A DNA stretch of 64,000 nt from a bacterium (GCA_024742755.1 JANSXW010000007.1:20013-84012), one strand, 5' to 3'; positions 1 through 64,000 are shown, counted from the first letter of the stretch. The notes: generated by a model from the sequence alone, not told the origin. A program made the numbers and translations.

Positions 1-283
1 GATAGCTCAGCAAGCTTAAATCCGGTTCAGGCTCAGAATAGTCATCGAGTTGGATAGGGTCTTGTACACCAAGAATGACAGATGATGGCAGCAGTTCACT
101 AAAAAGCCTGATCAGGCGCTTAACCGTACCCGCATGATTACTTTTTATTGGGCTCATATCCACAATTTGTCCATAAAGCAATTCCACGCGCTGCTCCCCG
201 AAAACGCCGGCTTCCCCCATGCGGTGGTAAGCCTCTGCTGAGAAACGGTGGGTATTGGTTATTTCTATGATCCGGGTAGTCAT
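1..283 (-). CDS. Uma2-family (DUF820) endonuclease-like protein, C-terminus beyond window
   Basis: Minus-strand reading from the ATG at 283 gives MTTRIIEITNTHRFSAEAYHRMGEAGVFGEQRVELLYGQIVDMSPIKSNHAGTVKRLIRLFSELLPSSVILGVQDPIQLDDYSEPEPDLSLLSY..., open to position 1. The motif layout (VELLxGxIVxMSPIxxxHAG, VQxPIxLDxxSEPEPDLxLL) is Uma2-like. The track ORF 138..329 is a different frame. Confidence 0.8.
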   Translation of the reverse strand, partial: MTTRIIEITNTHRFSAEAYHRMGEAGVFGEQRVELLYGQIVDMSPIKSNHAGTVKRLIRLFSELLPSSVILGVQDPIQLDDYSEPEPDLSLLSY

Positions 284-335
284 GGATAATTCTTTCTTGC
301 AAAATACAGAAATCAGGCCTGGAATGCAAGGCACC

Positions 336-1208
336 TTACAACGCCCGCAAATTATCAATCATCTGCCGGGCATTCTTCGCATTACGGTAGCCCTTCATCA
401 CCGCTTGCCGCAGTAGCGCATCCGCTTCATCGAAGAACCCCAGGGAAGCTTTAGCTATCGCCATATTGGCATAAGCGATGGCCTGACCTGGATCAAGTGC
501 TATAGCCTTTTCGAGATAGTGAACGGCTTTTTCAAACTGCATGGTGTGGGTCAGATGAAGCGCCCCGAGGCTGGTGTAGGTTTCTGCATAGCCAGGATCC
601 AGGCTGATGGCTTTTTCGTAGCAGGAAGCAGCCTTATCGTATTGACCGGTCAGCCGGTAGCAGATGCCCAGGTTCGTCCAGTAAGAAGCGGTATCCGGAC
701 GGATTTCCAGCGCCTGCTGATGCGCATCAATGGCTTCCTGATAGTAGCCGAGCTGATTGTAGGTATTGCCCAGGACAGCGTAGGCTTGCGCCAAATCCCC
801 TTTTTGAATCCCCGGGTGGGCTATCGCTCGCTGAAGCGTGGCTATCGCCTGTTGGTAGTCCCCATCCTGATGCTGTTGGCGGCCTTTTTCGAGCAACTGC
901 TCCGGCCCATCCGGTGACGGAGCGGGTTCCGGTACCGGCACCTCCGCTGCTTTCCTTAGCTGAGTAATAGTCTGAATGAGAATCTGCCGCAGCTGGTTTT
1001 TCTCGATCCCGTAGCGCTCCGCCGTGATGATGCCCAGTTTCCACTCCCGCTCCACGGCATTCAGGCGGGCGGCATATTGCAGCAGTTCCTCCTCTGTCAC
1101 CTGCCCCCTGAGTTCCGGCAGGTGCGCCCGAAGCCGGTCGATCACTTCTTTTAGCTGATCATTCAGCAACATCTCCCTGAGTTCTGCCGACAGGCCCTTT
1201 TGATCCAT
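336..1208 (-). CDS. TPR-repeat protein with possible effector-associated (EAD11-like) N-terminal domain
   Basis: ORF 290 aa; several TPR units (AYAVLGNTYNQLGYYQEAIDAHQQALEIRP, YWTNLGICYRLTGQYDKAASCYEKAISLDP). Confidence 0.8.
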   Translation of the reverse strand: MDQKGLSAELREMLLNDQLKEVIDRLRAHLPELRGQVTEEELLQYAARLNAVEREWKLGIITAERYGIEKNQLRQILIQTITQLRKAAEVPVPEPAPSPDGPEQLLEKGRQQHQDGDYQQAIATLQRAIAHPGIQKGDLAQAYAVLGNTYNQLGYYQEAIDAHQQALEIRPDTASYWTNLGICYRLTGQYDKAASCYEKAISLDPGYAETYTSLGALHLTHTMQFEKAVHYLEKAIALDPGQAIAYANMAIAKASLGFFDEADALLRQAVMKGYRNAKNARQMIDNLRAL

Positions 1209-1423
1209 AGCGCAGTAATGGTCGTTGATTCAGTAGCAATTTAGGCATAAAAAACCAATTGACACGTTCCCAAAAATCATATGGCCTCACCTTCACCAAT
1301 CAGTGACTTAGCTCACTGCATTCCCATTAAAAAAATGGCAATTTACAGTCATAAACAGCAGCAAAGTGAATCCACCAATTACCTTGCTCAGAATCAATTA
1401 TTATCACAAAAAACATAATCAAA

Positions 1424-1900
1424 ATGACCAATACCTTAAGCCGTATCGGCCTTGATCAGGATCAATCACAAATACTGGCTACCAAACTCAACACCCTTCT
1501 AGCCAACTATCAGCTTTTTTACATGAATGCCCGGGGCTTTCACTGGAACATCAAAGGCAATAAATTCTTCGAGCTCCACCTGAAGTTTGAAGAGCTGTAT
1601 AACGACTCCCTCATCAAAATCGATGAGATCGCGGAACGTATCCTTACGCTGGGGTTCACCCCACTGCACACCTATGATGACTACACGGAAATTTCGACCA
1701 TCCGGCAGGCCAAAAACATTTCTGACGGCGTGGAAGCAGTAAAAGAGATTCTCAAAGGCTACGAAGTCCTCCTGCCACTGGAACGGGAGCTGCTCGAGCT
1801 GGCCGGCGAATCCGGAGACGAAGGCACCAATGCCCTCATGAGCGACTATATCCGTGAACAGGAAAAACTGGTTTGGATGTACTCGGCTTATCTGGGGTAA
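1424..1900 (+). CDS. dps: Dps-family DNA-binding/ferritin-like protein
   Basis: 158 aa; YQLFYMNARGFHWNIKGNKFFELHLKFEELYNDSLIKIDEIAERILTLG is the Dps ferroxidase region. Confidence 0.93.
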   Translation: MTNTLSRIGLDQDQSQILATKLNTLLANYQLFYMNARGFHWNIKGNKFFELHLKFEELYNDSLIKIDEIAERILTLGFTPLHTYDDYTEISTIRQAKNISDGVEAVKEILKGYEVLLPLERELLELAGESGDEGTNALMSDYIREQEKLVWMYSAYLG

Positions 1901-1929
1901 CAGGCCCAACAGGTTTTGAAATCAATGGC

Positions 1930-1969
1930 ACCGTAATCTTCCTCAGGAAGGTTACGGTATTTTTATTTG
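1930..1969 (+). terminator. Rho-independent terminator downstream of dps
   Basis: ACCGTAAtcTTCCtcaGGAAggTTACGGT followed by ATTTTTATTT. Confidence 0.8.
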
Positions 1970-2012
1970 AAAGCAGAACATACTGATTAGGGCAGAATGA
2001 CTTCATGACAGG

Positions 2013-3188
2013 TTACTCACAGGAACAAGTAAGGTTATCCGAATAGCTCTGTTGCTCCAAACGAAAGCCCTTACGGTAAGGATAGCCTCCACCAAACCCT
2101 AAATTCTCCGATTTAATGGTGTACTGGCAATCGAAGCTAATGGTACTCTCCCCTTCCTGCAGGTCATTAGGGTCGCAGTAGGGGTTGGGGCTGGAGTTGC
2201 AATCGGTCTTGTTCAGGTCGCCCAAAACATCCCGGAGCACATTCTTGAGATCAATCTCGTAGGTACGCACCAGTTCCTGGTCGATATCGGTGGCAAAGCG
2301 GCCACAGGGTTCTCCCTTGCGTGTGATAGAGTCCGGATAAATCTCAAATTTGTCGATAAAAAAGGAATGAATCGTCGCTACCTTTTTGAACTGTGGGTTA
2401 TGCTCAAAAGACAAGCTATCGAAGGCGGGCGTAAAAATTTTCTCCGATTTATCGAAGTAAGTGGGCGAAAGCGGCGTTTGTTCCGTATCCACCCAAATTT
2501 CATTGATCAGGTATTCGTAGGCGACCAGCACATTTCCCTTCCCAGCATTAGCTGTATCGCTCTTGGAGCATTTCATGCGCACATCCGCACTCTTGCCCAA
2601 ATAGTAAACCCCGGGGCGTTTATTTCCAGGCAATGGCAATTTATAAGGCGCGCTCAGCGACCATCGCCCCTCATAAGCACTACAGGGGCAGTACTCCTGC
2701 ACTTCAGACTCTTTCAGGAAGGGGGAGTCATAAGCGGCATTAAACTCCCGGTCGAAATAGGGCGCCAAAGGGTGTGACCAGGTTGCCCCGGGCTTTGCGC
2801 TATCCGTAAGGCTGCCATTCAACCAAAGGTAAGCCACCAACCCGCCAAGCAATAGCACCAGGAGCGCAAAAGCCATCACCAACCACCGAAACACCTTCTG
2901 CCGCCTTTGCAGTAGCGCCATAGCCTTTTTCCAATGGCTCAGGGCCTCGTCCCGTTGGTGAGCCACTTGCTGCTCCAGCATCAAGCGCTCAATATTCCGG
3001 ATACTCCGGGTGTACATCCCCTCGGTAGCCGTACCATAAATCAACTTGCTAAACTGACTGGCGCTAATGCACAAATCCTTCGCAATACGGCCAAAAGTCG
3101 CACTGCCAAAACGGGAGGTTGCCTTCTCCCAAGGCCCGTATTGTGCCTCCAGCTTCTGAATAAACCTTTCGTGCAAACTCTCTGACAT
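2013..3188 (-). CDS. HTH-domain protein with a single TM helix and C-terminal extracytoplasmic region
   Basis: 391 aa; N-terminal FGRIAKDLCISASQFSKLIYG resembles an HTH; TM segment VFRWLVMAFALLVLLLGGLVAYLWL; Cys-containing C-terminal region. Confidence 0.65.
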   Translation of the reverse strand: MSESLHERFIQKLEAQYGPWEKATSRFGSATFGRIAKDLCISASQFSKLIYGTATEGMYTRSIRNIERLMLEQQVAHQRDEALSHWKKAMALLQRRQKVFRWLVMAFALLVLLLGGLVAYLWLNGSLTDSAKPGATWSHPLAPYFDREFNAAYDSPFLKESEVQEYCPCSAYEGRWSLSAPYKLPLPGNKRPGVYYLGKSADVRMKCSKSDTANAGKGNVLVAYEYLINEIWVDTEQTPLSPTYFDKSEKIFTPAFDSLSFEHNPQFKKVATIHSFFIDKFEIYPDSITRKGEPCGRFATDIDQELVRTYEIDLKNVLRDVLGDLNKTDCNSSPNPYCDPNDLQEGESTISFDCQYTIKSENLGFGGGYPYRKGFRLEQQSYSDNLTCSCE

Positions 3189-3200
3189 ACAGCGTCTTCG

Positions 3201-3240
3201 TGGTGTAAAATGGTGTAAAACGGTATAAAATTTTGCAAAA
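3201..3240. repeat. Tandem 10-bp repeats upstream of the HTH-TM gene
   Basis: TGGTGTAAAA TGGTGTAAAA CGGTATAAAA TTTTGCAAAA: two perfect and two degenerate 10-bp units. Confidence 0.75.
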
Positions 3241-3456
3241 ATTCCATTTTACGACATAAAATATTTCGCATCTCCAGCTCACTAACCTACCTTAGCGAAA
3301 GCCATTGCCGGTAGCTTACCACAAAAACGGGGTGGAATTAAACATGCCCCGTTCTTCAGCACACCGTGCAATCTGCCAAAATAAAACTAAAAGTATGAAT
3401 AAATTCGTATCTCCTAAATACGGAGGGCCAGACTTTACTGCAAACACAGCTTCCGT

Positions 3457-4923
3457 ATGAAAAAAGAGCACTTCGGTTTAATACTCGGCCCGCTACTCTT
3501 CGCAGTTACTTTGTTGTTTGTTCATCCGGACGGGCTGAGCAGGCAAGCGAATGCAGTGCTGGCTTCAACCCTCTGGATTGCCACCTGGTGGATACTGGAG
3601 GTGATCCCGATAGCCGTAACCGCCCTACTCCCAATCATCCTGTTCCCCCTTACTGGTGCCCTGGACCTGAAAAGCACCACCGCCTCCTTTGGGCACCGGT
3701 ACATTTTTCTATACATCGGTGGCTTCATACTCGCGATTGCCATCGAACGCTGGAATCTGCACCGCCGGATTGCACTGCATATCATTCAATTTATTGGCAC
3801 GAACATCCGGAACATCATTCTGGGGTTTATGGTGGCTACGGCTTTTCTCTCTATGTGGATTTCCAATACTGCTACAACGGTGATGATGCTGCCCATCGGG
3901 CTGGCCGTTATCACTCAGCTCAAGGACAATCCGGTAACTAAAGAGGATGAAAACCTGACATTCGGGAAGATACTGATGCTCGCTATTGCCTACAGCGCCT
4001 CTATCGGGGGCATAGCTACGCTGATTGGCACACCGCCCAATCTGGTGTTGGCAGGTATTGTGCAGGAACTATACGGTATTGAAATCACTTTCTCCAAATG
4101 GATCCTCATTGGCCTGCCGGTTTCTCTGACAATGCTCTTCATCTGTTGGTATTACCTGACTCATTTTGCCGCTACCTTCACGCAGCAGTCTTTTCCGGGC
4201 GGAAAGCAGGAGATCAAACGCCAAATTAAAAACCTTGGCCCCATTTCCTACGAAGAAAAACTAGTCTTAGCTGTATTTGTCCTTACCGCACTGGCGTGGA
4301 TTACCCGTTCATTTCTGCTCAACACCTTTGCACCCGCGCTGGATGACCCCATTATTGCAATGATGGCAGCAGTTGCCCTTTTCCTGCTCCCGGCAGCCAG
4401 GGAAAACCGGCGCCCGCTCCTCCAATGGGAAGAGGCGGTGAAGCTCCCCTGGGGCGTTTTGCTGCTCTTTGGCGGAGGCCTCGCCCTCGCAGAGGGCTTC
4501 AAAGATTCGGGGCTGGCCGCCTGGATTGGCAGTCAGCTGTCCCTGCTGGAGGGATTGTCTCTCCTATTTTTGCTATTGGTATTGGTGGCAGCAGTGAATT
4601 TCCTGACCGAAATCACTTCCAACCTCGCCACTACGGCTATGCTGCTCCCCATCCTGGCGCCCCTGGCCATGGTCATTGGCGTACACCCTTACCCGCTTAT
4701 GGTCGGAGCTACGCTGGCGGCCTCCTGTGCCTTTATGCTACCGGTTGCGACCCCTCCCAACGCCATTGTGTTCGGGTCCGGTTACTTAAAAATACCAGAG
4801 ATGGTCAAAACCGGTATTTGGTTGAATCTAATCTCCATTATCATACTCAGCCTGATTGTTTACTTCTTCTTACCCAGCCTGTGGGGCTTTGACCCGCATG
4901 TTTTTCCTGACCACCTGAAGTAG
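3457..4923 (+). CDS. SLC13/DASS-family sodium:dicarboxylate (anion) symporter
   Basis: 488 aa polytopic; MWISNTATTVMMLPIGLAV and ASIGGIATLIGTPPNLVLAG motifs typical of DASS permeases. Confidence 0.92.
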   Translation: MKKEHFGLILGPLLFAVTLLFVHPDGLSRQANAVLASTLWIATWWILEVIPIAVTALLPIILFPLTGALDLKSTTASFGHRYIFLYIGGFILAIAIERWNLHRRIALHIIQFIGTNIRNIILGFMVATAFLSMWISNTATTVMMLPIGLAVITQLKDNPVTKEDENLTFGKILMLAIAYSASIGGIATLIGTPPNLVLAGIVQELYGIEITFSKWILIGLPVSLTMLFICWYYLTHFAATFTQQSFPGGKQEIKRQIKNLGPISYEEKLVLAVFVLTALAWITRSFLLNTFAPALDDPIIAMMAAVALFLLPAARENRRPLLQWEEAVKLPWGVLLLFGGGLALAEGFKDSGLAAWIGSQLSLLEGLSLLFLLLVLVAAVNFLTEITSNLATTAMLLPILAPLAMVIGVHPYPLMVGATLAASCAFMLPVATPPNAIVFGSGYLKIPEMVKTGIWLNLISIIILSLIVYFFLPSLWGFDPHVFPDHLK

Positions 4924-4959
4924 GCTCCGGGCCCTATCCAATTATTTAAACCTAGTGTT

Positions 4960-7900
4960 ATGAAACTACACTTACTACTGTACATCTTTGTGGCTGGCTT
5001 TTTGCTGGCTGGCAGCCCATTGCTGGCCCAACATACCGTAACGGGTACAGTCAGCGATGAAAACGGTACACCGCTCATCGGGGCGACCATACTGGAGGCT
5101 CAGACTTCCAATGGCACAGTCACGGATGTAGACGGCAATTATTCTATTGAACTTTCCAGCCCGGATGCGGTCATTTTATACCGTTATGTGGGCCTGGAGC
5201 CCAGGCGGGAGCCGGTCAATGGCCGCACCGTGATTGATGTTACGCTCACCGAAGACGCCGAAATCCTCAAGGAAGTCGTGGTTACCGCTTTGGGCTTCGA
5301 GGAAGACCGGGACGAATTAGGCTACGCCAGTTCGACAGTGGGCGGAGAAAATGTTACTCAGGCCGCTGAGCCCACCGTAATCAATTCCCTGCAGGGCAAA
5401 GCGTCGGGCGTCCGGATTTCCCGGAATTCCGGTGATCCGGGTGCAGGTGCCTACATTCAAATACGGGGGATATCTACCATCGACCGGGATGCACAGCCAC
5501 TCATTGTGCTGGATGGCGTACCTATCAGTAATGCCTCACGGGGTGCTCAGGAAAGCCTGGCTGCACAGTCACGCCTGAATGACATCAACCCGAACGATAT
5601 CGAAAGCGTCACCGTTCTGAAAGGCGCTTCTGCGGCTGCACTCTGGGGCACACGGGCCCTGGGCGGCGTCATCATCATCAAAACCAAAAGCGGGCAGTAC
5701 AACAAACCAGTCTCGGTGACTTACAAATCCAGCTTTTCCATAGATCAAATCAACCGCCGTTACCCACAGCAGACGACTTTCGGGCAGGGCGATAACGGTA
5801 TCTACAATCAGCGGGCCCGGGATTCCTGGGGCGACAAAATTTCGGACCGCCCCGGCGGGCAGGATGAATTTGACACCTCTGGTGAATTCTATATTGATCA
5901 GGACGGGAACACCTACTATCCTGTTGTTTCCAAAAACTCCCGGGAGCTTTACGATGAAAGCAATTTTGACCAGATCTTCCAAAACGGGCATTTTTGGGAA
6001 AACAACCTGAGCATCAGCGGTGGCAATGCCAACAGCACCATTTTTGCCAGCCTTAGCGACATCAATCAGGAGGGTATCATCCGCAACAATTCTGACTACC
6101 GGCGCACTACCGCCCGGGTGAATGTAGGGCACCGTATCACAGAAAACATCAAGCTGAAAGCTTCTGCCACCTACGCCAAAAGCACCTCCAACCGTATCCG
6201 GAGAGGAGCAAGTTCCTCAGGCCTTTACCTGGGCCTGCTCCGTACACCCGCTGACTTTGACAACAGCGGCTACCGGGGCGACTACTTCTCCGGCCCGGAC
6301 GCAGCACCGGTATCCAACCGCCACCGCTCCTACCGGGAACCCCTGGGCGCTGATGCCACCGCCACGTACAACAACCCGCTCTGGACCATCAACGAACAGG
6401 AAGCCCTGGTGGATGTCGACCGCTTCATCACCTCCATGGAACTAACCGTTTCGCCTGCGCCCTGGCTCGACCTGATTGGCCGCGTAGGCCTTGACAAGTT
6501 TGCAGAATTGCAGCAGAATTTTTTCACGCCAGGCTCAGCAGCCGGTGCTTTCCGCAATGGCCGTTTTGATAAAGAGCTGGCCCGCAATACGGTCTTCAAC
6601 ATGGACTACATCGCGAAAGCCGGCACTAAATTCGGGGCCAACTTTAGCGGCACACTGCTTGCCGGTTTCAACTACAACCACCGGGAGCTGATCGTGGACG
6701 GTAGCTCCATCACCAACTTTATTCAGTTTTTTGATGTGGCAAGCGGCATACGCGATATCGATAATGCCCTGCCTGAAAACCGCGAAGTCAACAGCACCTT
6801 CGGGCAGGAACGGACGGTAGGCGTTTACACCTCAGGTACGCTGACCGCTTACGACATGTTCTTCCTGAACGGTACCCTGCGGGCGGAATCAGCTTCCACC
6901 TTCGGCAGCGAAGCAGACAACACTTTCCTGTTCCCCTCTGCTTCCCTGGCCTGGCAGTTCACAGAAATCCCAGCCTTGAGTGAAGGTTTTCTGTCTTTTG
7001 GCAAGCTACGCTTTTCCTACGGTGAAGTGGGGGTACAGCCCGCACGCTACAATACCACGAATATCTTTGTTTCCCCTTCCTTTAGCGATGAATACGGCGG
7101 CGCACTGGCCGGCGGGCTCTTCGGCAACGGTGCGTTTGTGCCCAGTGCCCAGCGTGGCAGCGCAGCACTGCGGCCCGAGCGCAAGAAAGAGACGGAAATC
7201 GGAGCCGACCTTCGGTTCTTTAACGACCGCATCTCCCTTAACGCCACCTACTTCACCAACACCACCGAGGATGTGCTGCTGGACTTCCCAATCGCGAACT
7301 CCCGCGGGGTAACCCGGTTGTACACCAACGGCGCAGAGATTCAAAACACCGGCTGGGAAGTCGACCTGCAGTACGATGTAGTCAAGCAAAAAAACTGGCG
7401 CTGGAATGTGGGCGCGATCTACTCCGAAGTCAATAACGAGGTAACCCGCCTGGACGAAGGCCTCTCTATCATCCTCGGCGGCTTGTCTGCTGTGAATGCC
7501 CGGACGCTGCTCGGCTTTCCCATCGGCGTACTTTGGGGCTCCAGGACCCTTCGCGACGACGACGGCAACATCGTCTTTGATGAGAATGGCTTCCCGGTTC
7601 AAGACCAGCTGGAAGGTGTCATTGGCGACCCCAACCCCGACTGGCAGGGCTCTGCCTACAGTACGCTATCTTATAAGAACTTCACCCTCTCCGTCCTCTT
7701 TGAGACCTTCCAGGGGGCAGACATCTTCGCTGGCACCAAATCAGTGATGTATGACCTGGGTACGTGGGGCGACTCCGACCTGGAGTCCACCGCCGACCAA
7801 AACCTGCTCACCTACGATGGAGACGTAATCCTGGCCGGGACCACCTTCCGCGGTAAAATCCACAACTTTGGTGCAGGGCCGGTCGCGCTGACCGAATCCT

Positions 7901-8205
7901 GGTACAACGGCGATGGCGGTTTCTTCAGTGGCGGCAACGATGAGCTGTACATTGAAGATGGCTCCTGGACCCGTCTGCGGGAAGTCAGCCTTGCGTACAC
8001 CGCCCGTTCGGAATGGCTGAAGCAAAAGACCGGACTGGGGTCTGCCACATTTACCTTCACGGGCCGAAACCTGCTGCTTTGGACGGCCTTCGAGGGCAAT
8101 GACCCGGACACCAACCTCAGCGGGGTCAGCAACGCCCGGGGTATCGACTACTTCAATAACCCAGGTACTCAGTCCTACGTCTTCTCTATGACCCTGACCT
8201 TTTAG
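4960..8205 (+). CDS. SusC/RagA-family TonB-linked outer membrane protein
   Basis: 1081 aa; signal peptide, carboxypeptidase-like domain (VTGTVSDENGTPLIGATI), plug domain (GVRISRNSGDPGAGAYIQIRGISTI), C-terminal beta-strand. Confidence 0.95.
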   Translation: MKLHLLLYIFVAGFLLAGSPLLAQHTVTGTVSDENGTPLIGATILEAQTSNGTVTDVDGNYSIELSSPDAVILYRYVGLEPRREPVNGRTVIDVTLTEDAEILKEVVVTALGFEEDRDELGYASSTVGGENVTQAAEPTVINSLQGKASGVRISRNSGDPGAGAYIQIRGISTIDRDAQPLIVLDGVPISNASRGAQESLAAQSRLNDINPNDIESVTVLKGASAAALWGTRALGGVIIIKTKSGQYNKPVSVTYKSSFSIDQINRRYPQQTTFGQGDNGIYNQRARDSWGDKISDRPGGQDEFDTSGEFYIDQDGNTYYPVVSKNSRELYDESNFDQIFQNGHFWENNLSISGGNANSTIFASLSDINQEGIIRNNSDYRRTTARVNVGHRITENIKLKASATYAKSTSNRIRRGASSSGLYLGLLRTPADFDNSGYRGDYFSGPDAAPVSNRHRSYREPLGADATATYNNPLWTINEQEALVDVDRFITSMELTVSPAPWLDLIGRVGLDKFAELQQNFFTPGSAAGAFRNGRFDKELARNTVFNMDYIAKAGTKFGANFSGTLLAGFNYNHRELIVDGSSITNFIQFFDVASGIRDIDNALPENREVNSTFGQERTVGVYTSGTLTAYDMFFLNGTLRAESASTFGSEADNTFLFPSASLAWQFTEIPALSEGFLSFGKLRFSYGEVGVQPARYNTTNIFVSPSFSDEYGGALAGGLFGNGAFVPSAQRGSAALRPERKKETEIGADLRFFNDRISLNATYFTNTTEDVLLDFPIANSRGVTRLYTNGAEIQNTGWEVDLQYDVVKQKNWRWNVGAIYSEVNNEVTRLDEGLSIILGGLSAVNARTLLGFPIGVLWGSRTLRDDDGNIVFDENGFPVQDQLEGVIGDPNPDWQGSAYSTLSYKNFTLSVLFETFQGADIFAGTKSVMYDLGTWGDSDLESTADQNLLTYDGDVILAGTTFRGKIHNFGAGPVALTESWYNGDGGFFSGGNDELYIEDGSWTRLREVSLAYTARSEWLKQKTGLGSATFTFTGRNLLLWTAFEGNDPDTNLSGVSNARGIDYFNNPGTQSYVFSMTLTF

Positions 8206-8225
8206 TCCAACTCAAATTGAAAATT

Positions 8226-9647
8226 ATGAAACGTATATCCATCATATTTTTGCTTGCCCTGCTGTTCTCCGCTTGCAGCAGCCTGGTAGAAGACCTGAAC
8301 GAAAACCCCAACAGCCCAACCTCTTCGTCCTATCAGTACATTCTGACCGGAGCAGAGATTGGCAACACCCTCTTCCTGTCCGGAGAGGCGGCCCGGAAAG
8401 CAGGTATCTTCTGCGGTTACTATACCGGTATCGACCGGCAGCACGAAGGCTTCAGCCAGTATGCCGTAACGACCAGTGATTTTGATAATCAATGGAATGA
8501 TGTCTTCGTCAACACCATCGCCAATGCTATTGCCACACAAGAAGCAGCAGCGGAAGAGGGCGTTGGCGGTATTACGCTGGGCATTACCAAGATCATACAG
8601 GCATTTGGCTTTGGCACCGCAGCCTCGCTCTGGGGTAGCATCCCCTTTGAGGAAGCCGGCCGGCCAGCCTTTGAAAACCCGGCGTTTGAAGACCAAATAC
8701 TGGTCTATGAGAAAGTACAGGCACTGCTGGATGAAGCCATTGCCGACCTGGAGTCTGGTGAAGGCCGCCCGGCTACAGGGGCAGATATCCACTTTGATGG
8801 AGATCCTGCTGCCTGGGCAGAAGTAGCGCACAGCCTCAAAGCCAGATTGTTCCTTCATACCAAAAACTATCGCCTGGCCTATGAGGAAGCGCTGCTCGGC
8901 ATTAGCTCCCCGGACAATAGCCTGCAAACGCCACACGGTGACGCGATTGAGAATGCCAACCTGAACTATCAGTTCTTTGAGATTGCTTCCCGGGCGGCCG
9001 ACCTGGTCACTTCTGACTTTATGGCGAGCCTGGTTGCACCGGACGAAGCCACAAGCCCTGATATCAGCAATTACCGGGGCAATGCCAAAACGGATGAAAC
9101 AGGCCGCTACAACTACCTTTTCGAAACCAACTCCTTCGGCACACAGCCCAATACCGTCGATGGATTTGCCGCTCAGGACGCCCCTACTCCACTGCTTACT
9201 TACCAGGAAAACCTCCTGATCCTTGCAGAGGCTGGCTTCCGGACAGAGGGTTTTGAGGTTGGCCTCACCCATTTGAATGAATTCCGGGCCTACATGGCAG
9301 CCGGAGGGTACCTCACTAATGCCGATATGGCCAATATTCAGTACGAAGCATACGAAACTGCTGATTTTGAAAATGGCGGCATAGAAAACCCGGACGGCAT
9401 CAGCACGGACGATGCGCTGCTCCGCGAAATCCTGGAAGAACGCTACATTACTTTGTTTGGCCAGATCGAAGGGTTCAATGATACCCGCCGGACGATGAGA
9501 GAATCAGTGGTTCGGGTACCTGTTGCCCCGAATACCGGCACTCAATTGCCGGAGCGGTTCCTCTACCCGACGACTGAGATAGACCGGAATCCGAATGTGC
9601 CAACGCCCATTCCCGACTTCTTCGAGCCGACCGCTGTTAATCAGTAG
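8226..9647 (+). CDS. SusD/RagB-family lipoprotein
   Basis: ORF follows SusC; lipobox FSACSS; EILEERYITLFGQIEGFNDTRRT is a SusD C-terminal motif. ATG at 8226 preferred over the TTG at 8217. Confidence 0.92.
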   Translation: MKRISIIFLLALLFSACSSLVEDLNENPNSPTSSSYQYILTGAEIGNTLFLSGEAARKAGIFCGYYTGIDRQHEGFSQYAVTTSDFDNQWNDVFVNTIANAIATQEAAAEEGVGGITLGITKIIQAFGFGTAASLWGSIPFEEAGRPAFENPAFEDQILVYEKVQALLDEAIADLESGEGRPATGADIHFDGDPAAWAEVAHSLKARLFLHTKNYRLAYEEALLGISSPDNSLQTPHGDAIENANLNYQFFEIASRAADLVTSDFMASLVAPDEATSPDISNYRGNAKTDETGRYNYLFETNSFGTQPNTVDGFAAQDAPTPLLTYQENLLILAEAGFRTEGFEVGLTHLNEFRAYMAAGGYLTNADMANIQYEAYETADFENGGIENPDGISTDDALLREILEERYITLFGQIEGFNDTRRTMRESVVRVPVAPNTGTQLPERFLYPTTEIDRNPNVPTPIPDFFEPTAVNQ

Positions 9648-9664
9648 CCCAAAACCGTGATAAC

Positions 9665-10462
9665 ATGAAAATGAATACGTTCCCATCTTTTGGAGGCTTG
9701 TTTTTAGTAGCGATAGCCTTTTTGCTGTTGGCCACTCCTGCTTACAGCCAGGAGGTGGCGCCCAAACGGGTGCTGTTTGTAGGTAACAGCTTTACCTACT
9801 TCTACAACCTGCCGCAGGTCGTCAGCGCGATGGCGGAGGAAAAAGGCTGGGCATTGGAAACCCGGCAGTCCACGGTAGGGGGCAGCAACCTCGAACAGCA
9901 CTGGAAGAGCGAGCGGGGTACCCAAACCCGTGCCCTGATCGAAGAACAGGAGTGGGATTATGTGGTCTTCAACAACCACAGCCTGAGTTCCATTGATCAG
10001 CCGGAGGCCTTCATGGAATACGGTAAGAAGTTTGCCGAACTGGTCAAAGACCGTGGCGCGAAGCCCGTCTTTATGATGACCTGGGCGTACCATTCCAATC
10101 CGCTCATGCAGGCTACCATCACGCAAATGTACGAGCAACTGGGCGAAGCATCCGGAGCCGATGTGGTCCCCGCTGGCCCTTTGTTTGCCGAAGCGCGTCA
10201 GTGGCGCCCCGACCTCGAGCTGTTCTTTGACGACAAGCACCCTTCTTCCAATGGCACTTATCTGCTGGGGCTGGCTTTTTTCAAATACTTCAGTGGCGAC
10301 AGCCCGGTGGGCCTTCCCAAACGGCTGACGACCCGGGACGAAGATGGCGAAAAGCTGTACCTCCTTTTCATGCACCAAACGGACGCTGATTTTCTGCAGC
10401 AACTGGTGGACGAGCACGCGTTCCACACCGAAAACTTGTTGACCAAACATAAAAAAGACTAA
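9665..10462 (+). CDS. SGNH/GDSL-type hydrolase, secreted (DUF4886-like)
   Basis: 265 aa; signal peptide, VLFVGNSFTYFYNLP block, C-terminal DDKHPSSNGTYL (catalytic D/H). Confidence 0.85.
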   Translation: MKMNTFPSFGGLFLVAIAFLLLATPAYSQEVAPKRVLFVGNSFTYFYNLPQVVSAMAEEKGWALETRQSTVGGSNLEQHWKSERGTQTRALIEEQEWDYVVFNNHSLSSIDQPEAFMEYGKKFAELVKDRGAKPVFMMTWAYHSNPLMQATITQMYEQLGEASGADVVPAGPLFAEARQWRPDLELFFDDKHPSSNGTYLLGLAFFKYFSGDSPVGLPKRLTTRDEDGEKLYLLFMHQTDADFLQQLVDEHAFHTENLLTKHKKD

Positions 10463-10464
10463 TC

Positions 10465-12228
10465 ATGTATTTATCCAACCATACGTACGGCAAGCTCAGC
10501 TTGCTCCTCCTTCTTGTCTTTGTGACCGTCTTTTCCTGTCAGGATATGGATGATGACGGCCTGCCTATCACCAATGATTTCAGGGTCTTGCAAACCCAGA
10601 TCAATGATGACGCCGTCACCTCTGGTGTGGATGGCGCATCTGTGCTGAGCACCCTTACGCTGATCCTTTCCCATCCGGTAGAGCAGTCCGCTTTTGAAGG
10701 CGCGCTGAGCATTGAGCCTGATGCAGCCTACACCTTCGCTTACGATGGGAACAACTCCATTGTGACCCTCTCTTTTGACGAGCCGCTGGCTTACGAGACG
10801 ACATACACCCTTACGCTTCCCGCCGGCACTTACGGCAACGCAGGCCAGGCCAGCCAAAATGACTACAGCTTCACCTTCACTACAGCCGCCTTTGCCGCAC
10901 CGCCGGTGACGCTCTCCGTGGAGCCTTTGAGCCTCTTCGAGACAGAGACCGCTGTGATCACAGCCACCATCCCACAAGCCATACTGCGCGATGTGACTAT
11001 GGATATCTTGTTATCCGGCTCGGCTACAGAAGGCGATGACTATACGGTCACTTCCAACTCCATTACCATTCCGGCCGGGGAGACTTCCGGCACGCTGGAG
11101 CTAACCGCGCTCAGCGATCAGGATTTAGAAGGTGAGGAACTCATTATTGTGGAGCTCGCCAATCTGACCAACGGAGTACAAATGACTCCGCAGGTATTGG
11201 AAATTACCCTGGGTGACCTGCCACCGGCTATCGAGCTGAAAGGTGTGATGTCTCTCCGCATCGGCGGTACGGACAATAATGGCCGGGCGGTACACTTACG
11301 GGTCCTCGAAGATATTGCCGACCTCAGCCAGTACGGTCTGGGAATCGCCAATAACGGCGGTGGCTCCGATGGGCGGGAGATTGACTTCCCGGCAATCAGT
11401 GTGAACGCGGGTGACGACCTCCTGCTGGTCAGAGATGTAGATGAAGCTGGACTGGCGGCCTACTTCGGCGACTGTTTCAATGATTTTGATGAAGTCTTCA
11501 CCTCGGACGGGCTCAACTTCAACGGTGACGACCCCTTCGAGCTGTACAATAACGATATCGTTATCGAAACTTACGGCGATGTGGAACTCGACGGCACCAA
11601 CGAAGAATGGGAATGGACCGGCAGCTGGGCCTACAAACTCAACGGTATCTGGGAATACGCTGAAGTAGATTGCTCTACCGGTTCCACCAGCAATGCTGAA
11701 TCCGACTGCCCCTACCCTTTCTGCGTCCCCTTACAAATTCAGGGCGCGCTTGCCCTGCTTTGGGATGGTTCGGGCACCAACGGCGGCAAAGCGGTGCACC
11801 TCCGCGCCAACCGGTCGATCGGGGACATCACCCAATATGGTTTGGGCGTCGCCAACAACGGTGGCGGCACCGACGGGCTGGAAGTGATGCTCCCCAGCCT
11901 CACCATCAATGAAGGCGACCACATTTTAGTGGCCCGTGAGCCACAGACCATTGCAGCCTACTTCGGGGCTTGCTTCGATGCCTTTGACCACGTCGTACAG
12001 TCCGATGGGATGAACCAAAACGGAGACGATGCCATTGAACTATTCCAGGGCATGACCGTGATCGAGACGTTTGGGGATGCCGATGTGGATGGTACCGGAC
12101 AATTTTGGGAATACACCGGCTCCTGGGGCTACAAAGTAGGCGGTTCTTTCGTTTACGGTGGTATAGACTGCGCTGCCGGCTCAGCCACGACACAGTCCTC
12201 CGGCTGCCCCTACCCATTCTGTGAATAA
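10465..12228 (+). CDS. Secreted lipoprotein with Ig-like (Big_5), Calx-beta-like and two tandem ~150-aa domains
   Basis: 587 aa; FSCQDMDDDG lipobox; two copies ending in DCPYPFC and GCPYPFC, each with AVHLR...QYGLG[IV]ANNGGG[ST]DG. Confidence 0.75.
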   Translation: MYLSNHTYGKLSLLLLLVFVTVFSCQDMDDDGLPITNDFRVLQTQINDDAVTSGVDGASVLSTLTLILSHPVEQSAFEGALSIEPDAAYTFAYDGNNSIVTLSFDEPLAYETTYTLTLPAGTYGNAGQASQNDYSFTFTTAAFAAPPVTLSVEPLSLFETETAVITATIPQAILRDVTMDILLSGSATEGDDYTVTSNSITIPAGETSGTLELTALSDQDLEGEELIIVELANLTNGVQMTPQVLEITLGDLPPAIELKGVMSLRIGGTDNNGRAVHLRVLEDIADLSQYGLGIANNGGGSDGREIDFPAISVNAGDDLLLVRDVDEAGLAAYFGDCFNDFDEVFTSDGLNFNGDDPFELYNNDIVIETYGDVELDGTNEEWEWTGSWAYKLNGIWEYAEVDCSTGSTSNAESDCPYPFCVPLQIQGALALLWDGSGTNGGKAVHLRANRSIGDITQYGLGVANNGGGTDGLEVMLPSLTINEGDHILVAREPQTIAAYFGACFDAFDHVVQSDGMNQNGDDAIELFQGMTVIETFGDADVDGTGQFWEYTGSWGYKVGGSFVYGGIDCAAGSATTQSSGCPYPFCE

Positions 12229-12243
12229 CCGAATACCACGACT

Positions 12244-13581
12244 ATGACCAATCGCATTGCCCTCTTGCTGCTTATTGTTTTCGGGACGCTCGGACTTGCC
12301 TGCGAGCCGGAAGCCACTGCACCGCCCACCCTCAACCTGTTGTCCTCGACTATCAATGGAGGAAGCCTGTCTGACGGGATGGAAGGCGTGGCCCCGGAAG
12401 CCCGGTTGGAGCTGGTTTTTTCCAGTAGCCTGGACCAGGTTGCGTTTGAAGAGGCATTGATGCTGGAGCCTGCTGCTAATGTGACTGTCAGCTTTAGTAA
12501 TCAGGGCTCAAAAGCGATTCTTGACCTGGAGCTGGCCGGGAATACGACTTACACCCTGAGCATTTCGGGCGATGCGATTGGTCAAAACGGGGGGGTGCCG
12601 GACCCACCCTTTGTCCTTACGTTTACCACACGAGCTGCGGGCAGTGCAGGCAGTGCCTGTACCAGTGGTAACGCCGACTGCCTTTCGGCTTTTGTGGCTG
12701 AAGGAGCAGGCAGCCTGCCGGTGTACAACAGCTTCCCGGTTTTTGAAGCGGAAGGGCCCTGGACGGGGCTCACCACTGCCGTCATCGTTGTACACGGTGC
12801 CAACCGCAATGCCGATGACTACTTTGAGTACCTCATGTTTAGCCTTCAGGCCAATGAATTGGAAAACGAGGCCCTGCTCCTCGCACCACAGTTTCAGGAA
12901 GCCCCTACTGCAGACCATACCCTCTACTGGAGCGGCAATGGCTGGCGGGAAGGGCAGACGGCTAACGGCACTGGCAACGGCAGCTCCTTTGCTGTTATTG
13001 ATGGAATGATTAGTCAGCTTGCAGATGCAGCCCGATTCCCGGACTTGAAAAAGGTAATCATCACCGGGCACTCTTCCGGGGGGCTTTTCACCCATGTTTA
13101 CGCAGGGGCAAACCGCTCAGAGGCTACCCATCCCAATCTTAATTTTGAATACGTCGTGGCCAATAGCCAGTATTTCTACTACCCGGACGGGCAACGGATC
13201 AATGAAAGTACCAATCAGCTTTACCTGCCCAACGACTGCAATGGCTATACCATCTGGCCATTCGGATACGAAGTGGCACCGCCCTACCTAAGCGGTACGA
13301 CAAGCGCGGAAATCAATGATCAATTCGTCAACCGTTCCGTAACTTACCTGCTGGGCAACGGTGCGGGGCCTGATGGCGCACTCAATACGAGCGACTGTGC
13401 TGCTACCCTGCTCGGACCCTCGCGCTACGAAAGAGGTGAAAATATGTACCGCTATATGAACCTGGTATACGGCGATAACCATAACCACAAGCGGAGCATC
13501 GTTCCCGGTATAGGGCACGATGGCGCGGGGATGTACCGCTCAGATGCTTTCCAAACCTTGCTGCAAGGCCTGATAGATTGA
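12244..13581 (+). CDS. Secreted alpha/beta-hydrolase lipoprotein with N-terminal Big_5-like domain
   Basis: 445 aa; lipobox GLACEPE; nucleophile elbow TGHSSGG; preceding AVIVVHGANRNADDYFEY. Confidence 0.85.
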   Translation: MTNRIALLLLIVFGTLGLACEPEATAPPTLNLLSSTINGGSLSDGMEGVAPEARLELVFSSSLDQVAFEEALMLEPAANVTVSFSNQGSKAILDLELAGNTTYTLSISGDAIGQNGGVPDPPFVLTFTTRAAGSAGSACTSGNADCLSAFVAEGAGSLPVYNSFPVFEAEGPWTGLTTAVIVVHGANRNADDYFEYLMFSLQANELENEALLLAPQFQEAPTADHTLYWSGNGWREGQTANGTGNGSSFAVIDGMISQLADAARFPDLKKVIITGHSSGGLFTHVYAGANRSEATHPNLNFEYVVANSQYFYYPDGQRINESTNQLYLPNDCNGYTIWPFGYEVAPPYLSGTTSAEINDQFVNRSVTYLLGNGAGPDGALNTSDCAATLLGPSRYERGENMYRYMNLVYGDNHNHKRSIVPGIGHDGAGMYRSDAFQTLLQGLID

Positions 13582-13702
13582 TGCAAGGCATTAATGCCAG
13601 GCACTTTTGAGCCGCTCCATCCCCCACGCGACACTTCCCGCGTGATCAAAAAACTGCAAGCCTGGCAGTATTTGCCTATCTTAACCCGACAATTTAGCTT
13701 CA

Positions 13703-14878
13703 ATGCCTGGTCAACGCCCACCCAAATACACCCTGCCCGTTATCATCCTCGCCCAATTCACCGGCACTTCCCTGTGGTTTGCAGGCAATGCCGTGCTGCC
13801 CGACCTCCAAACAGCATACGGGCTGCCCGAGGGCGCACTCGGCGGGCTGACCTCTGCAGTACAACTTGGCTTTATAACAGGCACTTTACTGTACGCCATC
13901 CTGATGCTTGCAGACCGCTTCTCCCCCTCACGGGTCTTCCTGCTCTCTGCGGTGCTGGGCGCTTTGTTCAACCTGGGCATAGGGGTGGTGACAGAAGGTT
14001 ATACCAGCATTCTGGCGCTCCGTTTTCTCACGGGCCTTTTCCTGGCTGGGATTTATCCGGTAGGCATGAAAATAGCTGCTGACTGGTACGCTGCGGATTT
14101 GGGGAAAGCACTGGGGTATCTGGTTGGCGCATTGGTTTTAGGTACCGCTTTCCCGCATTTGTTGCGCTTTTCCGCTGCGGAGGTGCCCTGGCAGCGGGTT
14201 ATGCAGGGCACTTCTTTCCTGGCGGTAATGGGTGGGCTGCTGATTCGGTGGCTGATTCCCGATGGCCCCTACCGGCAATCCGGCACCGCCTTCAAGCCCT
14301 CTGCCATCGTTGCCATCTTTCGTATCCCTGATTTCCGGGCAGCTGCCCTGGGCTACTTTGGGCACATGTGGGAACTGTATGCCTTTTGGGCGTTTGTCCC
14401 CGTCATCGTGCTGGCCAGGTTTCCGGAACTTTCTCCTGCCTCGACAGCCCTTTTTGCCTTCGGGGCCATTGGTGTGGGCGCACTCGGCTGTGTTTTAGGT
14501 GGATATTGGTCATTACGGACGGGCAGCGCTAAGGTAGCTTACGCCATGCTGCTGATTTCCGGGCTCCTTTGCCTGGCCTCTCCCCTGCTCTTCCAGCTAC
14601 CAGGATGGGCATTCACGGCCCTGCTATGCCTATGGGGCTTTGCCGTAGTCGGCGATTCCCCACAGTTTTCCACCCTGGTAGCCCAAAATGCACCGCCCGA
14701 ATCCCGGGGTTCCGCCTTAACCATTGTCAATAGTATTGGTTTTTCGATTACCATTTTCAGCATTCAGGGCCTAACTTATCTGAGCCAAGCCTGGGGCATA
14801 TCTAATAGCCTTTGGATACTTGTCTTTGGCCCGGTACTGGGGCTTGCAGCTACGCGCAGGTTATTCCGGGAGGCTTAG
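13703..14878 (+). CDS. MFS transporter
   Basis: 391 aa, about 12 hydrophobic segments, ADRFSPSRVFLLSAVLGALF loop. Confidence 0.88.
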   Translation: MPGQRPPKYTLPVIILAQFTGTSLWFAGNAVLPDLQTAYGLPEGALGGLTSAVQLGFITGTLLYAILMLADRFSPSRVFLLSAVLGALFNLGIGVVTEGYTSILALRFLTGLFLAGIYPVGMKIAADWYAADLGKALGYLVGALVLGTAFPHLLRFSAAEVPWQRVMQGTSFLAVMGGLLIRWLIPDGPYRQSGTAFKPSAIVAIFRIPDFRAAALGYFGHMWELYAFWAFVPVIVLARFPELSPASTALFAFGAIGVGALGCVLGGYWSLRTGSAKVAYAMLLISGLLCLASPLLFQLPGWAFTALLCLWGFAVVGDSPQFSTLVAQNAPPESRGSALTIVNSIGFSITIFSIQGLTYLSQAWGISNSLWILVFGPVLGLAATRRLFREA

Positions 14879-15243
14879 ACCCATTCCGATGGCGCCTCAT
14901 TAAGACTTACCAGATCCTGTATGCTCCGCAGAAAGTACCATACTGCGCCGATCAGAGGAGGTACGGCAAGGATTATCCAAAGATACATTTCGCCTGACCA
15001 CTCCGACAACCAAAGCTGGTCCCCGAATTTTGCAGCGGCAATGAGGAGCACACAATACATAGCAGCGGCAAGAAAATATTGAATATGAATCCAGCTCTGC
15101 ATAATCAGGCCTTTCAGCAGGCTGCTGCTTAACTGCCAGATACCCAGAAAAAAGGCGGCAAAGAGAGTAAATGGATAAATCAAACAACTAACCATTAGCA
15201 GAAACTGTATTAACGCATCGACGGTCATTAGGGTCCTTTTCAT
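14875..15243 (-). CDS. Small polytopic membrane protein (paralogue of 18606..18974)
   Basis: 122 aa with 4 hydrophobic segments; shared motif FPFTL[FV]AAFFLG[IC]WQL[SG]SSL[LI]K. Confidence 0.8.
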   Translation of the reverse strand: MKRTLMTVDALIQFLLMVSCLIYPFTLFAAFFLGIWQLSSSLLKGLIMQSWIHIQYFLAAAMYCVLLIAAAKFGDQLWLSEWSGEMYLWIILAVPPLIGAVWYFLRSIQDLVSLNEAPSEWV

Positions 15244-15264
15244 GTTTGGTGGTTTTGGTTACAC

Positions 15265-15295
15265 CAAAGATACAGGGTCTATTCATTATTTTCAA
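15265..15295 (-). promoter_or_regulatory. Bacteroidota-type promoter (-33 TTG, 20 bp, -7 TATCTTTG)
   Basis: Minus strand TTG-N20-TATCTTTG, matching the -33 TTTG/-7 TAnnTTTG consensus; same spacing in the paralogous copy at 18996..19026. Confidence 0.65.
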
Positions 15296-15344
15296 TACTT
15301 TTTGAAAGTTGTGAACAAAAATATTTCCCCACTTGGTTAGCTCC

Positions 15345-15530
15345 CTCACGACGCTTTACTATCCCCGCCTGTGTATCAACAACTCTTTAATTAATTAAAT
15401 AGCATCTATCAGAAAGACACCAAAGGGTACAAAAGCAACAATGCCGCATAGAGTATTTAGTCCACCAAAGCCGAGAACAAGTGCAAGGTAATCTAATGGC
15501 AGAGCGCTAACCAAGCTCAGCCCTTTCAAT
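15345..15530 (-). pseudogene. Degraded 3' remnant of the gene at 19087..19623
   Basis: Near-identical nucleotides (CTTTACTATCCCC..GCCTG, AGAGTATTTAGTCCACCAAAGCCGAGAA, AATGGCAGAGCGCT) to the 3' part of 19087..19623, with small indels and then loss of similarity. Confidence 0.75.
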
Positions 15531-15599
15531 ATCTAGGGCAAACGCGCCAAATCTAAACACCGAGGACTATTTGTAGGTATTCAAGGTTCATTAGACTTC

Positions 15600-16676
15600 A
15601 ATAAAATTAAATCCAGACCGCGCACTCATGTGCGCGAGTTTGGCTGGTTGAAAAAAACCTACTATGTTATATGGCATAATAGATACAGACCAAATACGAA
15701 GCAACCCTGCCCAGCTAAAAGCACTGACCAGTTTAGAGCCAGAAGAGTTTGACGCCCTGCTGTCCCCATTTAGGCATCGTTGGCACCACTACCACAAACA
15801 CTACACCCTGCCAGGCAAGCGCCGGAAAAGGCCGCGCATAAAATACAAGAAGCCGACTAAGACCTTGCCCGGGCAAGGCACGAAGCTATGGTTCGTCTTA
15901 ATGTGGTTTAAGACCAACTCCATCCAGCAGCAGCTTGCTGCTGAATTTGGCCTGAGGCAAAGCCCTCTCAGCCACTGGCTGAAAGCCTTGCGGCCCATAT
16001 TGCAGCAAGCCATCGAAGACTTGCACTGCCAGCCTGCACAAGACATGGACGAGCTTATCCGGCTATTCCGTCAGCGCAGTGGGCCTCCAGGCTCAGGCGG
16101 TGCGCCGGATACGCTCAACATGGATGCTACAGAGCGCCCGATAGGGCGCAACCTGGACGATGCAGCACAGCGTGATGACTACAGCTGCAAGCACCACGGG
16201 CACCACTTGAAGAACACCTTGCTGTGCGACGAGTACCAATTCGTACATTTTGCAGGGTAGACCTGGAACGGCTCTGTGCACGACAGCACGATGGCAGTTG
16301 AAGAGCTGCCCAGCCTGGAAGCCTTTAAGCCCTATGGCTTATGGTGCTGCAAGGACAAAGGCTACCAAGGCTACCGCCCGGAAGGAGCCCACCTGATAGA
16401 GCCGTTCAAAGCCAGGCGCAATCATCCGCTCACTGAGCTGGAGAAGGAGTATAATGCCTGGGCAAGCTCTATTCGCAGCGTGGTCGAACATGCCATCGGC
16501 GGCATCAAAAGATCTGCCTTGCCCTCTCGCCCGATGCGGTACTGGAAGCAAGATATACGGCACCAAATTTTCGTCATTGGTTGTGGCCTGCAAAACCTGC
16601 GGGTCCGCTTTCGGAGCTCCGCGTATGCACGCGGCGTGCAGCGGGTGCGCGCGCGTCAAACCTTTTAATTTGATTA
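15600..16676 (+). mobile_element. IS5-like insertion sequence (approximate bounds)
   Basis: Contains a DDE transposase; imperfect terminal inverted similarity (AATAAAATTAAATCCAGACCGCGCAC versus reverse complement AATCAAATTAAAAGGTTTGACGCGCGCGCAC). Confidence 0.5.
15664..16668 (+). pseudogene. IS5-like (DDE_Tnp_4 type) transposase interrupted by an in-frame TAG
   Basis: ORFs 15664..16260 and 16276..16668 are in the same frame; the stop is TAG at 16258. Catalytic-region residues MDATERP, GSVHDS and SVVEHAIG remain on either side. Confidence 0.85.
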
Positions 16677-17013
16677 AAATCTATTGTTTTTTGGCCCGCT
16701 GCCAGGCAGAATGGCAACAAGGCGGCTACTACGTTGATCAGCCGCATTTATAACATGACGTAGTGTAATTATTATGATATTTACAAAATTATCGAAATCT
16801 TCACTTGACAATATTAAGCAAAACCTTTAAATTAGCTCTCGAAAACGCTGCTGCTCAACATATAATACTGCATACCTATTTTATAGTAATCGACATTTTA
16901 CGTTTTTTCTGTATCGCCCTTAAAGCACAGTTGATGCAGAGATACAAGCTATGCACTGATAACATGCTTATCTAAACCACTATGAGTCTCTAAGCTTTGG
17001 TCGATACACCTCT

Positions 17014-17901
17014 TTGTATTTTATAACTCTCTTAAATACTGTAAATATGAAAACGCTCTTTTACTTTTATTACCCTTTTAGCAAAAAGTATATTCTTTAC
17101 TTCACGCTTTTATCATCACTGACGTTTACCTGGTCCACGGTATTAAGCCAAAATGGCAGTGATGATGACATCGACTATGGCTGGCATTATTCAGCCGGAG
17201 ATACTATACAAGAAGTGATCAGGCATTCTAACATCACGAGGTTAACTATGCTTCGATATGAGACTTTCGCTACGGTTTTCTTCCATGTAGACCTCTGGTC
17301 GTCAAGTGCTAATGCAAGGATTTTAAGTGCTTACGGACTAGTAGGTTCTCTTCAAAGAAGCGACCCAGATCAAGTTGGAGAAATCTGCTGCCGAACAGGA
17401 CATGGGGTTTACTCAATAGCAACTGTTCCGACTGACCCAGAAGAAAACATAGCTACTATACCTCCAATCGGCGAGCTACAGGACTTTGTCGAATTTAGTT
17501 TTCTTACTCAAGGAATCGACTTGATTGATGATATATCAAATATAAATGGTGAGTTTGGATACCGTGGGGGTGGTGTTCGAAAAGACTGCTTACTGGAAAT
17601 TGTCAGTGGACGCAGTAATGACGACAGCAAGCCCCAAACATCAGAAAGTATCTTAAAATCACCCGCTGAATTAAAACAAAATGGAAATACAATATGGTTG
17701 AACAGGGATAATTCAGATTCCTCACCTTGGCATTTTTCAGTTTATGATCTGAGTGGACGATTGATTACAGAAAAGGATGGAAATGATACAGAGGCTGAAT
17801 TAATCGACCTTGAAAATGAATCCTGGCCTAATGGGATTTATTTAGGCGTCTTGCGGTCGGATAAACAGATTATCCCTATCAAAATCATTCATTCGTACTA
17901 A
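17014..17901 (+). CDS. Secreted protein with T9SS type A-like C-terminal sorting domain
   Basis: Signal peptide region; C-terminus FSVYDLSGRLITEK...LENESWPNGIYLGVLRSDKQIIPIKIIHSY resembles Por-secretion domains. Start may be the internal Met at 17047. Confidence 0.7.
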   Translation: MYFITLLNTVNMKTLFYFYYPFSKKYILYFTLLSSLTFTWSTVLSQNGSDDDIDYGWHYSAGDTIQEVIRHSNITRLTMLRYETFATVFFHVDLWSSSANARILSAYGLVGSLQRSDPDQVGEICCRTGHGVYSIATVPTDPEENIATIPPIGELQDFVEFSFLTQGIDLIDDISNINGEFGYRGGGVRKDCLLEIVSGRSNDDSKPQTSESILKSPAELKQNGNTIWLNRDNSDSSPWHFSVYDLSGRLITEKDGNDTEAELIDLENESWPNGIYLGVLRSDKQIIPIKIIHSY

Positions 17902-17912
17902 AATTCATTGTC

Positions 17913-18494
17913 ATGAAACTTAACTATTTACCGTTCATAGTAGGGCTAATGGCACTAGCCATAATAATAACCAATTGCCAAAAGGAAGTAGTTGAAAACT
18001 GCAACCTTCGATGTGAGAAACCCTGTCTTACTGAATCTAGAGTAGTAGACGGAGAATGCGTTTGCGTCTGCAATCCTGGAACCGTGAACATGGGCAATAA
18101 CTTTTGCTTAAGGCCAAATGAGGGCACCTTTGTAGCTTATTTGCCCGAGACAGATCATCTGGATACTTTTGCGCTTTCTACAGCATTGCGTTTTGTTGAT
18201 GGCCCAGGAGGTTTTTTATGTGGCATCACGACCATTGATAAACCTTGCAGCGGACTTGGATTTACAGCAGAATATAGCCAGCATGAAACGGGGGATAGCT
18301 TGTATATAGATATGTTACCTCCACCAGACGGAGCATTTAGCTTCATGTCTCCTCCGCCTCATTATAGGCTAAGCCTGCGTGCTGGCTTTCAAGGTCTTGA
18401 CCCGGACACCTTGCACGCACGCATCGAATGGCGTACATTAGGTGGCAGAGCAATTCGCGAACCCATTGATTTTAAAATGATCAATGTCCGTTAA
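17913..18494 (+). CDS. Hypothetical Cys-rich lipoprotein
   Basis: 193 aa; lipobox IITNCQKE; Cys-rich EGF-like stretch CNLRCEKPCLTESRVVDGECVCVCNPG. Confidence 0.7.
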   Translation: MKLNYLPFIVGLMALAIIITNCQKEVVENCNLRCEKPCLTESRVVDGECVCVCNPGTVNMGNNFCLRPNEGTFVAYLPETDHLDTFALSTALRFVDGPGGFLCGITTIDKPCSGLGFTAEYSQHETGDSLYIDMLPPPDGAFSFMSPPPHYRLSLRAGFQGLDPDTLHARIEWRTLGGRAIREPIDFKMINVR

Positions 18495-18506
18495 GGAAAG
18501 GAAATA

Positions 18507-18533
18507 CGGGCTGCTCAAATATAGAGCAGCCCG
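18507..18533. terminator. Hairpin between convergent genes
   Basis: CGGGCTGCTC-aaatata-GAGCAGCCCG, perfect 10-bp stem just after the 18494 stop; no strong T-run. Confidence 0.55.
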
Positions 18534-18605
18534 TCCTCTCACGCTTGAATTTTCAAAACCAATAGCGTACTGGAAATTCAATAGATTTTACCAAATCTGA
18601 CTGAT

Positions 18606-18974
18606 CTAAACCCATCTTGATTGCGTAGATTCGATCTCTTTCAGATCCTTAATACTCTGCCAAAAGTACCAGATGCCACCTACCAAGGGCGGTAAAGCCA
18701 ACACAAACCAAAGGTAACCTACCCAATTTGTTGGCTCATAATTAAATATATCTGCTGCCTGAGTACCCGCAACAAGTACCAGACAGTACGCTGTAGCCGC
18801 CAAAAAGTAATTGAGGTATAGCCTGCTCTGTAACAGAATAGCTTTGATCAAGCTGCTTCCCAGTTGCCAGCAACCTAAAAAGAAGGCTGCAACCAAAGTG
18901 AAGGGGAAGAATACGGAAGACCCAAGAAGCAAGCCCTGGACGACGTTATCAATGGCAAACAATGCCTTTTTCAT
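18606..18974 (-). CDS. Small polytopic membrane protein (paralogue of 14875..15243)
   Basis: 122 aa; extensive identity with 14875..15243 product. Confidence 0.8.
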   Translation of the reverse strand: MKKALFAIDNVVQGLLLGSSVFFPFTLVAAFFLGCWQLGSSLIKAILLQSRLYLNYFLAATAYCLVLVAGTQAADIFNYEPTNWVGYLWFVLALPPLVGGIWYFWQSIKDLKEIESTQSRWV

Positions 18975-18995
18975 GTTTGGTGGTTTTGGTTACAC

Positions 18996-19026
18996 CAAAG
19001 ATACCGGTTTTATTCATATTTTTCAA
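18996..19026 (-). promoter_or_regulatory. Bacteroidota-type promoter (-33 TTG, 20 bp, -7 TATCTTTG)
   Basis: Conserved in sequence and spacing with 15265..15295. Confidence 0.65.
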
Positions 19027-19086
19027 TACTTTTTGAAAGATATGGATAATATATTTCCACTTGGTTAGCTCCCTTACGACGCTTTA

Positions 19087-19623
19087 CTATCCCCCGCCTT
19101 TGGGTATCAACAACCCTTTAATTAATTTAATAGCACCGATCAGAAAGACACCCAAGGGTATAAATGCAACGATACCGCCTAGAGTATTAAGTCCACCAAA
19201 GCCGAGAATAACTGCAAGGTAACCTAATGGCAGAGCGCTTACCAAGCCCAGCCCTATCAATATCAGACCTACACGTATAAGCCTTTTCCTTTTCTTCGGA
19301 TCACTACGCCTCCTTTCTTTTCCACTTTGAGAAAGCCACTGCTCTTTGACATTGAGGACTTCCCCGGAGGCATATCGAATCTCCTTAATGTCTGATTTAT
19401 TCAAAAGGACAATTCTTTCCTGATCGCAGTAAGCAAAACGATAAGTCGTCTCGTCCTCTTCCACAACCTCACCAACAATTTTGAGGTCAGACATCAGGAT
19501 TAGGGTATCACAATCTGTTGCACTTTTGGGAACTTCAGGTATTTTGAGGGGAGTCAAAAGGGTGGCTCCGGTCGCAGGCAGAGACAAACAAACAAAAGCC
19601 AAGACTCGTAGAAGATGTTTCAT
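19087..19623 (-). CDS. Hypothetical membrane protein
   Basis: 178 aa; signal peptide and two C-terminal hydrophobic segments. Confidence 0.75.
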   Translation of the reverse strand: MKHLLRVLAFVCLSLPATGATLLTPLKIPEVPKSATDCDTLILMSDLKIVGEVVEEDETTYRFAYCDQERIVLLNKSDIKEIRYASGEVLNVKEQWLSQSGKERRRSDPKKRKRLIRVGLILIGLGLVSALPLGYLAVILGFGGLNTLGGIVAFIPLGVFLIGAIKLIKGLLIPKGGG

Positions 19624-19691
19624 TTTTCAGGGTTTTACCTAAAAATTAGACTTTTTGGCCATACCGCTTAATCGTAGATATACGCAATACG

Positions 19692-19874
19692 AAGTGGTCA
19701 CCGACGATAAATGTCGGGATCTATGATTTGCGACATCGGCCCATGACGAAGCATAGCTTGTCAGGGCAGGCGCAAGCCACTTCCCAGCGTAAATGCTGAC
19801 CTGTCTGCCGAAGTATCGATACGAAGGCAGGCATTGAGTAAGTTTGCTGCTCCGATCTTTATCGGAGACCACTT
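19692..19874. repeat. MITE-like/structured intergenic element with terminal inverted repeats
   Basis: Ends AAGTGGTC(A)CCGA and reverse complement AAGTGGTC(T)CCGA; four internal hairpins (19701-19717, 19744-19763, 19805-19830, 19851-19866). Confidence 0.6.
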
Positions 19875-19921
19875 AATCGTCAGTATATAGATTTCAAATT
19901 GCAGCAGAAAATTCAGGTAGC

Positions 19922-22459
19922 TTACCGCACCCAGGTACCATCCGCTTCCAAACCCCAGGTTACGCCCGTCTCCGGATCAAGCACCTTCAGGAATACCCAT
20001 TGGTTGTAAAACAGCTTCTGCAGTACCTCGTGCTTGTCCACCAGTTGCTTTACCGCCGCTTTTGGGGCCACTACAAAAGCCGTCAGGCGCAGCGGCTTGT
20101 GGTACAGCTCCTCATCGTTTTTCATCACCGACTGCCAGGGCAGGCCGTGCATCAAATCAGACCCATTGCCCTGCATGACGCCGATTTTACCGACGACGTT
20201 GTGCGTGACTTTGCTGCCGCTGCCGAAAGCGGTGTTATCCACCGTGGAGAAAAAGTACTGACTGTTGATCCATTGCGCCACCACGAGCGGAGCCGTAAGA
20301 ATGACCTCCAGGCTCTTGCTATCCGGATCCTGCAACCAGTCATAGGAATGCAGGAAGCAACGACCCTTGAGGTCGAGATTGGCCGTCATGTGACGGGGGG
20401 CCACCACAAAGCCCGCATTGCCCGCCAGGCCCCACTCCGGGCGTACTTCCGACCAGTCGGCGCTCCGGCGCAGCATCCCTTTGCTATTAGTTAAGCCAAA
20501 CTGTACGGAACGGACCTCCAGGTTGCGCTGCTGAGCCTTAGCCAGGCCTGCTTGCAAACCGGTAACCTGCGCTTGTTTTTCTGCGTTCAGCTCAGGCAAA
20601 TTGATTAACCGGACGCCATCGGTAGTCGTGTTGTGCTGGGCACCGACAAAGAGGGTATCTTCCGGTATCACAATCCCTTCTTCCGCCAATGCTTCGCGCA
20701 CCGCTTTCTGGTTGAGAATACTGGCCATAGCCGCTGCATTAGGACCACCGTGGCTGCCGCCGCAGGCACCACAATCGAGTGCGGCGGCGTAGGGGTTGTT
20801 CTCCGTTTGGCTACCGTGCCCGCAGAGGACAACAAGGGGCGCAAAGTTTCGGGTCAGGCCCATCATGCGCAGCGCGTTGCCTGCGTAGGCGACCTGCTGC
20901 TCCATTGGGATGCCCCATTGGTCTACCTGCGCTACATCGGGCAGCAGGTCAACTTCCGGACGGAACCAGCGGCGGCCCATTCGGCGCAACCGGGACAAGG
21001 GGCCCGGAATAAGGCTACGCCCAATCGTGATCAGCCCGGCGGGCAGGCCCAGGGCTTCCACCGCCGCAAAGGGGGTGGCGATATTGTATTTCAGTGATTT
21101 ATAGGCTTGCTTGAGCTCTTTGAGGAGCCTCAGCCCGCTTTGGTGCTTTTCCAGATCGTGGCTACAGCAGCTGCCAGCCACTTCCTTTAGCTCATGCGCG
21201 GGCTGCAGCAGCACCGGCAGCGACTTCACGCGCTTGCCCAGCACCGTTTGGTAAGCGATCGGAAGCCCGAAGAAGCCCGCAAAACCGAATGTTTCATACG
21301 CCCCGCAACTTTCCAGTTGCCGGCGGAAGGGCTCGGAGCGTACATCAATACAAAATGCCAGTTGTGCTTCCGGCCGGCCCTGAACAGCCGGGGCTTTCAG
21401 CTGCGACTGCAGATCGGCGGTCATCGTGCTGCGGAAGGACTCCTCCCAGGACTCCAAAAGGGACAGGCGCATCAGGTAATAGGCTTCCCGCAATGCTTTG
21501 AGCAGGGGTGCCCATTCTGCCGCCGTGGTACCCAGGGCAGGGTCTACTTGCGCTGCCGCCCAATGATGAAGCATCGCCCATTCTTTGGCAGATGCGGGGG
21601 CCTTTGTTGGCCCATCCTGCACTTGTACAGCGGCGACCAGCAGGCGGACTGCCAGATAATCTTCCAAATCAATAGGATAGCGCTGCTGAGGCGCATAATC
21701 TGCTTGCGCACTCCGCCAACGGATGTAAGAAGCCCAGCCTGGCAGTGCCATCAGATGGCCGCGCAGGAAATCACGTTGCTCCGATGCCTCAATGCCCAAA
21801 TGCCCCAGCAGCATCAGCAGCGCAGGCCCCGTAGCCTCCGGCAGCTGCTTAATAAAGTTCGTCTGCTCCCCCTGATGCAGCAACAGCATTTTCACTGCCC
21901 GGTAAAAGCCCCGCTCGCGGAAAGGCATCGGCCAGGCTGCCTGCCCTTCATCGAGAAAAGCCCCCAGCCAGGTGATCATTTCCTGACTGACCGGCTCCAG
22001 CGTGGGCTGCCAGGGTTGTTGCAGCCCCATTTCGGTGAGGGCCTCCGACAATAGCGCATCAGGGGATGGCTGCATGTTGCGCTCATCCAGCTCCTGCACC
22101 ATAGCGGTAAGCATCGCTTCCAGGTTGACAGCACTTTTGCCGAAAGGCAAGGTGGCCGGCAAGGCATCTAAGGCGCTGCTGACCGCCTGCGCCATCGCCT
22201 GTTCCTGTACTTCCCCATCTTTTACCGCATTGCGGATTTGCCAGAACGCAGGCAAAGTATTGGCGTCAAACAGCTCCTGACCGCGGCGGACAGCTTTCGC
22301 AAAAGGCAGGCGCTCCAGCCCCTGAAGTGGATTGCAGGCTACGGCATGCGCCAGAGGCCAGGTGGGGGCAATGAGGGTGCTGAGTTGATCCAGGTGCTGT
22401 TGCAACGTCTGCAAGCCCTGATCGATATGTTGTGGCGTGAAGGTCTCGGTAAGTGTCAT
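19922..22459 (-). CDS. dabA: DabA-type (DUF2309) inorganic carbon transporter subunit
   Basis: Large ORF with AFCIDVRSEPFRRQLE, GHGSQTENNPYAAALDCGACGGSHGGPNA and QHNTTTD motifs. Start taken at MTLTETFTPQ (22459) rather than the upstream ORF start at 22513. Confidence 0.92.
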   Translation of the reverse strand: MTLTETFTPQHIDQGLQTLQQHLDQLSTLIAPTWPLAHAVACNPLQGLERLPFAKAVRRGQELFDANTLPAFWQIRNAVKDGEVQEQAMAQAVSSALDALPATLPFGKSAVNLEAMLTAMVQELDERNMQPSPDALLSEALTEMGLQQPWQPTLEPVSQEMITWLGAFLDEGQAAWPMPFRERGFYRAVKMLLLHQGEQTNFIKQLPEATGPALLMLLGHLGIEASEQRDFLRGHLMALPGWASYIRWRSAQADYAPQQRYPIDLEDYLAVRLLVAAVQVQDGPTKAPASAKEWAMLHHWAAAQVDPALGTTAAEWAPLLKALREAYYLMRLSLLESWEESFRSTMTADLQSQLKAPAVQGRPEAQLAFCIDVRSEPFRRQLESCGAYETFGFAGFFGLPIAYQTVLGKRVKSLPVLLQPAHELKEVAGSCCSHDLEKHQSGLRLLKELKQAYKSLKYNIATPFAAVEALGLPAGLITIGRSLIPGPLSRLRRMGRRWFRPEVDLLPDVAQVDQWGIPMEQQVAYAGNALRMMGLTRNFAPLVVLCGHGSQTENNPYAAALDCGACGGSHGGPNAAAMASILNQKAVREALAEEGIVIPEDTLFVGAQHNTTTDGVRLINLPELNAEKQAQVTGLQAGLAKAQQRNLEVRSVQFGLTNSKGMLRRSADWSEVRPEWGLAGNAGFVVAPRHMTANLDLKGRCFLHSYDWLQDPDSKSLEVILTAPLVVAQWINSQYFFSTVDNTAFGSGSKVTHNVVGKIGVMQGNGSDLMHGLPWQSVMKNDEELYHKPLRLTAFVVAPKAAVKQLVDKHEVLQKLFYNQWVFLKVLDPETGVTWGLEADGTWVR

Positions 22460-22484
22460 GTCTTGCTTTTTTGGAACGTGAGGT

Positions 22485-23942
22485 TTAAAGACGGTAAGCA
22501 CTGCGGCGTACATTCAACGTTTGACGCAGCGGCTGACTGTAGCGCAACGCCCATGCATAAATCCGGGCGATCCAGCTATCGCCCACCGCATCAGGCAGGT
22601 AGTCCCGAAAGAGCATCAGCAGCCAGCCCAGTACGAAGAAAAGGCCAATGCCCAGGTGCAGCCCATTCAGTGCAGGAGCTGTAAAGAGGGCAAGCTGTGA
22701 TTCGACAGCCCAAACAGACATCCCGTACACCGTTGACCCCAGCAGCCCGAGGACAGCCGCCAGCACCAACCGACCGGCGGTAGGCGAAGGCTCCGCAATC
22801 GTCATGACGGCATGGGCACAGGTGATGCCGCAGAACAGCAGCAGGAGCACATAGGTACTGCCCAATCCCCCCGTAGCGCCTGTAAAACTCCAAAAGATAA
22901 AGGCCCCCAAGCCCCCCATGACCAATCCGAAGAGGAAAAGAGGCAGGGCTTTGGGGCCATAAAGACTGAGGCTTTTATTGCGGGCGGCTTTTACCGTTGA
23001 GCCCGCACTTAGAAATAAAGAGGCTTTAAAGAATCCGTGCCAGATCATGTGCGCAATGGCTGCCGGAAAAAGCCCCATGCCACACTGCATGATCATAAAA
23101 CCCATCTGCCCCATTGTGGAGCAGGTCAGCGTACGCTTTACATCGCTTTGCACCAGCATCCAAAGGGTGCCGGCAATTGCGGTAAGCCCGCCCAGTACTA
23201 CCAAAAGTGTGGCACTCCACGACAGGATGCTCCAGACCGGGTACAATTTATACAAGATGACCGCTCCTCCGTTGACCAGACCGGCATGCATGAAGGCAGA
23301 TACCGGCGTAGGCGCATTAGCGGAAGCGATTAGCCAGCGGTGGAAGGGCCAGATGGCGGACTGGGCCAAAGCGGACAATAAGACGAACCCGCCGATAACC
23401 GGAAGCCAGGGCGTTGCTTCTAAAGAAAGGGAAAGGCGCTCCGGCGACCCGTGCCCCTGCGTGTAGTAGATCAAACCGACAGCCGCCAGTAAGGCCAATG
23501 CTCCTCCTGCAAGGTGCAGCAGGGCATAACGGGCCGAAGCTGTCGCCGCCTTCCATTCCAGTTGAAAACCGATGAGGCGGGCCAATAGCACATTGCTCAC
23601 CAACAGCCCCGCAACCATAACCAACAGGTGGCTGGCAGCACTAAAAAAGACCAGCGACAGGGTAAGCGCCATCAGGTAACGAAAGACTTCCCGCTGCTTG
23701 CGGTGGCCACCGAAGTGCCGAAGCCCGTACGCCTGAATGGCCAGGCTCACGAAACAAACGACTGCTGACAGCAAAGTATGTGTGGGAGAAAAGGCAAGCC
23801 CAAGCCCGTCCGAAAGCAGGGCCGGTGCGCCCAGGCTGAGCAAAAAACCTGCCCCGGTGAGGAAGGTGCTCAGGCGCTCTGCTTTGGGCAGGGGGCTTAG
23901 CAATCCAAGGAGTCCAAAAACCAGCAGTCCGATTAGAATCAT
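22485..23942 (-). CDS. dabB: DabB-type (NuoL/ND5-like) membrane subunit
   Basis: 485 aa polytopic; WPFHRWLIASANAPTPVSAFMHAGLVNGG is the proton-conducting subunit signature; directly upstream of dabA. Confidence 0.9.
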   Translation of the reverse strand: MILIGLLVFGLLGLLSPLPKAERLSTFLTGAGFLLSLGAPALLSDGLGLAFSPTHTLLSAVVCFVSLAIQAYGLRHFGGHRKQREVFRYLMALTLSLVFFSAASHLLVMVAGLLVSNVLLARLIGFQLEWKAATASARYALLHLAGGALALLAAVGLIYYTQGHGSPERLSLSLEATPWLPVIGGFVLLSALAQSAIWPFHRWLIASANAPTPVSAFMHAGLVNGGAVILYKLYPVWSILSWSATLLVVLGGLTAIAGTLWMLVQSDVKRTLTCSTMGQMGFMIMQCGMGLFPAAIAHMIWHGFFKASLFLSAGSTVKAARNKSLSLYGPKALPLFLFGLVMGGLGAFIFWSFTGATGGLGSTYVLLLLFCGITCAHAVMTIAEPSPTAGRLVLAAVLGLLGSTVYGMSVWAVESQLALFTAPALNGLHLGIGLFFVLGWLLMLFRDYLPDAVGDSWIARIYAWALRYSQPLRQTLNVRRSAYRL

Positions 23943-24082
23943 TTTCGTTTGAATTGATTTCGGGCTGCAAGTTATAAGGTGTTAAATTATAAAAAAAATT
24001 AAAAATCTTGATTTAAATCATTAGAAAAACTAATACATTTATCTTGGATAATTCCACCCTTAGCTAAATACAAAGCCTTGCC

Positions 24083-24982
24083 ATGGATCACAAAATTTTA
24101 TACCTCGACCTGCCGCTGATTCGAACATTTATTACTGTCATCGATCAGCAGGGGTATAGCCTGGCCGCCAACGAACTGGGGCGCACACAGTCTGCGATCA
24201 GTCAGCAAATCAAAAAATTAGAGCAACTGGCGGGGCAGCAGCTCGTCCGGAAGCAGGGCCGGCAGCTCCAAATGACGGAAGCGGGCGAGATCGTCTACCG
24301 GCATGGCATGGAGATGCTACGGGTGGAACAACAGCTGAGAGAAAAGCTTTTTAGCGAAGAAATCGAAGGGCGGGTGCGCCTGGGCATACCGGAAGACCTG
24401 GCCACCCACTACCTCCTGCCTATCCTGGCACGCTTCCGGGAACAATACCCGCGCATTCAGCTCTCTGTGGAGTGCGACCTGACGGAAAACCTCTACAAAA
24501 ACTTCAAGGCCAACGAGTATGAACTGGTGATCCTCAAGCACGAACAGCTCAATGTAGCTTATCCCGACCGCATCGTGAAGACCTGGTACGACCCGCTCGT
24601 ATGGGTGGGCAGAAGTGAGGAAGAGTGCAACGCCTGGCAGTTCTCAAAAAATGTGCCTGTGATCGTCTCCCCGGAGCCTTGTGTCTACCGGCGGCAGGTG
24701 CTCCACCAACTGAATGCGGATCAGTTTTCGATTGACCTGGCCTACGTCAGCGAGAGCTACAACAGCAAGCTGCTGGCCATAAGGGCGGGGCTGGGGCTGG
24801 CGGCATTGCCACAAAGCCTGGTGCCGGAGGATTGTGTCATCGTGAAGACCGGGCTGCCTGAACTGTCGCCCACACAAATTTCCCTATTCCGGTCAGGCAT
24901 ACAGGCTAAGGTCGCCCAATACCTACGCGACCGCATCATCGAGAGCTTTGACCACCGGCTGGGGCTAAATCAATCCACATAA
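24083..24982 (+). CDS. LysR-family transcriptional regulator, divergent from dabBA
   Basis: 299 aa; N-terminal HTH LPLIRTFITVIDQQGYSLAANELGRTQSAISQQIKKLEQ. Confidence 0.92.
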   Translation: MDHKILYLDLPLIRTFITVIDQQGYSLAANELGRTQSAISQQIKKLEQLAGQQLVRKQGRQLQMTEAGEIVYRHGMEMLRVEQQLREKLFSEEIEGRVRLGIPEDLATHYLLPILARFREQYPRIQLSVECDLTENLYKNFKANEYELVILKHEQLNVAYPDRIVKTWYDPLVWVGRSEEECNAWQFSKNVPVIVSPEPCVYRRQVLHQLNADQFSIDLAYVSESYNSKLLAIRAGLGLAALPQSLVPEDCVIVKTGLPELSPTQISLFRSGIQAKVAQYLRDRIIESFDHRLGLNQST

Positions 24983-26148
24983 AGCACGAGCCCTTTGAGG
25001 TACTCCCCTTCCGGATGGAAAATCCCCACCGGGTGGTCGGCAGGCTGCGAAAGCTGATGCACAACCCGGGCATTGCGCCCGGCCTCATGGGCGGCAGCAA
25101 CGATGGTATTGTTGAACAAGGCCCGGTCTACCACCTGTGAGCAAGAAAAGGTAAACAGCAATCCGCCCGGCTTGACTTTCTGCAGGGCCAGCGCATTCAG
25201 GCGTTTATAGCCCTGCACGGCATTATGGCGCTTTTTGATGTTCTTGGCGAAAGCCGGCGGGTCTACAATCACAATATCGTAGTCTGCGGGCGCTTCTTTC
25301 AGGAAAGCCATGACATCCTGAGTGTGGCTTTGGTGAAGCCCTGCCCCGAAGTTACCCAGTTCCACATTACGGTCGGTCAGCGCCATAGCGGTTTGAGAAA
25401 CGTCTACGGATGCGACCTGCCGCGCACCAGCCTGCAATGCGTAGATGGAAAAGCCACCGGTGTAGCAGAAGGTGTTAAGCACTTTTTTGCCGGGCGCATA
25501 CCGGGCAAGCAGTTGCCGGTTTTCCCGCTGATCGAGGAAGAAGCCGGTTTTTTGCCCGGTTTCCCAGTCAACCTGAAAGGTATGGCCGTACTCCAAAACC
25601 TCCGTGGGGGCACCTTCGCCCCAGACGTAGGCATTCTTAAGATGTTCGCTGTAGTTGCGGGGCAGGGTTTCGGCACTTTTATCGTAGATGGCGTTGAGTT
25701 GAGGCCCCATCGCATGGCGCAAGGCGTTAACAATCTCCTCCATCGCCCGGTGCATGCCAATAGAGTGGCATTGCACCACTGCCGTACCTGCATAGTAGTC
25801 AATGATAAGCCCGGGCAGCCCGTCGCCCTCCGCATGAATGAGCCGGTAGGCGTTGAGGTCATCCCGCTGCGTAAGCCCGAGGGCAGCCCGGTAATCATAG
25901 GCATTTTGCAGGCGTTGATTCCAAAAGGCCTGATCGGGCGCAGTACCCCCAAAGACGATCATGCGCACCATGATGCTGCCGTGCTGGAAATGCCCGGCAC
26001 CAAAGACTTCTCCATCTTCTCCAACCACCTGTACAAGGTCGCCATCCTGAACGCCTTCCGGTGTGCTTTTGATGGCCCCGCTAAAAACCCAGGGGTGGCG
26101 GCGGCGCAGGGCAGCCGCTTTCTTTTTCCGAATTACAACTTGCTTCAT
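24970..26148 (-). CDS. RlmI-like class I SAM-dependent rRNA methyltransferase
   Basis: 392 aa; PUA-like N-terminus (RRRHPWVFSGAI), TGFFLDQRENR, FCYTGGFSIYALQAGA, VDPPAFAK. Confidence 0.92.
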   Translation of the reverse strand: MKQVVIRKKKAAALRRRHPWVFSGAIKSTPEGVQDGDLVQVVGEDGEVFGAGHFQHGSIMVRMIVFGGTAPDQAFWNQRLQNAYDYRAALGLTQRDDLNAYRLIHAEGDGLPGLIIDYYAGTAVVQCHSIGMHRAMEEIVNALRHAMGPQLNAIYDKSAETLPRNYSEHLKNAYVWGEGAPTEVLEYGHTFQVDWETGQKTGFFLDQRENRQLLARYAPGKKVLNTFCYTGGFSIYALQAGARQVASVDVSQTAMALTDRNVELGNFGAGLHQSHTQDVMAFLKEAPADYDIVIVDPPAFAKNIKKRHNAVQGYKRLNALALQKVKPGGLLFTFSCSQVVDRALFNNTIVAAAHEAGRNARVVHQLSQPADHPVGIFHPEGEYLKGLVLYVD

Positions 26149-26167
26149 GCCGCAAAGGTAGGCAAGA

Positions 26168-27286
26168 TCAGCTCAATTTCTGCAGTTCCTCAATCATCAG
26201 GTCAAAATTCACGTGCTCGCGGATCAAAGTAATGGCCCGTTTAATTTTCCAGGGCGTACGGGTATTGATCTTTACCTCGATGCGGCTCACCTTGACCACC
26301 GAGCCGTAGGTGTCGAGCTGTGTGGTAATGACTGGAATCTCATTTTTCATGAAGTAGGGGTGCTCCATTTCTTCGGGCTTATACCAGTTGGCCTGTTTGC
26401 CATCGCCGGTCACAATCACGCCAGACAAAGGCGTGCGCTTTAGGTTTTTCACCTTGGCAATTTGCTTGACCTTTTCGATGGCCTCATTCAGTCGCTTGTG
26501 GCTCACCACCAGGAGAATATTGCGGAAAGCACTGAATTCATTGAGGTCCACCAGGGAGCCTGCCATGATGTCCTCTACCCGGTTATTGAGGCGGTGCCCG
26601 TTGAAGACCACCCGCCCGCCAACGACTTCATTGACCGTTTCCATGATGGGGAAAAGCAGGGTTTTGTCAAAAGGGACGACCCCAAGGAGCGGGATGCCCA
26701 TCCTTTCCAGCTTTTTGCCGACGAACTGCGTGACCTCATCGTGCTTTTCCGGGATGACCTTGTTGACGATCACCCCGAGCAGCGGGAGGTTTTGCTCCCG
26801 GAACAGCGCCATGCTCATAATCAGGCGGTCAATGGTACGCCCAATGCCCCCTTCCACCACCATGACCACGGCAGCATCGAGCATTTTGGCCACATCCGCG
26901 TTAGAAAGGTCTACTACGCCCCCCACGCCCGGGTGGCCGGTCCCTTCGTAAACCATGATATCAAAATCAGGCTCCAGTTTATTAGCAGCTGCGTGGATAG
27001 CCTCCGGGTAATTGAAATCTTCCGGGTTAGCGAGGTAAGCCTTGGTAGCGCCCCGGCCGAGAATGACCGGGCTATGGTACTCCGGCATCAGCTCAAAGCC
27101 AATAACCTGGGAAAAGAGGACCGCATCTTTATCGGCTGTTTTCCCGTTGACCGTAAGGTGCTGCTGCCCGACCGGCTTGCAATAGCCGGTATTGTAGCCC
27201 ATTTTTTGCAAATTAGCTACAATGCCCAGTGTAGACGTGGTCTTGCCAATATGCTGCCCGGTCGCAGCGACATAGATATTTTTCAT
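26168..27286 (-). CDS. BioD/CobQ-like AAA ATPase, similar to Pta N-terminal region
   Basis: 372 aa; P-loop ATGQHIGKTTSTLGI, GYCKPVGQQ, YEGTGHPGVGGVVDLSNADVAK. Confidence 0.8.
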   Translation of the reverse strand: MKNIYVAATGQHIGKTTSTLGIVANLQKMGYNTGYCKPVGQQHLTVNGKTADKDAVLFSQVIGFELMPEYHSPVILGRGATKAYLANPEDFNYPEAIHAAANKLEPDFDIMVYEGTGHPGVGGVVDLSNADVAKMLDAAVVMVVEGGIGRTIDRLIMSMALFREQNLPLLGVIVNKVIPEKHDEVTQFVGKKLERMGIPLLGVVPFDKTLLFPIMETVNEVVGGRVVFNGHRLNNRVEDIMAGSLVDLNEFSAFRNILLVVSHKRLNEAIEKVKQIAKVKNLKRTPLSGVIVTGDGKQANWYKPEEMEHPYFMKNEIPVITTQLDTYGSVVKVSRIEVKINTRTPWKIKRAITLIREHVNFDLMIEELQKLS

Positions 27287-27408
27287 ATGCGCTCTGTTTG
27301 AGAGCGGTTAAGGTAGGGATTTTTTCTCATCTGAGGAGGGGATTTGCACCACTGCGCAGCGGCAAAGGGCCCGTTCTTAAGCTCACATCCCATAGCTTGC
27401 CCTCCTTC

Positions 27409-28923
27409 CTACCTTTTCAGCGCTGCCCGGTTGATCTTGCCGGTATCGTTTTTGGGCAACTCGTCCAGGAATACGATATCCCGTGGCACTTTGAATTTGG
27501 CCAGATGCGCTTTGCAATGGGCACGAAGGGTTTCCGCATCCCCGGTTTGGCCTGAAGCATGCAGCACAACGAAAGCCCGGCCGGACTCCCCCCATTTCTC
27601 ATCCGGCACACCGATCACAGCGGCTTCGGCCACTGCGGGGTGGGCCTGCAGGACGCGCTCCACTTCTGCCGGATAGACGTTCTCGCCCCCGGAGATGTAC
27701 ATGTTCTTGATGCGGTCTACCACAAAGAAGTAATGCCCCTCGTCCGCCCTTACCATATCACCGGTGTGGAACCAGCCATCGGTAATTGATTTTTGCGTGG
27801 CGGCTTCATTTTGCCAGTATCCCGGTGTGACCATAGGTCCTTTTAGCCAAAGCTCGCCAGCCATACCGGGCTCAACATCCTGCCCTTGCGCATCCACAAT
27901 GCGGGTTTGCACGTAAAAGTTAGGCCGCCCGATCGAGCCTTTCTTCCGGATGGCATCGGACTGATGCAGGGAAAATAAATTAGGGCCGACTTCTGTCAAA
28001 CCGTACCCCTGACGCACCGGCACGCCTTTTTCATCCCATTTTTCAATGAGCGGGATCGGCATGGGCTCTCCGCCGACAATCAGGTAGTAAAGGCCGGGGA
28101 ATTGCGCGGCTTCAAAGCCCGGTGCATCTGCCATCATTTTCAGAATGGTGGGAACGCCCATAAAAAGGGTTGCCCGTTCCTCCTGCAAAAGCTGCAGCGC
28201 CTGCTCCGGGTCAAATTTGCGCAAGAGCACCGTGTAGGCGCCATGGTGCAGGAAGGGCGTAGTCAGTACATTCCACCCGCCTGTGTGGAAGGGCGGCATG
28301 ACGTTGACGGTACGGCTTTCCGTATTGACAATGAGGCTCATGGCCGTATTGACGCTGTTCCAGAATAGCATCTTGTGGCTGTAAATAGCGCCTTTGGGGA
28401 AACCGGTGGTGCCCGAAGTATACAGGATGAAGGCAGGGTGGTCCTCCCCTACCGGTTGCAGTGGGAAAGCAGGGTGCATTTTGTCTTTCTGAGCTTCACA
28501 GAAGGCCTGCAGAGTTGCCCAGGGCAGGTAGTGTGGTCCCTTTGCCAGGGCTGCACCAGCCTTTAAAGTGGCTTCAAATTTTTCTTCGCAGATCACCAGC
28601 TTGGGCGCCGCATCCTTCAGCAGGTAATCAAGCTCTGCCGATGCCAACCGGTAATTCAGCGGGACCAGCACAAAGCCCATGCGCTGCATCGCGGCAAACA
28701 GGGCTATGTATTCCAGGTTGTTTTCTGCCAACAGTGCGATGCGGTCGCCGGTCTGCACACCATATTGCTGCTGCAAATGGGCACAGAGGGCATCGCTGAG
28801 CCGGCCGAGCTGCCCGTAGGTCAGCGTACGCCCTGTTTCTGCTTCCTTTACGGCCACCTTCTCCGGGCTGTAGAGTGCCCACCGGGCAGTCCAGTCTTGT
28901 TGGGGTATCGTTTGTGATTGCAT
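27409..28923 (-). CDS. AMP-binding acyl-CoA synthetase/ligase
   Basis: 504 aa; ILYTSGTTGFPKGAIYSH, GYGLTEVGPN, GWFHTGDMVRADEGHYFFVVDRIKNMYISGGENVYP. Confidence 0.93.
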   Translation of the reverse strand: MQSQTIPQQDWTARWALYSPEKVAVKEAETGRTLTYGQLGRLSDALCAHLQQQYGVQTGDRIALLAENNLEYIALFAAMQRMGFVLVPLNYRLASAELDYLLKDAAPKLVICEEKFEATLKAGAALAKGPHYLPWATLQAFCEAQKDKMHPAFPLQPVGEDHPAFILYTSGTTGFPKGAIYSHKMLFWNSVNTAMSLIVNTESRTVNVMPPFHTGGWNVLTTPFLHHGAYTVLLRKFDPEQALQLLQEERATLFMGVPTILKMMADAPGFEAAQFPGLYYLIVGGEPMPIPLIEKWDEKGVPVRQGYGLTEVGPNLFSLHQSDAIRKKGSIGRPNFYVQTRIVDAQGQDVEPGMAGELWLKGPMVTPGYWQNEAATQKSITDGWFHTGDMVRADEGHYFFVVDRIKNMYISGGENVYPAEVERVLQAHPAVAEAAVIGVPDEKWGESGRAFVVLHASGQTGDAETLRAHCKAHLAKFKVPRDIVFLDELPKNDTGKINRAALKR

Positions 28924-29014
28924 GGTGGTTAGGGTTTTGTACTATACGAAACGCTATTTTATACCGGCAAAATACTTCTTTGCCAGGTCTTCGTGCAAAG
29001 GAAGGCAAAGGGTG

Positions 29015-29151
29015 CACGCAAAGAGCGCAAAGGAAGGACGGACTGAATGTCTGCTGCAGAGGGAATGCAGAGCAGTGCCAGACTCCAGATTTTACCCCTT
29101 CGCGGTCTTTGCGCCCCCTTTGTATAAACCACTCTCCGCGCTCTTTGCGTG
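29015..29151. repeat. Intergenic element with 14-bp perfect terminal inverted repeats
   Basis: CACGCAAAGAGCGC (29015-29028) and GCGCTCTTTGCGTG (29138-29151). Confidence 0.6.
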
Positions 29152-29156
29152 AACCC

Positions 29157-30167
29157 CTATTCCAGCTCCTCGCCAAGGCGCACCGCAGCACTGGCAAATG
29201 CCAGCCCGCCGCCCGAGCCAATGAAGTAGGCCAGTTGCCCGGCTTTGAGCTTGCCTTCCTCATAAGCCTGATTAAAGGCCATCGGAATGCAGGCCGAGCC
29301 GGTGTAGCCATAATAATGCATCACGGTGTGCGCCTTCTCCCGGGGCTGCCCCAGGCGCTCCAGTGTCTCCCAAATGCTGTGGATGTTGATCTGGGTGATA
29401 AAGAAATGGTCGATCTCTTCATTGCTGACGCCAATACGGTGGCTCAGCCCATTGGCCATTTTCGACCAGATTTCCGGGTTGAGCTCCTTCGGGAATTTGC
29501 GGACAAATTGCAATTGGTGCCCATGCTGATCGATCAGCTCATGCGTCACCGGCTGCTTAGCCGCACCACCGTAGATACCCATCCACTCATTGTACTGGCC
29601 TTCGGTGATCAGCTCTGTTGCCAGCACGCCTTTTGAGGTGTCCTCACCGGCTTTCAGCACCACGGCCCCTGCCCCATCGGCAAAGAGGGTGACGGTTTTT
29701 TTATCTGCTTTGTTAAGGTATTTGCTCATGGCGTAGGCTCCGATCACGAGCACATGATTGTACTGCTCATCGGAACGGATGTATTTGGAACCTATGTCCA
29801 TGGCCGTCACGAAGCCCGCACAGGCCGTATTGATGTCGAAGGTCCCGGCATTTTTCGCCCCCAGGCGGTCCTGCACCACAGAAGAGGTAGAAGGCGAGAT
29901 AAACTCTGGTGTATCCGTGGAAATGATGATCAGGTCGAGGTCTTCCGGCTGCAGCCCGGCACGTTCCAGCGCCTGAAGGGCAGCCCGCTCACTGAGGTCG
30001 GCCGTGCTTTCTTCATCGGTGCACCAACGGCGCTCGTAGATGGCGACATTCTCCCGGAGCCAGGTATCCACGTCTTCTCCTAAAGTCTCATTGAAATAAC
30101 TATTCGGTATGACCTGCTCCGGTGCATAGGCTCCCACAGAGCAGATGTAAGCATTGCGCATGCGCTG
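29157..30167 (-). CDS. 3-oxoacyl-ACP synthase III (FabH-like)
   Basis: Motifs DTPEFISPSTSSVVQDRLGAKNAGTFDINTACAGFV, YGYTGSACIPMAF. Start placed near MRNAYICSVGAYAPEQVIPNSYF; the track ORF extends to 30248. Confidence 0.85.
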   Translation of the reverse strand, partial: QRMRNAYICSVGAYAPEQVIPNSYFNETLGEDVDTWLRENVAIYERRWCTDEESTADLSERAALQALERAGLQPEDLDLIIISTDTPEFISPSTSSVVQDRLGAKNAGTFDINTACAGFVTAMDIGSKYIRSDEQYNHVLVIGAYAMSKYLNKADKKTVTLFADGAGAVVLKAGEDTSKGVLATELITEGQYNEWMGIYGGAAKQPVTHELIDQHGHQLQFVRKFPKELNPEIWSKMANGLSHRIGVSNEEIDHFFITQINIHSIWETLERLGQPREKAHTVMHYYGYTGSACIPMAFNQAYEEGKLKAGQLAYFIGSGGGLAFASAAVRLGEELE

Positions 30168-30241
30168 AATTGGTTTTGATTTCGAATAAAAGGCTAATGT
30201 AGTATTTGCCGCCCGTTTTTTCCATTGGAGGCAGAAAAGAA

Positions 30242-30285
30242 AGGGCATGCCCGTAAAGTCAAGGCCTTTTTTACGAGCATGCCCC
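30242..30285 (-). terminator. Terminator-like hairpin downstream of the TonB receptor
   Basis: GGGCATGCccGTAAA...TTTACgaGCATGCCC inverted repeat. Confidence 0.5.
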
Positions 30286-30308
30286 TGTGGTATTTCCTTT
30301 CAACTCAA

Positions 30309-32816
30309 TTAGAGGTTGATCCGGAACTCAAGCGTGTAAATACCGCGGGTTGGCGCTGCTGCCGTGAATTCCCGCAGCTCCTGATTGAAAAGGTTTACAG
30401 CTGATAAATTCACCTGATAGCGGTCGTTGAAGCGGTAACCCAGGTTTAAGTCAAAGGTTACAAATCCGCCCAGCGGACCGTAGTTGTAGGTGTCGGCGCT
30501 GCGGGCATCTTCAATAATGGGGCGGCCACGATAGGTAAGGTCCGGATAAGACCTGGATGCAATCTGGAAACTGGAGAAGTAGTCAAACTCTTCCACCCAA
30601 CGGGCATAAAGGCCGGCAGAGAATTTTTCATCGGAATAATCCAGCCCGATGCCGCCTTTGTTCGTCGGTGCATTTACCAGGATATCCAGGAAGTTAACCA
30701 CGCCATCACCGTTAAAATCATTCTCCGCATTGTCCTCGTCTACGCTCCAGTCAAAATAGGAGTAGTTGGCGGTCATGCTGAATTCAGGCGTGAAGTAGTA
30801 GGTAGCCGAAAGGTCAGCGCCATAGGTATTGACCAGGCCAAAGTTGATGTACGTTGCCACCAATCCGCCAAATGCCCCAAAACCGGATTGCACATCCTCA
30901 ATAGGCTGATCGCCACGCTGAGTAGTTACCCCCACTACCGTGACCGGGCTCAGGAAGTCCTCAGAAATATTGTAGTAAGCATTCGCATCGATAAACAGCT
31001 TATTGGGGATCACCTGTCCCCGGTAGCCCAGTTCGATCGTTTGCAGGCGCTCTACGGTTTGCTTAGGTACCATCGTGCCATCTGCCAGGGTAAAACCATC
31101 TGCGTTGCCCAAAATCAGGCCGTTGAAGAGGTCACCAAACATATTGAGAATGGTGGGAGCGGCAATGCCCTGCCCGTAAGTCAGGCGCCAGCTGCCATAA
31201 TCGCCGATTTTCAGCAGGCCAAATTTCGGTACGAAGTTCGCCTCGTACACATCGTGGTAATCGTAGCGGGCAGCACCAATCGCTTTGAACCCGCCACCGA
31301 AGTTGTAGGTCAGGTGCGCATAAGCACCATACTGATTGACGACGATATTATCGCCATCCCAAAACGGATTGAACTCATTCTCAATGAGGTAGGTGCCGTT
31401 GGAGTTGGCGCGGTCCTGCTGCCACTGCGCACCGGCAATCAGCTCCAGCCCGCCAAAATTTTCGTTGTACTGAATCTCCGCATTGGAGCGGCTTGAGGCA
31501 TCCTGAAAGAGCGCCCCCGTTTCGTAGGAGTAGTCTCCCCGGGCCTCTTCGTCACTCAGGCCTGCCAAGTCAATGCCATTATAGTAGCGCTTGGTACGGT
31601 CATCAATAGAATACGTATTGTCGGTGCTGCTGCCGGTGTAGTAAAACTGGGCGAAGAAGTTTTTATAATTCACCCGGGCTTGCGCAAAGTAGACCTGCCA
31701 GTCGATGATCTGATTCCGGCCAACGTTGGTTGGGGAAAGGTAATTGCTGTTGCTGTAGCCGGTGTTGAAAATGAATTCCAGATCGTTGGTGGGCGTGTAG
31801 TACAATGCGCCTTCCAGTTTGGTGAAGTCAATGCCCCGGTCAAGCTCCAGTTCTTCATAGCCTTCCGCAATGCCATCGGGGCCTTCGTACTCCGGTGTGC
31901 CGCGCAGGTTGCCTTTGGCATCAAGCCGGTCGATGAAAACGGAGTCCGCCCATTCAAATTCGGTAGCGGCTGAGTACTCGCCAAGGATTTTGTAGGCGAA
32001 TTTGTCATTCACTTTGTTGGCGTGCCGCAGGCGCACCGAGTACAGTGGGTCGCCATCGCCACTGACGCCTCCGTTCAGCGTGATAGTCGTGCCCTCGGAG
32101 GTACGTGGGTCCTTTGTTACAATATTGAGCAATCCATTATGGGCGTTGGGGCCATACATGGTTGCATTCGGGCCAAGCACGACTTCCACCCGCTCTATGT
32201 CCTCCTTGATGGTGGTATTCAGCGGGCCAAAAGGCAGGCCAGTCGCGATAAGCGTGGAGTACCGCCCGTCCGTCACCTGCAGGTTCTTGGCATTGAAGTT
32301 GGAGTTGAAGCCCCGGATGTTGAATGCCGGTGTGGCAATACCTGCCCGGAAGTAGTCCACCCCTTTCTGTCGGGCAATCAGTTCCGCAGGGTTACCTGCG
32401 TACTCCTGAATTTGCCGGGCGAAGATGGTTTCGATAGTGGCCGGGCTCTCGACCAGCTTTTCCGGGCGCTTGGAACCCGACACCACCACTTCGCTACCGA
32501 TGATCCCACCGGCAGTCATGGCAAAATCCTGCTCCGCCTGCCCGCCTTCCTCTACACGCACTGTGGCTTTAGAAGGCTGATAACTCACGTAGGATACCAC
32601 AATAGTGTAGGTTCCCGGCTTGACGTTGACAAGGTAGCGCCCATCTTCGTCCGTGGACGTCCCAACAGAGGACCCTTCAATCAGGATATTGGCGCCGATT
32701 AGCGGCTCATTGGTAAGGTCATCGGTGACAACACCGAAAATTTGCCCGGTTTGCGCCCATGCCGACAGGCACAGAGAAACCAGGACTGCGAGGGTAAACA
32801 GTCGTTTCATAAACAT
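30309..32816 (-). CDS. TonB-dependent receptor with carboxypeptidase-like regulatory domain
   Basis: 835 aa; GQIFGVVTDDLTNEPLIGANILIEG, plug EVVVSGSKRPEKLVESPATIETI, C-terminal TLEFRINL. Confidence 0.92.
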   Translation of the reverse strand: MFMKRLFTLAVLVSLCLSAWAQTGQIFGVVTDDLTNEPLIGANILIEGSSVGTSTDEDGRYLVNVKPGTYTIVVSYVSYQPSKATVRVEEGGQAEQDFAMTAGGIIGSEVVVSGSKRPEKLVESPATIETIFARQIQEYAGNPAELIARQKGVDYFRAGIATPAFNIRGFNSNFNAKNLQVTDGRYSTLIATGLPFGPLNTTIKEDIERVEVVLGPNATMYGPNAHNGLLNIVTKDPRTSEGTTITLNGGVSGDGDPLYSVRLRHANKVNDKFAYKILGEYSAATEFEWADSVFIDRLDAKGNLRGTPEYEGPDGIAEGYEELELDRGIDFTKLEGALYYTPTNDLEFIFNTGYSNSNYLSPTNVGRNQIIDWQVYFAQARVNYKNFFAQFYYTGSSTDNTYSIDDRTKRYYNGIDLAGLSDEEARGDYSYETGALFQDASSRSNAEIQYNENFGGLELIAGAQWQQDRANSNGTYLIENEFNPFWDGDNIVVNQYGAYAHLTYNFGGGFKAIGAARYDYHDVYEANFVPKFGLLKIGDYGSWRLTYGQGIAAPTILNMFGDLFNGLILGNADGFTLADGTMVPKQTVERLQTIELGYRGQVIPNKLFIDANAYYNISEDFLSPVTVVGVTTQRGDQPIEDVQSGFGAFGGLVATYINFGLVNTYGADLSATYYFTPEFSMTANYSYFDWSVDEDNAENDFNGDGVVNFLDILVNAPTNKGGIGLDYSDEKFSAGLYARWVEEFDYFSSFQIASRSYPDLTYRGRPIIEDARSADTYNYGPLGGFVTFDLNLGYRFNDRYQVNLSAVNLFNQELREFTAAAPTRGIYTLEFRINL

Positions 32817-33121
32817 GGTCTTTTCTCTTTCGGTTAGAACAATCAGGCAATAGCTACGCCATAGCTAAAATTTTAGGCTATCTAACGAAACCAATGCCAA
32901 TTAAAATTCGGATGGTCAAAATTAGGAATCGGGGCTTCCATACCAAGAGCCGTTGATATTCATCAGGGCTTGACTTAAAACTTAATTTTCCGGAAAACCA
33001 GGCTAAACCGCTCTTTTATAAGGCTTATTACTCTCCAAATTGGTGCCCTGACTTGCGCTGTTTTTTTATGGCACTCCTATGACAAAAAAGGTGACATTCG
33101 TCATCCCACTTTAGAACCAGC

Positions 33122-33144
33122 TTATTTTAAATTTGTCTAAATAA
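33122..33144. promoter_or_regulatory. Imperfect palindrome, candidate metalloregulator operator
   Basis: TTATTTTAAATTTGTCTAAATAA, 35 bp upstream of the small CDS at 33179. Confidence 0.35.
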
Positions 33145-33178
33145 ACCTAACGATTCATTCTATCAACAAGCAAAAGCC

Positions 33179-33328
33179 ATGACCAGAAGATCGACCAACC
33201 GGACTGATGCCGATCCAACTGCAGTACGTATGCCATTTCCACTCCCCATTGTGGAAGCCAAGAAGAAGAAAAAGTGCTGTAAAAAGTACAAGAAAGGGAA
33301 GCGGTGCAAGAAGTGCCCTGATTGTTAA
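33179..33328 (+). CDS. 49-aa Lys/Cys-rich microprotein
   Basis: Read directly: MTRRSTNRTDADPTAVRMPFPLPIVEAKKKKKCCKKYKKGKRCKKCPDC*. Below the ORF-track length cutoff. Confidence 0.65.
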   Translation: MTRRSTNRTDADPTAVRMPFPLPIVEAKKKKKCCKKYKKGKRCKKCPDC

Positions 33329-34011
33329 GCTTTTTTCAGCTCAAAGACCCAGTAATCGAACAAGCCGCCGGGCTTCAGCAGTTGTTTGCGCAAGATGCTG
33401 AAGCCCGCTCCTTTCACCTGTGCTTCGTACTGAGCCAGGGTATATTGATGGGGGTGGAGCACATCTCCGGGAACCGCAGCGAAAACCGGTTGCAATACCG
33501 GATAGCGGTGGGCATCGACGGAAAGCCAGCAGGTGCCATCGGGTTTGAGTGCTTGCTGCAACCGCAACAGGGCCCGTTGCATATCTGCGACGTGATTGAT
33601 GACGTTGAGGCAAAAAATGTAGTCGTACGCGTCCTCTTCCTCCAGCCCCTCCAACGCCATTTGCCGAAAGGCGACCCCGGCATACTGTGCAGGCTGAAAA
33701 TGCGGCAGCGCCTGATAGCGCTCCAGAAGAGGGTCTATAGCGGTGACAGCCGCACCATCGAGCACCATAAAAATGCCCGCCGGCCCACAGCCAGCGTCCA
33801 GCACTTTGCTCCCCGGCGGCACGGCTATGCCCAGTTGCTCTATTACGCGCTGCCAGTAAGCGGCTTTCTGCGCCAGGTAAACTGCCGGCGTTTTTTCCGA
33901 CAAGTAGCGCTTCCACCAACGGATTTCCGCCCATTGCGCGATTTTCCACCTTAAATTAGAATGCTGTTTTTTTGCCATGACCGGTGAGCGTCGTACTTTG
34001 TGAGCGTCCAA
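33325..34011 (-). CDS. Class I SAM-dependent methyltransferase
   Basis: VLDAGCGPAGIFMVLDGAAVTAIDP (motif I); start may be 33978. Confidence 0.88.
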   Translation of the reverse strand: MDAHKVRRSPVMAKKQHSNLRWKIAQWAEIRWWKRYLSEKTPAVYLAQKAAYWQRVIEQLGIAVPPGSKVLDAGCGPAGIFMVLDGAAVTAIDPLLERYQALPHFQPAQYAGVAFRQMALEGLEEEDAYDYIFCLNVINHVADMQRALLRLQQALKPDGTCWLSVDAHRYPVLQPVFAAVPGDVLHPHQYTLAQYEAQVKGAGFSILRKQLLKPGGLFDYWVFELKKA

Positions 34012-34032
34012 AGATAATGAAAATAAAAAGCC

Positions 34033-35082
34033 ATGCTCGTATCAGTGGGTACGCGGGTGCGTTTGGTCCACTTGCGTGAAAACGGGGTTGTCACGGAGCT
34101 CCTCCAGGAGGAGGGCATGGCGAGGGTACGCCTTGATGACGGAGACGAAATCCCGGTTTTTCTGGAGGACCTTTCCCGGCCCGACCCTGCACCTTCCAGC
34201 AAACCGCCCGTAAAAGCCAAATTCGTGCCGGGCAAGCAGGACAAGGTGGAAACGCCCCCGGAGCGCCCGCCCATCGAGAGCCAGTACCTGATCATCAAGA
34301 GCAAAGGCATCCAACTGGCTTTTGACCCGCTGCCGGAACCGGACGGACAGGTGCGCGAATACAATATTTACCTGCTCAACGATACCCGAAACGACTATCT
34401 TTTCACTTTTGAGCTACAGCTTGACGGGCGCGTGGCACACCGGGAAAACCACAAGATTGACCGTACTTCCTATGTGCCGGTCGGGCAGCTCCATTTCGAC
34501 CAGCTCAACGATGCCCCCACCGCAGTGGTCACCTGCTGGCGCCTGACCACCTCCGGCACCGGCCCAAAAACAGAGAAGACGCTGCGCATACGCCCCAAGC
34601 AGTTTTTCAAGCGGACCAAAACGGCTCCCCTGCTCAACCGGAAAGTCCATCTGTTCCTCGTTTTCAGCCCCGACGAGGACCAGCAGCCAAAACAGACGGA
34701 AGCAGAAGACCTCAGGGATTACACCCGCAAAAATTCACGCCCCAAACCCGAGTGGCAGGACATCCGCACCCGTATGCCCCACGAGGTGCTGGAAATGGCT
34801 GAATTCATTCCCGAAATAGACCTGCACATCGAAGAGCTGCGCGGCGACTTTAAGAAGCTGAGCAATGCTGAAATCCTGCGCATACAGCTATTCCACTTTG
34901 ACCAGTATATGCGCAAGGCCATCCGCTTGGGGGTGGAGCGGGTGTTTATCATCCACGGGATCGGCAAAGGCAAGCTGCGGGATTCGATTGCGAGCCGGCT
35001 TATTCAGATGCCGGAGGTCCGCTCTTTCCGCAATGAGTACCACCACCGGTACGGGTATGGGGCTACGGAGGTTATTTTTTAA
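34033..35082 (+). CDS. Smr-domain protein (DUF2027 + Smr)
   Basis: C-terminal EIDLHIEEL...RVFIIHGIGKGKLRDSIASRL is the Smr domain. Confidence 0.9.
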   Translation: MLVSVGTRVRLVHLRENGVVTELLQEEGMARVRLDDGDEIPVFLEDLSRPDPAPSSKPPVKAKFVPGKQDKVETPPERPPIESQYLIIKSKGIQLAFDPLPEPDGQVREYNIYLLNDTRNDYLFTFELQLDGRVAHRENHKIDRTSYVPVGQLHFDQLNDAPTAVVTCWRLTTSGTGPKTEKTLRIRPKQFFKRTKTAPLLNRKVHLFLVFSPDEDQQPKQTEAEDLRDYTRKNSRPKPEWQDIRTRMPHEVLEMAEFIPEIDLHIEELRGDFKKLSNAEILRIQLFHFDQYMRKAIRLGVERVFIIHGIGKGKLRDSIASRLIQMPEVRSFRNEYHHRYGYGATEVIF

Positions 35083-36947
35083 AGTGGCTCCTCACCTGTA
35101 CGCTGAGTGAATTGAAAGAACAGGCTTCTGATTTTCCGGGAAAGTTTCTTTTTATCTTCTATACTAAGTTGTTGTGCCAAACGGATCTTAGCCTTTTCTA
35201 CCCCGCTAAGCGTTACAAACAGCATTTCGCTGATTTCCTGGTTGTTGAAGCCAAGTGCGATGAGTACAATGTACTGCAATTGCCGTTTTGAAATATCTGG
35301 ATATTTGCGCAGCATATTATCAATAAATCCAGGGTAATTCTGATTAAAATCCAATAGAAAATCCTCCCATACCGGTTCTTCCCTGAAAGCCATTTCTACT
35401 TTCCGGACAAGCATAGATGTATTGCGCCGGTAACGGCCGCAAATATCCAGAATCCTGGCTCTCAACTGGTTAGACTGTACCGACTGCTTAAGCAACCGGT
35501 GTTTGTGCCGCGCCAGCTCTTCGTGCCTCATTTTGCTTAAGGCTTCAAGCTGTTGTTGCCGAGCTTCCAGCGCCTCTTTTTTATATTGCATCTTCTGCCG
35601 ATAGAAGTAAAAAAGGAAGAAAAATAACACCATAATAATCCCCAGGCCAAAGGCGATCCTTTTGTTGTAGCTGGCACGCTTCAGTAACCATACTTTTTCC
35701 TTTTCCTGTTGTTGCAGCATTTTCTGATACTGACCGACCCGATAACTGGTGGTCATATCCGAAAGTATGCGACGATTGCTCCTTCGGACGAGGCTGTCTG
35801 CTAATTTCTTACTTATAAGCATATCGTCAAGCGCCTGTTTGTACTTACCGAGCTGCTGGTAAGCCTCCGAGCGAAGTTCATACATTTCAAGTGTCGCTGT
35901 TGTATAGAATTCTCCGCAGTTTATCCCTTCTGTCAATAAAGCTAAGGCTGCTTTCGGTTGTTGCTCCTCAAACAGACGCAAGCGGCTGTTCCAAATCGCC
36001 CAATCCGGATCACACTCCAGCCCTTCTTCCTCATAATATGCCCTATAGTCTTCCAGGTATCTACGCAGTTTTTTCCAGTCTTGTTGCTCATAGGCATAAT
36101 CTATGCTTTCAGCAAGCAGGTAATGCTGCCCGAACTGATGTCCCTGGGCTAAAACCCATGCAGTATCAAGGTGATTCTGAAACGCCTCTTTATCTTTAAG
36201 CTCCCGATAGACCTGAGCCACGTTAAAATGGCTCAGATAACTCAGATAAGGATAATCCTGCAATTGAGCAGTATCAAGCAGAGCCTGAAAGACCTGTACT
36301 GCCTGCCGGTAATTTTCCTGCTTCTTATGGATAATACCTATATTCAAACGGACCACACTCCGGCTTCTTGCTGCATAGGGGGTTGTGGCGTATTCGCCAT
36401 GCTCTAAGGCCTGCTTAAAGTACTGCATGGCAGTCTCGAAATACTGCGTTTTCAAATAAGCAACCCCAAGGTTAGACAAATTGGAAAGGGCAACAGCCGG
36501 ATGCTTCTGAGCATCCAGTAAATTAATGGACTGTTCTAAAAATTCAATCGCCTTTTCGAAATCTCCTTTGGCCAAGTGGATATTGCCCAGCACTCCCAAA
36601 TCAGATGATAAGTAAAAGGTATCCGAGAGCAGAGAATCGCACCTGAGTGCCAATTTGACATAATGGAAAGCCGTATCAAAGACACTTCTTCTCACTGCCT
36701 GATTAGCCCGGTGGTTATAATAATACTGAGCATGAAGCGAAAAGGGGGCCGGAGAGACATATGTTTTTTCATAAAATCTCAACAAACATTCTGCCTCCGA
36801 ATTGCCCTGAGCATCGATTTGTACGATATGGGAAATTAATTCTTCAGCTGAAAACCCATCTGGCAATCCATATATGATTTCCTGGCAATCGGCTGCCAGT
36901 AACAGAGGCAGGAAACTCATCCAAAAAACGACTACAACTCTACGCAT
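35079..36947 (-). CDS. TPR protein with TM helix and C-terminal LuxR/HTH-like domain
   Basis: 622 aa; TPR repeats, TM RIAFGLGIIMVLFFFLFYFYR, C-terminal YPDISKRQLQYIVLIALGFNNQEISEMLFVTLSGVEKAKIRLAQQL. Confidence 0.88.
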   Translation of the reverse strand: MRRVVVVFWMSFLPLLLAADCQEIIYGLPDGFSAEELISHIVQIDAQGNSEAECLLRFYEKTYVSPAPFSLHAQYYYNHRANQAVRRSVFDTAFHYVKLALRCDSLLSDTFYLSSDLGVLGNIHLAKGDFEKAIEFLEQSINLLDAQKHPAVALSNLSNLGVAYLKTQYFETAMQYFKQALEHGEYATTPYAARSRSVVRLNIGIIHKKQENYRQAVQVFQALLDTAQLQDYPYLSYLSHFNVAQVYRELKDKEAFQNHLDTAWVLAQGHQFGQHYLLAESIDYAYEQQDWKKLRRYLEDYRAYYEEEGLECDPDWAIWNSRLRLFEEQQPKAALALLTEGINCGEFYTTATLEMYELRSEAYQQLGKYKQALDDMLISKKLADSLVRRSNRRILSDMTTSYRVGQYQKMLQQQEKEKVWLLKRASYNKRIAFGLGIIMVLFFFLFYFYRQKMQYKKEALEARQQQLEALSKMRHEELARHKHRLLKQSVQSNQLRARILDICGRYRRNTSMLVRKVEMAFREEPVWEDFLLDFNQNYPGFIDNMLRKYPDISKRQLQYIVLIALGFNNQEISEMLFVTLSGVEKAKIRLAQQLSIEDKKKLSRKIRSLFFQFTQRTGEEPL

Positions 36948-37244
36948 TCTTATCCAAAGAGGGTTATTACCACAAGGTAAATTGATTAACGTTTAGCGTA
37001 CTGTTGTTCCGTATTTGCTTAACTGCCTCAAAGGTACACCAAAATCACCAGTCTGAAAAAGCACCTTCCAATCAGCATAATAAATTTATTTTCAATTAAT
37101 TACACCCAATTGTCCGGTTTCCTTCCTCGAGCTTTTCGATGAAAAGTTTGAAATTCCAATAGTTGCGAAATGATATTTATGGCCTGATGGCAGTATACAA
37201 AAGCCCAATATTTTTCATCCTGTTTTTCTAATGAACCGTCCATC

Positions 37245-39098
37245 ATGCGAAGTTTAGTACAAGTCATTAGCACCCTGTTACTCCTGCTTGGGCCCTCTCC
37301 TGCATTTGGACAGGAAACACAACTCACTCCTCTTCAGCAATTGCTCATCTGGGAACATACTCCGGAAGAAGAACTACTGGCAACGCTTGGTGAATCCTAT
37401 CGCCCAATCATTAATCGCTGGGAGGCATGCCTTTCCGCAGGGGAATGTAACAACCTACCTACTGACAAAATACAGGCTATGCTTCAGGCGAGTATTCAGA
37501 AGCAATTGTACGATAGTGCACGTGTGGCAGAACAGTACCTGAACCTGGAGAAATGGCTCTTACTCGATACACTTAAAACCTATGCCCCCACACTTGCAGC
37601 AGACTCTGTAACCAGGCTCACCTCTAAAACCAGCCCGCTTCCCCAGGTTAAGAAGCTTTTATTGCCTCGGCCCCAGCCGCCAGCCCCGCTTTGGCTAAAA
37701 GTGGCAGACGACCTGCTCGTGAATACGGTTGAGGAAGAAGCTATTGAAACGGCCGTCCAAATGATCAAAACGGAACTCCAAAAACTGAAAGAAACCGATA
37801 CGCTGATTCATATCCTTTTCCCGGAGGTCAGCCGTCAAATACAAAACTACTCAGCGCGCATGCCCGCTACGCTGGCCATTCAACACTTTAAGGCAGCGCT
37901 GATCATGGATTATCAGCAGTTGGACGCCCGTTTCCCATTCGCTTTGCAACAGATGGGGCGATTAGACAGCCAAAGCGTTCAGATTATTGAAGAAGGAGAG
38001 TATTGGCTGGACCGCTACTGGCAGGGACATATCGAGCCACCTGTATTTGCAGATGATGCCCCCAGCAGTCTATCATTCCCTGTCAATAACTGGCTCACCT
38101 TCCTGAACGGTGCCTTCAATATAACTGCAGATCAGCCCTTGCACCCAATTGCGGTCAGGCAGCTCAGAGAGCGTGGTCGGCTCACTCAGCTTTGTAATTG
38201 GTGGGCGGGATTAAATGCTACAGCCACTACCTTCTCCCCTGCCTTACTTAATGATCTTCCGTACAAATACGCACAGGGTATGATCAGCTACCACCAGTTT
38301 ATCCGCAATGCCCGCATCCAAACAGGTACATCCCCGAGAGCAGATTTGTTAAAGGACTACATCAAAACTTTCCTGGACCTAAGAGGCTGCTTCCTCTCTC
38401 CTAAGGATGCGCTGGAGTCAGAACAGATCCTTAATGCAATCGCAAACCTCAGGTACAATAGCAAATCCAAACCTGCGCAGCATAAAGCGCTTATGGGCAT
38501 AGCCGAAACACTCGAACTCGATAATCACCCGCTTGTACTTTTACTGGGCAATCTTGCCCTACAGGATGACCTCGATGACTTCCAACAAACCCTAAAGGAA
38601 ATTTACCTCCCTCATGCCAGCTTTTCCAGTTTGCGCAAAAACAAAAGAACCTATCTGCTGATGGGCTATGCCGGGCTTCATTCAGGACTTGAAACCAGCC
38701 TTCACCCCGACCGCAACCTCAAAGGCTTACACACGGCTATGGGGATTTGCGCAGGCCCGGCAGTTAGTATCGGCACGGGTAAATTCGCACACACCTTTTT
38801 GCTGCAGCTCATTGACCTCGGGGCTCCTTTTTCGTTTCTAATCAGAGATGCAGCGGAAATCCGGAGCGGGCAGTTTCCGGAAACTATCAATCTCGAGGCT
38901 GTGCTTTCTCCTGGAGCAGGGTATTTCCTGGGGCTCCAAAACACTCCGCTCAGCCTGGGGCTAAGCGCAGCTATGGTCAATAATGGCCGGACAGACCCAA
39001 GTGGCCTCGAAACCGATATACTCAGGTTCAACCTCGGGTTGTACCTCGATTTCCCCATTTACACATTAGCCCAAATCCGTCATTCATTTACTCATTAA
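37245..39098 (+). CDS. Hypothetical secreted protein
   Basis: 617 aa; signal peptide LVQVISTLLLLLGPSPAFGQ; C-terminus reads like outer-membrane strands. Confidence 0.7.
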   Translation: MRSLVQVISTLLLLLGPSPAFGQETQLTPLQQLLIWEHTPEEELLATLGESYRPIINRWEACLSAGECNNLPTDKIQAMLQASIQKQLYDSARVAEQYLNLEKWLLLDTLKTYAPTLAADSVTRLTSKTSPLPQVKKLLLPRPQPPAPLWLKVADDLLVNTVEEEAIETAVQMIKTELQKLKETDTLIHILFPEVSRQIQNYSARMPATLAIQHFKAALIMDYQQLDARFPFALQQMGRLDSQSVQIIEEGEYWLDRYWQGHIEPPVFADDAPSSLSFPVNNWLTFLNGAFNITADQPLHPIAVRQLRERGRLTQLCNWWAGLNATATTFSPALLNDLPYKYAQGMISYHQFIRNARIQTGTSPRADLLKDYIKTFLDLRGCFLSPKDALESEQILNAIANLRYNSKSKPAQHKALMGIAETLELDNHPLVLLLGNLALQDDLDDFQQTLKEIYLPHASFSSLRKNKRTYLLMGYAGLHSGLETSLHPDRNLKGLHTAMGICAGPAVSIGTGKFAHTFLLQLIDLGAPFSFLIRDAAEIRSGQFPETINLEAVLSPGAGYFLGLQNTPLSLGLSAAMVNNGRTDPSGLETDILRFNLGLYLDFPIYTLAQIRHSFTH

Positions 39099-39109
39099 AA
39101 ACAACAAAT

Positions 39110-40903
39110 ATGCTTTTTAGAAAGGCTTTACTCCTGTGTCTCAGTTTCTGGATCCTGACGGTCCATACTATTGCTCAAACCAGCCAGCAGGCGGTATCTT
39201 TCACCAACAAGGGTACTGAGAAAGTGTGGGCTTACGCCTACCATGAAGGCTGTTTTGAAAGCGCTATCCCTGCCCTGTGCTATAATAGCCAACTGGACGC
39301 CGGACAAGAAGTAAGTTATACCCCACCTGATATTATCCGCAACTGGGACACCTTCAAGGAGGTATTTCAATTTGTAGGGGACGCGCTGATGATTGTAGCC
39401 GGGCTGGTCGTCACCGTTGTCACTGCAGGGGCCGGTGCCGAGGTGGAAGCGGGTGCTATTGCTGAGGTAGCGGCCACTACCGGTGCTGAAGCTGGCCTTG
39501 ACGCCGTTGACGCTGCAGAAGCTATAGAAACGGCCGCCGAAACCACCGAAATGTCTATTGAATCCACGTCTGAAGTAGCTACCGAATTCCCGGAAGTGTT
39601 TAGTGCAGCGGAGGAAGGCGGAGATACAGCAGCAGATATGGGCAGCGAAGCACTCACTCAAACAGAGGGGCAAACAGAAGACCTTGCTGAGGATGCCGCT
39701 GATACAGCTGATGACGCTGCCGATGGTGAGCAGAGCGACTCCGGCAGCGATACAGACAGCGACTCCGATAGTGGGGATGATAGCGCTGACGATCAAAACG
39801 ATAATGATGCTAATAGTCAGGATGAGGACACAGACAATGAGGGCGATGACGAGGAGGATGAGGACGAAGATGACTGCAATTCCAACGCTTCCTCAGCCAC
39901 ACAAAACCTCACCAAAGCTAAAAATGCCATATCAAAAGCTAAGAGCCTGTACAAAAACATCAAAGCGAAAATCCCTGACCCCATGAAAGAGACTTTTAAA
40001 GAACTCCGCAGTCAGTATCAATTTGTCAAAGGCCCGGCAGAAAAACTATATGCCAAAGTCCTCTCTGATGATGACGGAGGAAGCGACCACCCTATTGACT
40101 ATGAGTCTGATGCCCCTCCTACCGATGATATGGCCTGCGAGCTTAAAGCGCTCAACAAAATCGCAAAAGACGCCAAAAAACTAACGGACAAGGGGTTCAA
40201 ACTGATTAAGGATTTGGATAAAGAAGACCGCCAGAAGGTTAGCCACCTTTACTCATTAGTCCATATGGGGCTCGGGCTCCCTGTACCCATTCAGACTTGG
40301 AGCAAAAACCGGGAATGGGCCTATGTGGTAGAAAGCGAGGGTGCACTTTATACCGCTAAAGCAGGGCATATTTCCCTGGACGGCAACACGTTTGAACTCA
40401 TCTGGTACCCTCCCGGAGATACGACCGGCAACCATGATGTATACTGGGCTAAATATGCAGGCCCCACTTACCCCGCAGGAACCTATTATAAAGGCAATAC
40501 CCAGCCCCTTCCTCAGGTTGAAAACTTGCAGGAAAGTTATACCGTTGACAATAACAACCTGATTTCCGTTAGCAAAGTAGCCAGAACTAACAAAACCATT
40601 CAATTCTCGCTCAAAACCAACGAAAGTGTAACCTGGTGGAAAGGTATTCAGGTGTTTTACCATACCAAGGATGGGTCCATAAAATCCCAAATTATCCAAA
40701 CCCAGGGTGATGACCACCAGGTATGGGGCGATGTTATCGACTTATCCGATGTTGACCCTTACCCACCTCTGACGGTACAGTTCTGGAAAGCGAAAGCTTT
40801 TGGAGTACATACTCAGGTAGGCAGTGACACCTTCTCTATTGAGGATATCATTAACAAAGATGGCAATGGCAACACCGTAGTCTTCTTTTGGGAAAACGAT
40901 TGA
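39110..40903 (+). CDS. Hypothetical secreted protein with an acidic Asp/Ser/Glu low-complexity linker
   Basis: 597 aa; signal peptide; SDSGSDTDSDSDSGDDSADDQNDNDANSQDEDTDNEGDDEEDEDEDD. Confidence 0.7.
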   Translation: MLFRKALLLCLSFWILTVHTIAQTSQQAVSFTNKGTEKVWAYAYHEGCFESAIPALCYNSQLDAGQEVSYTPPDIIRNWDTFKEVFQFVGDALMIVAGLVVTVVTAGAGAEVEAGAIAEVAATTGAEAGLDAVDAAEAIETAAETTEMSIESTSEVATEFPEVFSAAEEGGDTAADMGSEALTQTEGQTEDLAEDAADTADDAADGEQSDSGSDTDSDSDSGDDSADDQNDNDANSQDEDTDNEGDDEEDEDEDDCNSNASSATQNLTKAKNAISKAKSLYKNIKAKIPDPMKETFKELRSQYQFVKGPAEKLYAKVLSDDDGGSDHPIDYESDAPPTDDMACELKALNKIAKDAKKLTDKGFKLIKDLDKEDRQKVSHLYSLVHMGLGLPVPIQTWSKNREWAYVVESEGALYTAKAGHISLDGNTFELIWYPPGDTTGNHDVYWAKYAGPTYPAGTYYKGNTQPLPQVENLQESYTVDNNNLISVSKVARTNKTIQFSLKTNESVTWWKGIQVFYHTKDGSIKSQIIQTQGDDHQVWGDVIDLSDVDPYPPLTVQFWKAKAFGVHTQVGSDTFSIEDIINKDGNGNTVVFFWEND

Positions 40904-40910
40904 ACCGACT

Positions 40911-40960
40911 AAAGATTGGCCTGGCCGGGAGCAATGCCCGGTCAGGCCGATCTTTAGCCT
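40911..40960 (+). terminator. Terminator-like hairpin after 39110..40903
   Basis: AGATTGGCCTGGCCGGG-agcaat-GCCCGGTCAGGCCGATCTTT. Confidence 0.6.
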
Positions 40961-41018
40961 GCTGAATCGTTCTTGGGGGGTTCCTGTGAAGTGGCAACTT
41001 TAATAGCCCAGGGTGAAA

Positions 41019-43586
41019 CTACCACGCATCAGGGGGTACGATCACCTCTAAAGCCTGCCCATACCGGCTGGGCAAAAACAGGATTTCAACGTACCCTGTA
41101 TGCTCTGCTTCCTCCAATTTTGGTGGTATCGCCTTAACCGATATCCAATACCGCCCGGGGGCTATCCCAGTAAACGAAAAATAGCCATCTGGCTCCGGAG
41201 TAGTTTGTGCGGTTAATTCCCCGTTGGCATTATACAGGTAAAGACGGGTATCAGGCAACCTGCGTTCTTGCGTTTGCCGATCTAAAGGCAAATACCCGAA
41301 AGCCTCATGAAATGGCAAAATCGGCACCGCTACTGTTTTGTACTGATTCGGATCAGGTACGACTCTAATCATATCCCAGGCTGGTTTCCAGAAAATATCT
41401 TCAAAGAAACCAGCGGAAAGACTTATTTGAGCCCCTTCCGATGCACTTAGCCCACTAATCAGCAGCACCGTGTCCTTTGTCTGTACGGTTACCTTACCCC
41501 TTCGAATGCCTGCTTCCAGTCCTTCAGCAGCATACTCCCCCTCATCCCAGTGATGATTATGATTGTTGTCTACGAACGGGCGCAGCAAAATGCCTGAGCG
41601 ATTCTTCGACGACTCTGCCTGCCAATCAAGCCCTTCCCTGAAACCACTGTAAAATACACTACCGGAGACGGATTGGTTCAGAGACATTCGTTCTCCAGAC
41701 CGCATCGCATTTCCTGTGAGCTGCATCGGACCTAACGTAAGGCTATAATTCACCCCGAAGGTGTTTTGCCCCCGAGCAAAACCACGGCTAAAATTGAGCC
41801 CTGCTCTTGACCGCTTTGAAAACTGCCTGGCCAGACTGGCCCGAAGACCGTTGACCGCAAACTCCGAGAGGTTCACCAGAAAATCCCCTCTCACTGTAAA
41901 ACCTTTCTTCCAGTGCTTCGACAGATTGAGCTGAGCGGCCAAACTGAGCCCTGAAAAAGCAGAATAGCTGCCCATGGCTTCCAATCGGACGGATACCTCC
42001 CTTCGCAGTTTGGTATCCGTCCTAAGCCTGTACTGATGCCTCCAGGGCCCGGTATTCTTCATCCAGTTGCCCTGTAGCTGTATGCTGATTTTTCGCTGCC
42101 CTAACTTTAAACCTGTTCTGAAATTGATTTCGTGCCGTTCCCGATTGGGTATAAATAAACCCTCCCAGTTTGCATTGTAACGTTCTCCACTGTACTGTGC
42201 CGACCAGCCCTTGAATAAACGCAGCCCTAAACGAACCGACTGCCGGAACCCCGGTGCGATGCCTGCCTCTATGGATAACCGATCAGAAGGTTGCAATAAA
42301 GCTTCCACGAAATAAACCGGCAAGCCACTGCGAAAGCCGCTGTAACTTTCCAGCCCACCCCGCATCATCAAATGGGGCGTTATCCCCATTTCAAGGTCGA
42401 GCTTATGATAGCTGCCGCTGCCCCCACGAAACAGCAGGCTGCTTTCTATCGTATACCCTGGTTTCCAGGGTTCTGGTATTTGAGCGGGCAGATAGTAGGA
42501 CTCCTGATGAGTATGTTCCTCTCCGGAAGGCCCCAGTTCACGAATGGCAAACCGGTTCATTCCTGCCCGTAGCGGGATCTCAAACCTGTAGCTCCCCTTC
42601 TCACCCACTTGCTGCCAGGATAGCAGCTGATGCCCGCGGTACACCTCCACTACCCATCCCGGCACTGTGCTCCCACGGATCGTGTACACGGGGGGAGCCT
42701 CTCGATCAGAAACGGCATCTTTCTGCAACCGTACTCCCGCCCGGGGCTGAAACAGCTGCAGCATGCCCTGCCCCTGACCCAGTATACCTGCTTCCACACC
42801 GCTAAAGTAAGTACGCTGTTGTGGCGCGTATGACCACCGCAGGTTCTGTTGTTCCCACAAAAAGGCTTGCCCCTCTGTATGCTGCAGGTTGATTAATGTA
42901 CGCCCCCCCAGAAGCTCCAGCCCTGCATCTACACGGGCCTGCAAAAGCCCTTGCCCATTACCACTACTGCGCCAGTTGACCTGATAGTCTGCCCCTCCCC
43001 CTCTCAACCAGTGGCGCTGCCGGCCAATAACGGTATCAGGTATTTCGGTCCGTGCGCTTTCCTGATTGCCCAGCCTTTCCCTCGTCTTCTGTAGCCTGGC
43101 ATTACGCATAACCGGCAGTTCTACGGATGGCTTCATTTTTGCCGTTAGCGAACGCAGGTCAAAAGTGGTGGGCAGCCGGAATGCACGGCCCCAGTATTCC
43201 AGCTCCATGTAGCAGCTTCCATCGCTGTGCATAGTGAGGGCGGAGGCTTCCAGCTGGAACAGGGTATCGAAAACAAATAAGGACTTTTCGGGAAAAGAAA
43301 GCTGGTAAGGATTGTCCTCCCGCAGGTAAAACCCACTAAGCGTCTGTGGCAGGGTGTCAGGGCCTACCTTAACATGGAAAGCCTGCAGCAGCGCCCGTAC
43401 GGGCAGCTTGACGGTGTTGGTTTCAAGATCAATCAGGGCAGACACATTGAATGCGCCAGCTTCCTCGACCTCCAGGCGCAGCACAAATTCTTCTTCCGAT
43501 GCCTGTGCCCGGGCCTTCCCCTGCAGGGCTGCCAAAAGTAACAGTACAAAACCAATGCGAAGTATGCCGTGAGCGAAAAAAGGCAT
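41019..43586 (-). CDS. Outer-membrane usher-like protein (PapC/TcfC-type, divergent)
   Basis: 855 aa; signal peptide; N-terminal domain, long beta-barrel region, internal GSTVPGWVVEVYRGHQLLSWQQVGEKGSYRFEIPLRAGMNRFAIRELGPSG (usher plug/middle-domain style), C-terminal carboxypeptidase-like segment. Confidence 0.6.
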   Translation of the reverse strand: MPFFAHGILRIGFVLLLLAALQGKARAQASEEEFVLRLEVEEAGAFNVSALIDLETNTVKLPVRALLQAFHVKVGPDTLPQTLSGFYLREDNPYQLSFPEKSLFVFDTLFQLEASALTMHSDGSCYMELEYWGRAFRLPTTFDLRSLTAKMKPSVELPVMRNARLQKTRERLGNQESARTEIPDTVIGRQRHWLRGGGADYQVNWRSSGNGQGLLQARVDAGLELLGGRTLINLQHTEGQAFLWEQQNLRWSYAPQQRTYFSGVEAGILGQGQGMLQLFQPRAGVRLQKDAVSDREAPPVYTIRGSTVPGWVVEVYRGHQLLSWQQVGEKGSYRFEIPLRAGMNRFAIRELGPSGEEHTHQESYYLPAQIPEPWKPGYTIESSLLFRGGSGSYHKLDLEMGITPHLMMRGGLESYSGFRSGLPVYFVEALLQPSDRLSIEAGIAPGFRQSVRLGLRLFKGWSAQYSGERYNANWEGLFIPNRERHEINFRTGLKLGQRKISIQLQGNWMKNTGPWRHQYRLRTDTKLRREVSVRLEAMGSYSAFSGLSLAAQLNLSKHWKKGFTVRGDFLVNLSEFAVNGLRASLARQFSKRSRAGLNFSRGFARGQNTFGVNYSLTLGPMQLTGNAMRSGERMSLNQSVSGSVFYSGFREGLDWQAESSKNRSGILLRPFVDNNHNHHWDEGEYAAEGLEAGIRRGKVTVQTKDTVLLISGLSASEGAQISLSAGFFEDIFWKPAWDMIRVVPDPNQYKTVAVPILPFHEAFGYLPLDRQTQERRLPDTRLYLYNANGELTAQTTPEPDGYFSFTGIAPGRYWISVKAIPPKLEEAEHTGYVEILFLPSRYGQALEVIVPPDAW

Positions 43587-43592
43587 AGCGGC

Positions 43593-44273
43593 TTAATTGG
43601 TGACTGTGACCCGAAGCAGCATCCGGATAACTCCACCCGGACGGATACCAGAAGGGACTAATAGCCGGCCTCCAATACGCAACTTGCATCCGGCCCCTGT
43701 ACCGCCCGTGCAGTCCACTTCCCATTCAGGTTCAAAGAGGGCACCATAAGTAGCAGGCCATTCTTCTGCGGTGACTTGTATATTTGGCAGCCGCCCACCC
43801 GGCGGCAGACAACCGTTTATATGGAGAATAGCCGGGCGTACACCAGCACCAACCGAAATCAGCCCTCCTGATACAGAGACCTCCCCGGCAGGGCTAAGCT
43901 GCAAGACACCGCCCTCTTCTCCTGCGTACAACTGCCCAAGACCGAGTTCCTGAGCGACCCAAAGAGAGGCGTTCACACCCGTATTAGACGAGGTGGAATG
44001 GATAGGTGCCCATAGACCGGAGCTGCTGCTTTCAAGAGAAAAAGGCACTTGTTCCAGTGTCAATGCGGCAGCTCCTTCACGCTGATAATAAGACTTGGAC
44101 ACGCCAGGATGTACAGAAGCAGCCCGGAGGTTGGGAGCGCTGCGAGGCACCTGCGCCTGGCCATAGCTCGTAGCTGCAAAGCAAGAATGCATAAAGCAGG
44201 CCAGCAACAGCAAGAGAAGAGGCGACCATTCCACCTGCATTCTTACGCCACCTTGTAAAGCCTTTCCTGCCAT
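43593..44273 (-). CDS. Secreted DUF4402-like subunit
   Basis: Internal Met at 44273 (MAGKALQGGVRMQVEWSPLLLLLLACFMHSCFA) gives a signal peptide. C-terminal EWPATYGALFEPEWEVDCTGGTGAGCKLRIGGRLLVPSGIRPGGVIRMLLRVTVTN resembles DUF4402 ends. Confidence 0.6.
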   Translation of the reverse strand: MAGKALQGGVRMQVEWSPLLLLLLACFMHSCFAATSYGQAQVPRSAPNLRAASVHPGVSKSYYQREGAAALTLEQVPFSLESSSSGLWAPIHSTSSNTGVNASLWVAQELGLGQLYAGEEGGVLQLSPAGEVSVSGGLISVGAGVRPAILHINGCLPPGGRLPNIQVTAEEWPATYGALFEPEWEVDCTGGTGAGCKLRIGGRLLVPSGIRPGGVIRMLLRVTVTN

Positions 44274-44283
44274 CAGCCTTCCG

Positions 44284-45177
44284 TTACCTGGGGATATCGT
44301 AAAGGGCTTCCGCAAAAATAGCAGGCTTGCGCTTTTCCATGTTTTCCATAAAACGGATACGGAGCTGGCTTTCTGAAAGCAATTCAGCACCTTCCGGCAA
44401 ATCAAGCGGCAAGCTGAAGTTGCGAAAAAGATTGGGCGTAAAGACCGTAACGCCCTTTCGCTTGACCACGGATAGCGTTTTTTGATCGGGCCTCAACAGT
44501 TCTACCAGGAGGTCACCGTGCAGCGACTGATTGCCACTGCGGTTGATCCGGAAGCTCAGCCTGGGCGGGCTTCCTTCTTCTCCGGGGAGCAGCTGCAGGC
44601 TATCGATGGCAGCACTGCCGCTGGTCTCTCCATGACGTACGATGACCGGTATGGTGATGTTAAACAGCATACTAACAGACACACCCAATTCTCCATTTTC
44701 TTCGGCAGCCACATTTGGGTTCCGCGCCGCAGCTTCCTGAGCCACATCCACCTGCCGGAAACTAAGATGAGACCGGTACTCACCTGGTGCAAGATCAGGC
44801 CGGCTGCGAAACTGTACCCGTAGCGTTTGCGACTCTTTAGGCTGCAGGGTGAAACGGCGGGGGAACAGGCGGAGGTAAGGGGACGCGGGCCGGTCTTCCG
44901 CCCGGAGGGTATCTATTTCAATGTATCTGCCATCCGGGCTCACCCCGTATTCCACAAAAGAAGCTACATAGGTCAGAGGCGCATCGCTTACATTGAGCAG
45001 ATTAAGCTCCGCCACGTTTTTGCGGCCTTCGAGGACGATGCGCTTGGGGGTCAGTAGCAGCCCGCCTTGTGCTATTGCAGTGCCGGACACTGCTATGAAT
45101 ACGATTAGGAGCACACCAATGCTCCGTAGATTTACGGTCTGTTTGCTCATGAGGGTGTTTTTTATGTCCAAAAACAA
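44284..45177 (-). CDS. PapD-like periplasmic pilus chaperone
   Basis: 297 aa; RIVLEGRKNVAELNLLNVSDAPLTYVASFVEYG, LRLFPRRFTLQPKESQTLRVQFRSRPDLAPGEYRSHLSF. Confidence 0.75.
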   Translation of the reverse strand: MFLDIKNTLMSKQTVNLRSIGVLLIVFIAVSGTAIAQGGLLLTPKRIVLEGRKNVAELNLLNVSDAPLTYVASFVEYGVSPDGRYIEIDTLRAEDRPASPYLRLFPRRFTLQPKESQTLRVQFRSRPDLAPGEYRSHLSFRQVDVAQEAAARNPNVAAEENGELGVSVSMLFNITIPVIVRHGETSGSAAIDSLQLLPGEEGSPPRLSFRINRSGNQSLHGDLLVELLRPDQKTLSVVKRKGVTVFTPNLFRNFSLPLDLPEGAELLSESQLRIRFMENMEKRKPAIFAEALYDIPR

Positions 45178-45285
45178 AGCCCGCCAAAGTCCCGGTTACG
45201 GCGCTTGCTGTATTTGCACAGTGAAGGGAACAGCAGCTTGGGGCAAGGGCATAAAAACACCCCTGGCCCCACTGCCCTGAGCTTA

Positions 45286-45834
45286 TCAATAGGCCACAGT
45301 GATATCAATCGTTCCTGTGTAGGCGCCAGCCGGATCATCTGAGTCAATTCCACCGAGTGTGCCTCCCACATAAATTGGATCGGTATCGCCCAGAGCACTA
45401 AGCGTCACAACGCTTGAGAGGTTTCCGTCAGAATTGAGCCCAAACCCATCTACAGCAGTAGCGAGTTTGAACTTCGCGTCGGTATTAGTACCATGAGTCA
45501 GGTCTACACTCCCACTTATAGTTATAGTTACATTAGTATTTGGAGAGCCAGCAACCTGAAATGAACCTCTTACTGGTGATGATACAGTAGCTATCTCTGG
45601 AAGACCAATGCTGTTGCCGCTATATGGATCAAGGGTAAAAGAATTATCTATATCAAGAGCTTCAGCCGTTAGAACAAACGAACCTAGTTGTAAAGCATTT
45701 ACGTTGGTAATTTGTAAGCCTGACAGTAACTCTGCAGTGACGTCCATTGTGCTCGTAGCAGACTGTGCCATAGCAGCCGTAGCCGACATCACAGCCACAA
45801 AGCTCAGCGCAAAAAACAGTTTCAATTTTTTCAT
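45286..45834 (-). CDS. DUF4402 domain protein (candidate pilin/major subunit)
   Basis: 182 aa; signal peptide, C-terminal GGIDSDDPAGAYTGTIDITVAY. Confidence 0.8.
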   Translation of the reverse strand: MKKLKLFFALSFVAVMSATAAMAQSATSTMDVTAELLSGLQITNVNALQLGSFVLTAEALDIDNSFTLDPYSGNSIGLPEIATVSSPVRGSFQVAGSPNTNVTITISGSVDLTHGTNTDAKFKLATAVDGFGLNSDGNLSSVVTLSALGDTDPIYVGGTLGGIDSDDPAGAYTGTIDITVAY

Positions 45835-46039
45835 GATTAAGTGTGTTTATGTAAGGTTAAAAAGATTACGTTGATGAACCGCCGGTGGAAACAACCATTA
45901 CGCGCAGTCCGGGTCTATGGCAGCATAGGCACACCCGTCAGCTAAGCAGTCCTGCAGAGGGGGGATTTTGCAACAGACTGCCCTCTTTTGAAGGCGATGC
46001 TTTTGAACAGGCTAAACATAGCAGTAGCAAGCATTTGGT

Positions 46040-46097
46040 AGTGTCCCAATACCTGAAAAAAAAGTGGGACACTGCATTTTTTCAGGTATTGGGACAC
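46040..46097. repeat. 21-bp perfect inverted repeat with a third, competing arm
   Basis: GTGTCCCAATACCTGAAAAAA (46041-46061) / TTTTTTCAGGTATTGGGACAC (46077-46097); loop contains TGGGACACT, which also pairs with AGTGTCCCA. Confidence 0.85.
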
Positions 46098-46394
46098 CCA
46101 GGCCTTAGCATCAGGGGAGCATCACCAGAAAATTAAGGGCACTTACGGTATAGGATCAACACAAGCCTTTTTGAAACAAGAGAACGGGGAGTGCTGAAAG
46201 GACTTCTGCCAAATGCAGAAACAAGACCTGCAGAGCCAGGTTACAGGCCACCTATCGGCTTCGGAGGGCAAGGTTTTAGTTGCAATGAAAATGGCAATGG
46301 CTCGCTCAAACTTTTTATACAAGGCCTTGTTATCATACCAGGTAAGAGGGGTCTTTTTTGAAGATACCGAACTCTGCCATAAACCCTGGCAAAT

Positions 46395-48764
46395 ATGCAT
46401 CAAACACTGACATTAGTCCTTATTTGGATTTTGCTGTCAACCCCACTGTATTCCCAGGTGGCACTGCCGGTTTCCTTTCAGGATAGTGTCCAAAGGGTCC
46501 TGCAATCGGCAGCCTCTCCTTACGAAAAGATAACAATCTATCAAGCTGTAATAGACAAGGTTCTGGCCTCAGATCAGGCACTTGCCCGGCAGTATCTTGA
46601 GGGTCTGCAACAGCTGGCAAACGCCACAAGAGACACAGCAGCACTCGCCTACGTTTTCGAAAAAGAAGCCAGCTTGTCTTATATGGCCGGCAATCTTCAG
46701 GAGGCAAGCCAAAGCTTTCAGGAGGCATGCCAGTCTTATGAAAAGGCCGGTTTAGCAGGGCCCGCGATCATGGCTTGTACCAAAAGTGGCATTATGCTGA
46801 GTCTCATGGGCAGGCAGGCTGCAGCGGGAAGTATTTATCAGGACCAATTGGCTAAAGCCAGGGCCCTGGCGCTCAAGCCTCAGCAAGCCTACCTCTACAA
46901 TCAGCTGGGTACCCTCTATCATTATCAAGGGGCATCAGACTCTGCCGTGGGGTATTACGATATCAGTGCGCAAATGTACGCTGAGCTGACTGATACAGCC
47001 AACCTGCTGCGCCCGTTGTTCAACAAAGCCGTCCTGCTGAAAAGGAGCCGCCCTGGCGAAAGCCTGCAGACCTATCTGCGCATTTACGGCATTCGCGAAA
47101 AGCAGGGGGCCGTTCCGGAAATGGTCAAGGCATTACAGGCCATTGGTGATCTGCAGGAAAACAACAATGAGCTGGTCAAGGCTTTTCAAAGTTATCAGCA
47201 AGCCTATCAGCTGTGCCAAGATTACAATTATCAGATTGAGCTGCCGAACATCCTTACCGGGCTGGCAAGCCTTAAAATGGATCAGTATGATCATGATGAA
47301 GCCCTGTCCTATACACAGGAAGCGGTGAGCGTAGCCAGGTCCAGCGGGCAATCACAGGGACTGCTCAATGCCTTATCTGTTCAGGCTTCGGTGTTGTTTC
47401 ATCTGGAGGACGAAGTGCAGGCACTGAGCGTCCTTGATGAAGTATTGTCCATTGCCGCTGCCACCGGGCTTCAGGCCGCCGCAGTACAGGCACAGATCAA
47501 GAAGGCCTATATTCTTTCGGAGATGGGACAACACGGGCCCGCCAATGAGGCACTGCGGGAGGCCGAAGTTCACCTGAAAAATGGCGTAGGCCAGGAACAC
47601 ACCCTTTATTTCCGCAAGACCAAAGCCCTGTTGGTTTTCCGCAGCGGACAATACAAAGCGGCGGCAGGCCTGGCACGCGAATCTTATCAGGCCTTTTTGG
47701 AACTGAACCGCTTCGGGGACGCCCTGGGGTCATTGGAGCTGCTGCTGGAAGCCTACGAAAGCAGCCGGCAATACGAGCAGGCGGTTGCTTTGCTGAGCCC
47801 ATACCGCTGGCTTTCCGATACGGTCAATCAGATCCGAAATATTACGGACTTGAAGGTGCAAAACCAGGAATTCGAATTCGAGCTGGAAAAGCAACAGCTG
47901 GAAGCCGAGCAGGCCAAACGGGAAGCGGTGTTGCAGGCAGCGGCAAGCCGCAATCAGGTCATCGGCTTGGCAGCGTTGCTGCTCGGGCTGATGGGGTTGG
48001 TTTTTGCCCTTTACACCCGGCGGCAGCGAGCGGTCATTCAGCAGCAGCGTGACGATTTGCTGGCTTTGAATCAAACGAAGGATCAGCTCTTTTCCATACT
48101 CGGGCACGATTTGAGAATACCAGCGATCAGCTTCCGGGGGATTGCCCAAAAAGTGAACTTCCTGCTCAGTGAAGCAGATTATCAGGGGCTGAAAAAGTTT
48201 GGTCAGCAGATAGAGGAGGATGCCAGCCAGCTGCTGCACATGACAGAAAACCTGCTGCAGTGGTCTCTTGGGCAGCGCAAAGCCCAAAAACATGCCCCGG
48301 TCAATTTCCAACTCCTGCATTTGGTGCAGGATACGCTGGCCTTCTTCCTCATCCGCTCCAAAGAGAAGCACATCACCATCAATACTGAAGGGCTGACCGA
48401 TGCCATCTGTTACAGCGACAAGCAAATGCTCGGCATCATCCTAAGGAATATCCTGGACAATGCTTTTAAATTCACCCCCCAGGGTGGGACTATACGAATT
48501 GATACAGCCCAGACGACGCCAGGGTTTGCAGACTTGACTATAGCGGACTCCGGGCCAGGCCTACCCGAATCAGTCCTAAAGCAAATCAACACTGAGGCTG
48601 CCCTAAACGACAGCACTTTAGGCTCTGCGAACGAAAAAGGCTTTGGGCTGGGGCTCAAACTGGTTTACAGCCTTTCCACGATCAACCAAACCCCCGTTGA
48701 GCTGATAGCGGGCGAAGGCCATAGCGGTGCGGCATTTAGGCTGCGCATCCCCCTTGCCACCTGA
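46395..48764 (+). CDS. TPR-containing sensor histidine kinase
   Basis: 789 aa; TPRs, TM, HisKA FSILGHDLRIPAISFRGI, N box ILRNILDNAFKFTP, G box ADSGPGLP. Confidence 0.92.
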   Translation: MHQTLTLVLIWILLSTPLYSQVALPVSFQDSVQRVLQSAASPYEKITIYQAVIDKVLASDQALARQYLEGLQQLANATRDTAALAYVFEKEASLSYMAGNLQEASQSFQEACQSYEKAGLAGPAIMACTKSGIMLSLMGRQAAAGSIYQDQLAKARALALKPQQAYLYNQLGTLYHYQGASDSAVGYYDISAQMYAELTDTANLLRPLFNKAVLLKRSRPGESLQTYLRIYGIREKQGAVPEMVKALQAIGDLQENNNELVKAFQSYQQAYQLCQDYNYQIELPNILTGLASLKMDQYDHDEALSYTQEAVSVARSSGQSQGLLNALSVQASVLFHLEDEVQALSVLDEVLSIAAATGLQAAAVQAQIKKAYILSEMGQHGPANEALREAEVHLKNGVGQEHTLYFRKTKALLVFRSGQYKAAAGLARESYQAFLELNRFGDALGSLELLLEAYESSRQYEQAVALLSPYRWLSDTVNQIRNITDLKVQNQEFEFELEKQQLEAEQAKREAVLQAAASRNQVIGLAALLLGLMGLVFALYTRRQRAVIQQQRDDLLALNQTKDQLFSILGHDLRIPAISFRGIAQKVNFLLSEADYQGLKKFGQQIEEDASQLLHMTENLLQWSLGQRKAQKHAPVNFQLLHLVQDTLAFFLIRSKEKHITINTEGLTDAICYSDKQMLGIILRNILDNAFKFTPQGGTIRIDTAQTTPGFADLTIADSGPGLPESVLKQINTEAALNDSTLGSANEKGFGLGLKLVYSLSTINQTPVELIAGEGHSGAAFRLRIPLAT

Positions 48765-48803
48765 CCCATGCCTCGTATTACCGCGACTACCAAAATCCTG
48801 ATT

Positions 48804-49532
48804 ATGGCCGATCATGCATTAGACATCCTCATCGTAGAAGATAACTTTTCCTTTGCCATCGAGCTGCAAATGCTCCTGAAGGCGTTGGGGTATACCAACC
48901 TTACCCTCATCGATGAAGGCGAAAAGGCCCTGGAAAGCATCAAAGCCGATCCCCCCGATCTGATTTTAATGGACATCCATCTTAAAGGGCAGCTGTTGGG
49001 CATAGATGTGGCGGAGGCTATTGCCCATCTGAAAATTCCGATTCTTTTTATTTCCGTGGCCGAAGATAGCCTTTACGAGCGGGCCCAACAGCTCCCTTCC
49101 ACCGCCGGGTATCTGATCAAACCGGTACACCCCATCACCCTCCATTCCGCCATCGAGCTCGTCCTTTCAGGTGTCGAACAAGAACGCTTTAGCGCTGCCA
49201 GGCATCTCTCCCGGCCTGGCACGCTCATCCTGAAACAGGAGCAAACCTTGAACAAGGTCGAGCTCAATGACATCGTATACGCCAAATCCGAGGGCAATTA
49301 CCTTCGCGTTTACGTTGCTAATGCTGATTTTTACCTCATCCGGTCCTCTTTGAAGCATTTCCTTTCCTTATTGCCCTCCAGTCAGTTCCTACAGGTGCAT
49401 AAGCAGTACTTTATCTCGATCCGGCACTTTAAGTCTGTAGATTTAAGAGAAATGGTCATCGCTATGGAAGGAGCCAATATCCCTTTGGGCGAAAGCTACC
49501 GGAGAAGCCTGATGGCGATGTTGGGCTATTGA
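48804..49532 (+). CDS. LytTR-family response regulator
   Basis: Receiver DILIVEDNFSFAIEL...LILMDIHLKG; LytTR domain LNDIVYAKSEGNYLRVYV...LQVHKQYFISI. Confidence 0.92.
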   Translation: MADHALDILIVEDNFSFAIELQMLLKALGYTNLTLIDEGEKALESIKADPPDLILMDIHLKGQLLGIDVAEAIAHLKIPILFISVAEDSLYERAQQLPSTAGYLIKPVHPITLHSAIELVLSGVEQERFSAARHLSRPGTLILKQEQTLNKVELNDIVYAKSEGNYLRVYVANADFYLIRSSLKHFLSLLPSSQFLQVHKQYFISIRHFKSVDLREMVIAMEGANIPLGESYRRSLMAMLGY

Positions 49533-50183
49533 CAAGCAAGTACACGCGCGTGTTCAAACCCATTCAGAATTTAGCGTTTTTGCGCCTGAGTGTTTAAACG
49601 CTCCCCGCTAAAGCTGCACACCTGCAAATGCCTCTCATGAAAACCTGACACTATACCTTATAACATTGATTATCAAACCACTAACCCTATTTAAAAAAGA
49701 AATGGTTTTCCAGCCTCCGCACGCCCTATGCCTCCATAGACGCTTCGCGACAACTCCGGTACTCAGAGAATGGCAGGAATCCCAGCGTGCAAATGACCGT
49801 CTCTTTTTGTCCTGAAAATCATTTTATCTGATAGCCTGATTGATTAATATGTACAACAGCTACTATCCTATTCTGAAGAAATGGACTGATATCACCACAC
49901 TGCCCATGTTCGTCACAGCATAAGCAGGTCTCATCACAAAGTCAACAAACAACGGATTGCGACTGCTATTTTTAAGAAAAATTATGAATGATTCGATTTT
50001 GCCACAAAACCAAATGAATGCCACAACCGAGTTCATTTTGCTGAGCTATCGCAGTTCAACTATGTAAAAGTAAGCGTGTCACCCCGCGCAAAGATCCGGT
50101 CTGATGGCGTTATTACCTCTATTTCCCCGGCAAACTCCATATCGAGATGACCTAAACCACATTTAAAGTTTAAACCCTCTGTT

Positions 50184-50546
50184 ATGCCCAGGTATTTAAA
50201 GAAGAGCCCCCTGAAAAATCACATCACAACCCGCTTAAAGCGCCGCCTGCTATTGGCTTGCATTTTTTTAGCAGCGTTAAACTTCAAAACAGAAGCCACT
50301 ACAGCCCCCGTTGGTACTCATCCTTATTGCACACACACTTATGCTCCTGCCCCAATGAAAGGAGTTATGCCCTGTCCTGTATGTTGTGAGGACAGTTTGT
50401 TTGTATCGAACGTAAAGGGCTTATCCGAATCTCCATCCATAGCGTATGATTCAACAGCAGATTCCAATTTGTTTCTGGCAAATTATATAGTCATTGGTTT
50501 AATTGTTATCGTAATGTACCTCAAGTTACCTCCTGCTCAATTATAA
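50184..50546 (+). CDS. Hypothetical small membrane protein
   Basis: 120 aa; N-terminal hydrophobic segment, CxxCC, C-terminal TM NLFLANYIVIGLIVIVMYL. Confidence 0.45.
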   Translation: MPRYLKKSPLKNHITTRLKRRLLLACIFLAALNFKTEATTAPVGTHPYCTHTYAPAPMKGVMPCPVCCEDSLFVSNVKGLSESPSIAYDSTADSNLFLANYIVIGLIVIVMYLKLPPAQL

Positions 50547-50713
50547 AAGATCACGATTGATGCATGATGTGATGCTCCTGAATGAGTATCCTCTGTCCAA
50601 GCCTGGATGATTAGACCATAAGCGTAAGGTATTGAGGCCGCCACTTCACCTATTGCAATCACTCCCAATTTTAATGGCTCCTCCCTTACGGGCTAATCTC
50701 CAGGTTTTTTACC

Positions 50714-50825
50714 GTATGCCCCACGAGGTGCTGGAGATGGCTGAATTCATCCCCGAAATAGACCTGCACATCGAAGAGCTGCGCAGCGACTTCAAGAAGC
50801 TGAGCAATGCTGAAATTCTGCGCCT
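50714..50825 (+). pseudogene. Duplicated fragment of the Smr gene at 34033..35082
   Basis: About 112 bp nearly identical (about 5 substitutions) to 34772-34883: CGTATGCCCCACGAGGTGCTGGARATGGCTGAATTCAT...GCTGAAATYCTGCGC. Confidence 0.9.
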
Positions 50826-51147
50826 GTCTGCCGGCAAAAGCAACCTATCATATCCTATTTCGACCGGTCCGCTTGCAGCGCATTTACGGCAAGTGAAATA
50901 TTCGAACTCAATGAGCGGGGCGTTATGCACCGCCTCCCCCCCGGCATTACCTAAAGACGACAGGGGGCACAAAGCATAAAGCTGGGTCAGGTTCGATAAA
51001 TAGTCCTCTAGCCAGCTTGTCCTCCTGCTTCCCGCTACGCAACTGTAGCACGCCACTTTCACTGCGCTATTTTCACCCTCATTTAAAACAATGTTATATA
51101 TTTACCGTAGCGGCATTAATAAGTTTATCTGATGCGCCGGCTTCGTA

Positions 51148-52059
51148 ATGTCAAATATAGAAACTGTACCGATGAATAGAACAACAGAAAAAGCTGTATA
51201 CCGGGTTTTCAAGCTCATCCGGCTACTAAACTCTACGCCGCGGCGCACGGTGAAGCAATTAGCCCCTGTCGTGGGCGCCTCCGAATCAGCTATTTACCGG
51301 GACCTGGAGCTGCTGGAAAAGCTAGGCTACATCGTAGACAAGGACGAGCACAACCGCAAGTTTTTGCAGTTTCAGTTTCAGAAAGGCAACCAATCCGTGT
51401 TGGAGCCGGACGAGCTGTTTTTCCTGCAGGACCATTTGCAGCAAACGGCCGGGGATTCCCCGCAAGCGCAAGCGATCCTGCATAAGTTTGACCTCAACCT
51501 CAGCATGATTCCGCTGGCGGATGCACTTCCGCAACTGCATACGACCCGCATCCTGCAACTCATACGCACCGGCATCGAAACCCACTCCTGCCTGCTGCTG
51601 AAAAACTATCAGTCCTTGTCGAGCGGCACCTCCAGCGACCGCCGCATTGAGCCGCTGGAGATCACCGAGGACTACCGCTACCTCATCGGCTGGGACCTGG
51701 ACAAAGACCGGCAGAGTCAGTTTAAAATTGCCCGCATCACGGATATCCACTTCCTGGACCAAAAAGTGCAGCCGCAACGGGTAGCCTCCCCCACCGACCT
51801 CTTCGGGCTGACCGGCGACAAATGGATGGATGTCAAACTGAAGCTCAGCACCCTGGCGCACCACTTGCTGGTGGAAGAATTCACCCACAGCCGCCCCTAC
51901 ATCAAACGGCGGCGGGACGGGGTGTTCTTCGAAGGGCAGGTGCGCAACTGGAAGGGCATCGGCCGCTTTGTGCTGGGCCTGCCGGGGGAGATTGAGGTGG
52001 TGCAGCCGGAGGCGTTTAGGGAATATTTGCGGGAGCGGGTGAAGGGATGGCAATTTTAA
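51148..52059 (+). CDS. WYL-domain transcriptional regulator
   Basis: 303 aa; N-terminal HTH (VKQLAPVVGASESAIYRDLELLEKLGY), WYL-type region (SLSSGTSSDRRIEPLEITEDYRYLIGWDLDKDRQSQFKIARITDI); upstream of cas8. Confidence 0.85.
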   Translation: MSNIETVPMNRTTEKAVYRVFKLIRLLNSTPRRTVKQLAPVVGASESAIYRDLELLEKLGYIVDKDEHNRKFLQFQFQKGNQSVLEPDELFFLQDHLQQTAGDSPQAQAILHKFDLNLSMIPLADALPQLHTTRILQLIRTGIETHSCLLLKNYQSLSSGTSSDRRIEPLEITEDYRYLIGWDLDKDRQSQFKIARITDIHFLDQKVQPQRVASPTDLFGLTGDKWMDVKLKLSTLAHHLLVEEFTHSRPYIKRRRDGVFFEGQVRNWKGIGRFVLGLPGEIEVVQPEAFREYLRERVKGWQF

Positions 52060-52067
52060 AGCCACAG

Positions 52068-52109
52068 TCCTGCCAGGTTTCCCTGGCATACCCCCTGATC
52101 CTGGCAGGT
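52068..52109. repeat. REP-like palindrome between WYL gene and cas8b
   Basis: CCTGCCAGGTTTCCCTGGCA...CCTGGCAGG; core shared with elements flanking the RAYT gene. Confidence 0.65.
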
Positions 52110-52215
52110 CTGTACCGGTGGGTGTAAAAAAGAAAAGGCAATGCGTGGTGAAAACGCAAAGCCTCCGGCATAAAGATGGCCGGATTTTTGAGAAAAATCA
52201 AGAGGGGAGGTGGTA

Positions 52216-52251
52216 TTCCCGTTATTTGGGAATGGGGTAGTTTACTTTTGT
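52216..52251 (+). promoter_or_regulatory. Candidate cas operon promoter/operator
   Basis: Palindrome ATTCCC-gttattt-GGGAAT (52216-52234) followed by TACTTTTG (52244-52251), matching -7 TAnnTTTG; ATG at 52271. Confidence 0.5.
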
Positions 52252-52270
52252 GGATGTAAAATAATTGGAT

Positions 52271-54223
52271 ATGCTTGATACATTACTCAAGATTGGAAAA
52301 TGGCAATCGGAAAGTCTTTCCGAATGGGCGAGATTTATAGAGCCTCCAAAAGTAACCTGGCAGGACAAAAAAGGAAACAACATCACGAATTATGTAATCG
52401 ATATTGTTTTCGATTTAGATAAGCGGGAAGTATATCTGAACGAAGATAATTTGAAAGAATACGATGAAGAGCGTTCCCCTGAATATTTGCGCGCTATAAA
52501 AATACAAGGTGGCAACAACAAGGCCATCTATGCAACTGCTGAGCCTAAAAAACTAGTACAAGTTTTTAAAACCTTTTTTGGTAAGCTAGACAATGAAGAT
52601 GCTGATCGTGGGGAACTGATGGAGGCAATAGAGAAGGATTATCCGCAGTTTGCGGGAACCGAGTTTTATCAGCTACTCGAACAAGTGTTTTTTCTTCGGC
52701 AAGCCTTTCTGGAGCTAGCGGTGAAGGAAGAAAAAGGTAAAATGAAGTTTGACGCTAAGCATGTTTTGGATTCCCTTGAGTTAGGGCGGAAAGATAACAT
52801 AGTGTTACTTTATGCCAGCGTCAAAAGTGAAGAACTCGGTATATCCAAACCCACGGCTTTTTCGCAACTGCAAGGATATAATGACTTCCTTAGCGCTAAA
52901 TTTTTATCTCCTGCTCATCCGGACAGTTCTAACGAGGAAAGACTATGCTACGCTTCAGGCGAATTCCAAGAGCAAGTAACTGAGCTATCTCTTTCTACTC
53001 GCTACAGTCTCAACAAAATGTTCGTTAAGAAAACCAAGAACTACGCGCATTCCTTCGACAAAAATGCGTTTTCAAAAAACTATCAGCTAGGCTTGAAAGC
53101 TCAAGCTCACCTCGACTTGGCATCCAATTATATTTTACAAAACCATAAAATAAAAATTGCGGGGATCGATCATGTAGTTATGCCCGAGTTTCTAAGCCAA
53201 GACTCTATGGACTTAGATATTGCACTCGAAAAGATTGGTATATCTTCAGAATTTCTGTTCCATTCCAGCCCCTTGGCGGAACTCGATGAACTGGTGAAAA
53301 ATATTGAGTTAGAAACCGACAGCATTTTTTGGCTAAACTTTTTCGCTTTCGATTCAGATGGCAACTTTTTTAAAACCACTGGTCAAATTAAAGATGTAAG
53401 CCGCTTCTATTTTCAAAGGGTACTTGAGACGTTTGTAGAAATTAACTGGTTGATGCGGAAAATGAACAAAGCGGTTGATTGGGAAGCAGTAAACCGAGCA
53501 TACAGACAAATATTTTCATTCAATTTCCGATCAGCGTATCAACTCATTCCGGTAAGAAAAGACAAAGAGAAAAAGAACAAAGCTTTAGCTCTGTTCAAAT
53601 CCATTCTTGAAAACCGCGGACCAGACCCTAGGCTCTTATTCGAATACTTTTGCGAGCTTATACAGTGCCACTACTATGGTCGTTATACCGCTTACAAAAA
53701 TGTGCATGATTATTCCAATGGCGGTAACCGCAATAGAGACGACTACTTCATTTGGGCTTGCCGGGACAGCGTATTCAAATACTTAGCATTTATTCAAGTT
53801 CTTAAACAACTAAACCTGATCAATATGGAGACAAAAAATGAATCTACTTCAAATAAGGCATCAAGCAGCGAGGAAGTAGAGCAATTCTTTGAAAAAATGG
53901 GCTATAGCGATTCCCAAAAGTCTATGTTTCATCTGGGCAGAATGCTCAATGCAGTAACGTACATTCAACGCGACAAGAAGAAAACTGCGCTTGAAAAAGT
54001 AAACTTTAGTGGCATGGACAGAGACGACATAGTCCGGCTAAGGATCAGTCTTGTAGAAAAAGCTAAGCAGTATGGAGAAGTGGGCAAAGTCATTTTTCAC
54101 GACGCCCGCTTCGGCGAGTTGTTTGACTTCGAAAACTGGGGCATGCCTCCTCAGGAAGCCGTCTTTTTTCTATTGACTGGCTATTCATACGGCTTAGTCA
54201 AAAGCGAATCCAAAGAATCATAA
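52271..54223 (+). CDS. cas8b: Type I-B CRISPR-associated Cas8b (TM1802/Csh1-like)
   Basis: About 650 aa, positioned before cas7; TM1802-like N-terminus. ATG at 52271 chosen over TTG 52265. Confidence 0.85.
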   Translation: MLDTLLKIGKWQSESLSEWARFIEPPKVTWQDKKGNNITNYVIDIVFDLDKREVYLNEDNLKEYDEERSPEYLRAIKIQGGNNKAIYATAEPKKLVQVFKTFFGKLDNEDADRGELMEAIEKDYPQFAGTEFYQLLEQVFFLRQAFLELAVKEEKGKMKFDAKHVLDSLELGRKDNIVLLYASVKSEELGISKPTAFSQLQGYNDFLSAKFLSPAHPDSSNEERLCYASGEFQEQVTELSLSTRYSLNKMFVKKTKNYAHSFDKNAFSKNYQLGLKAQAHLDLASNYILQNHKIKIAGIDHVVMPEFLSQDSMDLDIALEKIGISSEFLFHSSPLAELDELVKNIELETDSIFWLNFFAFDSDGNFFKTTGQIKDVSRFYFQRVLETFVEINWLMRKMNKAVDWEAVNRAYRQIFSFNFRSAYQLIPVRKDKEKKNKALALFKSILENRGPDPRLLFEYFCELIQCHYYGRYTAYKNVHDYSNGGNRNRDDYFIWACRDSVFKYLAFIQVLKQLNLINMETKNESTSNKASSSEEVEQFFEKMGYSDSQKSMFHLGRMLNAVTYIQRDKKKTALEKVNFSGMDRDDIVRLRISLVEKAKQYGEVGKVIFHDARFGELFDFENWGMPPQEAVFFLLTGYSYGLVKSESKES

Positions 54224-54256
54224 TTTCAACAAATAACCTTTAAAACCACCATAATC

Positions 54257-55285
54257 ATGGCTAATACCATCAACAACTCCTCTGATTTTCTTTTCCTGTA
54301 CGAGGCCTCCCAATGCAATCCTAACGGTGACCCCGATCAGGAAAACAAGCCGCGCATGGATTACGATACAAAGACAAACCTGGTCACTGATACACGCGTA
54401 AAGCGATTTATCCGGGATTATCTGAAGACCATCAATGAAGAGGAGATCATCTTCGTAGACATGGAGGGAGAGCGACAGGTAAACATGGAGGGTAAACTCC
54501 AAGCAGTTATTAATCGTGCTTTAGGGAAAGGAGCTGATTTTTATGGAAAAGCTTTTGCTAAATCCTCCGGGTATCTTGAAATTTATGACGAGGTGATGAA
54601 GAAAGCTCAAGCCGACGAAAAAGCCCCATGGACGTTATTGACAGACAAAGATGCGCTCAAAAAACATAAATTGCTGAAACAAGCGAATATTTCCTTTCTT
54701 CGGTATCTAATTAAGGAGCAATTCATCGACATCCGGCTATTCGGCAGTGCCTTTGCGGTAGAAGGGTTCACCAAGGCGTATACCGGACCGGTGCAGTTGA
54801 ACTGGGGCTACTCGCTGAACAAAGTAGAATTGATGGATTCAGATTCTATCGTGACTATCATGAATGATGATAGCAGTACCTTCGGCAAAGACTACCGGGT
54901 ACACTACAGCTTGCTGGCATTCAATGGCACCATCAATAAGTTCGCCGCCAAAACGACCGGGCTAAAAGAAGAAGACATTAAAGTGTTCCGCGATGCGATC
55001 TGGAACGCCATCCCAGCCATGCCTACGCGGTCAAAGCTTAATCAATACCCTAAACTGTATGTCGAGCTGATTTACAATGAAGGTTTTACCAACGGACAAT
55101 TTGGAGACCTGAGAAACTACGTATCTGCCCAACCCAAAGATGGCTTGGACGAGAAAAAAGTGCGCCGTTTTAATGACCTAGAGCTAGACCTCAGCAAGCT
55201 CAAAGCCTTAGTTGAGGGAGACGAAGGCAAAACAATCAAAAATGTAATTGTGCGTACCTCTGCGGACCTGGAATTCTCAGTGTAA
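54257..55285 (+). CDS. cas7: Cas7 (Csh2-like)
   Basis: FLFLYEASQCNPNGDPDQENKPRMDYDTKTNLVTDTRVKRFIRDYL is the Cas7 N-terminal signature. Confidence 0.95.
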   Translation: MANTINNSSDFLFLYEASQCNPNGDPDQENKPRMDYDTKTNLVTDTRVKRFIRDYLKTINEEEIIFVDMEGERQVNMEGKLQAVINRALGKGADFYGKAFAKSSGYLEIYDEVMKKAQADEKAPWTLLTDKDALKKHKLLKQANISFLRYLIKEQFIDIRLFGSAFAVEGFTKAYTGPVQLNWGYSLNKVELMDSDSIVTIMNDDSSTFGKDYRVHYSLLAFNGTINKFAAKTTGLKEEDIKVFRDAIWNAIPAMPTRSKLNQYPKLYVELIYNEGFTNGQFGDLRNYVSAQPKDGLDEKKVRRFNDLELDLSKLKALVEGDEGKTIKNVIVRTSADLEFSV

Positions 55286-55309
55286 GCTGAGCCACTAAAA
55301 ACTCAGTTT

Positions 55310-56122
55310 ATGGAAATTTTGACCTTTGAAGTGCGTGGAAAAATGGCGCACTTTCGAAAATACTACGCCAACAATACGGCTTTTAGTTTTTCCATCCCAC
55401 CAAGGACAACACTTATGGGCATGGTGGCTGCGGCTATGGGCTGGCAGAAGGATGACTATTACGATAAGCTTTCCACGAAAAAAATTCGTTTTGCTATACG
55501 TGTATTAGAACCCATGAAGAAGAGTTTTCATCGACTAAATTTCATAAGAATAGATGATAACATCGGAGATTTTTCAAAAAGCATGAGTTCTGATTTTCGT
55601 GGTCATTCTGGCAAGCCGATCCAAACGCCATTCGAAGTGATTACGCCAATCGATTTGCGTACAGGCGATGTGGCGTATCAGGTTTTTCTGGCCGCTGGTG
55701 AATCAGGGACAGGTACCTTTGATGAAATAGCGCAGCATTTCACCAATCATCCGCCCGTTTACAATCTGTCATTAGGCACCGCAAACTTCCAAGCGAACCT
55801 GACAAACATTCAGCTATTAAAAGCTGCCCAAATCGTGGAGCAGCAAGCAGAAGGCTTTGCGTTGCTGCATTCTGCCGTGCCTTCAAAGATGGTGGAAGAA
55901 CTCTCCTTTGAGAAGGATCAGCTCGACCGATACAATTCGGTGGAAGAAGAACTGCTCCCCGGCGAGTTTTACAGCGACCCGAAACGGATGAGAGAGCTGA
56001 AGAGCATGAACCGGCTGCTATTCTCAATTTCCCAGCATCCCATAAGAGTCCGGCTAAACGCCTCTTTTTGGGAGGTACACACTGAGCGCGAATCGTTGAA
56101 TATTCAATTCATGGACGTATGA
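55310..56122 (+). CDS. cas5: Cas5 (type I-B)
   Basis: FEVRGKMAHFRKYYANNTAFSFSIPPRTTLMGMVAAAMG is the Cas5 N-terminal signature. Confidence 0.93.
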   Translation: MEILTFEVRGKMAHFRKYYANNTAFSFSIPPRTTLMGMVAAAMGWQKDDYYDKLSTKKIRFAIRVLEPMKKSFHRLNFIRIDDNIGDFSKSMSSDFRGHSGKPIQTPFEVITPIDLRTGDVAYQVFLAAGESGTGTFDEIAQHFTNHPPVYNLSLGTANFQANLTNIQLLKAAQIVEQQAEGFALLHSAVPSKMVEELSFEKDQLDRYNSVEEELLPGEFYSDPKRMRELKSMNRLLFSISQHPIRVRLNASFWEVHTERESLNIQFMDV

Positions 56123-58539
56123 GTTACTATTCTCACAGCACTACTCGTGAAGACGGCACGACTGTTGGCAGCAAGCTGCTGGCTGTGCATACCCAAGGTG
56201 TCCTCGACAAAGCACTGCACCACTGGCATGACGGGATTTCCTTTGATGTCAGTAATACTCAAATCAAAGCGCTTTTAGAAGACATCGTGCGCTTTCATGA
56301 CTTAGGTAAGTATACGCCGTATTTTCAGAACTATCTACTCAAGCGCCCACCCATAGACCAAAAACTGAAGCAACATGCCAGATTTGGCGGATACGCTGCT
56401 TACCAGCGCTGGCTGGATAAAGGGGAGCAGAAATTGGCAATAGTTGCATTATTGCTCATTTACCGACATCATAGTTATTTGTTCCGGCTTAACGATTTGG
56501 TGAAAAAGCTCGAGGACGGAGATAATCAGAAGGTGTTCAATGAGCAATTACACAGTATTGAGCAGATCATTAAAACCATAGAGCAAGACAGTCAGCTCTT
56601 TGACCTGAAGTCGCTCTTGGTTTATCCCAATGTTCGGGGGGTTCGAAGAGCTGAAAGAGTCTGGGTAAAAAAACAAGCTGATATTCAGGATTATTACCTC
56701 TGCAATTACCTGTTCTCTCTACTCATCGAAGGAGACAAGTTAGATGCCTCCGAAACGGAAGTATACCACAGAAAGCCGATTGAACCCGATCTGGTTGATC
56801 GCCGTTTTGGCAAGCCTGCACCATCAGATGCTGTTGATCTTTTCTCCTTAAACCAGAATGAAATACGTAATTTTTGCAGGTCTGAAGTAGTTGCTCATCT
56901 AGAGAATGAAGATGTGCTGGGGCAAAGGGTCTTTACGCTGACCGCTCCCACCGGGATCGGCAAAACCATGACCGCCTTAGACTTCGCACTTAAGTTGAAA
57001 GACAAGATAAGCAAGGTTGAAGGCTATGAGCCCCAACTGATTTACGCCTTGCCTTTTATCAATATCATCGAGCAGGCTCTTAGTGAATATGAGAAAACGT
57101 TAGCCAAAAGCTCCTTTGCCCCCCTTACGTTGGGGCACTATCAGTTTGCTGACATTTTTGGTGATCCGCAAGACGGTGACGAAAGCGGCTACGAGCAAAA
57201 GCTCATGCAGTTGGATACCTGGCAGAGCGATATCGTTATCACCTCTTTTGTGCAATTTTTCGAAACATTAATTTGCAACCGAAATAAGCTGCTGAAAAAG
57301 TTCAACCACTACGCTGGCAGTATTATCATTTTGGATGAAGTGCAAACCCTTCGGCTAGACTACATGCCGCTGATCGGCGCCGCCCTGCACTATTTGGCGA
57401 AGTTTCTCAACGCGCGAATCATATTGATGACCGCTACGAAGCCCAAGATATTCGAACTCGCTGAGAAGGAAATACTAACGGATGAAGGTGAAACGGTTCG
57501 GCCACTGGAGCTCTTGACTTCTCACGATAAAGTTTTTGCCTTGTTTAACCGCACCACGATTTATCCAAAATTAACAGATTTGGAAGGCGAGCCTGAGGAA
57601 AGAAGCCAATCCTTTATGGAAAGTCTATTTCCATCACTGTGGTCTTCTGAAAAGTCCTGCATTATTGTCTGCAACACCGTTAATCGGTCGATATTCCTGC
57701 ACGATAGCATTAAAGATTACTGCGGCGAGCATGGCTTAAACACCCCTGTATTCTATTTATCTACCAATATTGCTCCGGTAGAGCGCATGGAGCGGATTGA
57801 GCAAATCAAGCAAGCTCTTGACGAAGGAGTCGCGCCGATACTCATTGCTACTCAAGTTGTGGAGGCAGGCGTGGACATTGACTTTGATATGGGTTTTAGA
57901 GATTTAGGACCGATAGATTCGATCATCCAAGTGGCGGGCCGGATCAACCGGCATGATGACCGCACACGCTCCGGGGCGCCGTTGTACATCGTCGACTTTG
58001 CGGAGTGCGATACGATCTACGGAAAATTGACAGCCACTCAGGCCAGAAAAGCACTTCGGGAAGCAGAAGCGATTCCGGAAAAAGATTATCTCAATCTAAT
58101 CACAAAATACTTTGACGACATCTCAGACAGGCTTTCTTTCAGGAAGTCCAGAGCATTCTTTGCTTCGATGAAAACCTTGAAATACGATCATGAAAACTGG
58201 AAAGAAGAACACCCAGTTTCTGCCTTTCGAATCATTGAACAATCGTCAGATTACCGCTCGGTGTTCATTGAACTGGATGAAGAAAGCAGTAGCATCAGGG
58301 ATGCCTATTTGAATAAAATCATAGGTCAAATCTCAAAAGAAGATTTCGACAGAACATACAAGCGCAGTTTTCAACAGAGGATTATTTCGGTACCTAAAAA
58401 GTACACGCACGGTCTGGAAGCTATTAACCAATATGACGAAAACATACTTCTAGTTCCCCTTGAGCTGCTGAATACCTACTATGATCGTAGCACCGGTTTC
58501 AAACGGGAAACAGAATCAAACGAAACTTACATGTTTTGA
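56119..58539 (+). CDS. cas3: Cas3 HD nuclease-helicase
   Basis: HD region DIVRFHDLGKYTPYF; TLTAPTGIGKTMTALDFAL; LDEVQTL; VAGRINRHDDR. Confidence 0.95.
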   Translation: MSYYSHSTTREDGTTVGSKLLAVHTQGVLDKALHHWHDGISFDVSNTQIKALLEDIVRFHDLGKYTPYFQNYLLKRPPIDQKLKQHARFGGYAAYQRWLDKGEQKLAIVALLLIYRHHSYLFRLNDLVKKLEDGDNQKVFNEQLHSIEQIIKTIEQDSQLFDLKSLLVYPNVRGVRRAERVWVKKQADIQDYYLCNYLFSLLIEGDKLDASETEVYHRKPIEPDLVDRRFGKPAPSDAVDLFSLNQNEIRNFCRSEVVAHLENEDVLGQRVFTLTAPTGIGKTMTALDFALKLKDKISKVEGYEPQLIYALPFINIIEQALSEYEKTLAKSSFAPLTLGHYQFADIFGDPQDGDESGYEQKLMQLDTWQSDIVITSFVQFFETLICNRNKLLKKFNHYAGSIIILDEVQTLRLDYMPLIGAALHYLAKFLNARIILMTATKPKIFELAEKEILTDEGETVRPLELLTSHDKVFALFNRTTIYPKLTDLEGEPEERSQSFMESLFPSLWSSEKSCIIVCNTVNRSIFLHDSIKDYCGEHGLNTPVFYLSTNIAPVERMERIEQIKQALDEGVAPILIATQVVEAGVDIDFDMGFRDLGPIDSIIQVAGRINRHDDRTRSGAPLYIVDFAECDTIYGKLTATQARKALREAEAIPEKDYLNLITKYFDDISDRLSFRKSRAFFASMKTLKYDHENWKEEHPVSAFRIIEQSSDYRSVFIELDEESSSIRDAYLNKIIGQISKEDFDRTYKRSFQQRIISVPKKYTHGLEAINQYDENILLVPLELLNTYYDRSTGFKRETESNETYMF

Positions 58540-58542
58540 CAG

Positions 58543-58594
58543 GTTGGCAAAAGCCTTCCCTGGCAAGACGGCAGCGGCTTTTGCCAACACAATT
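58543..58594 (+). repeat. 13-bp perfect stem-loop between cas3 and cas6
   Basis: GTTGGCAAAAGCC (58543-58555) / GGCTTTTGCCAAC (58576-58588), followed by ACAATTTTTT; flanking words resemble the REP-like elements. Confidence 0.75.
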
Positions 58595-58604
58595 TTTTAA
58601 ACCC

Positions 58605-59291
58605 ATGCACCAAACCACCATCCACTTCCCCGACCTCCGCCTATCCCCCCGCGACGGGCACAAGCTGCGCGGCTATTTCAGCCGGCTGTTTGGGGCGGGG
58701 TCTGATTTATGGCACAACCATCAATCCGACGGGCGGCCCATCTACCGGTATCCGCTTATACAGTACAAGGTCGTAGACCGGCAGCCCATGCTGACCGGGG
58801 TGGGAGCGGGCGCACAATTGCTGGTGCAGCATTTTCTGGAAGTCCGGGAACTGGAGATAGACGGGCTGCGCCTGCCGGTGCACAGCAAGCAGGTGAATAG
58901 CGGGAAAGTAGAAGTAGGCGTGAACGGCAGCCTCCACCGGTACCGCTTTGCGAACCCCTGGTTTGCTTTCAATCAGCATAACTATCAGGAATATCAGGAC
59001 AAACCGGTGCAGGAGCGGCAGCCCTTCCTGGAGCGCTTGCTAACCGGGCATATCCTTGCATTCTACAAAGGTGTGGAGCATTGGGAGGAAGAAAAGATTC
59101 TGGTTAACCTGTTGGAGGTACATCCATTAATGGCCAAGTTCAAAAATCAGCCCATGCTGATGTTCAGGGGACAGTTTGTGACCAATGCCCGGCTGCCGGA
59201 GTACATTGGGTTGGGCAAATCAGTGTCGAGGGGTTTCGGGACAGTATGTGCCGCCGCCAACTTGTCAGGTTTCCCCGGGAAAGGCCGGTGA
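58605..59291 (+). CDS. cas6: Cas6 pre-crRNA endoribonuclease
   Basis: From MHQTTIHFPDLRLSPRDGHKLRGYFSRLFG; C-terminal YIGLGKSVSRGFGTV is a Gly-rich Cas6 loop. Last residues overlap a REP-like element. Confidence 0.8.
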   Translation: MHQTTIHFPDLRLSPRDGHKLRGYFSRLFGAGSDLWHNHQSDGRPIYRYPLIQYKVVDRQPMLTGVGAGAQLLVQHFLEVRELEIDGLRLPVHSKQVNSGKVEVGVNGSLHRYRFANPWFAFNQHNYQEYQDKPVQERQPFLERLLTGHILAFYKGVEHWEEEKILVNLLEVHPLMAKFKNQPMLMFRGQFVTNARLPEYIGLGKSVSRGFGTVCAAANLSGFPGKGR

Positions 59292-59407
59292 CCCTGACAA
59301 GTTTGGCCCCGGGCCCGGTTTCCCCGGGAAAGGCCGGTGATCCTAATAATTTGCCCCAAACCTGTCAGGATCTACCATGGTGCCTGGGAAACCTGACAGG
59401 GTTGGGG
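59259..59407. repeat. Cluster of REP-like palindromes upstream of the RAYT gene
   Basis: AACTTGTCAGG...CCTGACAAGTT (59259-59303); 24-bp direct repeat GGTTTCCCCGGGAAAGGCCGGTGA at 59268 and 59317; CCCCAAACCTGTCAGG...CCTGACAGGGTTGGGG (59354-59407). Confidence 0.85.
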
Positions 59408-59428
59408 CATCAATTAAATGGAAATGAT

Positions 59429-60106
59429 ATGAGCACTACAAAAAATATCCGTACGCCGCTTGAGCCTGGCCATTACTATCACATTTTCAACCGTGGAAAT
59501 AACCGGGAAAATCTGTTTTATAAGCCAGGCAACTATGATTACTTCCTGCGTAAATATGCACATTATTTGGAGGGCTATGTGGAGACGGCAGCCTATTGCT
59601 TATTGCCCAACCACTTCCACCTGGTGGTGCGGGTGAGGCCAATGGAAGCTTTATTGCCGGTTGCAACAGCAGCTTTTAAAAAGCAATGGGCCAAAGTTAA
59701 GCCTGAAGGGGAAGAAGCCGTGCATGACTGGCTTTGCTGGTCGGTGTCGGAACGCATCCGGCTTTGGAAAATGGGGTATTCTAAAGCCATTAACCGGCAG
59801 GAAGGAAGGATTGGGAGCTTATTTCAGAAGCCTTTTCGCCGCAAACGGATTGACGATGATGATTACCTCCGGCATGCTATTGCCTATGTGCATTTGAATC
59901 CCGCTGCACATGGTATTTGGGATGATTTTGGCAGTTATCCATGGAGTTCTGTTGGGTGTTACGAAAAGCGGGAAGAAGGACTTAATGGTTTGATAAGACC
60001 GGAATGGGCTGTTTTTGGTGGCAAGGAGGCGTGTTTGGAATATCATCATCAGTTCTGGAGGCAAAAGCGGGCTGATGCATCGCTTGTGGAGGATTGGATG
60101 GAATGA
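59429..60106 (+). CDS. REP-associated tyrosine transposase (RAYT, TnpA_REP, Y1/HUH-like)
   Basis: HYYHIFNRGNNRENLFY, YCLLPNHFHLVVRV (HUH), AINRQEGRIGSLFQKPFRRKRID, YVHLNPAAHGI. Confidence 0.93.
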   Translation: MSTTKNIRTPLEPGHYYHIFNRGNNRENLFYKPGNYDYFLRKYAHYLEGYVETAAYCLLPNHFHLVVRVRPMEALLPVATAAFKKQWAKVKPEGEEAVHDWLCWSVSERIRLWKMGYSKAINRQEGRIGSLFQKPFRRKRIDDDDYLRHAIAYVHLNPAAHGIWDDFGSYPWSSVGCYEKREEGLNGLIRPEWAVFGGKEACLEYHHQFWRQKRADASLVEDWME

Positions 60107-60176
60107 TGGGGCTGGCACCGGAGCTGTGTGGGTTTGGGGTTTGAATTTGGGAATTTGATTGCAGGTGCCCCCCTAT

Positions 60177-60218
60177 ACCTGTCAGGAGCAAGGAGGGTGC
60201 CAGGGAAACCTGACAGGT
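60177..60218. repeat. REP-like palindrome downstream of the RAYT gene
   Basis: ACCTGTCAGG...CCTGACAGGT; shares GGTGCCWGGGAAACCTGACAGG-TTGGGG with the element at 59380-59407. Confidence 0.85.
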
Positions 60219-60243
60219 TGGGGGGCGGGTAAAAAGGATAATT

Positions 60244-61242
60244 ATGCAGATACATTTGAATACTTACGGTACTTACCTGCACGTGCGCGATCAGATGTTT
60301 GAAGTGCGCAGGCGGGAGGATGGGAAAGTGCACAAAACGCCTTTAGCTGCGCATAAGGTCAAAAGCATTTGGATATCAGCTGGCGTGGCGCTCTCCTCGG
60401 ATGCGGTGAAGCTGGCGATGCAGCACAATATCGATATTGTGTTTCTGGAAAAAAACGGGCAGCCTTACAGCCGGGTATGGCATGCTAAGCTGGGCAGTAC
60501 AACACTCATCCGCAAGGAGCAGCTCAAAGCTACGCTGGGGCCTGCCGCCTTGGCTTATACACAGCAATGGCTGGGCGCAAAGCTGGACAATCAGATTGAT
60601 TTTGTCAAACGGTTGCGCAGCCACCGGCCTCAGCATGGTGCGTATCTTGAGGAGCGGCTGCAACGCATGGAGCGCATCCGGGAGCGCCTGGCCACCATTG
60701 AAGCGCCACATCTTGATGAAGTGGCAGATCAGATCCGGGGGCTGGAGGGCACCGTTGGGCGGTTGTACTTTGAGGTGCTGAGCTCCGTGCTTCCAAGGCA
60801 TTATCAGTTTAGCGGACGAAGCTTCCGGCCAGCGGAAGACCCTTTCAATGCCTTTCTGAACTACGCCTATGGAATGTTATATGGCCGGGTGGAAAAGGCA
60901 CTCATTTTGGCAGGGCTGGATCCTTATCTGGGATTCCTGCACCGGGATGGCTATAATTATAAAAGCCTGGTCTATGACTTCATTGAACCGTTCCGGATTT
61001 ATGCAGAGGAGCCGGTGTTCCGCTTGTTCTCAGGCAAAAAAGTAAGGCAGGACCATGTGGATGAGCTGGCAAATGGCTGCCGGCTGAATCAGGAAGGGAA
61101 AGTATTGCTGGTGGAGCGCCTTAACCGGCATCTTGAAGAAGAGCGCATCCGGTACCGGGGCAAAAATCAAACGCGGGGCAATATTATTCAGTTTGAAGCG
61201 CACCAAACAGCTAATGAACTCATCAAAACCGAATCGTTATGA
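60244..61242 (+). CDS. cas1: Cas1 integrase (type I-B)
   Basis: 332 aa; LNTYGTYLHVRDQMFEVRR, DPFNAFLNYAYGMLYGRVEKALILAGLDPYLGFLHRDGYNYKSLVYDFIEPFR. Confidence 0.96.
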   Translation: MQIHLNTYGTYLHVRDQMFEVRRREDGKVHKTPLAAHKVKSIWISAGVALSSDAVKLAMQHNIDIVFLEKNGQPYSRVWHAKLGSTTLIRKEQLKATLGPAALAYTQQWLGAKLDNQIDFVKRLRSHRPQHGAYLEERLQRMERIRERLATIEAPHLDEVADQIRGLEGTVGRLYFEVLSSVLPRHYQFSGRSFRPAEDPFNAFLNYAYGMLYGRVEKALILAGLDPYLGFLHRDGYNYKSLVYDFIEPFRIYAEEPVFRLFSGKKVRQDHVDELANGCRLNQEGKVLLVERLNRHLEEERIRYRGKNQTRGNIIQFEAHQTANELIKTESL

Positions 61243-61529
61243 TCGCCTGGGTAATGTATGATATAGAACAGGACCGCGCCCGCACCCGTGTGGCAAAGTA
61301 TTGCAAACAAGCCGGGCTCTACCGGGTACAGTATTCTGTCTTTTTGGGCACGCTTAATGCGAATGAGAAGGATGTGCTCGAATTACAGATTGAGCAGGAA
61401 ATTGACCCTGACAAAGACAAGGTCTACATTTTTCCGATGAGCCAGTCTGCATTGCAGCAGACGACCTGCCTCGGCCAGGCTTTGGACAAGAAGCTGGTGA
61501 CAGATGAGGTCAGGGCATTGTTTTTTTAG
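61239..61529 (+). CDS. cas2: Cas2
   Basis: 96 aa; MYDIEQDRARTRVAKYCKQAGLYRVQYSVFLG; ATGA overlap with cas1. Confidence 0.94.
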   Translation: MIAWVMYDIEQDRARTRVAKYCKQAGLYRVQYSVFLGTLNANEKDVLELQIEQEIDPDKDKVYIFPMSQSALQQTTCLGQALDKKLVTDEVRALFF

Positions 61530-61548
61530 GTAATCAGATTATGGAATC

Positions 61549-62124
61549 ATGTTGAGCCTGACGCCATCCCAGATTATTGAGTATTTGTACTGTCCGCGGT
61601 ACACCTACTTCGAATATGTGCTTCAGATACCACAGCACGAAGAGAAATACTACAAAGTGATGCGCGGGCGGGAGCTTCATATGGAGAAAGCCCGTCAAAA
61701 CGTGGAGTACCTGCGCCGTCGGATCGGAGTCACGGACAAGCGCCTCAATCAATACCTGACGAATGAATTGCTCCGGGGAGAAGTGGATGAGGTGCTTTGG
61801 CTGAAAGACGGCACTATGGCCCCGCTGGACTATAAGTTTGCCCGATATGAGGAAAAAGTCTATGAAACTTACAAGACGCAGCTATACTGTTATGCCTGGC
61901 TTATCCGTGAGAACTTTGGCAAGGATGTAGACCGTGGCTATCTGGTATACACCCGAAGCCGGAACAAGCTGGTGGAATTACAGATAGGAGCATCTCACAT
62001 GAATGAGGTAGAAAAAGCAGCGTATGACATCAACAAAATTGTTGTTCAGAATTATTATCCGAAGGCTACAAAATATAAGCGAAGATGTGTAAATTGTACC
62101 TATCGCAATATTTGCATTAAGTAG
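61549..62124 (+). CDS. cas4: Cas4 RecB-like nuclease
   Basis: 191 aa; EYLYCPRYTYFEY, APLDYKFARY, C-terminal CVNCTYRNIC cluster. Confidence 0.93.
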   Translation: MLSLTPSQIIEYLYCPRYTYFEYVLQIPQHEEKYYKVMRGRELHMEKARQNVEYLRRRIGVTDKRLNQYLTNELLRGEVDEVLWLKDGTMAPLDYKFARYEEKVYETYKTQLYCYAWLIRENFGKDVDRGYLVYTRSRNKLVELQIGASHMNEVEKAAYDINKIVVQNYYPKATKYKRRCVNCTYRNICIK

Positions 62125-62321
62125 CCGGCAACTCCGGGCGTAAATTTATTTCGAGACAGGCTTTTCCGGTACTTAAACGTTTGTTTTACAGTCTTTTAGA
62201 CTTTCGAAAAGCAGTGGAAATTGCCCTCCAAACCGTTCTTTGACCTATTGGAATAATTTTTTCGGGGACGAGAAAAGTTTGGGTTTATTGTTGAGTATGA
62301 GTACTTTGGCGCTTGAGACGG
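62125..62321 (+). promoter_or_regulatory. Putative CRISPR leader
   Basis: 197-bp non-coding stretch between cas4 and the first repeat; repeats end in ATTGAAAC, consistent with leader on this side. Confidence 0.7.
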
Positions 62322-64000
62322 CTTCGAGCGCACTATCCAGCATAATTAGGATTGAAACACCGACGCCCGTATAAATCCGCGTTCCTGGGAATCTGCTTCG
62401 AGCGCACTATCCAGCATAATTAGGATTGAAACGGAAGCGAATAGACCAAAACGGGCAGGCTATAGACCTTCGAGCGCACTATCCAGCATAATTAGGATTG
62501 AAACTAACGAGTGGAAGAAACAAAGCTAATTCACGTACTACTTCGAGCGCACTATCCAGCATAATTAGGATTGAAACAGCAATTAGTGATCGGTCGAGAC
62601 CTTAATGGAGACCCTTCGAGCGCACTATCCAGCATAATTAGGATTGAAACGCGCTAAGAAGCTAGACAACAGCCCTATGCCTGTGCCTTCGAGCGCACTA
62701 TCCAGCATAATTAGGATTGAAACTATCAACCCCTTGCTGTTGCGCTATTTCAATAGCAACTTCGAGCGCACTATCCAGCATAATTAGGATTGAAACGGCC
62801 CTTGCTTATGGCAGGGCTTTTTGCATTGATTGCTTCGAGCGCACTATCCAGCATAATTAGGATTGAAACCGCGCTGGTTAGCTTGTGCTTTTTGCCGGGC
62901 TTCTATCTTCGAGCGCACTATCCAGCATAATTAGGATTGAAACTATCGGCATGTGGCATGGGAATTGGTGTTTTCTGTCTTCGAGCGCACTATCCAGCAT
63001 AATTAGGATTGAAACCTGTAGCATTGGTAGCAGCAAATCGTTTTTTGCGTCACTTCGAGCGCACTATCCAGCATAATTAGGATTGAAACGCGTCTTGCTT
63101 GTCGTATTGGTTCATCTGTAGTTGTCTTCGAGCGCACTATCCAGCATAATTAGGATTGAAACTCATGTAGTTTCTGAATCTCCTGCTTGATCAGGCTGCT
63201 TCGAGCGCACTATCCAGCATAATTAGGATTGAAACCAGCGCCTACGATAGGCGCAGGGCTCAGCATTGCAGGCTTCGAGCGCACTATCCAGCATAATTAG
63301 GATTGAAACTTGCGAGATATAACATTCATGCTGTTCAATTTTCGGGCTTCGAGCGCACTATCCAGCATAATTAGGATTGAAACTTGCCAGTTCAATATCC
63401 AATCCTCGTACAGACATTTCTTCGAGCGCACTATCCAGCATAATTAGGATTGAAACCCTTCCGGAGTCTCAAAATCGAGCTTGATACTGCCTACTTCGAG
63501 CGCACTATCCAGCATAATTAGGATTGAAACGCCCTAACGAAGAAATAGCCGCTTATTGTTTTGAGGTCTTCGAGCGCACTATCCAGCATAATTAGGATTG
63601 AAACACCTTTAATTCGCTGCATCTCTTCAAAAACGTCATACTTCGAGCGCACTATCCAGCATAATTAGGATTGAAACCGCTCGGCATAGTGACCTCCTCA
63701 AAGAATTCATCCCCCTTCGAGCGCACTATCCAGCATAATTAGGATTGAAACATTTAACGCGGCCGTTCCTAATCGCAGGTACGTGCCCTTCGAGCGCACT
63801 ATCCAGCATAATTAGGATTGAAACCCAGACTACAGTGCAAAAGAACTATTAGTGCGGATTGCCTTCGAGCGCACTATCCAGCATAATTAGGATTGAAACT
63901 ATTCCGCTACAGGCGTTGCCTCAGTGGTAGAAGGGCTTCGAGCGCACTATCCAGCATAATTAGGATTGAAACAGCACATGGTAGCTGTCAGAACGGGAAA
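62322..64000 (+). CRISPR. CRISPR array, 37-bp repeat, 23 repeats visible, truncated by window end
   Basis: CTTCGAGCGCACTATCCAGCATAATTAGGATTGAAAC at 62322, 62396, 62468, 62541, 62614, 62687, 62760, 62833, 62907, 62979, 63053, 63126, 63199, 63273, 63347, 63420, 63494, 63568, 63641, 63715, 63788, 63863, 63936; spacers 35-38 nt. Confidence 0.99.

Follow-up and report, generated by a model that had tools for sequence, protein, structure and literature searches.

Whether the chaperone-usher pathway extends to Bacteroidota is the question raised by a four-gene locus in a marine Bacteroidota genome, lying within the 64,000-nucleotide stretch of DNA analyzed here (GCA_024742755.1 JANSXW010000007.1:20013-84012), hereafter the window. 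One published account places classical as well as alternative systems only in beta- and gamma-proteobacteria, and archaic systems only in proteobacteria, Cyanobacteria and Deinococcus-Thermus (PMC4654587); another gives the range of the usher family as Proteobacteria, Spirochaetes, Cyanobacteria and Deinococcus-Thermus (PMC4827864); Bacteroidota is absent from the phyla given in both papers. The assembly helpers of P. gingivalis pili are unknown (PMC5789003). Our search of the literature, which left most subscription journals outside its scope and does not exclude an earlier mention, returned no mention of DUF4402 and nothing on point for chaperone-usher systems with Bacteroidota or Chitinophaga. 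Here we analyze the locus, which a first-pass annotation had interpreted as a divergent chaperone-usher system, and put forward that it very probably encodes a chaperone-usher fibre; the fibre has not been seen, and no chaperone-subunit or usher complex has been modelled.

The first-pass annotation placed four consecutive minus-strand genes at 41019-45834, and all four open reading frames (ORF) are present at those coordinates (Table 1). The likely starts are ATG 45834 for the pilin gene, ATG 45150 for the chaperone gene (the listed ORF opens at TTG 45177), ATG 44273 or 44240 for the P0002 gene (the listed 270-aa ORF opens at an upstream TTG within the chaperone gene) and ATG 43586 for the usher gene. 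Intergenic gaps amount to 135 nt between pilin and chaperone, 10 nt between chaperone and P0002, and 6 nt between P0002 and usher. The flanking genes, a histidine kinase at 46395 (+) and a gene ending at 40903 (+), diverge or converge and lie outside the unit. The four-gene order is kept in Phaeodactylibacter xiamenensis (locus L055, genome G001), a member of the same genus as the window genome, at identities spanning 44-76% (usher 57%, chaperone 76%) and beside different neighbours, which defines these four genes as the unit.

Table 1. Features of the window locus (window coordinates) and T9SS-sorted large proteins of related loci (coordinates within each locus)
Feature	Position	Strand	Basis
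DUF4402 protein (P0004), candidate major pilin	45286..45834	-	182 aa; PF14352 E=4.2e-14, AF2 model, PDB fold matches
Chaperone (P0003), periplasmic, PapD-like	44284..45150	-	288 aa; PapD_N in family, profile match, P106
Second DUF4402-related secreted protein (P0002), divergent, candidate tip/minor subunit	43593..44273	-	~226 aa; family HMM 25.5 bits, slot adjoining usher
Usher (P0001)	41019..43586	-	855 aa; AF2 model, PDB matches, profile match
Candidate donor strand, pilin residues 24-40, N-terminal extension	45715..45765	-	Inferred from known pilins
Predicted usher plug, residues 300-366	42489..42689	-	Model, between barrel strands 6 and 7
Predicted usher C-terminal domains, residues 664-849, last CarboxypepD_reg/SdrD_B-like	41040..41597	-	Pfam and model
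T9SS-sorted large protein	L087:6829-10587, L095:9793-12480, L109:2801-7333, L110:9854-14662		TIGR04183 over cut-off; L073 just under

Several features of the surrounding sequence may be recorded in passing. In the gap that separates the pilin gene from the chaperone gene, a GC-rich hairpin fares no better than shuffled sequence (z=-0.53). At 46041-46097, upstream of the pilin gene, there is an inverted repeat whose two perfect 21-bp arms enclose a loop of 15 nt (hairpin z=-7.1), an 18-mer of which is found elsewhere in the genome only as two direct copies on one contig (C389). Two adjoining genes at 37245-40903 (+), of 617 and 597 aa, have no Pfam family over cut-off, and the second (597 aa) contains a long acidic low-complexity stretch.

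Three of the four genes draw only weak evidence from single sequences, but at the level of the family the evidence is strong. DUF4402 on P0004 was the sole match over a Pfam cut-off among the four proteins of the locus; DUF4402 on P0002 (E=0.017), PapD_N on P0003 (E=0.031) and CarboxypepD_reg at the C-terminus of P0001 (1.9e-5) fell short of theirs. Searched alone, P0001 yielded no Pfam match to Usher (PF00577), so that standard annotation misses the window usher, and no match in a PDB sequence search. Single-sequence searches (Pfam, NCBIfam, PDB) and a protein search in relatives nearly missed the usher/chaperone family, which was revealed by examining the neighbours of DUF4402 genes. All hhalign figures reported here were obtained in local mode with reversed-profile and barrel controls; the -glob option forces end-to-end alignments, and its figures were not used.

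Among the four products, P0004 had been proposed as a candidate pilin, and its predicted fold is in keeping with that proposal. The AlphaFold2 (AF2) model (62 sequences, pLDDT 86) comprises a signal peptide, an N-terminal extension and a beta-sandwich, with no strand before residue 41 and residues 24-40 unstructured in the monomer. In the PDB, every one of its best 22 fold matches is a subunit of a chaperone-usher pilus; they include CfaB (the best), Caf1, CsuE, CsuA/B, CS17, FimG, FimA and the pilin domain of PapG. Taken singly, the matches are modest (best E=7e-4, TM about 0.3-0.45), and it is the consistency of the list that exceeds expectation for a generic Ig-like fold. By analogy with known pilins, residues 24-40 may constitute the donor strand, an inference for which strand complementation has not been modelled. 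The pilin profile found nothing useful among PDB sequences. P0002, initially described as a second DUF4402-like secreted protein, scores 25.5 bits against a DUF4402 family HMM built without it and its P. xiamenensis orthologue, and it occupies the slot preceding the usher gene, which in most named loci holds a DUF4402 protein. Scanning 62 subunits detected DUF4402 in 62/62 and SCPU (PF05229) in none. As a separate observation, a second match, to DUF2574 (best E=0.0009), is seen in two DUF4402 proteins of one alignment (A6); DUF2574 is the family to which YehE belongs, encoded beside the yeh fimbrial operon of E. coli K-12, and this is possibly a distant link.

The presence of capsule-forming Caf1 among the best pilin fold matches, and of only two subunit genes in the window locus, leaves room for a genuine chaperone-usher pair whose export product is a non-fibrous, capsule-like coat, as for Caf1, or just one or two subunits without any pilus. 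We regard this as unlikely, though still to be reckoned with: Caf1 is itself a linear polymer, and in many relatives a locus contains two to six genes for DUF4402 proteins, which is more like a multi-subunit fibre. A fibre remains our preferred reading.

Assignment of the chaperone to the PapD type, as suggested at first pass, is supported computationally by the family, with the reservation that homology of domain 2 is not shown by sequence. PapD_N is matched by 39 of 59 family members (best 4.5e-8), and the profile of domain 1 matches K-12 FimC-type (classical) chaperones at 94.6% and archaic chaperones at 94.5-94.7%; against PDB sequences, the best match of the chaperone profile is CfaA (E=0.056). 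The Mfa2 Pfam model reaches 11.7 bits on the window chaperone, below cut-off. A proline is invariant in all chaperone-usher chaperones (PMC4654587), and P106 is its counterpart, present in 19/19 aligned family members. Archaic and alternative chaperones are further distinguished by a domain-1 arginine on strand F and by a tyrosine and an arginine in domain 2, residues that make up the carboxylate anchor of non-classical chaperones (PMC4654587). Putative equivalents in the 19 aligned sequences are R135 or an arginine two residues on (17/19), R213 (14/19) and Y246 (17/19), the last position being a phenylalanine in both Phaeodactylibacter chaperones (window and P. xiamenensis). This mapping rests on alignment only, backed by the CfaA alignment, and is unproven. 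Hydropathy alternation in the G1 region is present, yet not unusual among strands, and the invariance of GEYRSH in alignment A5 is a product of the search pattern and was not used as evidence; the independently gathered alignment A2 was used.

The gene set is not peculiar to the window genome and is widespread across Bacteroidota. DUF4402 occurs in 51 of 299 sampled Bacteroidota genomes and the usher, after exclusion of two fragmentary hits, in 65 of them: all 50 DUF4402 genomes other than the window genome, plus 15 others. This co-occurrence, like the predicted fold, favours DUF4402 as the pilin. The associated Fisher p (8e-44) ignores shared descent, and the plain counts therefore carry more weight. 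In 20 sampled DUF4402 loci, an usher homologue was found in 19 and a clear chaperone homologue in 18, and tblastn aligned the full length of P0001 with members from flavobacteria (21-24% identity, E about 1e-56, small database). Scanning GTDB genomes with the chaperone identified 316 relatives, from which 80 loci were kept, mostly from Bacteroidota (Chitinophaga, Pedobacter, Gramella and Bacteroidales MAGs), the remainder from Chlorobiota, Burkholderiales and single alphaproteobacterial, Nitrospinaceae and Zixibacteria records. Loci of relatives usually open with one to six DUF4402 genes followed by the chaperone gene, and close with a gene for a DUF4402-type protein and then the usher gene; between these two parts a large protein (400-3000 aa) is often encoded. 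One MAG labelled Clostridia (L059) carries a Bacteroidota-type locus with an usher nested among those of Bacteroidota and is probably a mislabelled bin; two loci of family f57 (L051, L052) form a divergent subgroup with shorter ushers (about 750 aa), a long branch and chaperones without the conserved domain-1 arginine.

Among the 100 nearest relatives searched (G000-G099), the usher occurs in only two, both of the window genus, though it is common elsewhere in the phylum, a pattern that may reflect either gain by transfer or many losses. Together with the small subunit set, this rarity could mean that the locus is a remnant, degenerate or recently captured, and non-functional in the window strain. 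We find this improbable, since the four frames are open and tightly spaced and their order is kept with P. xiamenensis at the divergence given above, all of which indicates a locus that is maintained.

Identification of the 855-aa product as an usher-like outer-membrane protein, as first proposed, would have been undermined had structure prediction lacked a 24-strand barrel or a plug, and both are present. The AF2 model of P0001 (38-sequence alignment, mean pLDDT 81, pTM 0.60) places a helix after the N-terminal domain (31-143), then six barrel strands (194-289), an insert of six strands, the first at 300-306 and the last at 357-366, eighteen further barrel strands (376-646; 6 + 18 = 24) and two small C-terminal domains. 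In PapC and FimD, too, the barrel has 24 strands and the plug follows strand 6. Compared by Foldseek with 350,542 PDB chains, the model finds FimD or PapC in all of its best 19 matches (E 1.6e-23 to 6.4e-8), the first non-usher match following at 1.6e-6, with other barrels among subsequent matches. When the usher family is aligned profile to profile with six ushers of E. coli K-12, the match is 97.9% (alignment A1, E=5.7e-13) and 97.4% (A4), against 0.8-1.4% for reversed profiles and at most 2.2% for FhuA, LptD and BamA. The alignment with classical ushers spans barrel and plug; homology of the N-terminal domain to known ushers is not shown by sequence. One usher of the family, G268/L146, scores above the Pfam threshold for Usher (56.4 bits, E=2.9e-15); PapC_C (PF13953) is found in none of 38 members. 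In 249 Bacteroidota genomes the Pfam Usher model matches only three, one of them over cut-off and all three through the family of the window usher, and the system has been overlooked as a result. P0001 is accordingly shown by computation to have both the architecture and the ancestry of an usher in the outer membrane, and the notion that it is another large barrel, LptD-like or a TonB-type transporter, beside unrelated secreted Ig-like proteins, to which the missing Usher match and the LptD-type barrels lower in its fold list (LptD 6e-6) lend some color, is largely refuted by the many orders of magnitude that part these from the best usher match, by the control profile scores and by the strict linkage of usher to chaperone and DUF4402.

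Computation supports the identities of the usher and chaperone families, the fold of the subunit, the conservation of a tight operon across the phylum, its distribution and the separateness of the usher clade. For the preferred reading, a chaperone-usher fibre, the following mechanism is inferred. P0004 and P0002 would enter the periplasm via Sec, each missing one beta-strand, and the chaperone would lend its G1 strand while holding the subunit C-terminus. The chaperone-subunit complex would then dock on the N-terminal domain of the usher, the plug would be displaced, and the fibre would be threaded through the barrel as the N-terminal extension of each following subunit takes part in donor-strand exchange. 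P0002 would probably be first, forming the tip, and P0004 would form the shaft of a fibre whose role, again by inference, is probably adhesion or biofilm formation. What such a fibre would bind is unknown, because the locus lacks the large adhesin gene present in many relatives.

The large protein encoded between chaperone and usher in these relatives was tested as a tip adhesin of two domains, the C-terminal one being DUF4402; this is unsupported, T9SS sorting domains being found instead. TIGR04183, the T9SS type A sorting domain, scores over cut-off in four of six such proteins scanned (Table 1), which puts a gene for T9SS cargo within a chaperone-usher operon. It is conceivable, but at present doubtful, that the loci represent a fourth major chaperone-usher clade, centred on Bacteroidota and Chlorobiota and working with T9SS in many members, in which a T9SS-sorted adhesin encoded between chaperone and usher would be brought to the DUF4402 fibre or displayed alongside it.

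In a maximum-likelihood tree, all 27 ushers of the window family fall on one side of a 100/99 branch, with classical and archaic ushers and EcpC opposite, and P0001 pairs with its P. xiamenensis counterpart and then with other Bacteroidota. The ushers thus form their own clade apart from the classical, archaic and EcpC ushers sampled. Archaic and classical ushers align with each other at 99.9% (E=1.5e-33), and the window family aligns with either at 95-98% (E 6e-8 to 6e-13). The sample includes two archaic ushers, from operons with confirmed SCPU subunits in a Polaromonas genome that also carries the DUF4402 type, and one alternative usher (EcpC, which has a long branch); Cyanobacteria and Deinococcus-Thermus are not represented, and designation as a fourth clade is therefore provisional. 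We judge the DUF4402-type system to be a deep branch of the chaperone-usher superfamily that had gone unrecognised. The presence of a chaperone-usher set in roughly one fifth of sampled Bacteroidota genomes widens the range of the pathway, suggests pilus subunit as a likely function for DUF4402 and, through the deep usher branch, provides material for working out usher evolution.

Comparison with known pili delineates what the window system shares with each. Type V (FimA/Mfa) pili likewise occur in Bacteroidota and are assembled by strand donation between subunits, but their subunits are lipoproteins and no usher or chaperone has been described for them (PMC5789003); P_gingi_FimA has no match in the window genome. 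With the alternative (alpha) systems, CFA/I and ECP, the locus shares CfaB as best PDB fold match of its pilin and CfaA as best PDB sequence match of its chaperone profile, whereas EcpC, the sole alternative usher tested and one with a long branch, does not group within the window usher family. The classical systems (type 1 Fim, P/Pap) have the same gene functions, the 24-strand usher with a plug after strand 6, a PapD-type chaperone and, going by the model, the pilin fold; in contrast to them, the window usher belongs to a separate clade, lacks PapC_C and ends in a CarboxypepD_reg/SdrD_B-like domain, and window-type loci encode DUF4402 rather than Fimbrial-family subunits. The archaic (sigma, Csu) systems resemble the window locus in chaperone domain 1, in a putatively corresponding arginine of that domain, placed by alignment only, and in the CsuE and CsuA/B matches to the pilin fold, but they use SCPU in place of DUF4402 subunits, and the window usher family, at 96.4% (E=1.2e-9) against archaic ushers, stands outside the group that these form with the classical ones.
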